This document shows, in pieces, positions 1 through 37,343 of a DNA stretch of 37,343 bases (its first letter is position 1; each line of letters starts with the position of its first letter). The stretch spans positions 1 through 37,343 of the forward strand of contig NZ_JAIXST010000114.1 of assembly GCF_027484545.1 (NCBI RefSeq), given 5' to 3'. The notes beneath the pieces are model-generated. The model searched no databases. It was not told where the DNA came from and was given only the letters and a program-made list of their open reading frames with translations. A program made the translations under genes and the position numbers. Origin of the DNA: Runella sp. (lineage in GTDB: Bacteria; Bacteroidota; Bacteroidia; Cytophagales; Spirosomataceae).

Positions 1-117
1 AGATTACGAAAAGCACACTCAAAATAGTGAAAGTATGCGGGGCCGCCCGTGCGGTTTATTTAGCTATGATTCAGCTAATGTTGAAACGCCTTGATTGATA
101 TTTTAAAACAGTTTCTG
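1..117 (+). mobile_element. 3' end of an IS5-type insertion sequence (transposase tail, partial)
   Basis: Reading from base 2 gives DYEKHTQNSESM, and reading from base 54 gives VYLAMIQLMLKRLD followed by TGA at 96-98. Joined, they resemble the C-terminus of IS5-superfamily DDE transposases (pattern KDYE...SE.M.YLAMI.LMLKRL). The two halves are in different frames because of a 16-nt hairpin insertion at 38-53. The A/T-rich stretch ending AAACAGTTTCTG (about 106-117) may be the terminal inverted repeat. The other end of the element lies outside the window, so neither the second inverted repeat nor a target duplication can be checked. The family assignment rests on recalled C-terminal motifs and is moderately sure; that this is a transposase tail is more likely than not. 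Confidence 0.55.
38..55. repeat. Mini-hairpin CCGC-CCGT-GCGG, copy 1
   Basis: The stem is CCGC (43-46) with GCGG (51-54), loop CCGT, extended by a G-T pair at 42/55. It interrupts the transposase reading frame: removing the 16 nt at 38-53 restores SESM-VYLAMI. A second copy with loop CCAT lies at 5873-5886. The shared core is GGNCCGCCCNTGCGGTT. Confidence 0.5.
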
Positions 118-2861
118 ATTTTATTTTCGGCCAAGCACTCGTCATCAAGCCCGAATTTCCCACGGCCGATGGTGAATTAACCCTTACGTTTGATTTAACC
201 CAAGCGAAAGATAATCGAAAAGCAGGGTTGCTCAATCAGGCAGGCGGTTTGTATATTTGGGCGTGGGGTGGGTCTGACCCCGCCAACAAAACGGCAGAGT
301 TTAGTCCTTCGGGGCAAACGAGTTTTTCGCAGCCTTTTGCCCCTGGACTGTTGACCCGTGTCAGTGATAATAGTTGGACAATAAAACTGACTCCCAACAA
401 ATACCTCAACATAACGGGAGGCAAAACCTTGCGTTGGATGGGGGTATTGGTGAAAAATGCCAGTGGTTCGGCCCAAACCGAAGATTTTTTGTTTGACTTT
501 TATGCTTCCAATCAGTTGTTTGTACGATTTAACACCCCGACCGAAAAAAACTTTTTCACCGAAGCCAACCGTTCCATTTCTGTAAAGGCAAGAGCATCCA
601 TTACGGCTAAATTGACCTTGACACTCGACGGAACTGCCGTCGCAACGGCCACCGACACAACTATTTCGGCAACGATTCCAACGGGAACGGCCCCCAACCA
701 ACGCCGCACGGTGCGCGTTACGGCCAATGCAGGCAATCAGGAGGTTTTTGAGGAGTTTACTTTTACAGTTAGCCCATCGCCTACGGTGGCGGCTTTGCCT
801 TCGGGACTGCGAAACGGCATCAATTATACTTCTGCAACGTCAGTGACTTTAGTGCTTTTTGCTCCCGATAAAAAGTTTGTGTATGTCTTGGGCGATTTCA
901 ATAACTGGGAGAATCAGACCGATTATTTGATGAACCGTACGCCCGACGGACAAACGTATTGGCTGGAAATCAAAAACTTAACCCCACAAAAAGAATACGC
1001 TTTTCAGTATTTAGTAGATGGAACGGTCGCCGTAGGAGACCCCTATGCTGAAAAAATCCTTGACCGAAACAACGATAAATTTATCCCCGCCTCCACTTAT
1101 CCCAATTTGTTGCCTTTTCCTCAAAAAGCACAGGGTAATATCGTGTCAGTATTGCAAACCAACCAAACACCTTATGTTTGGAAGGTAAACAACTTCAAAC
1201 GCCCCGCCAATGAAGATTTGGTGATTTACGAACTCTTGGTGCGCGATTTTGTGGGAAGTAGGTCGTATAAAACCGTAGCCGATTCATTCCCGTATTTAAA
1301 AAAAATGGGCGTCAATGTCCTTGAATTGATGCCCATTATGGAATTTTCGGACAATGACTCTTGGGGGTATAATCCTATTTTCCACGCCGCTCCTGACAAA
1401 GCCTACGGAACACCCAACGACTTGAAAGCTTTGATTGACAAATGCCACGAAAACGGCATTGCAGTCATTTTGGACATGGTATTGAATCAGGCCGATTACG
1501 AGTTTCCTTACGTGAAAATGTATTGGGATGGGACACAGCCTGCGGCCAACAGCCCGATGTTTAATCAGCAGTCGACGCACCCGTTCAGCGTATTTTTTGA
1601 TTTCAACCACGAGGCTTCCGCTACAAAAGACTATGTGCAGCGGGTCAACGAGTTTTGGTTGAAAGAGTACCGTTTTGATGGTTTTCGTTTCGATCTTTCC
1701 AAAGGATTTACCCAAACAAATTCGGGTACGGACGTGGCGCGATGGGGACGTTACGATGCGAGCCGAGTGGCAATTTGGAAACGGATTTATGACCAAATTC
1801 GCAAAAATGACCCTACTGCCTACGTGATTTTGGAGCATTTTGCCGACGATCAGGAAGAAGCCGAACTTACCAATTACGGTATGATGGTGTGGGATAACCA
1901 AAACGGAGCGTTTCGAGAAGCGGTAAAAACGGGCAAAGGTAGTTTTAGCCGACTTTCGTGGAAAAACCACGCCAACTTTCAGAAACCTGCCGCAATTGGC
2001 TACATGGAAAGCCACGACGAAGAGCGGGTAATGTACGATGCCATTATCAACGGAAGTCCAGAAGTGAAGAATATTCCGACAGCCTTGGAACGGGTGAAAG
2101 CTGCCTCCGCACTCTTTATTCTTACGCCCGGACCCAAGCTGATTTGGCAGTTTGGCGAGTTGGGCTACGATGTTTCGATTGATGAAAATGGTCGTACGGG
2201 GGTAAAGCCGATTCGCTGGGAACACCTAAAGGATGCCAATCGATTGAAATTGTACAAAGTTTTTTCAGAACTGATTCGCCTCAAGACGACGCAAGAATTT
2301 ACAAAAGCGACCGACTTTACGCTTGAAACGAGTGAAAACGTGAAGCGATTGACACTCAATCATTCCTCAATGAAAGTGCAGGTCATTGCCAATTTTGGGA
2401 TAAACGACCAAGTGCTTTCGTTGCCTGTGGGTCGTTGGTTCGATTACTTTACGGGACAGGAAGTAAATGTCGCCTCTACTGACCCACAATATGCCTTTCA
2501 GGGTGGGCAATTTCATCTATTGACTTCGGTAAAAAAGGCAGTTTCCGAGTTGAATTTAGTGCCATGGAAAGTACAGACAATTACGGCAGTTGAGCCGCTT
2601 GAACTCGGCTATGACTTGATTATTTCACCTAATCCGTCGCAGGAATGGCTGCATTTGGAATGGGAAAGTACGTATCAGGGGGAAGTTAAAATCGAAATTA
2701 CGGACATTTTGGGGCGGCAGCTTCGGTATTTTCTGCCCAACAAATCCACCAAAATAAGCAAACAGCAATTGCCCATTCATGGTTTGCCAGCAGGGAGTTA
2801 TTTGTTACGCATCTTGGAAGGTGAAAAAAGCCAAGTAAAGCGTTTTGTGCGGGGATTTTGA
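99..2861 (+). CDS. Secreted GH13 alpha-amylase-like enzyme with T9SS sorting domain, 5' end lost
   Basis: Glycoside hydrolase of the alpha-amylase clan, expected to cleave alpha-glucans outside the cell. The frame is open from 99 but has no ATG; the first TTG is at 228, inside the conserved N-terminal domain, so it is not a natural start. Numbering from 228, the order is: N-terminal beta domains; a CBM48/E-set-like domain (about 190-285, YVLGDFNNWEN); a GH13 barrel (about 325-700); and a C-terminal type IX secretion sorting domain (about 795-877, SPNPSQEWLHLEW to KRFVRGF). Catalytic elements are GFRFD (nucleophile D489), VILEH (acid/base E536) and ESHDEE (D597). Region I reads DMVLNQ, with Gln421 where His is usual. 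The residual FIFGQALV just after the IS end looks like the tail of a signal peptide. The gene therefore seems to have lost its promoter and start to the IS insertion and is probably silent unless read from the IS. Confidence 0.82.
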   Translation, partial: YFKTVSDFIFGQALVIKPEFPTADGELTLTFDLTQAKDNRKAGLLNQAGGLYIWAWGGSDPANKTAEFSPSGQTSFSQPFAPGLLTRVSDNSWTIKLTPNKYLNITGGKTLRWMGVLVKNASGSAQTEDFLFDFYASNQLFVRFNTPTEKNFFTEANRSISVKARASITAKLTLTLDGTAVATATDTTISATIPTGTAPNQRRTVRVTANAGNQEVFEEFTFTVSPSPTVAALPSGLRNGINYTSATSVTLVLFAPDKKFVYVLGDFNNWENQTDYLMNRTPDGQTYWLEIKNLTPQKEYAFQYLVDGTVAVGDPYAEKILDRNNDKFIPASTYPNLLPFPQKAQGNIVSVLQTNQTPYVWKVNNFKRPANEDLVIYELLVRDFVGSRSYKTVADSFPYLKKMGVNVLELMPIMEFSDNDSWGYNPIFHAAPDKAYGTPNDLKALIDKCHENGIAVILDMVLNQADYEFPYVKMYWDGTQPAANSPMFNQQSTHPFSVFFDFNHEASATKDYVQRVNEFWLKEYRFDGFRFDLSKGFTQTNSGTDVARWGRYDASRVAIWKRIYDQIRKNDPTAYVILEHFADDQEEAELTNYGMMVWDNQNGAFREAVKTGKGSFSRLSWKNHANFQKPAAIGYMESHDEERVMYDAIINGSPEVKNIPTALERVKAASALFILTPGPKLIWQFGELGYDVSIDENGRTGVKPIRWEHLKDANRLKLYKVFSELIRLKTTQEFTKATDFTLETSENVKRLTLNHSSMKVQVIANFGINDQVLSLPVGRWFDYFTGQEVNVASTDPQYAFQGGQFHLLTSVKKAVSELNLVPWKVQTITAVEPLELGYDLIISPNPSQEWLHLEWESTYQGEVKIEITDILGRQLRYFLPNKSTKISKQQLPIHGLPAGSYLLRILEGEKSQVKRFVRGF

Positions 2862-4856
2862 TTATTTCAACTCCTCCACATACAGTGCATTCCCTTCCGC
2901 TCTTCGTTGGATTGTTTTTCCATTGATGGTTGTAGAAAAAGAAACGGGTTCAAATGCTTCGGCAAAATTGTCCTGAAAAAGAAGAATGCGTTTGCCCGTT
3001 TTTGGATTTTTCCACACCTGTAGCCAAGGCTGATTGTGCTTAAAGGCCCGCGCAAACTCCCCGGTATCGTTTTCCCATTCGGCATTTGTGGATTTTTGAT
3101 TGTTTCTTTGATAGGTAAAATCGTAACTTTCCCTTACCTGACTGCCGTCCAAAATGCCTTGGTACTTGGCAAAAAGTTCGTGGGCCTGTACCATAGCCGC
3201 TACGCCAAGCCCATCTTTTCCCATATAATCTTCACCAACGGTTGGACAGGACGGTTGGTCAGGACCTTGGTATTCATAGACAAAATACCCACCCGTATTC
3301 TGCGAGACGCATGATAAATTTCCGTTGATTTTGGAGTACCGCAATGCTTGGTATGGATTGTAGGACTGCCCGAAAATCCAGTAGTTGGTATAAAAAACGC
3401 GGGGATTACAGAGGTGAACAAATACCGCATCGCGGACCAAATTCATCGGATACATGACGCGATTGTCCATTTGGCGGATGTAGCCTTGAGCACCGTTGCC
3501 AATCTTAAAACGCCGCGTGGCACTGCGTCGAGCGTCCGACGGCTTGTCTTCGTAGGGCCATAGAAAATTGAGAAATTTGATATTTGGAGGGGCCGTTAAT
3601 GACTTTAAATTTAACATGTCCAAGGTCCTCAAATACCAATTGATAGGCGCTTTCCAAACATTGGCGGGTTGGTCAACGGCATCATTGGTGTTGACTGTCA
3701 TACTTGTATAACCAAAACCCGTCATCAACACAGTAGGAGAGGGAAGTTGGACGTTTTGGATCGCCTTGGCGTTTTGATGAATGGCTAAATAATCATCAAT
3801 GTTTTTTTTGTCAGTGCTCCAGCTATCGTTGGCATAGCCATCGAGTTTGAAACTTTTTCCCTGAAAATTAAACGTAATCGGTTCGCCAATCCAAGAGAAA
3901 AACAGTTTGCCGTGTTTTTTATAAATACGCTCCGACAAATCGTACATGGTTTTGCGGAAATTTGGGTCGTTCATATCCCATTGCCAACCTTCATTCGCGG
4001 GGTTGTGAGGTTCAAAATCAACGGCAAATACGTCGGAAGGCATTCGTTTGGCCAGCCAATCAGCTGCTTGGTCCAACTGACGGGTGTCAAATTTTGTAAT
4101 GCCCTGACGGCCTTTCGGGCGAACGTGTTGCATCAGTTCCACCACTTCCCCCGTGTACATAAGGCGAAATTTTTCATCATTAACGTGCCAATTGACTTTT
4201 TTTAAATTTTGTATCGGTTCGTCAACGGGCCGTGATTCTGAGCCATATTTTTTGTTGGGCAAAAGCGTAAAAGCGGGGGTTTGTTTGAAAATACCAAGGT
4301 CCCCTGCGGCTTTGTCACCTGGCCAAAGCGGCTGAGTGTATGTTAATTGAGGTTTGGAGTTATCCAATGAATCCCGTACCCAAAAAATCAGTTCAGCCGC
4401 CGCCGCATATTTGGTTTTCCCCGCTGCTGTATTGACCGTTGAGGTCAGCCAACTTTCGGAATTGATGTTGGAGACATCGGTCATGTATTTTACCACATGC
4501 AGCCAACGATTCGATAAAACGGGTTGCCAGGTAAGCTGGCGGGCATCTACTCGGTTCACACTGCCGTTTAGAACGTAATAAGCCGTGCGTCCTGCTTCGG
4601 GTTTTGCGTCATCGGTTAGATACAATTTATTGTCGGTACGGCGTTCGAGTCGCAACTTGATCTGTTGGTCTTCGTAGCGGTTGGGGTCCGGTTCAAACTC
4701 AAAATAAACAAGAGAAGCTTTGGCTTTGGGAAGGGCTTTTAAGGCAGGAGTGACGGAAACGAGAGGAGTACCCGGGGCGGCTGCTCTATGTTTTATAAAA
4801 AAAAACACGGCTAACACCGTACCGGCTAAAATACCTATTTTTATCATTTTTTTCAC
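2862..4856 (-). CDS. Unknown exported protein with possible TIM-barrel (glycosidase-like) core
   Basis: 664 residues, family not recognised. The N-terminus (MKKMIKIGILAGTVLAVFFF) is a signal anchor or signal peptide, so the protein should face the periplasm or be membrane-tethered. The first 230 residues look beta-rich. The middle part (about 260-460) has barrel-like strands, including VFAVDFEPHNP, KLFFSWIGEP and VLMTGFGYTS; the acidic DFE and GEP motifs could be catalytic, but this is speculation. The C-terminal part (about 570-664) is again beta-like. The start is GTG at 4856, overlapping the MerR stop as GTGA; ATG at 4847 is an alternative. It is the last gene of a three-gene leftward operon, so it is likely co-expressed with and perhaps controlled by that regulator. 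It ends immediately next to the convergent amylase gene. Confidence 0.75.
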   Translation of the reverse strand: MKKMIKIGILAGTVLAVFFFIKHRAAAPGTPLVSVTPALKALPKAKASLVYFEFEPDPNRYEDQQIKLRLERRTDNKLYLTDDAKPEAGRTAYYVLNGSVNRVDARQLTWQPVLSNRWLHVVKYMTDVSNINSESWLTSTVNTAAGKTKYAAAAELIFWVRDSLDNSKPQLTYTQPLWPGDKAAGDLGIFKQTPAFTLLPNKKYGSESRPVDEPIQNLKKVNWHVNDEKFRLMYTGEVVELMQHVRPKGRQGITKFDTRQLDQAADWLAKRMPSDVFAVDFEPHNPANEGWQWDMNDPNFRKTMYDLSERIYKKHGKLFFSWIGEPITFNFQGKSFKLDGYANDSWSTDKKNIDDYLAIHQNAKAIQNVQLPSPTVLMTGFGYTSMTVNTNDAVDQPANVWKAPINWYLRTLDMLNLKSLTAPPNIKFLNFLWPYEDKPSDARRSATRRFKIGNGAQGYIRQMDNRVMYPMNLVRDAVFVHLCNPRVFYTNYWIFGQSYNPYQALRYSKINGNLSCVSQNTGGYFVYEYQGPDQPSCPTVGEDYMGKDGLGVAAMVQAHELFAKYQGILDGSQVRESYDFTYQRNNQKSTNAEWENDTGEFARAFKHNQPWLQVWKNPKTGKRILLFQDNFAEAFEPVSFSTTINGKTIQRRAEGNALYVEELK

Positions 4857-5203
4857 TTTACAATATCCTTCAAGTCTTCCAAGTAACGCTTGACAATTTC
4901 CAACTGTTGTATCACGCGATTGATTTTGTTGCGCTGCCCTTTTCCTGATTCTATTATTTGACGGGCGGCCGAGAGTTTGTGTTTTTTATACTCAACAAGA
5001 TAAACAATCTCGTCCAAAAGCTCTATATCAGCAAGTGTGTAGATTCGGTCGCCGCTTCGTTTTTCGGGTTTGAGCATGGGGAAAACGGTTTCCCAATACC
5101 GCAATTTAGAGGGTTCAAATCCGTAGCGGGCAGCCACTTCATTAATATCAGAGAATAGTTTAGGTTCGGCGTAGGTAGGGGAAGCTATTTCTTTTTTAGC
5201 CAT
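4853..5203 (-). CDS. MerR-family transcriptional regulator
   Basis: 116 residues with a MerR winged helix-turn-helix: LFSDINEVAARYGFEPSKLR, then YWE, then RIYTLADIELLDEI, then a short helical dimerisation tail (RVIQQLEIVKRYLEDLKDIV). There is no C-terminal ligand-binding domain. Small MerR proteins of this form are common in Bacteroidota; what they sense is mostly unknown. ATG 5203 is chosen because it starts 7 nt after the stop of the upstream gene; ATG 5224 and earlier starts would overlap it. Its TGA overlaps the GTG start of the next gene (GTGA), indicating translational coupling. Family assignment is firm; target genes are not known from sequence. Confidence 0.9.
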   Translation of the reverse strand: MAKKEIASPTYAEPKLFSDINEVAARYGFEPSKLRYWETVFPMLKPEKRSGDRIYTLADIELLDEIVYLVEYKKHKLSAARQIIESGKGQRNKINRVIQQLEIVKRYLEDLKDIVK

Positions 5204-5210
5204 AATAGTT

Positions 5211-5858
5211 TCAATTATTGCCATAATACTGCAAATAAGCAGCCAGTCGCTCGAAATTATGTAATTCGGTTTCGTTGGCAAATTTAGTCAAATAGTCTCG
5301 ATAAGTGTCTTCCAGGCGTTGGTAGCTCGGGTTGTTATTGAGCTTTGCCGCAATCAACCCCTTGAAGCAACGGTGAATTTGGTTGTATAGGTATTTGGAA
5401 GGTTTGTGGGAAGCACTGTTGAGAATACGGTCTATATCGGAGAGTTTGGTCACAGAATTCAGAAAACTAAACCCTGAATAAATCATGAATTCTTTGATGG
5501 TCTCGCAGGTATCGGTCAGGTCTTCGTCATTTTGAATTTTATAGCGGAAATACTTCACATCATTGTATTTTCCGGTCGAAATAATCAAGGTATTAACATC
5601 GGCTCTGAATTCCACCAAATTAACATTCAGAAACTGCTGAGCAATTTGTTCAATTTGGTCGTTTCGGCAGCCGATATGTACTTCCACCCATGCATCCTTA
5701 TCTTTTTCGTACTCAGATACCGAAAAAATGATGTTTACAAAGCCGGCAAGTGTACTTTTGCGAAACTGCTTTTTATCCATGTGCAAGCGAAACCCTTCTG
5801 CCTCGAAAAAATCGTACAACGCGTAGTAAAGTTTGGCTTCGGTGGTCTTGATACTCAT
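5211..5858 (-). CDS. Conserved hypothetical protein, MerR-linked
   Basis: 216 residues, family not recognised. It begins MSIKTTEAKLYYALYDFFEAEGF, is soluble with no signal peptide or membrane segment, and appears mixed alpha/beta (a strand-rich first half with KDAWVEVHIGCRND, then helices to the end). The start at 5858 is preferred over an upstream in-frame TTG at 5912, because that extension (HQPHGRSHF) is encoded by the intergenic mini-hairpin repeat. It is the first gene of the leftward operon with the MerR gene 7 nt downstream. It diverges from the TonB receptor gene, with 92 nt between the two starts. Confidence 0.75.
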   Translation of the reverse strand: MSIKTTEAKLYYALYDFFEAEGFRLHMDKKQFRKSTLAGFVNIIFSVSEYEKDKDAWVEVHIGCRNDQIEQIAQQFLNVNLVEFRADVNTLIISTGKYNDVKYFRYKIQNDEDLTDTCETIKEFMIYSGFSFLNSVTKLSDIDRILNSASHKPSKYLYNQIHRCFKGLIAAKLNNNPSYQRLEDTYRDYLTKFANETELHNFERLAAYLQYYGNN

Positions 5859-5872
5859 GACAAAAAAGTGGG

Positions 5873-5886
5873 ACCGCCCATGCGGT
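5873..5886. repeat. Mini-hairpin ACCGC-CCAT-GCGGT, copy 2
   Basis: A perfect 5-bp stem (5873-5877 with 5882-5886) and loop CCAT, matching the hairpin at 42-55 apart from the loop and one closing base. It lies in the 5' leader of the MerR operon, 15 nt upstream of ATG 5858, so it would be transcribed just before the first start codon. Confidence 0.5.
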
Positions 5887-5950
5887 TGATGGATGACAGT
5901 TTCGTTCAGCAATAAGTTTATAATTTACTAACAACAACGCAAATATTCCG

Positions 5951-8332
5951 ATGAAACATAGTTTACTTTATTTTATGAATCACACTCTTCGATTAAGTCT
6001 TGCTTTTTTTATTGCCTTCATTGGATATTGCGCCCCTGGCGTCAGCCAAAATACCATCACCCAAACCATCAGGGGCGTAGTTTCGGACGGCGATAATAAT
6101 CAACGACTTGCGGGGGCAAGTGTAAAATTAGTAGGAACCGAAACCGGCACCATCACTGATTCAATCGGAAACTTTCGGCTTATCAACATTCCTATCGGCA
6201 GATATTCTCTTCAAATAAGCAGCGTTGGGTACGAAACGGTTACGATACCCGAAGTATTGTTGGAGGCGGGAAAAGAAAAAGTATTGAGTGTTGCCTTGAA
6301 AGAATCAGCTCAGCAGCTGTCTGAAACGGTAATTCGCTCTTCCAGACCGCCTTCGTTCAGCAGTATTCAAACCATCACCATTGAACAAACCCTTCGTTTT
6401 GCCGCTACATTTTTTGATCCGGCACGTTTGGCTACTTCTTTTCCGGGAGTGGTGGCAGCCAATGACCAAGCCAATGGATTGGTCATTCGGGGAAATTCAC
6501 CGACGGGTACGCAGTGGCGGTTGGAAGGGGTGGAGATTGTGAACCCTAATCACCTCAGCAATGCAGGGACTTTCAGCGACCGACCTACTCAAACGGGTGG
6601 AGGAACCAATATCCTGAGTGCGCAACTCATGGAGCGGGCCGATTTTATGACGGGAGCCTTCCCGGCCCAATACGGTAATGTATTGGGAGGCGTTATGGAT
6701 GTTCATTTACGAAAAGGCAATGACCAAAAACACGAATTTATGGGCCAAGCGGGGCTTATTGGAGTAGATTTCGCGGCCGAAGGGCCGATTTCGCGTAAAA
6801 ACAAATCCTCTTATCTCATCAATTATCGTTACTCTTTCACAGGGCTTTTGGCTTTGATGGGCATCAAATTTGGAGGAGAAGACATTCGTTTTCAGGATAT
6901 TTCCTTTAATCTCTCTTTTCCTACGCGCAAAGCAGGGCATTTTACGGTTTTTGGAATGGCGGGGGTAAGCAGCAATGTATTTAAGGCGGAGCGCGATACG
7001 TTGCAGTGGAAGTTCCAGAAAGATGGTTTTGACATTGAATTTAAAAATCGCATGGGTGCGCTTGGAGTGACGCATTCCATTAACTTAGGACGCAATACGA
7101 CGTGGAAAACAGTATTGGCAGCTTCCGGATTGGAGACGCGCCGCGAAGGATATGTCTTGTCAAAAACTACGTTTAATCGCTTTTTTGTCCAATTGGATGC
7201 TTTCAAAAAAACACGCTATTCGCTGGCAACGTCGCTTTCGCATAAACTCAGCGCCAATTGGCAATTACAGGAAGGGCTTAATTTGACCTATCAGGAGGAT
7301 TCTGTTCAAATTAACAACCGGGGCATCTCTAAAGGGAAAATGCAGGGCTTAATTGTACAGCCCTATTTTTTGTTGACCGGAAAACTCGCACCGCGATTGA
7401 CGGTGCAGGCCGGACTTCATTATTTGTCTTATACCTACAATAAAACCAATTCTTTAGAGCCGCGTGCTTCGGTAAGATACAACGCCACTGACCGAACTGC
7501 GTTGACGTTGTCGTACGGGTTACACAGTCAATTGCAGTTGCCCCAAACGTATCTATCACTTAAAAATTCGGATACGCGCTCCGATATTTTTCCCAATGTG
7601 TTGTTAGGTTTTACCAAGGCACAGCACGTTGTTTTAGGATTTGAAAAGAGTTTACGTAAACAGGCATCACTCAAAGTGGAAGCTTATTATCAATCATTAT
7701 TTAATGTACCGATTGCAAAAAATGACCCAATCGTAAGTTATCGTGTCATTCCGGCCTTCTCAACCCTTAATTTGATTGAGGGTTTTACCGATGCTGAATT
7801 GGCAAACAAAGGCACAGGAAAAAATTACGGCGTAGAAGTGACGTATCAGCAGTATTTGGGCAAAGATTTTTATGCGCTCATTACGGGTTCATTGTATAAC
7901 TCTACTTACAAAGGACAGGACGGTGTCGAGCGCAGTACCCGCTTCAACGGAAATCATACATTTAGTTTTGCGGGAGGAAAAGAATTTCGCCAACGTCCTA
8001 ATCGTACTTTCGGGGTAAACCTGCGCGTCTTATGGCTCGGTGGTTATCGCGATTCGCCGATTGATTTGGAAGCTTCGCGCAGTTCAGGGCAAACTTCTTA
8101 CAAAGTCAACGAATTGTACACCATTAAAATGAAGGATTACTTCCGCCCCGATGTGCGGATTTTCTGGAAACGACACAAACCCAATTATACCAGGACGTGG
8201 TCAATTGACATTCAGAACGTTTCCAATACCAAAAATGAAGCGTACAGTTACTACGATATTCTCCAACGTCAAATCGTGCAGCAGTTTCAGTTGGGAATGG
8301 TGCCGGTGATAAATTACCGAGTGGAATTTTAA
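5951..8332 (+). CDS. TonB-dependent outer-membrane receptor with carboxypeptidase-like regulatory domain
   Basis: 793 residues. Signal peptide (hydrophobic stretch LSLAFFIAFIGYCAPGVSQ), then a CarboxypepD-reg beta-sandwich (about 38-115: IRGVVSDGDNNQRLAGASVKL, SVGYETVTIPEV), a plug domain (about 125-235: LATSFPGVVAANDQANGLVIRG, MTGAFPAQYGNVLGGVMDV) and a beta-barrel ending in aromatic NYRVEF, as expected for outer-membrane insertion. The barrel is shorter than in SusC-type receptors and no SusD partner is adjacent, so the substrate cannot be told (siderophore, cofactor or oligosaccharide). The start could be 5951 or ATG 5975 (MNHTLRL). It is monocistronic, diverging from the MerR operon and ending at a strong terminator. 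Confidence 0.9.
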   Translation: MKHSLLYFMNHTLRLSLAFFIAFIGYCAPGVSQNTITQTIRGVVSDGDNNQRLAGASVKLVGTETGTITDSIGNFRLINIPIGRYSLQISSVGYETVTIPEVLLEAGKEKVLSVALKESAQQLSETVIRSSRPPSFSSIQTITIEQTLRFAATFFDPARLATSFPGVVAANDQANGLVIRGNSPTGTQWRLEGVEIVNPNHLSNAGTFSDRPTQTGGGTNILSAQLMERADFMTGAFPAQYGNVLGGVMDVHLRKGNDQKHEFMGQAGLIGVDFAAEGPISRKNKSSYLINYRYSFTGLLALMGIKFGGEDIRFQDISFNLSFPTRKAGHFTVFGMAGVSSNVFKAERDTLQWKFQKDGFDIEFKNRMGALGVTHSINLGRNTTWKTVLAASGLETRREGYVLSKTTFNRFFVQLDAFKKTRYSLATSLSHKLSANWQLQEGLNLTYQEDSVQINNRGISKGKMQGLIVQPYFLLTGKLAPRLTVQAGLHYLSYTYNKTNSLEPRASVRYNATDRTALTLSYGLHSQLQLPQTYLSLKNSDTRSDIFPNVLLGFTKAQHVVLGFEKSLRKQASLKVEAYYQSLFNVPIAKNDPIVSYRVIPAFSTLNLIEGFTDAELANKGTGKNYGVEVTYQQYLGKDFYALITGSLYNSTYKGQDGVERSTRFNGNHTFSFAGGKEFRQRPNRTFGVNLRVLWLGGYRDSPIDLEASRSSGQTSYKVNELYTIKMKDYFRPDVRIFWKRHKPNYTRTWSIDIQNVSNTKNEAYSYYDILQRQIVQQFQLGMVPVINYRVEF

Positions 8333-8345
8333 CTTTCAACTTACT

Positions 8346-8387
8346 GCAACAGAAAAGCCGCATCGTTTGATGCGGCTTTTCTGTTGT
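8346..8387. terminator. Bidirectional hairpin terminator between TonB receptor and sucC
   Basis: A perfect 18-bp stem (CAACAGAAAAGCCGCATC, 8347-8364, with its complement at 8369-8386), loop GTTT, closed by a G-T pair. The TTTT and AAAA runs inside the stem give U-rich arms in both directions. It lies between two convergent stop codons and can end both transcripts. Confidence 0.85.
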
Positions 8388-8409
8388 AAGTTTATGATAA
8401 TCAGCTAGC

Positions 8410-9636
8410 TTAGTTCAAGCCTAACGATTTTAAAATTTCAGTTACTTTTGCCGCTGCTTCTTTGAATTCGATGGCAGAAACTACTTTCAAACCGGATTCA
8501 TTGATGATGCGAACACCTTCTTCGGCATTTGTTCCCTGTAAGCGTACGATGATAGGGACTGGAATATCACCAATGGCTTTGTAAGCTTCTACAACTCCCG
8601 TAGCTACGCGGTCGCAACGAACAATACCACCGAAAATATTGATAAGGATTGCTTTTACGTTCGGGTCTTTCAGGATAATACGGAAACCTGCTTCAACAGT
8701 TTTAGCATTGGCACCACCCCCAACGTCTAAGAAGTTGGCCGGTTCACCGCCTGAAAGTTTGATCAAGTCCATGGTTCCCATTGCCAAACCGGCACCGTTT
8801 ACCATACAGCCTACGTTTCCGTCCAATTTGACGTAGTTGAGGTTATTTTCGCCTGCTTCCACTTCCAAAGGATCTTCTTCGTTGGTATCGCGCATCAAAG
8901 CAAGGTCAGCGTGGCGAATGAGGGCGTTGTCGTCCAAATCTACTTTCGCATCAATGGCCATGATTTTATCATCCGACGTTTTCAACACTGGGTTGATTTC
9001 AAACATAGAAGCGTCTGATTCCCAATAAGCTGTGTAAAGCGATGTGATGAATTTTACCATTTCTTTGAAGGCATTGCCCGATAAACCAAACGCAAACGCA
9101 ATTTTGCGAGCTTGGAATCCCTGCAAACCAACACGTGGGTCAATCCATTCTTTGATGATTTTTTCGGGAGTGTGCTCGGCTACTTCTTCAATGTCCATCC
9201 CACCTTCGGTACTTGCCATAATGACAGGGCAACCTTTGGCGCGGTCTAAAAGAATAGAAATATAGAATTCTTTTGGCTCAGAAGCACCCGGGTAATACGC
9301 GTCTTCGGCCAAAAATATTTTATTTACTTTCTTGCCATCGGGTCCGGTTTGATGAGTCACCAAAACATGTCCGAGGAGGTTTGTTGCCACTTCACGAACT
9401 TGGTCGGGTGATTTAACCACCTGTACACCACGTTGTTCGCTGTTAACAATTTTGCCTTTTCCGCGACCGCCCGCATGGATTTGCGATTTCACAACCACAA
9501 ACTTTGAACCTGTCCGCTCTGCAATGGTGCGATAGGCTTCAACGGCGCGTTCAGGGGTATCTACCACGATGCCATCCTGGATACGGACACCGTATTTTTT
9601 GAGTATTTCTTTTCCTTGGTACTCGTGTATATTCAT
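8410..9636 (-). CDS. sucC: Succinyl-CoA synthetase (ADP-forming) subunit beta
   Basis: Converts succinyl-CoA + ADP (or GDP) + phosphate to succinate + CoA + ATP in the TCA cycle; cytoplasmic, works with the alpha subunit SucD. 408 residues, near the usual length. The N-terminal ATP-grasp domain starts MNIHEYQGKEILKKYGV; KSQIHAGGRGKGK follows, then the metal-binding segment FEINPVLKT...IDAKVDLDD, and the C-terminal ligase domain with GGANAKTVEAGF and NIFGGIVRCDRVA. sucD is not adjacent, as is common in this phylum. The ATG at 9636 matches the conserved N-terminus exactly. The gene is monocistronic. Confidence 0.98.
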   Translation of the reverse strand: MNIHEYQGKEILKKYGVRIQDGIVVDTPERAVEAYRTIAERTGSKFVVVKSQIHAGGRGKGKIVNSEQRGVQVVKSPDQVREVATNLLGHVLVTHQTGPDGKKVNKIFLAEDAYYPGASEPKEFYISILLDRAKGCPVIMASTEGGMDIEEVAEHTPEKIIKEWIDPRVGLQGFQARKIAFAFGLSGNAFKEMVKFITSLYTAYWESDASMFEINPVLKTSDDKIMAIDAKVDLDDNALIRHADLALMRDTNEEDPLEVEAGENNLNYVKLDGNVGCMVNGAGLAMGTMDLIKLSGGEPANFLDVGGGANAKTVEAGFRIILKDPNVKAILINIFGGIVRCDRVATGVVEAYKAIGDIPVPIIVRLQGTNAEEGVRIINESGLKVVSAIEFKEAAAKVTEILKSLGLN

Positions 9637-9804
9637 ACTATTATTTTGGTGAGTGTTTGTAATATTTGGTTTGGCCGTGCCAAATTACGGAAAAGTTTTA
9701 ACTTGATTGTTGAATTTGGGCACATAATTAGACGTTCTTTGTGTAACTAACCCAAGAAAGCTTTGCTAAAACGTCTCATTCATCGGTTCCGGAGGTACCG
9801 CTTT

Positions 9805-10479
9805 ATGGTATATGAGCCTCCCATTATTACCTTGGAAGGTCTGTATCCACTTCTTCTGCTTCTTCTTTTGAGCCTAGTAGCTACCACTTATCATACCGTA
9901 CGTATTCAATTTAAAGAAGCTGTTGATTTTTCTTTGGATTGGAATTTATTCCTGAGTTGGATTCCTCTTTTGGTGGCCTATATGGTGGATTTAACCGTAA
10001 CACGATTTGGTAAACTGCCCAAGTGGGTGGGGTTTTGGAGCGTGGTTTGGATGGTATTTTTCCCAAATGCACCTTACATGATTACCGATTTGGTTCATTT
10101 GTCAGGAGATATGGGGCGGGACCTTACGTGGCATGATATGATTATGCTTTTTTTCTACGCAGAGGTAAGCCTGATTAATGGGTTGGTTTCGGTGTATTGG
10201 ATGCACCGCTCCTGGCAAAAAACATATACTAAGATAGTGAGTAATGTATTGTTGGCCATAAGTTTTCCATTGGCAGGATTTGGTATTTATTTGGGTCGCA
10301 TTCGCCGATGGAACAGTTGGGATATCGTGGAAAATCCGGAAAAATTACTTCGGGCGATTGGCCAAAGCCTTACCGATCGCACTGCTCTTGTTCTCAGCTT
10401 AGAATTCGGGGTGTTACTAAGTATGCTTTATTTGGTACTTTGGGTGTTACTGCGATTCCGGGTGAGGCCTGTTGAATAA
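9805..10479 (+). CDS. DUF1361 integral membrane protein
   Basis: About 224 residues with roughly six to seven membrane segments (LYPLLLLLLLSLVA, LFLSWIPLLVAYMVDL, VGFWSVVWMVFFPNAPYMI, and others). The motif FFPNAPYMITDLVHL and the intervening WHDMIMLFF pattern are hallmarks of DUF1361, whose function is unknown. ATG 9805 is chosen because GGAGG (9791-9795) lies 9 nt upstream, an unusually good Shine-Dalgarno for this genome. TTG 9763 would add 14 residues rich in Arg/Lys, which are also plausible as a cytoplasmic N-terminus. Monocistronic; a terminator and the murA promoter follow. Confidence 0.85.
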   Translation: MVYEPPIITLEGLYPLLLLLLLSLVATTYHTVRIQFKEAVDFSLDWNLFLSWIPLLVAYMVDLTVTRFGKLPKWVGFWSVVWMVFFPNAPYMITDLVHLSGDMGRDLTWHDMIMLFFYAEVSLINGLVSVYWMHRSWQKTYTKIVSNVLLAISFPLAGFGIYLGRIRRWNSWDIVENPEKLLRAIGQSLTDRTALVLSLEFGVLLSMLYLVLWVLLRFRVRPVE

Positions 10480-10507
10480 GTAATTGACCCGTTTATGTGT
10501 AGTTTTT

Positions 10508-10530
10508 AAAAGGTGTTAACGCCTTTTTTT
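10508..10530 (+). terminator. Rho-independent terminator after DUF1361 gene
   Basis: Stem AAAAGGTG (10508-10515) with CGCCTTTT (10520-10527; one T-G pair), loop TTAA, followed by continued T residues to 10530. It sits 29 nt after the DUF1361 stop. Its T-run doubles as the -33 region of the next promoter. Confidence 0.75.
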
Positions 10531-10560
10531 GCTATCTTTTTTTAAAAAATGATAGCTTTG
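10528..10560 (+). promoter_or_regulatory. Predicted murA promoter (Bacteroidota type)
   Basis: TTTG at 10528-10531, a 21-nt spacer, then TAGCTTTG at 10553-10560, a full match to the TAnnTTTG -7 element. The spacer holds a near-palindrome (GCTATC...GATAGC, 10531-10556). Expected transcription start is about 10567, giving a leader of about 55 nt before the murA ATG. Confidence 0.65.
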
Positions 10561-10620
10561 CACAAAACATTTAACCATCAATATTTACTATTTATCCCTC
10601 TCTAACGCTTATTCCCTAAT

Positions 10621-11928
10621 ATGGCTTCATTCAAAATAGCAGGCGGTCGTTCGATGAAAGGTGAGATTACTCCCCAAGGCGCCAAAAACGAAGCGTTACA
10701 AATTTTGTGCGCAGTCTTGCTGACCAAAGAACCTGTTACCATTCATAATATTCCCAACATTCGGGACGTCAATCAACTGATTGATTTATTGGGGGATTTA
10801 GGCGTAAAACGTACTCGTTTGAGCGATAGTTCGATTCGTTTTGAAGCCTCCGACGTACATCTTGATTTCATGGAAACCGAAATGTATCGCCAAAAAGCAG
10901 CTGCTTTGCGGGGGTCGGTCATGTTGTTGGGGCCGATGTTGGCACGTTTCAAAAAAGGACGTATTCCGCGTCCTGGAGGAGATAAAATCGGTCGCCGTCG
11001 GTTGGATACCCACTTTTTAGGCTTTGAACGTTTGGGTGCTAAATTTGACTATGACCCCAACGACGGTGGTTTCTACCAAGTAGATGCGAGCGGATTGCAC
11101 GGTACGTATATGTTGTTGGATGAAGCATCGGTGACGGGAACGGCCAATATCCTGATGGCAGCCGTCATGGCTGAAGGAATAACGACAATTTATAACGCCG
11201 CTTGCGAACCCTATCTTCAGCAACTCTGCAAAATGCTTAACCGTATGGGCGCAAAAATTGGCGGAGTAGGCTCTAACCTGCTGACGATTGAGGGCGTATC
11301 TGTATTGCAGGGGACAGAACACAGCATGTTGCCCGATATGATCGAAATTGGGTCGTTTATCGGAATGGCGGCTATGACGCAGAGCGAATTAACGATTAAA
11401 AATTGCTCTATATTAGATTTGGGAGTGATTCCTGGAGTGTTTCAGAAATTAGGGATTCAAATGGAATTCCGCGGTGACGATATTTTTGTTCCCGCTCAGG
11501 AACGTTACGAGGTAGAGTCGTTTATTGATGGTTCCATGCTGGTGGTAGCCGATGCTCCCTGGCCTGGTTTTACGCCCGACTTGTTGAGTATCGTATTGGT
11601 AACGGCGATTCAGGCAAAAGGAACGGTGTTGATTCACCAGAAAATGTTTGAGAGTCGCCTGTTCTTCGTGGATAAACTCATCGAAATGGGTGCTCAAATT
11701 ATCCTTTGTGATCCGCACCGCGCTACGGTAGTAGGCTTAAATCGTGCTACTCAATTGCGCGGTATTCGCATGACTTCTCCCGATATTCGGGCAGGGGTGT
11801 CGCTGTTGATTGCGGCGATGTCGGCGCAGGGAGTAAGTATTATTGATAACATTGAACAAATTGATAGAGGCTATCAGAATATTGATACCCGTCTTAATGC
11901 CATAGGTGCCGAGATTGTACGGCTTTAA
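10621..11928 (+). CDS. murA: UDP-N-acetylglucosamine 1-carboxyvinyltransferase (Asp-type MurA)
   Basis: First committed step of peptidoglycan synthesis: transfers enolpyruvate from PEP to UDP-GlcNAc in the cytoplasm. 435 residues, the usual length, with two EPSP-synthase-like domains. The motif GAKNEALQ near residue 20 holds the conserved Lys-Asn. The active-site loop reads RPGGDKIGRR, with Asp121 (codon 10981-10983) where E. coli MurA has the fosfomycin target Cys115. In other bacteria the Asp form stays active and is insensitive to fosfomycin. C-terminal motifs include DIRAGVSLLIAAM. It has its own promoter upstream, and the next gene starts 17 nt after its stop, so a phosphatase-like lipoprotein may be co-transcribed. 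Confidence 0.97.
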   Translation: MASFKIAGGRSMKGEITPQGAKNEALQILCAVLLTKEPVTIHNIPNIRDVNQLIDLLGDLGVKRTRLSDSSIRFEASDVHLDFMETEMYRQKAAALRGSVMLLGPMLARFKKGRIPRPGGDKIGRRRLDTHFLGFERLGAKFDYDPNDGGFYQVDASGLHGTYMLLDEASVTGTANILMAAVMAEGITTIYNAACEPYLQQLCKMLNRMGAKIGGVGSNLLTIEGVSVLQGTEHSMLPDMIEIGSFIGMAAMTQSELTIKNCSILDLGVIPGVFQKLGIQMEFRGDDIFVPAQERYEVESFIDGSMLVVADAPWPGFTPDLLSIVLVTAIQAKGTVLIHQKMFESRLFFVDKLIEMGAQIILCDPHRATVVGLNRATQLRGIRMTSPDIRAGVSLLIAAMSAQGVSIIDNIEQIDRGYQNIDTRLNAIGAEIVRL

Positions 11929-11945
11929 AATTAAAAAGACTCGTT

Positions 11946-12824
11946 ATGACACAAATGAAAAGCACGAAGATAAGACCCCTCAATCCTTTGTTTCTCTCCT
12001 TTGGGTTACTGATTGGGTTTATTTCCTGTAAGGAAGAAGACCCGATTTTACCTTTGACAGCCATTGGTTTTGACGGAAAAACGGTAATTGTTTCTCCTTC
12101 TGGTAAACTTCGTGTAAAATTCAATCAACGGGTGACGTGGAAAATTTCGGCGGGAACAGCTACCCAAAATGCGCAGGATTCGTTGATTTATTCTGCGCCG
12201 ACCACTGCGGGAGTATATCAAATGACCGTTAAAAATGAGCGAGACCAAAATGACAGTTTGGTGATAAAAGTCGTGGTATCTTCCCGCGCAGATGTATTGA
12301 GATCCTTACAAAAAGGAGGATATGTGATAATATTCCGACATGCGGCGGCAGATGTGGGAGCGGATTTGTTGAGTGCGGGTACGGGAGAGTGGTGGAAGTC
12401 CTGTGATTCTAAATTGGCTCGCCAACTCAATGAACAGGGTAAAACAGATGCCGCAGATATTGGGAAGGCGTTTAAAAATGTCCAAATTCCGGTAGGAAGG
12501 GTTTTTGCCAGTGAATATTGTCGCTGTTATACCAGCGCAGATTTGATGAGTTTTGGTATGACAACGACGCAGTCAAAAGACCTAACTTATTATGTATATG
12601 ATGAGCCGAATCGTTATGCCAATACCACGAAATTGGCGTCGGCACAGCCTATAGATGCTCAAAATAGTATTTTAGTGATTCACGCAGGTTTTACAGTAAC
12701 ACCTACCCCTGCTCCTTTGAACAGTTTAGCGTGGGGCGATGCCGCCGTATTCAAATTAGTACCAGGACAGCCGGCGACTTACGTAACAACGATATTAGTA
12801 AAAGAGTGGACAGAATTGAAGTAA
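11946..12824 (+). CDS. Histidine phosphatase-fold lipoprotein
   Basis: 292 residues. The N-terminus has basic residues, a hydrophobic stretch and a lipobox-like FISC (Cys28), so it is likely an envelope lipoprotein. Residues about 38-112 look like an Ig-type beta domain. Residues about 117-292 form a histidine-phosphatase domain: FRHAAAD (Arg132, catalytic His133; the usual RHG is RHA here), ASEYCRCYTSA (Glu191, the usual acid position), and the second His in LVIHAGF (His247). Substrate unknown; relatives hydrolyse phosphate esters or phosphohistidine. It follows murA by 17 nt and precedes the DUF1080 gene by 39 nt, which suggests co-transcription, but a functional link is not evident. Confidence 0.82.
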   Translation: MTQMKSTKIRPLNPLFLSFGLLIGFISCKEEDPILPLTAIGFDGKTVIVSPSGKLRVKFNQRVTWKISAGTATQNAQDSLIYSAPTTAGVYQMTVKNERDQNDSLVIKVVVSSRADVLRSLQKGGYVIIFRHAAADVGADLLSAGTGEWWKSCDSKLARQLNEQGKTDAADIGKAFKNVQIPVGRVFASEYCRCYTSADLMSFGMTTTQSKDLTYYVYDEPNRYANTTKLASAQPIDAQNSILVIHAGFTVTPTPAPLNSLAWGDAAVFKLVPGQPATYVTTILVKEWTELK

Positions 12825-12863
12825 GATTTTAACTACACCTGCCCCAAAACAAATACTCCTAAA

Positions 12864-13580
12864 ATGATGATACGAAGGTTAGTACCGCTTTTCTGCCTTA
12901 TTTCGTTTGTCGTCAGAAGTCAGACGGTTTCGCTCAATGATTTGAGCGCTTTCAAAACTTCTACAGCCAATTGGTCTATTGCAGGGGATGTAACCGTTGA
13001 TGTGAACCAAACTAATGTCTTGACTACTACGCCCGGGAAGGGTATTTTGGCGTGTATTCAACTGCCCGGAAAAGCGGGACTTGCTTATAACTTGCTTACC
13101 AATTTTGAACACGGCGATGCCGACGTGGAAGTGGAGTTTATGATGGCGAAAGGCTCCAATTCAGGTATCTACCTGCAAGGTCGCTATGAAATTCAACTTT
13201 TTGACAGTTGGGGCGCAAAGGAATTGCACGTCTATGATGTGGGTTCTATTTATGAGCGTTGGGATGAAGCCCGGCCCAGCGGGACAAAAGGCTACGAAGG
13301 ACATGTCCCAAGAATAGATGCAGGAAAAGCTCCCGGCCTTTGGCAAAAAATGAAGATTTCTTTTCAAGCCCCGCGTTTTGATGCCGCCGGTAAAAAAATA
13401 GCCAATGCCAAAATGCTGAAAGTGGAATTGAATGGTATAATTCTCCACGAAAATGTAGAACTCTTTGGTCCAACCCGTAGCAGCATAGACGGTGAAGTCG
13501 CCAAAGGTCCACTCATGTTTCAGGGAGATCATGGCAGCGTGGCTTTTCGGAATTTAGTTATCAAGTCTTTTGTTCGCTGA
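12864..13580 (+). CDS. DUF1080 (3-keto-disaccharide hydrolase-type) exported protein
   Basis: 238 residues with a signal peptide (MIRRLVPLFCLISFVVRSQ, cut about residue 20). The rest is one concanavalin-like beta-sandwich of the DUF1080 type: DADVEVEFMMAKGSNSGIYLQGRYEIQLFDSWG and a C-terminal GPLMFQGDHGSVAFRNLVIK, where the 'I.LQ.H...V.FRN' ending is the family signature. Members are periplasmic, and some hydrolyse 3-keto-glycosides. It lies 22 nt before an MFS transporter gene and near a GH101-like glycosidase gene, so a role in releasing a sugar taken up by that transporter is a reasonable inference. Confidence 0.88.
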   Translation: MMIRRLVPLFCLISFVVRSQTVSLNDLSAFKTSTANWSIAGDVTVDVNQTNVLTTTPGKGILACIQLPGKAGLAYNLLTNFEHGDADVEVEFMMAKGSNSGIYLQGRYEIQLFDSWGAKELHVYDVGSIYERWDEARPSGTKGYEGHVPRIDAGKAPGLWQKMKISFQAPRFDAAGKKIANAKMLKVELNGIILHENVELFGPTRSSIDGEVAKGPLMFQGDHGSVAFRNLVIKSFVR

Positions 13581-13602
13581 TCCGGTCATCTAAACTCAAC
13601 CC

Positions 13603-14847
13603 ATGAAATATCGCTACCGTGCCCTGACTTTTTTGTTTGCTCTTTCCATTATTACTTTTCTCGACCGCGTTTGTATGAACGTCGTCAGCAAATACGTAAA
13701 AGCCGATTTGGGCTTAAACAACGAGGAGTTTGGCTGGATTTTGGGCGCTTTTTCATTGGCGTATGCTTTATTTGAAATTCCAACGGGGGCCATGGGTGAT
13801 ACCATCGGCCCCCGTCGCGTTTTGACGCGTGTGGTGTTGTGGTGGTCGGGGTTCACGGCTTTGACCGGAACCGCTTTCAGTTTTTTGTACCTGTTGGTCG
13901 TGCGATTTTTGTTTGGGGTAGGAGAGGCCGGCGCTTATCCTAACGCCACAATTGCTATTTCGCGTTGGTTTCCTGCCGTAGAAGTAGGTCGGGCGCAATC
14001 GGTCATCTGGGCGGCAGGACGTATTGGCGGAGCGCTTACACCCTTGCTTGTGATTCCGTTGGTACATGCCGTGGGCTGGCGTTGGTCGTTTGGCGTTTTG
14101 GGTTTGGTCGGAGCGTTGTGGGCCGTGGCTTGGTATATTTGGTTTAGAGACGAACCTTCGGAGAAAGCAGGAATTACCCAAGAAGAAGTAGAAATTATAG
14201 AAGCGGGGCGTCACATCAAACAGTCAGACCATGCCATTCCCTGGAAAACAATCATTCGCAATCCTGACATTTGGGCATTGATGCTTATGTGCCATCTATT
14301 TTTCTACGGAGCCTATTTCTTCACCAATTGGTCTTCTACCTACTTTCAGGAAGGCCGCGGGATGACTGAAGACCAATCGAAAAACTTCATTTCTCTTTCG
14401 TATTTTCTGGGAGCTATCGGTTGCATTGCTGGCGGTTTTTTAAGTGATATTTTGTCCAAAAAATACGGTTTGAAGTTCGGACGACGTGTTGTAGCCATTA
14501 CGGGATTGGGACTTTCGAGCGTCTTTTTTCTGGCTGCCGGTTTAACGACTGATAATCAACTTTCGGGGTATTTGTTGGCTATCTGTGTGTTAACCAAAGA
14601 CTTGGCTTTGCCTGTGTCTTTTGCCGTGTGTGTGGATATTGGCAAACGCAATGCCGGTACAGTCGCTGGCTCGATGAATTTTGCGGGCCAAATGGGCGGA
14701 TTTTTCATCACTATTATCTTTGGGATGGTAGTTGAAAATACCAAAAACTTTAATATTCCCTTGTACCTGATTTCGGGTTGTTTGCTGGTAGCGGCCTTGT
14801 TGTGGTTTAAAATTGATCCTACTAAAACTGTTCAGTTAAAGGCTTGA
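13603..14847 (+). CDS. MFS transporter, anion:cation symporter (ACS)-like
   Basis: 414 residues with 12 predicted membrane helices in two bundles of six. Features typical of the ACS group (hexuronate, glucarate and related organic-anion carriers): FLDRVCMNVVSKY in helix 1, motif A variant GDTIGPRRVLTR after helix 2, and VRFLFGVGEAGAYPNATIAISRWFP in helix 4-5. Located in the inner membrane; substrate not determinable but probably a sugar acid or glycoside. Lies 22 nt after the DUF1080 gene in the same direction, suggesting an uptake operon. Confidence 0.9.
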   Translation: MKYRYRALTFLFALSIITFLDRVCMNVVSKYVKADLGLNNEEFGWILGAFSLAYALFEIPTGAMGDTIGPRRVLTRVVLWWSGFTALTGTAFSFLYLLVVRFLFGVGEAGAYPNATIAISRWFPAVEVGRAQSVIWAAGRIGGALTPLLVIPLVHAVGWRWSFGVLGLVGALWAVAWYIWFRDEPSEKAGITQEEVEIIEAGRHIKQSDHAIPWKTIIRNPDIWALMLMCHLFFYGAYFFTNWSSTYFQEGRGMTEDQSKNFISLSYFLGAIGCIAGGFLSDILSKKYGLKFGRRVVAITGLGLSSVFFLAAGLTTDNQLSGYLLAICVLTKDLALPVSFAVCVDIGKRNAGTVAGSMNFAGQMGGFFITIIFGMVVENTKNFNIPLYLISGCLLVAALLWFKIDPTKTVQLKA

Positions 14848-14920
14848 GCAAAAAATAAATTTACAGTTTTAACTCTATCAGTGAGCAACTATAGACCCTA
14901 TCATTTATTTGTCATTATAT

Positions 14921-16228
14921 ATGAATCTATGTCCTCACTTTTTCTCAAAAGCCGGTGCAATCATCGCGTTTATAGGAATGCTTCATATTTCGGCAAAGGC
15001 GCAGAAAAGTGATACCATAGACATTCATTATTCCACTGATTTAAAACAGGTTATAAAACCCAAACATGCGTATCACCAAACCTTGACCATGAAGCTGTTT
15101 CTGTCACAGGCGCTGTTTGATGGGAAATTTAAGCGAAAAGACAACGGTACGTCAGAGGTTGCTCTGGCCTTTTCCCAAGCCCTCGACGTCATCAAAAAGA
15201 TGGATAATTTAACTCTTGGGATTCCTAAAATTGTGTACCTCGTGGGTTGGCAATACAACGGTCATGATTCAAAATACCCTGCTTGGTTTGGGGTCAATGA
15301 ACGACTCAAACGCCCCGAAGATAAAACGGCATTGGAGAGTCTAAAATGGCTAATGAAAGAAGCCGTTAGGTATCATACCGTCGTGAGTCTGCATATCAAT
15401 ATGTTTGATGCGTACGAAGACAGTCCTTTGTGGGATACCTACGTTAAAAACAACATCATTGCTCGCAATGCCGATGGGGCGCTGCGAGCTTGTGAATGGG
15501 GCTATCCCATCAGCTATGCCCGCGAGTGGGAAACGGGTTTTGCCCAAAAACGAATCGACAGTTTATGTAAACTATTGCCGCTTCAAAGAGCCCAAACGAT
15601 TCATATTGATGCGTTTCATACGTGGCCACCCGTTCCAACAATGGTGGATGGAAAATACAAACTAAACTTCGACAAAGCTCCAACCAGTCCATTTCTGGGA
15701 AATACCGTTCAGGATGAGAGTGAAGCGCAACGTGAAATCTATCAATACTGGGCTTCTAAAGGCATTGATGTCACTTGTGAGGGGGTTGACTTTTTACGCG
15801 AATCGTCGTTTGAAGGTTATCAACCCATGGCTTGGTGGTTTACGGGCTTGAATAACTACCTCAAATGGCCTGCGAGTTTTTATTGCGGTGGTCAAGATAA
15901 CAGCGAGTGGGGCAAATTGTTTGGAACAAGTATGCACGGTGAAGATGTCATCAATAAAGACCCCGAAAAACTTTCCGGTTTTTTATCGCAGTTTTGTACT
16001 AAAACAGTAATCTGGTATTACTTAAATCGCTTGAATAGAGAATATGTGGTGTCGAACTCCGCCGAAAAATCGGTTCATTTTTCTCAAAAAACCGTTTCTG
16101 CGTTAAAAGGAAAAGAATTTTTAGTACAGTCTGACGATATTCTTCTGGCTGAAAATGAGGATGTTTTTGTCCCAGCCTTGTGGTTGAAAAAGCCATCAGT
16201 CGTTGCATTTAGTAAAAACGGATACTAA
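14921..16228 (+). CDS. GH101-like exported glycosidase, C-terminally truncated
   Basis: Exported protein with signal peptide (SKAGAIIAFIGMLHISAKAQ). The core resembles the catalytic barrel of endo-alpha-N-acetylgalactosaminidase-type enzymes: IVYLVGWQYNGHDSKYPAW, RPEDKTALESLKWLMKEA, HIDAFHTWPP (candidate nucleophile Asp230) and DVTCEGVDF (candidate acid Glu287). Family assignment comes from memory of these motifs and is moderately sure. ATG 14921 is preferred to TTG 14909. The frame ends at TAA 16226-16228 after FSKNGY, but the same frame stays open and protein-like for 52 more codons to a second TAA at 16385-16387. The gene therefore seems to carry a nonsense change, such as CAA to TAA, that removes the final beta strands. 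It is 73 nt downstream of the MFS gene. Confidence 0.75.
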   Translation: MNLCPHFFSKAGAIIAFIGMLHISAKAQKSDTIDIHYSTDLKQVIKPKHAYHQTLTMKLFLSQALFDGKFKRKDNGTSEVALAFSQALDVIKKMDNLTLGIPKIVYLVGWQYNGHDSKYPAWFGVNERLKRPEDKTALESLKWLMKEAVRYHTVVSLHINMFDAYEDSPLWDTYVKNNIIARNADGALRACEWGYPISYAREWETGFAQKRIDSLCKLLPLQRAQTIHIDAFHTWPPVPTMVDGKYKLNFDKAPTSPFLGNTVQDESEAQREIYQYWASKGIDVTCEGVDFLRESSFEGYQPMAWWFTGLNNYLKWPASFYCGGQDNSEWGKLFGTSMHGEDVINKDPEKLSGFLSQFCTKTVIWYYLNRLNREYVVSNSAEKSVHFSQKTVSALKGKEFLVQSDDILLAENEDVFVPALWLKKPSVVAFSKNGY

Positions 16229-16387
16229 AATCGTCGCTGGAAATTACCTCAATCTCTGAGCAGCAAACGTCAACTTAAAATTTCTCTGGTTACCATCGAA
16301 GGTCTAAAACCTGCGGGAACTGTCAAGGTTAAGGAGGGAGCTATTACTTTATCAGTCGCTGCAGGGGAAGCAGTTTTGATTGACTAA
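16229..16387 (+). pseudogene. Detached C-terminal segment of the GH101-like gene
   Basis: In the same frame as the preceding gene, codons 16229-16384 encode 52 residues beginning NRRWKLPQSLSS, containing KPAGTVKVKEGAITLSVAAG and ending EAVLID, then TAA. The pattern GTVKV..GAITL.V.AGEAVLI is typical of a C-terminal beta-sandwich of glycosidases. No start codon with a plausible ribosome site exists, so it is best read as the cut-off tail of the enzyme. Confidence 0.7.
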
Positions 16388-16497
16388 ATCGTCTTGCTTT
16401 TTTTATGCTCTTCATCCGGTGCTTCCCGTTGATGTGAATTTTAATGGAATCCGTTGAAAAATCCATATTTGAAACTCTGACTTCACAGTTCCTTCGT

Positions 16498-16505
16498 TAT
16501 TTTTG
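16498..16505 (+). promoter_or_regulatory. Possible -7 element of the SWIM-SNF2 gene
   Basis: TATTTTTG matches TAnnTTTG exactly and lies 18 nt before the ATG at 16524. No TTTG/TTG is found at the expected 19-21 nt upstream (the nearest TTTG, 16468-16471, is 26 nt away), so support is partial. Confidence 0.35.
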
Positions 16506-16523
16506 CCAAAAATAGCATAACGA

Positions 16524-19500
16524 ATGGCATTGCAACGGAAAAGCGCATTTGGGCAAACTTGGTGGGGACAACAGTGGATCAAGGTGTTGGAAGGATTGGA
16601 TCAAAGTGGACGATTGGCGCGGGGGCGCACCTACGCCAACAACGGCTCGGTACAAAGTATCGCTTTTGAGGGCAACAAAATTGCCGCTCGGGTGAAAGGG
16701 ACATCGCCCAGACCCTACAAAATAGCGTTCAAAATTGAGCCGCTTTCTTCTTCTGATAAGGCTCGGCTGGTAAGCTTAATTACCGACAATCCGCTGTATT
16801 TGACGCAATTGCTGAATCGTCAGTTGCCTTCGGAACTGTATAACGATTGCGAACGCAAAGGCATTTCTCTGTTTCCGCGCTCGTGGGATGCCTTTCATTC
16901 CGATTGCTCCTGCCCCGATTGGGGCGACCCCTGCAAACACCGCGCTGCTGTGTTGTATTTGGTGGCCAATGAAATTGACAAGAACCCTTTCCTGATTTTT
17001 GAACTTCGCGATTTTGACTTATTCAAAAGTCTGGAAGCCTTGGGTTTTGCCTCGTCCGACCAAAAAAACGTAGAAACACTCGACGTGGCTGATTTGCGTC
17101 AACCGTTTGAGGGGTCCGAAGAGACTGATTTTCAACCCGATGCAACCCTCTACGACGCAATTGACTTTTCGATTCTTCCCGACGTGTCGGAGAGTTTACT
17201 GTCGTTACTGGGTGATAATCCGCTGTTTTATCGAACGGGCAATTTTAAGCAGGTTTTACAAAAATTTTATACCGAAACCGCCAAAAAAGCTCGTGCGTTA
17301 GTCATCGCCGACGAACCCCGCGAGCAGGATTATGACAAAGATTTGGATGCTGTAGAAAGTGCGGATATTATCATGGACGAGGCGATGGGCTTTTTGCAGG
17401 CCAATTTCCGCGACACCCGCGAGCGGATTGTATTTCAATTTGACGAACTTCCCAAGCTTGTTGATTGGATTCATCGCCTGCCTTCGGCGCAGTTACCCCA
17501 ACTTTCTCCTACGCTCAAAGGGCTGTATTTTCTGAACCTTTTGGCAAATAAACTGCTCGAACGCGGGGCGATTGTTCCACAATTAGTGCGAGCAAAACTC
17601 AAAAAAGAATACCACTTGGTTCGCTGGATACCGGCTACTCTGAACGAGCAAGTTGCTACCTTATCGAACCAAGTCAGGGCAGTTTTACCCCCTGAAATCC
17701 TCTACTATAAAATCGGAAAACGTGATATATTTATTCCCATCGAAAGCGATTTTATCAATGCGGTATGTTCGCTCATTTTGACGGAGCGCGTACGGCAATT
17801 CAATGACTACTTTGACTACAAAGCCACCGATACCGATGACCTGTTCTTCCGAAATTCAATGGTTTATTTCGGAGGTTTTGAGTCGCGTGAAATACCAAAC
17901 AGTGTACAGTTGTGGTTGAATAAATTTTTCATTGCTCACCGCGATTTTGTGCCTGTGTTGCAAGTGGAAGAGTTGGAAGAAGGCTTTCGAGTAAACGTAT
18001 TGGTCGAAAACAAAAAGTCAGAATTAGCTGCGCTTATTCCGCTCGAAACCTTCATGGAAGAACGCGAATATGCCCCGGTACGAATGGGAGTGATGCGTGA
18101 CCTTTCCATGATGGCGGAGCATTTTCCGCAACTCAATCGCCTGATTGCTGGAAAAGGAACTGAACCGCTGTTGTTTAATTCAGAGAATTTTACCGAAATA
18201 CTCCTCAAAATACTGCCTACAATCCGACTTTTCGGCATCAAAATTCAATTGCCCAAGGCGTTACAAAAATTGCTTCGCCCGCAACTTTCGATGACGCTCG
18301 ACAGCGAAGAAGACGGGAAAGTGGCCGCTTCGTCGGTGATTAGTTTGGAAACCATGCTCAAATTTCGCTGGGAAGTGGCGGTTGGCGATGAACACATTGA
18401 CAGCGCAACGTTTGGGAGGATGGTCGAAAACTACAAAGGGTTGGTCAAAATTAAAGACCAGTATGCGTATTTTGACGAAAAAGAAATCAAAACGCTACTC
18501 GAAAAGCTCAAAAACCCTCCTGCTCTTGACAGCAATGATTTACTGCAAACCGCACTTACCGAAGAGTATAATGGCACGGGCGTAACACTCACTAAATCAG
18601 CGCAAAAGTGGATGAAGGAGTTGCTAAAAAATGAAGCCGTGCCTTTGCCTGAACGCCTTACCGCCAACCTGCGCCCTTACCAGCAGCGTGGCTATGAATG
18701 GCTGTACAAAAACGCTCGCCTCGGGATGGGAAGCCTCATTGCGGATGACATGGGACTGGGAAAAACCCTGCAAGTAATTACTGCCCTCCTGAAAATGAAA
18801 CAGGAGGGGGCATTCAAGAAAATCAAAGGCTTAATAGTTGTTCCCACCACACTGCTGACCAACTGGTCTAAAGAAATCGCAAAGTTTGCTCCTGAACTGC
18901 GACTGCATCTCTACCACGGCCCCGGGCGTAGCTTGCCCCAACTCAACGAAGCCGATATTTTGCTAACCACTTACGGAGTGATTCGAAGCGAGGAAGAATC
19001 GTTGAGCAAACAGAGATGGTCAGTGATGGTGATAGATGAAGCCCAAAACATCAAAAACCCCAACACAGCGCAAACCAAGGCCGTCAAAAAAATGAAGTCG
19101 GGCATCAAAATTGCCATGAGCGGAACTCCCGTCGAGAACCGCATGGCGGAATACTGGTCTATTTTTGATTTTGCCAACAAAGGCTACCTCGGCAGTCTGA
19201 AAAAATTTGTGAGTGATTATGCCATCCCCATCGAGATAGACCGCGACCAACACGCGCTGGACAAGTTTAAGCGAGTAACGGAACCGTTTATTTTAAGGAG
19301 GGTCAAAACCGATAAGAAAATCATTCAAGACCTGCCCGACAAAATTGAAATCGACCAAGCTTGCACGCTCACCAATGAACAGGCAGCTCTGTATCAAAGT
19401 GTGGTAGACCAAGCCTTGCGCGGTATTGAAGGCCAAAAAGACGGATTTAAGCGAAGTGGGTTGATTTTTAAAATGATGACCGCCCTCAAGCAAATTTGTA

Positions 19501-20069
19501 ACCATCCAACGCACTACCTCAAAAAAGGAGGCGCTCAGCCCGAAGCATCGGGTAAGACACTTTTACTGCTTGATTTGATTCGGCAAATCCTTGAAAATGG
19601 CGAAAAAACGCTCCTATTTACCCAATACGAAGAAATGGGAACGCTGTTACAAACGATGTTTCAGGAGCAAATGCAGCTGGAAGTGCCTTTTTTACACGGG
19701 GGAGTGAGTCGCAAAAACCGTGACGAAATGGTCGAAGATTTTCAGAACAATCGTTCTACGCGTATCCTGATTTTATCGCTAAAAGCAGGGGGGACTGGTT
19801 TGAATCTAACCGCGGCTAACAACGTGATTCACTACGATTTGTGGTGGAATCCTGCGGTGGAGGCACAAGCCACTGACCGGGCGTTTCGGATTGGTCAGAC
19901 CAAAAACGTGCTGGTGCACCGTTTCATTACGCAGAACAGTTTTGAAGAAAAGATCAATAAACTCATTCAGAATAAACGCGAACTCGCCAACCTTACGGTT
20001 ACCGATGGAGAAACGTGGCTCGGCGATTTGTCAAATAAGGATTTGAGGGAATTAGTGAAGTTGGGATAA
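16524..20069 (+). CDS. SWIM zinc-finger / SNF2-family ATPase fusion
   Basis: 1181 residues. The N-terminus (FGQTWWGQQWIKVLEGL, GRLARGRTYANNGSV) is the start typical of bacterial SWIM-domain proteins. The zinc ligands are Cys128, Cys130, Cys137 and His139 (CSCPDWGDPCKH). A long middle region (about 180-690) is probably a SNF2-associated domain. The SF2 motor follows: DDMGLGKT (Lys747), VIDEAQNIKN (DEAQ box, Asp838), SGTPVENR, and C-terminal LKAGGTGLNLTAANNVIHYD with ATDRAFRIGQ. Such proteins translocate on double-stranded DNA and remodel bound proteins; the biological role is unknown. SWIM and SNF2 proteins are often separate neighbouring genes in other bacteria, so this is a fusion form. It converges on leuS and is about 3.2 kb upstream of three co-directional motor genes. 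Confidence 0.93.
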   Translation: MALQRKSAFGQTWWGQQWIKVLEGLDQSGRLARGRTYANNGSVQSIAFEGNKIAARVKGTSPRPYKIAFKIEPLSSSDKARLVSLITDNPLYLTQLLNRQLPSELYNDCERKGISLFPRSWDAFHSDCSCPDWGDPCKHRAAVLYLVANEIDKNPFLIFELRDFDLFKSLEALGFASSDQKNVETLDVADLRQPFEGSEETDFQPDATLYDAIDFSILPDVSESLLSLLGDNPLFYRTGNFKQVLQKFYTETAKKARALVIADEPREQDYDKDLDAVESADIIMDEAMGFLQANFRDTRERIVFQFDELPKLVDWIHRLPSAQLPQLSPTLKGLYFLNLLANKLLERGAIVPQLVRAKLKKEYHLVRWIPATLNEQVATLSNQVRAVLPPEILYYKIGKRDIFIPIESDFINAVCSLILTERVRQFNDYFDYKATDTDDLFFRNSMVYFGGFESREIPNSVQLWLNKFFIAHRDFVPVLQVEELEEGFRVNVLVENKKSELAALIPLETFMEEREYAPVRMGVMRDLSMMAEHFPQLNRLIAGKGTEPLLFNSENFTEILLKILPTIRLFGIKIQLPKALQKLLRPQLSMTLDSEEDGKVAASSVISLETMLKFRWEVAVGDEHIDSATFGRMVENYKGLVKIKDQYAYFDEKEIKTLLEKLKNPPALDSNDLLQTALTEEYNGTGVTLTKSAQKWMKELLKNEAVPLPERLTANLRPYQQRGYEWLYKNARLGMGSLIADDMGLGKTLQVITALLKMKQEGAFKKIKGLIVVPTTLLTNWSKEIAKFAPELRLHLYHGPGRSLPQLNEADILLTTYGVIRSEEESLSKQRWSVMVIDEAQNIKNPNTAQTKAVKKMKSGIKIAMSGTPVENRMAEYWSIFDFANKGYLGSLKKFVSDYAIPIEIDRDQHALDKFKRVTEPFILRRVKTDKKIIQDLPDKIEIDQACTLTNEQAALYQSVVDQALRGIEGQKDGFKRSGLIFKMMTALKQICNHPTHYLKKGGAQPEASGKTLLLLDLIRQILENGEKTLLFTQYEEMGTLLQTMFQEQMQLEVPFLHGGVSRKNRDEMVEDFQNNRSTRILILSLKAGGTGLNLTAANNVIHYDLWWNPAVEAQATDRAFRIGQTKNVLVHRFITQNSFEEKINKLIQNKRELANLTVTDGETWLGDLSNKDLRELVKLG

Positions 20070-20072
20070 AAA

Positions 20073-20119
20073 AACGTCGGCGAGGTTTTGAACGGGGTCG
20101 CCCAGACCTTGCCGACGTT
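20073..20119 (-). terminator. Hairpin terminator between SWIM-SNF2 gene and leuS
   Basis: Arms 20073-20086 (AACGTCGGCGAGGT) and 20106-20119 pair over 14 bp with one mismatch or wobble, loop of 19 nt. On the minus strand it is followed by a T-run (A7-8 at 20067-20074 on the plus strand), so it is a proper rho-independent terminator for leuS and can also stop the plus-strand transcript. Confidence 0.75.
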
Positions 20120-20137
20120 CTCGTGCTGACGTTTTCG

Positions 20138-23041
20138 TTACAAAACTACATTCACAATACGCTTCGGCACCACTACCACTTTCTTGGGCGTATTGCCTTC
20201 CAGCCATTTTTGAACGGTTTCATTCGCCAAAACTCCCTGTTCGATGTCTTCTTTGGACATATCTATGGGGAACGGAATGTTGGCGCGTACTTTGCCATTG
20301 ATTTGAATGGGGTATTCAAACGAGCTTTCTACCAAGTACTTAGGTTCAAATTTTGGGAATGGAGCGCTTGAAATCGTGCCCTCTTCGTTACCAAGCGCTA
20401 CCCACAACTCTTCGGAAATGTGCGGAGCGTACGGCGACAACAAAATCACCATATCATTCAAAATTGCTTTTTTGTGACATTTCAAATCGCTCAAATCATT
20501 GACCGCAATCATAAACGTAGAGACAACCGTATTGAAAGAATAACGGTCAATATCGTCTTCCACGCGTCTGATGGTGCGGTGCAATACCTTCAATTCATCC
20601 GCTGTCGGCTCGGCATCTACCCATTTTTGTTTACCCGTTTGGTCGTCAAAAAACAACCGCCAGAATTTACGCAGGAAGTTGGACGTACCGCTGATACCGT
20701 TGGTGTTCCAAGGTTTGGCATCGGTCAATGGCCCTAAGAACATTTCGTATAAACGCAAGGTATCGGCCCCGTAGCGAGCTACTACATCGTCCGGATTGAC
20801 AACGTTGTAAAGCCTTTTGGACATTTTTTCAACCGCAAATCCACATACATACTTGCCTTTGGCAGGGCCGCTTTCTTCCAGAATAAACTCAGACTCATTG
20901 TAATAAGAGCGCCACTGCTTGAATGCTTCTGTATTTAACACATCATTTTCAACTATGTTGACATCTACGTGAAGCTGAGTGACTTCGTATTGTTCTTTTA
21001 AGCCATGTGAAACAAAAACAGGCTTTTTACCTTCGCCTTCCGATGATTTCAGGCGATACACAAAATTGCTGCGTCCCTGAATCATGCCTTGATTGACCAA
21101 TTTAGCCGCGAATTCTTCTTCGGGAACCAATCCCAGATCTTTCAGGAATTTATTCCAAAAACGACTGTACAATAAGTGCCCGGTAGCGTGCTCAGAACCA
21201 CCCAAGTAAAAATCGATGCGCTGCCAGTAATCAATCGCTTCTTTGGAAGCAAAAGTGCCGTTGTTTTGAGGGTCCATGTAGCGGTACCAATACCAAGATG
21301 AGCCCGCCCAACCCGGCATGGTGCTGAGTTCCAGCCCCCACCCAGCCTCCCCCAATAGGGGAGGGGTATCTAAAGCACCCATTGGGGGTTTGGGGGCTGG
21401 CTTGTACGTCCAGTTTTCCGCACGACCCAATGGTGGTTCGCCCGTTTCGGTGGGTAGGTATTTGTCAATTTTAGGTAATTCCAACGGTAAATCAGCTTCA
21501 TCAATCAGGTAAGGAACACCGTCTTTGAAGTAGGCAGGTACGGGTTCACCCCAGTAGCGTTGGCGACTGAAAACGGCATTGCGAAGGCGATACTGCACTT
21601 TTCCTTTGCCCACTTTTCGCTCTTCCAACCATTTGGTCAATGTATCGGTCCCTTCTTTGTACGTCATGCCATTGATAATACCGGAATTGATGTAACGGCC
21701 TTCTTTGGTGTTGTCGGCTTGTTGATCAATGTCTTTTTGGCTGTCCAAAATCGGAAGGATTGGTAACTCAAAATGAGTCGCAAAATTCCAGTCACGTTGG
21801 TCACCCGAAGGAACGCCCATTACGGCGCCCGTTCCGTAGCCCGCCAATACGTAATCGGCTAAGAAAATAGGTACTTTTTCTTCACTCAACGGATTGATGC
21901 AATAGCTTCCCGTAAACACGCCCGTCACTTTCTTTTCGGCCATCCTATCCACTTCGCTGCGACTTGCCGCCCATTTGATATAGGCTTCTACAGCATCTTT
22001 TTGCTCAGGGGTAGTCAATTCCATGGCCCATTCGTGCTCAGGAGCCAATACCATAAAACTCACACCGTAAATGGTATCTACGCGAGTGGTGAAAACCTCG
22101 ATAGATTTTTGATTTTTGATTGTCGATTGTCGATTTTGGGAATCATTCGGCAATCGCAAATCAGCAATCGCAAATTTGACAGAAGCTCCCTGCGAGCGGC
22201 CTATCCAGTTGCGTTGCTGTTCTTTCAGAGGTTCGGGCCAGTCGATGGTGTCCAAACCGGACAATAAACGGTCGGCGTAAGCAGTGATGCGCATGGCCCA
22301 CTGTTTCATCAATTTACGCTCTACCGGAAAACCGCCGCGTTCCGAAACACCGTCTTTTACTTCGTCGTTGGATAGTACGGTTCCCAAACCCGGGCACCAG
22401 TTGACGTAGGATTCTTCGGGGAAAGTAAAGCGGTATTTTAACAACACTAACTGTTGTTCTTTTTCGCTCATTGCTTTCCATTCTTCGGCCGAAAATTCGA
22501 TGACATCTTCATCGCAAACGGCGTTAACGGCAGCAGAGCCTCCTGTTGAGAACTGAGCCGTTAAGTGGCTTATGGGCAGTGCTTTGTCAGCGCTTTTGTC
22601 GTAGTAGTGGTTGAATAACTGCATGAAAATCCATTGCGTCCATTTGTAAAAATTGGGGTCAGACGTACGGATTTCGCGGCTCCAGTCGTAGCTAAAGCCA
22701 ATGTTTTTCAACTGACTGATGAACGTGTTGATGTTTTCTTCGGTCGTAATGGCTGGGTGCTGACCCGTTTGGATGGCGTATTGCTCGGCAGGAAGCCCAA
22801 AGCTGTCGAAGCCCATGGGGTGCAACACATTAAACCCTTTGAGTTTTTTATAACGCGAAATAATGTCAGAAGCGATGTAACCCAGTGGATGTCCTACGTG
22901 CAAACCCGCTCCTGAAGGGTAAGGAAACATGTCGAGGACGTAATACTTGGGTTTACTGTGGTCAATTTCAGTCTTGTAGGTTTGGTTTTCTTCCCAAAAC
23001 TGCTGCCATTTTTTTTCAATTTCGCGGTGATTGTATTCCAT
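20138..23041 (-). CDS. leuS: Leucyl-tRNA synthetase with two in-frame repeat insertions
   Basis: Charges tRNA-Leu; cytoplasmic class Ia synthetase. 967 residues, roughly 40 more than usual. The N-terminus is MEYNHREIEKKWQQFW; the HIGH motif is HVGH in YPSGAGLHVGHPLGY. The CP1 editing domain has TTRVDTIYG and the mischarging-pocket GTGAVMGVPSGDQRD. The catalytic loop is EKMSKRLYNVVNPDD (KMSKR rather than KMSKS, which I believe is common in this group). The extra length comes from a 24-residue insert before VFTTRVD (LRLPNDSQNRQSTIKNQKS) and about 20 residues (PAPKPPMGALDTPPLLGEAG) before LSTMPGWAGSSWY. Both are encoded by palindromic repeats. Essential and apparently intact, so both inserts must be tolerated. 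It is transcribed divergently from the UvrD-like gene. Confidence 0.97.
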   Translation of the reverse strand: MEYNHREIEKKWQQFWEENQTYKTEIDHSKPKYYVLDMFPYPSGAGLHVGHPLGYIASDIISRYKKLKGFNVLHPMGFDSFGLPAEQYAIQTGQHPAITTEENINTFISQLKNIGFSYDWSREIRTSDPNFYKWTQWIFMQLFNHYYDKSADKALPISHLTAQFSTGGSAAVNAVCDEDVIEFSAEEWKAMSEKEQQLVLLKYRFTFPEESYVNWCPGLGTVLSNDEVKDGVSERGGFPVERKLMKQWAMRITAYADRLLSGLDTIDWPEPLKEQQRNWIGRSQGASVKFAIADLRLPNDSQNRQSTIKNQKSIEVFTTRVDTIYGVSFMVLAPEHEWAMELTTPEQKDAVEAYIKWAASRSEVDRMAEKKVTGVFTGSYCINPLSEEKVPIFLADYVLAGYGTGAVMGVPSGDQRDWNFATHFELPILPILDSQKDIDQQADNTKEGRYINSGIINGMTYKEGTDTLTKWLEERKVGKGKVQYRLRNAVFSRQRYWGEPVPAYFKDGVPYLIDEADLPLELPKIDKYLPTETGEPPLGRAENWTYKPAPKPPMGALDTPPLLGEAGWGLELSTMPGWAGSSWYWYRYMDPQNNGTFASKEAIDYWQRIDFYLGGSEHATGHLLYSRFWNKFLKDLGLVPEEEFAAKLVNQGMIQGRSNFVYRLKSSEGEGKKPVFVSHGLKEQYEVTQLHVDVNIVENDVLNTEAFKQWRSYYNESEFILEESGPAKGKYVCGFAVEKMSKRLYNVVNPDDVVARYGADTLRLYEMFLGPLTDAKPWNTNGISGTSNFLRKFWRLFFDDQTGKQKWVDAEPTADELKVLHRTIRRVEDDIDRYSFNTVVSTFMIAVNDLSDLKCHKKAILNDMVILLSPYAPHISEELWVALGNEEGTISSAPFPKFEPKYLVESSFEYPIQINGKVRANIPFPIDMSKEDIEQGVLANETVQKWLEGNTPKKVVVVPKRIVNVVL
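21331..21400. repeat. C/G-rich palindromic element inside leuS
   Basis: 70 nt bounded by CCAGCCCCCA (21331-21340) and its exact complement TGGGGGCTGG (21391-21400), with an inner pair CCCCCAAT (21349-21356) and ATTGGGGG (21381-21388). It is translated in leuS as the PAPKPPMGALDTPPLLGEAGWG segment, absent from leucyl-tRNA synthetases I know. The core CCCCCAAT/ATTGGGGG is shared with the element inside kdsB. Confidence 0.8.
22104..22177. repeat. 7-mer-periodic palindromic element inside leuS
   Basis: GATTTTT occurs twice, then GATTGTC twice, then GATTTTG, each exactly 7 nt apart. After a loop region (about 22139-22150) come CAATCGC, AAATCAG, CAATCGC and AAATTTG in the opposite orientation. The two halves can pair imperfectly. 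It is read in frame in leuS as a polar, low-complexity peptide (Asn/Gln/Ser/Lys rich) at the start of the editing domain. Confidence 0.75.
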
Positions 23042-23049
23042 TTTTTTCT

Positions 23050-23135
23050 GTTATCAGTATATCGGTTATTCGTTATTCGAGGATTGATGATAGCTTCAAC
23101 GGATAACTATTAACAATTCAACAGATAACGGTTAC
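23050..23135. repeat. 7/8-mer inverted repeat array between leuS and the UvrD-like gene
   Basis: The left half carries GTTATC, GGTTATTC and GTTATTC; the right half carries GATAAC, ATTAAC and AGATAAC, i.e. inverted copies of a 7/8-nt unit around a central region near 23080-23098. It lies in the leuS leader and resembles the periodic element inside leuS in design but not in exact unit. Confidence 0.55.
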
Positions 23136-23146
23136 AAAATAGGGCG

Positions 23147-23154
23147 CAAAATTA
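23147..23154 (-). promoter_or_regulatory. Possible leuS -7 element
   Basis: On the minus strand the bases read TAATTTTG, an exact TAnnTTTG match, about 106 nt upstream of the leuS ATG. No clear TTTG at the expected -33 position, so partial support. The leader would contain the inverted 7/8-mer array. Confidence 0.4.
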
Positions 23155-23170
23155 CTGCTTTTCGATGACT

Positions 23171-23202
23171 TTTGGGTTTTGGGGGTGAAATTGTTATTTT
23201 TG
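23171..23202 (+). promoter_or_regulatory. Predicted promoter of the helicase operon
   Basis: TTTG at 23171-23174, a 20-nt spacer, and TATTTTTG at 23195-23202: both elements and the spacing match the Bacteroidota consensus. Expected start is about 23209, giving a leader of about 75 nt before ATG 23286. It is back-to-back with the putative leuS promoter. Confidence 0.65.
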
Positions 23203-23285
23203 AGGAAAAAGCCTTGAAGTATGTGATGGGTTTCGACTCATAAAATAACTACAGAGGTTCACGGAAAAAACTAACAGGTTGACTA

Positions 23286-26183
23286 ATGAATTTACTTTTT
23301 TACAACGGCTTAGAATACCACAAATTACAAAAACAATTCGATAAAACGGTTGCGTATCTGCAAGCAGGGGATTTTCGGTCGGCCGATGTAAAAAAAATGC
23401 CGAATGCAGGATTTTATCGCGCCAAGTTGGACGATACCAACCGCTTATTATTCAAAATAGGACTCTTCAATGGTCAAAAATACGTATTACTTCTCGAAGT
23501 TATCCTCAATCACGCCTACGATAAATCACGGTTTTTGAATGGGGCGCTCATCGACGATAGTAAATTGGTAGCGGTGGTATCGGAACAAAATCTCCAGCCT
23601 GCCGACCTTATGCCCGTAGGCTACGTCAATCCCAACCGCAAGTCATTTCATATCTTAGACAAGATTTTGTCGTTTGACGATACCCAAGCCGACATTCTCA
23701 ACTTGCCAACGCCTACCATCGTCATTGGTTCGGCTGGAAGTGGCAAAACCGCACTTACCCTCGAAAAAGCCAAGACCCTCATAGGGCGTGTCCTTTACAC
23801 GACACTTTCCCCGTATTTGGTCGAAAATGCTCAAAACCTGTATTATTCGTTTGGTTATGAAAATTCCAAACAGGAAATTGACTTTCTGTCCTTTAATGAA
23901 TACCTCTCGACGTTTGAAGTACCCGTAGGCAAGGAGTTGGATTTTAGGGCATTTGACCAATGGGCGAGCCGCTATCGTCAGAGCCATAAAATCAAAGATA
24001 CCTACAAGCTATTTGAAGAATTTAAGGGCGTATTGACGGGTTCTATTGTCGAAAAACTGTATTTAACCGCTGATGATTATCAAAATTTGGGCATCAAGCA
24101 GTCTATTTTTTCGGCTTCGGAGCGCGATTCGGTGTATGATTTGTTCAAAAAATACCTGGATTGGTTGCCTACGAGTAGCTATTTTGACAGCAATATGGTG
24201 GCTTATCACTTACTCCAACGCATTGAATCCCAGTACGATTTTGTGGTCATTGACGAAGTCCAGGATATTACCAATGTACAATTGGCCTCGATTCTAAAAT
24301 CGCTGCATATTTCTACTAATTTTATTTTGTGCGGTGACTCCAACCAGATTGTTCACCCTAATTTCTTCTCCTGGTCGCAGGTAAAAAGCTTGTTTTACAA
24401 ACAGGATTTGCGGGGCAATATCATTCGGGTATTGGCGACCAACTACCGCAACACCCCCGAAGTAACCAACATTGCCAATCAACTTTTATTGATCAAAAAT
24501 GCCCGTTTCGGTTCCATTGACAAAGAAAGTACCTACTTAGTAAAACCCAATTCTACCCACGCCGGTGTGGTGGAGTTTTTGGAAAATCAACCCAAAATCA
24601 ACGCCGATCTCAATCAAAAAACCAAGCGTTCGGCCAATTTTGCGGTGTTGGTATTGCGCAACGAAGACAAAGCGGAAGCCAAACGGTTTTTCCAAACACC
24701 GCTGTTGTTTTCGGTGCAGGAAGCCAAAGGATTGGAGTACGAAAATATCATTTTGTATAATGTCATTTCCAACTACGACAAAGAATTCAGGGAGTTGACC
24801 AACGGCGTTTCAAGTGAAGATTTGCAGGTAGAAAATATCAAATTTTCGCGCGGAAAAGACAAATCTGATAAGTCGTTGGACGAGTTTAAATTTTACGTGA
24901 ACGCCCTCTACGTAGGCATGACCCGAGCCGTCAAAAATCTGTACGTGGTCGAATCCAACAAAAAACACGATTTGCTTCAACTGCTTGGGTTGACTAATTT
25001 TAAGCAACAAACCTCACTCAAAGACCAAGCCTCCAGTCAGGAAGAATGGCAGCGCGAAGCCCGCCGTCTCGAAATGCAGGGCAAACAGGAACAGGCCGAT
25101 GCCATTCGCCAACAGATATTGAATGTGCAACCCGTGCCATGGGAGGTAACCACCCGCGCCAAACTGCATGATGTAATCACTCAGGCGCTGAATCCCGAAA
25201 GTTTTAACAAAAAAGCCAAAGATTGTCTCTTTGAGTATGCGCTGTATTACAATGAGACGAGTTACTTTGACAAACTCAAAGCTCTCAAATACCGCCCTGC
25301 CGAGCGTTGGGAACAGGAAGGGAAAGGCATTTTGAAACGCATGTTTTCGGAATATGCCGCCGACAACTTAAAATTGTTGCAGCCCAAACTCCAACGCTAC
25401 GGCGTAGATTTTCGGAATGAACTCAATTTGACACCGTTTATGTTGGCAATCAATTACGGGGCTGAAAACATTCTGAAATATTTAGCCGAGAACGGGACTA
25501 ATACGCACCTGACCGACAGCTATGGCCGCAATGCGCTCCAAATAGTGATGCTGAAGGTCTATGCCGATGCCACGCTCAAAGCCAAAACCATTAACCGTCT
25601 TTATTCATTACTCAAAGGAGATGCCATTCGGGTAAAAGTGGACAATCGCCTTATCAAAGTCGATAATCATCAAGCAGAGTTTGTGATGCTCAATTTTATG
25701 TTGGCAGTCTTGCGTCCGCATCTGATTAAAGGCACTGGAAACAAACAGTGGTTTTACGGCACAGACCAAGATATGCCCACTTTCCAAACCAAAGATTTCC
25801 TGAGCTTTTACGAAGGCCTTTCTGAGCAGGTGATTCCCGAGTACCGCCGTAAACGGGCGTATTTGAGCAGTATTTTGGGTAAAAATGAAGTCTTGGGTAC
25901 AGATAAATACAATAAGAAACTTTTTGTCAGGCTTCGCCAAGGGCATTATTTGCTAAATCCTACCCTCGAAATCCTGATAGATGACGATTGGGTAAATGTG
26001 TATGATTTAATTGATTTGGAAGATATTATTGAGAATCACGCTGTTACGGCCACGGGATTCATTCAACAAATTCACCACCACCGCCAACGACTCAAAAAAG
26101 ACCCTAACGCTGTTTTTGACCAAACTGCTTTTTGGAAGGAATTGTATGAAGAAATGGAAAAAGGAAAAGTGGATAATGGATAA
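23286..26183 (+). CDS. UvrD-like SF1 helicase with RelE-like N-terminus and ankyrin-like C-terminal part
   Basis: 965 residues. Residues about 1-95 resemble the RelE/ParE-type fold (FYRAKLDDTNRLLFKIG, VLLLEVILNHAYDKS); this is inferred from pattern only. The SF1A motor spans about 120-560: Walker A GSAGSGKTA (Lys154), DEVQD (Asp323-Glu324), CGDSNQ, TNYRN, QEAKGLEYENIILYN and ALYVGMTRAVKNLYVV. The tail (about 565-965) includes a Gln-rich linker and ankyrin-like units (LNLTPFMLAINYGAENILKYLAENG, DSYGRNALQIVML, about 715-765), then an unrecognised region. It probably translocates on single-stranded DNA or RNA; the flanking modules suggest sensing or protein contact. First gene of a long plus-strand unit with its own promoter. 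Its last codons and stop lie at the edge of a repeat array. Confidence 0.88.
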   Translation: MNLLFYNGLEYHKLQKQFDKTVAYLQAGDFRSADVKKMPNAGFYRAKLDDTNRLLFKIGLFNGQKYVLLLEVILNHAYDKSRFLNGALIDDSKLVAVVSEQNLQPADLMPVGYVNPNRKSFHILDKILSFDDTQADILNLPTPTIVIGSAGSGKTALTLEKAKTLIGRVLYTTLSPYLVENAQNLYYSFGYENSKQEIDFLSFNEYLSTFEVPVGKELDFRAFDQWASRYRQSHKIKDTYKLFEEFKGVLTGSIVEKLYLTADDYQNLGIKQSIFSASERDSVYDLFKKYLDWLPTSSYFDSNMVAYHLLQRIESQYDFVVIDEVQDITNVQLASILKSLHISTNFILCGDSNQIVHPNFFSWSQVKSLFYKQDLRGNIIRVLATNYRNTPEVTNIANQLLLIKNARFGSIDKESTYLVKPNSTHAGVVEFLENQPKINADLNQKTKRSANFAVLVLRNEDKAEAKRFFQTPLLFSVQEAKGLEYENIILYNVISNYDKEFRELTNGVSSEDLQVENIKFSRGKDKSDKSLDEFKFYVNALYVGMTRAVKNLYVVESNKKHDLLQLLGLTNFKQQTSLKDQASSQEEWQREARRLEMQGKQEQADAIRQQILNVQPVPWEVTTRAKLHDVITQALNPESFNKKAKDCLFEYALYYNETSYFDKLKALKYRPAERWEQEGKGILKRMFSEYAADNLKLLQPKLQRYGVDFRNELNLTPFMLAINYGAENILKYLAENGTNTHLTDSYGRNALQIVMLKVYADATLKAKTINRLYSLLKGDAIRVKVDNRLIKVDNHQAEFVMLNFMLAVLRPHLIKGTGNKQWFYGTDQDMPTFQTKDFLSFYEGLSEQVIPEYRRKRAYLSSILGKNEVLGTDKYNKKLFVRLRQGHYLLNPTLEILIDDDWVNVYDLIDLEDIIENHAVTATGFIQQIHHHRQRLKKDPNAVFDQTAFWKELYEEMEKGKVDNG

Positions 26184-26229
26184 CAGATACACGGAAAACG
26201 GATACACGGATTACAGATATACAAATAAC
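26171..26229. repeat. 7/8-mer direct repeat array between two helicase genes
   Basis: Units GGATAAT, GGATAAC, AGATACAC, GGAAAAC, GGATACAC, GGATTAC and AGATATAC follow each other in one orientation. The array is flanked by GGAAAAGT (26163-26170) and its complement ACTTTTCC (26228-26235). It supplies the final codons and stop of the UvrD-like gene and fills the 60-nt gap before the SNF2 gene, so it would form a hairpin in the shared transcript. Confidence 0.6.
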
Positions 26230-26243
26230 TTTTCCACTAAAAA

Positions 26244-29036
26244 ATGAGCAATTCGCTTTTTGAACAATTTCGTAAATCCAAAGCATTGGCAGTTGCCTCA
26301 ACGTCAGGCAAAAAAGAGAGTATTAGTGTGCAGCTTTGCTTTGATGAAAATGGGGCGTACGTTCAGCTTCTTAACGCTAAAAATGAGATAGTTACGCCTG
26401 ATTATCAGTCCTATAGCGGGACATTGCGCAATTTAGTAAGGGCAATTCAGCAAATCCATGAACGCAATGAGTTTGTGATTGATTGGGAAAATCCTTCTTC
26501 GCAGCTTTATCTGCACCAATACGACTACTTACTCGAATACGTTCGGCAGTGTTCCGACGTGATTGATGAGCGTCATAAACCCGTGGTATTTACAGATTTA
26601 CGGGGCGAATTACACCTTCAAATCCAAAAACAGGACCCCAAAAAATTTGAATCGCGCGTGCGATTGCTAGTGGAAGGCAGTTATGAAGAAGATTTTTTAT
26701 TGCTGAACGAACGATACGCGCTGTCGAACGGGCGAGTTATTGAAATCAATGAAGTGGGGCCTGCGTTTAACCGTATTCCTTTGTTTGACACGGAGTTGCT
26801 GCCTTCCGAATTGACCAAATACCTGTCGTTGGCGTTGTCGTATTTGGAAAATGTGCGGGTGGAGTACGAAGATTTTCAACTTAAAGCGGCCGATCCCATC
26901 GTTGCCTCACCCTGTTTGATTTTTGAAAAAATTGACGCCGACGATTCGCTGTACATCCGCGTAGCCCAACAACTTCCCCAAACGGATACTGACTTTTTGG
27001 AAGAGTTTGAACTCTATCGCTACGCCGATATAAATGAATTGGAACGGACGATTTACGTACGCGTCATTGAGCGTCAATCGCTTGATTTACTGATTCAAAC
27101 CATCGAAAAACTGGTCGAAAAGCACGTTCCCAAGGAAAAAGGCCGTCGTAAATCGTCGGGGCAATACATCGTGGAAGGTAATTTATTCGTCATTCCCCGC
27201 GAAATTGCGGGCAGTTTTATTTATCAGGAATTGCCCAATTTGCTCGAAACCTTTCAGCTTTTTGGGGCCGAAAAGCTCAAGCAATACAAAATCAGCACCC
27301 ATCCGCCGCGCTTGGATTTGAGCCTCAATCACGGCATTGATTTTCTGGAAGGAGATGCCACCATCAGCTTTGGCGAAGAGCGTTTGGGGCTGTTTGAAGT
27401 CATCAGGCAATACCGCCAACAACGCTACATTCAACTTACCGATGGCAGTCACGCGCTGGTGAATGAGTCGTATATCCAAAAGCTGGAACGTCTGTTTAAG
27501 AAGGCTAAGAAAGACAAAGTGCAACTTTCGTTTTTTGATTTGCCGTTGGTAGAAGAACTTCTCGAAAGTGCCGTAGCCGAAGCTACCCTCAAAAAATCGC
27601 GTTCCTTCTTTGAAGGACTCAATCAGTTGGCCAACCAAAAACCGAAAACGGCCAAAGTCAACGCTACCTTGCGACCGTATCAACAGCGCGGTGTGCAGTG
27701 GTTGGAATATTTACAGGAAAGTAAGCTCAACGGCTGCTTGGCCGACGACATGGGCTTGGGCAAAACCCTGCAAACGATTACGTTGCTATCGCGGTTTTAT
27801 CCTAAGCAAGCTAAATCTACGCTGGTAGTGATGCCTAAAAGTTTGTTGTTCAACTGGCAAAAAGAAATCGAACGTTTTAACCCCAATCTGACTACTTACA
27901 CCTATTATGCCGATACCCGCGATTTGGACGAAGCTTGTAAGCATCACCTGATTTTTACGACCTACGCCCTGCTCCGCAACGACATTGAAAAGTTTCAGAA
28001 GAAGGAGTTTTTCTACGTGGTATTGGACGAATCTCAAAACATCAAGAATCTCCAATCGCAGGCCAGTCGAGCGGTGGTGTTGCTCAAAGCCGACCACCGC
28101 TTGGCCTTGAGTGGTACGCCCATCGAAAACAACCTGTCGGAGCTGTATTCGCTGTTTCGGTTCCTGAATCCTGCCATGTTTGGCACGGCGGAGGCGTTCA
28201 ATCAGCATTACCTGACACCCATCCAAAAACATAACGACCCGGACGTGATTCAAGAATTACGCAAGAAAATATACCCTTTTATCCTGCGGCGTTTGAAGAA
28301 AAATGTGTTGACCGAACTCCCCGATAAAATAGAGCAGGTGCTGTACGTGGAGATGTCGGAAGAGCAGCGGCTGTTTTATGAACAACGTCGTCGTTTTTAC
28401 AAAGATAACATTGAGCGACAAATTGCCGAGAAAGGGTTGGAGCAGAGTCAATTCTTTATCTTTCAGGCATTCAATGAGTTGCGCCAAATTGCCAGTGTGC
28501 CCGAAGCCAAAGCCGACCGTCCGATGGAGTCGCCCAAAATCGAAACCTTAATAGAACAACTTTCAGACGCCGCCGCCAACGGCCATAAAATGTTGGTGTT
28601 TGTTAATTTCCTTAACGCCCTTGAGCGCATCGGTGAGCAGCTTGATGCGCAGGGTATCGACTACGTGAGCATGAGCGGCTCTACCCGTGACCGGCAGCGG
28701 TTGGTGGAGCGTTTTCAGAATGATACCAATTGCAAGGTGTTTTTGATGACCCTCAAAACGGGCGGAACAGGCCTGAACCTCACTGCTGCCGATATGGTGT
28801 TTGTTTTTGATCCTTGGTGGAACAAAGCCGCCGAAAATCAGGCCATAGACCGTACGCACCGCATTGGACAAACCAAGAAAGTGATGGCCTATAAGATGAT
28901 TACGCAGGGAACCATCGAAGAGAAAATCATGCAGTTACAGGAAAAGAAAGCCGAACTGCTCAACGCCATTATTTCTTCGGATGCCGCCTCGTTGAAATCG
29001 TTCAGTGAGGCCGATATTGCCTTTATGTTGGGGTAG
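26244..29036 (+). CDS. SNF2-family DNA-dependent ATPase
   Basis: 930 residues. The first about 440 have no recognised domain and no zinc finger. A RapA/SNF2-type motor follows: TLRPYQQRGVQWLEYL, DDMGLGKT (Lys507), VLDESQNIKN (DESQ in place of DEAH, Asp595), SGTPIENNLSELYSLFRF, then helicase-C motifs FVNFLNALERIGEQL, LKTGGTGLNLTAADMV, FVFDPWWNKAAENQA and RTHRIGQTKKV. The motor half is clearly related to that of the SWIM-SNF2 fusion about 6 kb upstream, but the N-terminal halves differ, so they are not a simple recent duplication. It lies 60 nt after the UvrD-like gene and 27 nt before the XPB-like gene. Expected to remodel protein-DNA complexes; specific role unknown. Confidence 0.93.
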   Translation: MSNSLFEQFRKSKALAVASTSGKKESISVQLCFDENGAYVQLLNAKNEIVTPDYQSYSGTLRNLVRAIQQIHERNEFVIDWENPSSQLYLHQYDYLLEYVRQCSDVIDERHKPVVFTDLRGELHLQIQKQDPKKFESRVRLLVEGSYEEDFLLLNERYALSNGRVIEINEVGPAFNRIPLFDTELLPSELTKYLSLALSYLENVRVEYEDFQLKAADPIVASPCLIFEKIDADDSLYIRVAQQLPQTDTDFLEEFELYRYADINELERTIYVRVIERQSLDLLIQTIEKLVEKHVPKEKGRRKSSGQYIVEGNLFVIPREIAGSFIYQELPNLLETFQLFGAEKLKQYKISTHPPRLDLSLNHGIDFLEGDATISFGEERLGLFEVIRQYRQQRYIQLTDGSHALVNESYIQKLERLFKKAKKDKVQLSFFDLPLVEELLESAVAEATLKKSRSFFEGLNQLANQKPKTAKVNATLRPYQQRGVQWLEYLQESKLNGCLADDMGLGKTLQTITLLSRFYPKQAKSTLVVMPKSLLFNWQKEIERFNPNLTTYTYYADTRDLDEACKHHLIFTTYALLRNDIEKFQKKEFFYVVLDESQNIKNLQSQASRAVVLLKADHRLALSGTPIENNLSELYSLFRFLNPAMFGTAEAFNQHYLTPIQKHNDPDVIQELRKKIYPFILRRLKKNVLTELPDKIEQVLYVEMSEEQRLFYEQRRRFYKDNIERQIAEKGLEQSQFFIFQAFNELRQIASVPEAKADRPMESPKIETLIEQLSDAAANGHKMLVFVNFLNALERIGEQLDAQGIDYVSMSGSTRDRQRLVERFQNDTNCKVFLMTLKTGGTGLNLTAADMVFVFDPWWNKAAENQAIDRTHRIGQTKKVMAYKMITQGTIEEKIMQLQEKKAELLNAIISSDAASLKSFSEADIAFMLG

Positions 29037-29063
29037 TTAAAGAATTAAAATTGCAGATTTAAA

Positions 29064-30959
29064 ATGACACAAGCCGAACTTATAGAACTTATTGAGCTAC
29101 TCATAAAAAACGGCACGAGCAACCAAAAAAGCCGTAATACCATTGCGAGCGATGTGGCAAAGCAGTACCTACGACAATCGGGCTGCCCATTGAAGGAGGA
29201 TATTATCAGCGATATAGACAATCATTATTTTAAAGAAGGGTTGGTTGAATTGGCGAAGTATGTCCGTAAAATGGTCAATGCCAATAAAAATTGGTTAGAG
29301 TCACTGAATTTGAAGTTGCCTTATGATTTGGTGAACAAAATAGATATCAATACCGCTCCTAAGGCTAAATTGGTGTGGAGTGTGGCGGTGATTTTCAGTA
29401 AACCCGAGGTGATGCGGAAGTTTCATGCCGAACTGCCCGAAGCTTTGCAAAAGGCGTTTGAGCAATTGACGTGGATTTCAGAAGCCAAAGCCGAGATATT
29501 AAGTGATTTGATAGGAATTCCTACCACGAAGAAGAAAAGTTCATCTTATTACGATAGCTCTGTCGAAATCAGTCAGGTGTTTAAAGCTTTGCCGCACAAA
29601 ATTGAGTCTTGGAACGGCAATATCACTTTTGCTTGGCCGGCGCATTTGCGCGAATTTTTGCGAGGTGTATATCCCGTTCCCGAAAGTTTTTACATTAAAA
29701 CCATCTCCGAGCCACCCGGAAACCTGCTGCGTTGGGAAGAAGGAGAAGTGGTTATTTTTGAAGAAATCCAAAAGTTACTGGCGTATCGGTTGCAAGGAGC
29801 TATTACGGTCAATACTTCGGGGAAAGTAGCGGCCACCGCGTTTAAGAAAATGCGCAAAACCTTGGGAGTAAGGGAGTTTGTGCCCGATGAGGAATCCTTT
29901 TCGTTGCTTCGTACCACCTGTCTGGCGCAAATGTTGGCTTCTTATGAACCAAAAAAGAATCAGATAAACATTGATTCGTTAGAAATTTTGAAACAGCTTC
30001 GCAAAACACTTGACAAGGATTTTAACATTTTATTCCTGCTCAACGACCTCAAAAATCATGGTTACGTCAATCTGCATTATTATAAACGACAAGCTGAAAA
30101 GACCCTGATTGAGTGGATGGAGCGGCTACCCAAAAACGAATGGGTGTCGGTAGAAAACCTGACGGCTTACGCCCAAATTCATGACCTTAAAATGCAGCCC
30201 GCTTCGCCGAGCGAATACCAAAGCTTGGCCTATGAAGTACCTTCTCAGTTTGGCTCACATACCAACAAGCTCAATATTTCGGGGGGGAATGCGTATTTCT
30301 TTGTGGAGCGTCCCGCTTTATTGTCGAGCTTTTTTCTGATGGCGGCTCTGGGTTGGCTTGATATTGCGTACGAAGCTCCCAATGGAACGTTTGCAGAGGA
30401 TTACTATTCAAGTTACGATGGCCTCAAATGCGTGCGGCTCAATGATTTGGGGGCCTACATTTTCGGGCGCAGTCCTGCGGGTGAGTATACGCCCAAGGTC
30501 AATAAAGCGACGCAGGAACTGGTTTTTGATGACCAATCGCTGCTCATTTTTTGTGACCCCGAAAATGCCGTCGCCGAGACCGTACTGGCCAATTACGCCG
30601 AGCGCGTAAGCTCGACTCGTTTTCGGGTGACGGCCGATACGTTTTTGAAAGATTGCAAATCGCGGTCGCAGCTGATGTCCAAGATTACGCTTTTTCAGAA
30701 ATCGGTTGCGCCCCATTTACCCCCCAATTGGCACCATTTTTTTGATGATTTATTGGTCAAAGCCGAGCCGCTCAGAGCCGTCAGTGATTTGTTGGTTTTT
30801 CAAATTCCGTCTACTAATCAAACACTTATTCGATTGTTGGCGCAAGATCCTGTCCTGAAAACGTTGGTCATCAAAGCCGAAGGTTTTCGGGTATTGGTTG
30901 CCCAAAATCAGCAAGTCAAATTCAAAAACCGCCTCCGTGAGCTGGGTTATTTGATGTAG
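29064..30959 (+). CDS. Protein with XPB/Helicase_C_3-like accessory domain, helicase-linked
   Basis: 631 residues, no signal peptide, no ATPase motifs. The C-terminal third (about 490-631) has the pattern of the Helicase_C_3 / XPB-Ssl2 N-terminal family: an opening strand LLIFCDPENAVAETVLANYAE, then RFRVTADTFLKDCKSRSQLMSKI, and a final small domain ending VAQNQQVKFKNRLRELGYLM. Earlier parts look like winged-helix units (GWLDIAYEAP..., VRLNDLGAYIFG). In other bacteria this family co-occurs with SF2 helicases and probably acts as a DNA- or partner-binding subunit. The 27-nt distance to the SNF2 gene suggests a shared complex. The family call is my own pattern match and should be treated as moderately sure. 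Confidence 0.75.
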   Translation: MTQAELIELIELLIKNGTSNQKSRNTIASDVAKQYLRQSGCPLKEDIISDIDNHYFKEGLVELAKYVRKMVNANKNWLESLNLKLPYDLVNKIDINTAPKAKLVWSVAVIFSKPEVMRKFHAELPEALQKAFEQLTWISEAKAEILSDLIGIPTTKKKSSSYYDSSVEISQVFKALPHKIESWNGNITFAWPAHLREFLRGVYPVPESFYIKTISEPPGNLLRWEEGEVVIFEEIQKLLAYRLQGAITVNTSGKVAATAFKKMRKTLGVREFVPDEESFSLLRTTCLAQMLASYEPKKNQINIDSLEILKQLRKTLDKDFNILFLLNDLKNHGYVNLHYYKRQAEKTLIEWMERLPKNEWVSVENLTAYAQIHDLKMQPASPSEYQSLAYEVPSQFGSHTNKLNISGGNAYFFVERPALLSSFFLMAALGWLDIAYEAPNGTFAEDYYSSYDGLKCVRLNDLGAYIFGRSPAGEYTPKVNKATQELVFDDQSLLIFCDPENAVAETVLANYAERVSSTRFRVTADTFLKDCKSRSQLMSKITLFQKSVAPHLPPNWHHFFDDLLVKAEPLRAVSDLLVFQIPSTNQTLIRLLAQDPVLKTLVIKAEGFRVLVAQNQQVKFKNRLRELGYLM

Positions 30960-31004
30960 GGTGAGGGATTGGCGACATTTTCGTAACTTTACATTCTACC
31001 TTCA

Positions 31005-31256
31005 ATGCGAGCCATCATGAAAAACCCGGTCATTCAAATAGATCCTGAAATACAGAGTGGCGAACCTGTATTTTTTCAAACCCGTGTCCCGATAAAAAGC
31101 CTTTTCGATTATTTAAGTACGGGCGAAAGTTTAGAAACCTATTTGGAAGATTTTCCTGCGGTTACGAAAGAACAAGCCTTGGTTGTAATTGAGCAATCCG
31201 GGCATTTATTGCTTCAAGCGTATCAAATTATCAATGCAGAAAATATTGTTAGATGA
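31005..31256 (+). CDS. DUF433 antitoxin-like protein
   Basis: 83 residues (79 if ATG 31017 is used). It contains the DUF433 pattern: IQIDPEIQSGEPVFFQTRVPIKSLFDYLSTGESLETYLEDFPAVTKEQALVVIE. This is a small helix-turn-helix related to the VapB-type partners of DUF5615 proteins, and presumably binds DNA and the toxin. It is 45 nt after the XPB-like gene and overlaps the next gene by 23 nt. As the first gene of the pair it should autoregulate, though it may also be read through from the helicase operon. Confidence 0.88.
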   Translation: MRAIMKNPVIQIDPEIQSGEPVFFQTRVPIKSLFDYLSTGESLETYLEDFPAVTKEQALVVIEQSGHLLLQAYQIINAENIVR

Positions 31257-31566
31257 GAATATTCCTAAAAGACTTAAGTTTAGGCTTTTAGATGCAGGAG
31301 TAAATGTGCTAACCGTTCGTGATATGGATTGGCTTAGCATTAAGAATGGAAAATTGCTCAAACTGGCAGTAGAAAATGGCTTTGATGTTTTTATCACTAC
31401 TGACAAAAATATTCCTTATCAGCATAATATATCTCAAATAGACTTGGCAATCATTATTCTAAATGTGTCAAATCTTAAATATGAGTTTGTTCAACCTCTT
31501 CTACCTAAAATTGTTGCCCTTATTCCAACTACAGAAAAAGGACAAATTTACATTTTGCAAATATGA
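31234..31566 (+). CDS. DUF5615 PIN-like toxin protein
   Basis: 110 residues from ATG 31234 (MQKILLDENIPKRLKFRLLDAGVNVLTVRDMDW). The conserved acidic residues of DUF5615 PIN-like nucleases are present: LLDENIP near the start, and FITTDKNIPY in the middle. Usually paired with DUF433 as a type II toxin-antitoxin module; the likely activity is RNA cleavage (family inference). The upstream in-frame alternative at 31189 would lie inside the antitoxin gene and is rejected. Its stop overlaps the kdsB start (ATGA at 31563-31566), so toxin and kdsB translation may be coupled. Confidence 0.88.
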   Translation: MQKILLDENIPKRLKFRLLDAGVNVLTVRDMDWLSIKNGKLLKLAVENGFDVFITTDKNIPYQHNISQIDLAIIILNVSNLKYEFVQPLLPKIVALIPTTEKGQIYILQI

Positions 31567-32351
31567 TTATCGGAATTATTCCCGCTCGCTACGCCTCCAC
31601 GCGTTTTCCCGGCAAACCACTCATTGATATTCAAGGCAAAAGCATGATTCAGCGCGTGTATGAGCAGGCGTCGCAGGCAAAATGCCTGTCTGATGTCATC
31701 GTGGCCACTGATGATGAGCGCATTCTCGAACATGTTCAATCCTTTGGTGGCAAAGCTGTATTGACCCACCCTGACCATCCAAGCGGAACGGATCGGTGTT
31801 GGGAAGCAGTTCAAGCCCGCGCGGCGTACCGTCCCTGGCCCCCAATGGGGGAACAAATAATTCCCCCATTGGGGGCCAGGGGGCTGTACATCATAAACAT
31901 CCAAGGTGATGAGCCCTTTGTGGCGCCAGAGCAAATTGATGAATTGGGCGCGGTGTTGGATGGGAGTGTGGAATTGGCTTCGCAGATGATTCCTGTCAGT
32001 GACCATGAAGTGCTGTTTGATGTTGGGGAAGCCAAAGTGATTGTAAACCAAGATTTTGAAGCCATTTATTTTAGCCGTCAGGTGTTACCTTTTTTGAAAG
32101 GTGTAGACCCGAAAGAATGGCACAAACACCATACCTATTACCGTCAGGTCGGAATGTATGCGTACCGGTCCGATATTTTAGAGAAAATCACGCAACTGCC
32201 CGTTTCAGATTTGGAAAAGGCTGAATCGTTGGAACAATTGCGTTGGTTACAAAATGGCTACAAAATCAAAATGGGGCTCACTTCTTACGAAAGTCACTGT
32301 ATTGATACCCCCGAAGACGTAGAAAAAGTGTTGCGCCTAATGAACAGTTAG
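31563..32351 (+). CDS. kdsB: 3-deoxy-manno-octulosonate cytidylyltransferase with palindromic insert
   Basis: Activates Kdo with CTP to CMP-Kdo for lipopolysaccharide inner core synthesis; cytoplasmic. 262 residues, slightly long for the family (about 245-255). Motifs: IIPARYASTRFPGKPL at the N-terminus, VATDDERI, HPSGTDRCWEAV, INIQGDEPF (metal and nucleotide binding), and GMYAYRSDIL. Between WEAVQ and YIINIQGDEP there are about 18 extra residues (RPWPPMGEQIIPPLGARG, about 90-108) encoded by a perfect palindrome. Starts within the DUF5615 stop; corA begins 3 nt after its stop. Enzyme identity is firm; effect of the insert on activity is unknown. Confidence 0.96.
   Translation: MIIGIIPARYASTRFPGKPLIDIQGKSMIQRVYEQASQAKCLSDVIVATDDERILEHVQSFGGKAVLTHPDHPSGTDRCWEAVQARAAYRPWPPMGEQIIPPLGARGLYIINIQGDEPFVAPEQIDELGAVLDGSVELASQMIPVSDHEVLFDVGEAKVIVNQDFEAIYFSRQVLPFLKGVDPKEWHKHHTYYRQVGMYAYRSDILEKITQLPVSDLEKAESLEQLRWLQNGYKIKMGLTSYESHCIDTPEDVEKVLRLMNS
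31833..31881. repeat. Perfect C/G-rich palindrome inside kdsB
   Basis: The left arm at 31834-31853 (CCTGGCCCCCAATGGGGGAA) is exactly complementary to 31861-31880, loop CAAATAA, extended by a C-G pair at 31833/31881. Each arm itself contains CCCCCAAT/ATTGGGGG-type symmetry, the core shared with the leuS element. It is translated in frame in a surface-loop position of the enzyme. Confidence 0.85.
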
Positions 32352-32354
32352 ACC

Positions 32355-33488
32355 ATGTCAAAAATAAAATCGGACCCGCGGCGGCGGACCGCTCGAATAT
32401 CAAAAATCGGCAATCACATGACTCCACCCCCTTCATCGAACTCTTCTACTTTTGGCCTTTCGCCCGGTACGTTGGTGTATGTAGGCCCGGAAGTTGCCAA
32501 AGACACCACGATTAAACTCGTCGAATACAACGAGGAGTACCATGAGCAACGTACCATTAAAAACCTCAAAGATTGTCAAATTTCGGGCGAAAAGCCCTAC
32601 ATCAGTTGGTTGGATATAGACGGTATACATGAGTCAGAGGTAATTGAGGCAGTAGGAAAACTTCATAACATCCATCTCTTGATTTTGGAGGACGTCATGA
32701 ATACCAAACAAAAGCCCAAAATTGAGTTTTATGGCGATAGTTACGCGTATATTTCTCTAAAAATGCTGTATTGGCAGGACGAAGCAGGAGAAATTAATGC
32801 CGAGCACATCAGTTTTTTATTAGGAGCCAACTACGTAATTTCTTTTCAAGAAAAACGGACGGGCGATGTTTTTAGGCCGGTTTTAGACCGCATTAAAGCT
32901 TCAGTGGGCAAAACCCGACGCAATGGCGCTGATTATCTGCTGTTTTCGTTGATAGATTTGATTGTGGACAATTACCTCGAAATCTTAGAAAGGATGAGCG
33001 AGAAATTGGAAGAACTCGAAGGGCTTATTTTGGCAGGAAAGCACAGAGACCCCATTGGCCAACTGTATAATCTCAAACGTCAACTTACTCTGATGCGCAA
33101 GTACGTATGGCCACTGCGGGATATGCTGAGTCATGGGTTGCGCGAAAACTCTAAACTCATCAGTAAGAGCACTTTTCCGTATTTTCGAGATGTTCACGAC
33201 CACGTCACACATGTTATTGATTCCATTGATTCTAACCGAGAATTATTGACGGGTTTGATTGATATTCATTATTCTACGCTGAGTTCGCGCATGAACAGTG
33301 TCATGAAAACCCTCACGATTTACTCGGCCGTCTTCATGCCTTTGACGTTTATTGTAGGAATTTATGGTATGAACTTCGATAATATGCCTGAGTTGAGGAA
33401 TCCTAACGGCTATTTTTATACCATTGGTGGGATGGTTGCGTTGGCAGTGGGGCTCTTGATTTATTTTAGGCGAAGGGGCTGGATGTAA
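32355..33488 (+). CDS. corA: CorA-family magnesium/cobalt transporter
   Basis: 377 residues. A large cytoplasmic N-terminal domain (SWLDIDGIHESEVIEAVGKL, then helical region), and two C-terminal membrane helices (SAVFMPLTFIVGIYGMNF and FYTIGGMVALAVGLLIYF) separated by the periplasmic loop. The signature GMN is at residues 338-340 (YGMNF). Imports Mg2+ (or Co2+/Ni2+) as a pentamer in the inner membrane. Start is either 32355, 3 nt after kdsB and giving an Arg-rich extension, or ATG 32418 (MTPPPSS); the extension contains a fragment resembling the 7-mer repeat (AAAAATC, GGCAATC). Co-transcription with kdsB is likely. Confidence 0.95.
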   Translation: MSKIKSDPRRRTARISKIGNHMTPPPSSNSSTFGLSPGTLVYVGPEVAKDTTIKLVEYNEEYHEQRTIKNLKDCQISGEKPYISWLDIDGIHESEVIEAVGKLHNIHLLILEDVMNTKQKPKIEFYGDSYAYISLKMLYWQDEAGEINAEHISFLLGANYVISFQEKRTGDVFRPVLDRIKASVGKTRRNGADYLLFSLIDLIVDNYLEILERMSEKLEELEGLILAGKHRDPIGQLYNLKRQLTLMRKYVWPLRDMLSHGLRENSKLISKSTFPYFRDVHDHVTHVIDSIDSNRELLTGLIDIHYSTLSSRMNSVMKTLTIYSAVFMPLTFIVGIYGMNFDNMPELRNPNGYFYTIGGMVALAVGLLIYFRRRGWM

Positions 33489-33505
33489 AGGCCAAAATCA
33501 CTTGT

Positions 33506-33529
33506 GTTGAGCGAGGAAACTCACGCAAC
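33506..33529. terminator. Possible hairpin after corA
   Basis: GTTGAGCGAG (33506-33515) pairs with CTCACGCAAC (33520-33529) at 8 of 10 positions around a GAAA tetraloop, between the convergent stops of corA and the small membrane-protein gene. No T-run follows directly, so terminator function is uncertain. Confidence 0.3.
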
Positions 33530-33536
33530 CGATAAA

Positions 33537-33941
33537 TCACTTAACGGGCTTTTTATTTAAAACCAAAATAAGGCTGAAAACAGCAAGCAGGAGGGTTATC
33601 GGAGTAAAAATTATTTTTTCTAAAGAATTGGCAGACAGTAGATTGCCCACTGTATTTAAGAGGAAAACAATGACCATCACCCAAAGAATCCCATTCGCGA
33701 TTTTTTCGGGCAATCGTACTTTGAAGAACCCTGATTTGAGCAGTACCACCAATAGAAAAAAGGCATTGACCACGATAGAAACGGTTTCAAAAACAATCAT
33801 TTGACTTTGACTGTTTATGCGCCTGCCCCACACCATTGAATACGGAATGATTCCGGTCAGTATCAATAGATGAAAAATAAGGGTGAGTGAAAAAATACTT
33901 ATCAGACCGATTTTTGCAATTCTTCCTGCCGTTACGTTCAT
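33537..33941 (-). CDS. Small four-helix membrane protein, unknown
   Basis: 134 residues, about four predicted membrane helices (IGLISIFSLTLIFHLLILTGIIPY, IVFETVSIVVNAFFLLVVLL, IANGILWVMVIVFLLNTVGNLL, IIFTPITLLLAVFSLILVL), short basic tail NKKPVK. No catalytic motif. The family is not recognised beyond a general small integral membrane protein. It has its own consensus promoter on the minus strand and stands alone between corA (convergent) and the HAD gene (divergent). Confidence 0.75.
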   Translation of the reverse strand: MNVTAGRIAKIGLISIFSLTLIFHLLILTGIIPYSMVWGRRINSQSQMIVFETVSIVVNAFFLLVVLLKSGFFKVRLPEKIANGILWVMVIVFLLNTVGNLLSANSLEKIIFTPITLLLAVFSLILVLNKKPVK

Positions 33942-33992
33942 AGTTATTTCCGGTTAACTTACTGTCGTTTGATTATCGTTGCATCAAAGGCT

Positions 33993-34022
33993 CAAAAATA
34001 GTCTTTTTCAAATGAGTAGCAA
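33993..34022 (-). promoter_or_regulatory. Predicted promoter of the small membrane-protein gene
   Basis: On the minus strand: TTG (34022-34020), a 19-nt spacer, then TATTTTTG (34000-33993), an exact -7 match. It lies about 50 nt upstream of the ATG at 33941. The rest of the 237-nt divergent gap (33942-34178) holds no further gene that I can support. Confidence 0.6.
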
Positions 34023-34178
34023 GAAGGGGTGTGAATGTCTTCTGCCCAATATAAGTTTGTTTTGAATAACACCTTGATCATTATGGAAACTATTGACTAA
34101 AAACCGGTACATATTCAATAAAAATACGTTCATACCGAGGAAATTGTGCATTTTTGAAAAAACCCATTCGCAGGAGAA

Positions 34179-34991
34179 ATGAAAGATATTAAGTTAGTAG
34201 TAACCGATATGGACGGTACGTTGCTGAATTCAAAGGGGGAATTAAGTGATTTGTTTTACCCCGTTTTTGCCAAATTGAAAGTCGATGGAATTCGTTTTGC
34301 AGCAGCAAGCGGTCGTCAATTTTTTAATCTTGAAAAACGATTTGAAACACTCAAAGACGACGTCATTTTTGTGGCTGAAAATGGGAGTTATGTCATGTAT
34401 CAAAACCAAGAATTGTACCTTCAGCCACTTGAAAACGAAATTGCCAAAACACTCATTCAAACTGCCCGTCAAATTCCGAATGCCTACGCTATTTTTTGCG
34501 GCAAGAAAAAGGCATACGTCGAAAGTGATAAACCTGAATTTTGGGCTCAGTTTACCAAGTATTTTGAACGCTTTGAACGCGTGGATGATTTATTGGAAAT
34601 AACCGATGATGAATGTTTAAAAATAAGTATATGTGATTTAGAGGGCTCTGCTACAAATAGTTATCCTCATTTTAAAGTGTGGGAAGAGCAGATACAGGTC
34701 AAAGTGTCGGCGGGAATATGGCTGGATATGTCGCACAAGTTAGCCAATAAAGGAAAAGCCTTGGCAGTGCTTCAACAAAAGTACGGCATCTCGCCCGAAC
34801 AAACGATGGTGTTTGGCGACTACCTCAATGATTTGGAAATGATGGGGCAAGCTTACTATTCGTACGCCATGGAAAATGCCCACGCCGACATCAAAAAAGC
34901 GGCTCGTTTTAAGGCAAAGTCAAATGATGAAAATGGAGTAATTGAGGTACTGAATGAATTGCTAAGTGGTATGGATTTAAAACAAGGGTAA
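34179..34991 (+). CDS. Cof-type HAD-IIB phosphatase
   Basis: 270 residues, the usual size for Cof-like sugar-phosphate/cofactor phosphatases. HAD motif I is VTDMDGTLLNS (nucleophile Asp at about residue 10, general acid Asp12), motif II SGRQF, an internal C2B cap (about 85-190), and motif III/IV Lys followed by VFGDYLNDLEMM (two Mg2+-binding Asp). Cytoplasmic. Substrates of this group are broad (sugar phosphates, PLP, FMN), so none is assigned. A GGAG sequence lies just upstream of ATG 34179, with a weak -7 (CATTTTTG, 34149-34156). Its 3' end overlaps the last 15 nt of the FkbM pseudogene on the other strand. Confidence 0.93.
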   Translation: MKDIKLVVTDMDGTLLNSKGELSDLFYPVFAKLKVDGIRFAAASGRQFFNLEKRFETLKDDVIFVAENGSYVMYQNQELYLQPLENEIAKTLIQTARQIPNAYAIFCGKKKAYVESDKPEFWAQFTKYFERFERVDDLLEITDDECLKISICDLEGSATNSYPHFKVWEEQIQVKVSAGIWLDMSHKLANKGKALAVLQQKYGISPEQTMVFGDYLNDLEMMGQAYYSYAMENAHADIKKAARFKAKSNDENGVIEVLNELLSGMDLKQG

Positions 34992-35720
34992 TTCTTTTTT
35001 GAGATCAATCGTGTCTCTTTTTTTTCTGCAAAGTTTGAACCCATTCTTTTTCATAAGTTGAATCGCCTTTTTATAATCGGAGTCGGACAAATGAATGTGT
35101 TCAAACATGACCAACTCCACATCCAAGTTGGCAAACGGTATCATTTTTAAGATTTCAAAATCGTAACCCTCTGTATCAATGTGAATTAAATCAACTTTAG
35201 GTAACGAATGTTTTTGCAATAAATCGTCAAAAGTGATGGAGTTAACAGTGTCTTCCACCAATAAATCGTCAAAAGAAGGGATGCTTACGCGGTGTTTCAT
35301 CACCACTTCTTTGTTGAACGAACCTAATTGTTCATACCATCTCGGCAGGTTAGGTAAATCACTTCTTTCCAATCTGTAAAATTTCAGTTGTCCTCTTTCG
35401 TGGGCTATGGCGCTGTTTTCAAAGAGGAGTTTCTCCTTATTTTCCGCGTAGTTTTTTTCAATTCTTCAAATAAATAGGGGATAGGCTCTATCAAAATTCC
35501 TCGCCATTTTTTGGTTAAAATATACTCATAAAGCGGGTCGCCGTGCTTGCCGTTGTTGGAGCCGATCTGAATGAAGGTGACGTTGTTTTTATAGGTACTA
35601 TACTTCTGAATAATGTCTTCATTACAAACTTTGGATGTCAGTAACGATAATGATAGACTTGTTACAAGGCTTTGTATATCAGCGCTTGAGAACTGAATAG
35701 TTTCTTTAAAAAGATTTCAT
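34977..35720 (-). pseudogene. FkbM-family methyltransferase, broken by frameshifts
   Basis: A SAM-dependent O-methyltransferase gene in three frames. The C-terminal 131 residues (34977-35372) are open, with the FkbM signature VDLIHIDTEGYDFEILKMIP. This frame continues upstream through YAENKEKLLFENSAIAHERG to a run of seven A (minus strand; 35452-35458); beyond it a different frame carries the SAM-binding segment FIQIGSNNGKHGDPLYEYIL and IEPIPYLFEELKK. One extra A in the run would join them as ELKKNYAENK. Near the 5' end, ATG 35720 (MKSF) connects to the body only if one base is removed from the T5 run (35708-35712). Two homopolymer changes point to a pseudogene, or to assembly or sequencing error. 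FkbM enzymes usually act on polysaccharide or glycolipid sugars. Confidence 0.8.
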
Positions 35721-35788
35721 GCAATCATTGAATGAGGGTGAAAACTCGTTCGGTTGTAACGGTGCAGCGTTTAACTGCAGCTTATTCA

Positions 35789-37153
35789 TTATTGAGCAAA
35801 TTCCCGTTTTAAATAAATTGTTTTGGCCTCTTCGAGCAAATTGAAAATCTTAGTGCGCTCGGTGGTGAGGCTTTCCATAAGCGTTGGTTTTTGACGGAAG
35901 AGGCGAAGGGCTTGCCACAAATGGCTCAGGCGAGTGACTTTGTCCCAGTACCACAGCACAAAATACCCGGTTAACGGAAGCGAAACGGCAAAAGCGAGTG
36001 TCAACCACGAGTTTTGGAAAGCGGTTTGCATGGCCCAAATATCCAATCCATAAAACACAGGGAAAGCAATAATCCCCACCGTCATCATGATAGGAGCACG
36101 ATACGTCACATCGGATGAAATAAGGTTGGCTATTTTTGAGGGTGAAATGTAGGGAACATAATTGGTAAATAATCCCCAGGTATAAAAGGGGAAGCCAACG
36201 ATTAACTTCAATAGAGTGGTTCCCAAATGACTGTATAATCGCCGGGTTTGAGTAAAAATTTCGTCGGAAAGGTGTAGTTTTTGCAGGTTTTCGAGGTAAT
36301 TGGTCATTTTAACCTGCAACGATTTCAATTGTTCCGGATGATGTTTCTCAAAATACCGTACGGCCGATACCAACTGTTTTATCAATTCATATTCGTCTTT
36401 TTTGACATTATCGTTCAGGTGTAAATCGTCAAAAAGTTGGTTTTTATAAAGTGTCTCCACTTGTCGTACCAATGTGTCTTCTTCTTCATCTTCGGTAATA
36501 ATGACCGTTTCGGCCAACCGTTGCTGAATTAATTGAGTCAGTTCTTCGACGGTCTCAAACGAATCGGAATTGTATTTTTCTTTGAAATCGCTTACTGAAA
36601 TCGGCTCGCCTACGTTGACAAATACTTCACTCCGGAAGTGCGTTGGGTCCGAATAGTTGAGGCCAATCGGCAAAATTGTAATCCCCAATTGAAAATTGTT
36701 CTCGTATTCGGCTCCTAAGGCAATACGCGCTGTGCCCGTTTTAATGCCACGCAGTCGACGTTCGATTTCACTGGTACCCTCGGGAAAAATCAAGATGCTG
36801 CCTTTGGCTTTCAGGTAGTCGTAGCACCTTTTAAAGGTCATTTTATTCAATTCGGCAGGAGAGAGAGGAACGTCGGAGGTGTCTTTTTGGCGGTAGACGG
36901 GAATGACGTGAAAAAACTTAAAAAATGGCCGGGTAAACTTAGTAAAAATGCTTCCGTTGGCAATAAATGCAAGGCGCTGCGGCATCAGTGTGGCCGCAAT
37001 CAACGGATCCATGAACGTGTTGGGATGGTTGGAAACCAAGAGCAAGGGACCTTTGGTATTGCGTAATTTTTCACGACCGTGGACCTCAAATCGCCGAAAA
37101 AATACGCGAAGCGCCACCTTAAGAATAAACTTGAGAAATGAGTAGAGCAACAT
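35789..37153 (-). CDS. PlsC-family glycerolipid acyltransferase
   Basis: 454 residues from ATG 37153 (GTG 37180 would add nine). The N-terminal half is a PlsC/LPLAT domain: membrane-proximal start MLLYSFLKFILKVALRVFF, motif I SNHPNTFMDP (His43 and Asp49, spaced HX5D rather than the usual HX4D), motif III IFPEGTSE (Glu125-Gly126) and a VIPVYRQ segment. The C-terminal half (about 290-454) is helical with two to three membrane segments (IVGFPFYTWGLF, IMMTVGIIAFPVFYGL, LTLAFAVSLPLTGYFVLWYW). Acylates a glycerol-3-phosphate or lysophosphatidate-type acceptor at the inner membrane; exact step not determinable. Much longer than plain PlsC (about 240 residues), matching a larger Bacteroidota subfamily. 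Monocistronic. Confidence 0.9.
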   Translation of the reverse strand: MLLYSFLKFILKVALRVFFRRFEVHGREKLRNTKGPLLLVSNHPNTFMDPLIAATLMPQRLAFIANGSIFTKFTRPFFKFFHVIPVYRQKDTSDVPLSPAELNKMTFKRCYDYLKAKGSILIFPEGTSEIERRLRGIKTGTARIALGAEYENNFQLGITILPIGLNYSDPTHFRSEVFVNVGEPISVSDFKEKYNSDSFETVEELTQLIQQRLAETVIITEDEEEDTLVRQVETLYKNQLFDDLHLNDNVKKDEYELIKQLVSAVRYFEKHHPEQLKSLQVKMTNYLENLQKLHLSDEIFTQTRRLYSHLGTTLLKLIVGFPFYTWGLFTNYVPYISPSKIANLISSDVTYRAPIMMTVGIIAFPVFYGLDIWAMQTAFQNSWLTLAFAVSLPLTGYFVLWYWDKVTRLSHLWQALRLFRQKPTLMESLTTERTKIFNLLEEAKTIYLKREFAQ

Positions 37154-37172
37154 AACGGGTAAGGGAGTCAGA

Positions 37173-37206
37173 TTTGGCACAAATTAAGGATTTTCGCTTA
37201 ACTTTG
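37173..37206 (+). promoter_or_regulatory. Possible promoter of the gene running off the right end
   Basis: TTTG (37173-37176), a 22-nt spacer, and TAACTTTG (37199-37206), an exact -7 match. Direction is towards the partial gene at 37308, giving a leader of about 95 nt. The spacer is slightly long. Confidence 0.4.
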
Positions 37207-37307
37207 TAAAAACTCCTTATTTTATCAGGTTGAACGCACCTAATAATCTTAATTTAGGGCATAGGTCAAAAATAGCCATATAATTGTTGTTGGTTGTATT
37301 TTTGAGG

Positions 37308-37343
37308 ATGGAATGGAAAAAAATATTTGACGAAGTGCCTGAT
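37308..37343 (+). CDS. Start of an unidentified gene (partial)
   Basis: ATG 37308 opens a frame of 12 codons (MEWKKIFDEVPD) to the window edge, with a plausible promoter about 100 nt upstream and no competing frame. Too short to identify. The overlapping ATG at 37313 stops after five codons. Confidence 0.45.
   Translation, partial: MEWKKIFDEVPD

Follow-up and report, generated by a model that had tools for sequence, protein, structure and literature searches.

The window analysed here is a stretch of 37,343 nt from a genome of 7.12 Mb, and an earlier note on it had described four large genes for nucleic-acid motors or motor-associated proteins. We found all four open reading frames at the coordinates given there. 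The first (positions 16524-20069, plus strand) encodes the SWIM-SNF2 fusion P0004 (SWIM 3.3e-6, DUF3670 5.8e-22, SNF2 1.7e-64) and is followed by leuS on the minus strand (20138-23041; TIGR00396, 907 bits). The other three are located on the plus strand beyond leuS. These are the genes for P0001, a 965-aa SF1/UvrD-like helicase with ankyrin repeats (23286-26183; UvrD_C and AAA_19, the ankyrin match reaching 25.6 bits, below its cut-off), for P0002, a 930-aa SNF2-family ATPase (26244-29036; SNF2 1.7e-70), and for P0003, a 631-aa protein (29064-30959) that is called p52/Tfb2-like on the basis of its AlphaFold model and its Foldseek and VIA-align matches. The last of these is no motor, as it carries no ATPase motif. 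The three genes are co-directional, with gaps of 60 bp between P0001 and P0002 and 27 bp between P0002 and P0003, and P0001 shares an apparent transcription unit with the other two in this genome. Their G+C contents (43.1%, 46.6% and 45.0%) differ little from the window mean (44.3%). Downstream are two overlapping plus-strand genes for a DUF433 protein (31005-31256; PF04255 4.4e-14) and a PIN-like DUF5615 protein (31234-31566; PF18480 2.3e-10), both in the stretch bordered by kdsB at 31563.

Bacteroidota-type promoters follow the consensus TTG-N20-TAnnTTTG (-33/-7). The sole match in the window is located at 23172-23202 on the plus strand, 5' of the three-gene unit, with 0.81 matches expected by chance. 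The sigma-70 scan gave no plus-strand site at this position among the sites listed. In a relative of the same genus (genome G303, locus L095), the promoter-like stretch is 85% identical over 75 bp and stands 5' of a different small ORF. Thus, the genes behind this common stretch differ between relatives. The consensus promoter claimed by the earlier note survives as a Bacteroidota-type match that is partly conserved in a relative, but chance matches of this kind are common, with at least one in 53 of 100 shuffled windows.

Between leuS as the left border and kdsB as the right border lie 8.5 kb, with the genes for P0001, P0002, P0003 and the DUF433 and DUF5615 proteins. The two border genes are only 56 bp apart in two genomes of the same genus (G305 and G296, loci L089 and L093), and in G303 they are split by one 195-aa ORF alone. 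We compared seven P0004 loci (six from the same genus and one from another), and found leuS beside kdsB in three; in the other four, neither gene was present within the stretch examined. P0003 was not found in 12 other genomes of the genus, nor in G249 of the same family. Since relatives have leuS near kdsB and carry different genes behind a shared promoter-like stretch, the 8.5-kb stretch likely arose by insertion.

Conservation of the SNF2 ATPase and the 631-aa protein

By computation, the SNF2 ATPase P0002 and the 631-aa protein P0003 form a true two-gene module, with near-strict pairing and a patchy distribution. In the genomes of 84,980 species, a pattern-seeded scan yielded 23 loci with P0003 relatives, most of them from MAGs. 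The carriers include Saprospiraceae and other Bacteroidota, Ignavibacteria, Marinifilum, Verrucomicrobiales, KSB1, Desulfamplus and a deltaproteobacterial MAG, together with Desantisbacteria, SAR324, Fusobacteriaceae, Omnitrophus, Sabulitectum and three actinobacteria. Of the 24 loci that could be judged, 23 have homologues of P0002 and P0003 as direct neighbours, namely 17 scan loci, four Bacteroidota loci, Fusobacterium vincentii and the window. The one exception is L102, where about 440 nt upstream are available and no SNF2 gene is found in them. With the distant actinobacterial loci set aside, the 17 represent 17 of 20 scan loci. L103 and L105, in which the contig ends within the SNF2 gene, were counted as adjacent. 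L101 and L115, with 209 and 323 nt of upstream sequence, lie too near the contig start to be counted, and L020 and L024 duplicate the contigs of L112 and L114. The distant relatives L116-L118 and L120-L122, which were not counted, have no SNF2 homologue of the P0002 type in the stretches examined.

The conserved order at unrelated loci that the earlier note had named as support for a system was thus found for P0002 and P0003, and vertical synteny around leuS does not explain their adjacency. Two P0003 paralogues are present in L097, L113 and L114, and in the latter two they flank the SNF2 gene on both sides. The trees of the two proteins correlate at r=0.80 over 21 loci (0 of 5000 permutations), a value that includes any effect of organism kinship. 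P0003 occurs in 7 of 296 Bacteroidota genomes, and a 23-member family profile recovered the same seven and one partial match (8.4e-4). Strong matches to the N-terminal half of P0002, in its module-specific part, fall in the same seven genomes. Weaker matches to this half in 27 further genomes (best E 1.9e-14 to 5.7e-4) are other SNF2 proteins, 26 of them matching within about residues 289-470 and one also 231-425.

Genomic context and function of the pair

The neighbours of the pair encode oxidoreductases, transporters, histidine kinases, topoisomerase I (L098), DNA polymerase III alpha (L119) and, behind the pair in one genus (L018, L112), an exonuclease/GIY-YIG nuclease. Since the neighbours are diverse and defence genes are not prominent among them, genome maintenance is our first choice, ahead of defence and RNA-polymerase remodelling as serious rivals, and the pair probably serves this role. 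The repair or remodelling function suggested earlier for three genes is therefore favoured, but for two genes rather than three, and the link to p52 described below had not been foreseen.

We considered whether the pair could be a Zorya- or DISARM-like immune module, in which the SNF2 protein would act on phage DNA and the 631-aa protein would be the sensor. P0002 is a SNF2 motor related to ZorD (Zorya), DpdE (Dpd) and DrmD (DISARM), and the model of its N-terminal half resembles ZorD. However, its scores are far below the curated NCBIfam values for ZorD (229 of 1500 bits), DpdE (59 of 500 bits) and DrmD (109 of 950 and 48 of 610 bits), and its constant partner is a p52-like protein. PADLOC at 1e-15 was run on 116 of the 119 neighbour proteins with 150 aa or more at L096-L114 (L100:9964-13539, L110:2720-6997 and L112:1014-4679, three of the longest, were left out), and the 37 families matched, as raw counts with no random-neighbour control, revealed no clear enrichment. 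The 25 families listed match one to three proteins each, many are SNF2-type models with a single match, and ZorA/ZorB are not among them. Direct inspection of neighbours showed metabolic, regulatory, topoisomerase and polymerase genes. A tblastn search of 50,697 phage records gave no relative, and none was confirmed among 28 pattern matches in the scan of viral contigs. Taken together, the neighbourhoods examined give no clear support to the phage defence or defence-island association raised earlier, and we regard an immune role as unlikely.

Mobile carriage was also considered and dropped. No phage relative was found by tblastn and no viral one was confirmed, and the only plasmid record in which the pair was found, that of Fusobacterium vincentii, is 2.1 Mb long and chromosome-like.

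A role linked to transcription, in which the pair would work on RNA polymerase in the manner of RapA or Mfd and recycle or remodel complexes that have stalled, the 631-aa protein serving as adaptor, seems improbable as well. The SNF2 protein lacks the RapA tudor and C-terminal domains. Moreover, a true RapA gene is located beside the pair at L104, which suggests that the functions of the pair and RapA are distinct.

Predicted fold of the 631-aa protein and its likeness to p52

P0003 has no Pfam, NCBIfam or PADLOC match at 0.001 and none to a helicase family, and it lacks Walker A and DEXX-type motifs. Judging by these motifs, it is no ATPase. By sequence, its best row in the PDB is at an E-value of 0.55, and the family profile gave no PDB sequence match. 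The AlphaFold model (pLDDT 83.5) was therefore compared by structure. It predicts a helical N-terminus, a winged-helix region (about residues 205-470), a clutch-like domain (about 481-567) and a C-terminal domain (about 567-631). In the Foldseek and VIA-align comparisons, the winged-helix region is followed by the clutch in the order seen in p52, and its residues 481-565 match chains containing the XPB N-terminal domain in the model comparison.

We asked whether this likeness could have arisen by chance from common winged-helix and small alpha/beta elements, P0003 being an unrelated adaptor, and consider it quite unlikely. Foldseek ranks 1-25 of 350,542 PDB chains are all TFIIH, ranks 1-13 being p52/Tfb2 by titles and numbering, and the first other protein appears at E 0.76. 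The regions of P0003 match the TFIIH chains in order, and a relative, L115, provides an independent link by sequence to Helicase_C_3 and has an XPB neighbour. This relative matches PF13625 (Helicase_C_3) at 1.4e-5 and 25.6 bits, below the cut-off of 34.2, as the only one of 23 family members to do so, and its p52-like gene overlaps an XPB helicase gene. The distant relative L118 reaches 55.3 bits, above the same cut-off. At L158, a Modestobacter XPB gene and a co-directional Helicase_C_3/WYL gene lie near each other, separated by a 661-aa ORF. In five P0003 relatives, the N-terminus is longer and contains cysteine motifs and HEAT-type repeats.

The identification of the fourth gene as an XPB/Helicase_C_3-like motor was thus half right. 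The protein is related to Helicase_C_3 through its relatives, but it has no ATPase core and is not XPB. It differs from the bacterial XPB and Helicase_C_3 proteins in that P0003 itself gives no PF13625 match at E up to 10, and in its pairing with SNF2. A direct profile link of the family to XPB was rejected (4% probability, E 0.01).

With TFIIH p52/Tfb2, P0003 shares the predicted winged-helix and clutch-like domains, and perhaps the C-terminal domain, in the same order, and it is encoded beside an SF2-type translocase. In contrast to p52, it is bacterial, has an extra helical N-terminus and usually has an SNF2 ATPase gene, not XPB, as its partner. The Tfb2-type Pfam family matched none of the 23 family members at E up to 10, and we therefore call the protein p52-like and not a member of the p52 family. 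Excerpts of the literature describe p52 as recruiting XPB, stimulating its ATPase and limiting its DNA-driven rate, and a passage of a 2012 paper states that p52, the part of TFIIH that holds and regulates XPB, was not found in bacteria. Archaeal XPB-Bax1 is similar in that a translocase has one dedicated partner protein. Bax1 is a nuclease according to an excerpt of PMC13024598, whereas P0003 has no nuclease family match.

On balance, we favour the reading that the module combines an SNF2 ATPase with a non-catalytic partner resembling TFIIH p52/Tfb2 and works as a genome-maintenance machine. By analogy with p52 and XPB, the 631-aa protein would bind the SNF2 motor, position it on DNA and tune its ATPase and translocation. 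The complex might then track along duplex DNA, remodel or open the duplex at damaged or blocked sites, and hand over to general repair enzymes, the last step being suggested because the module has no constant nuclease.

We also examined the relationship of the pair to XPB. An XPB-type clutch was not seen in the N-terminal half of P0002. In 11 of 13 genomes with the pair, matches to a bacterial-type XPB query were weak and partial or missing, and a close XPB is present in four of four genomes with the more distant P0003 relatives. The proposal that genomes with the pair lack XPB was dropped in view of two counter-examples, an archaeal-type XPB in the SAR324 genome G377 and an XPB-related helicase in G376. 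It is thus not secure that SNF2 has simply taken the place of XPB, and these two genomes and the L102 exception slightly lower our confidence.

Companion genes and the place of the module

The SWIM-SNF2 gene was found at full length, with 87-88% identity, in 6 of 9 genomes tested from the same genus, and a full-length match is also present in G317, from another genus of the family. By this distribution it is conserved in the genus and lies outside the module. Of the 296 Bacteroidota genomes, 23 contain full-length relatives of the UvrD-like P0001, and another 64 give weaker matches that lie largely in the helicase core. P0001 relatives also occur on plasmids. As judged from these comparisons, the UvrD-ankyrin helicase accompanies the pair locally, in this genome, and is no obligate subunit.

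The four genes of the earlier note are thus not one system, as the SWIM-SNF2 gene is genus background and the UvrD/ankyrin gene occurs without the pair. Two members of the three-gene complex it had inferred do form the conserved module, but by its distribution the third does not belong to it. A complex of the UvrD-like helicase with both partners, to which the tight co-directional unit had pointed, is very unlikely, given that the full-length UvrD-like gene (23 carriers) and the pair (7) coincide only in the genome of the window, that the 11.9-kb G317 contig with the closest P0001 relative found (65% identity) contains neither partner, and that no UvrD-like relative was found in the examined flanks of the other pair loci.

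Among the open-licence PubMed Central matches listed, we found no report of an SNF2/p52-like pair. We tentatively suggest, although with more doubt than conviction, that the family is a bacterial counterpart of the TFIIH XPB-p52 core, in which a p52-like regulator is joined mostly to SNF2 and to XPB in at least one case. In that case, regulators of the p52 type would either be older than TFIIH or have been shared across domains, with the pair as a minimal two-subunit machine for opening DNA. Should both the p52-like fold and the pairing prove correct, a p52-type subunit would exist in bacteria, coupled in most cases to an SNF2 motor, and the origin of the TFIIH core would become testable. The way in which p52 stimulates and limits its motor could then be studied in a simple system of two proteins, and the pair would stand as a widespread, apparently uncharacterised candidate for genome maintenance.

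Relatives of the UvrD/ankyrin and p52-like proteins

The UvrD/ankyrin protein (window 23286-26183, + strand) has plasmid-borne relatives, with Shigella, Escherichia, Piscirickettsia, Methylosinus and Deinococcus among the carriers. At least 80% of the protein was covered in 127 of the 133 matching plasmid records, and identity to it was 38-42% among the plasmid matches listed (20 of 133). Judged by eye, the N-terminal part of the UvrD/ankyrin protein resembles a RelE-type fold, which we regard as a candidate assignment.

In the p52-like family, a HEAT_2 match was found in 17% (4/23) of the members. Five relatives (L101, L102, L104, L107, L109) are longer, at 823-884 aa, and carry an N-terminal extension containing cysteine motifs that appear zinc finger-like by eye.

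Gene neighbours in other genomes

On a conjugative plasmid of Cupriavidus taiwanensis (L120:6903-16277), a distant p52-like relative was located directly upstream of the Wadjet JetABCD operon. In one Bacteroidota genus, a Cho/UvrC-like fusion of RNase_T exonuclease and GIY-YIG domains lies downstream of the SNF2/p52-like pair (L018:15381-17102 and L112:11665-13353). The bacterial SAR324 MAG G377 carries the pair as well as an archaeal-type XPB (L149:1273-2652), whose best PDB rows are RAD25/XPB (1.5e-102).

The region between leuS and kdsB

Between the 631-aa p52-like gene and kdsB, we identified overlapping DUF433 and DUF5615 (PIN-like) genes (window 31005-31566), a gene pair resembling a toxin-antitoxin-like module, with a low G+C content of 34.7%.

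In a same-genus genome, another ORF, of 195 aa (L095:9123-9710), sits in the leuS-kdsB gap, preceded by the same promoter-like stretch as in the window (promoter-like site at 23172-23202, + strand). Since a different ORF lies behind the same stretch, this observation suggests that the gap is a variable cargo site.
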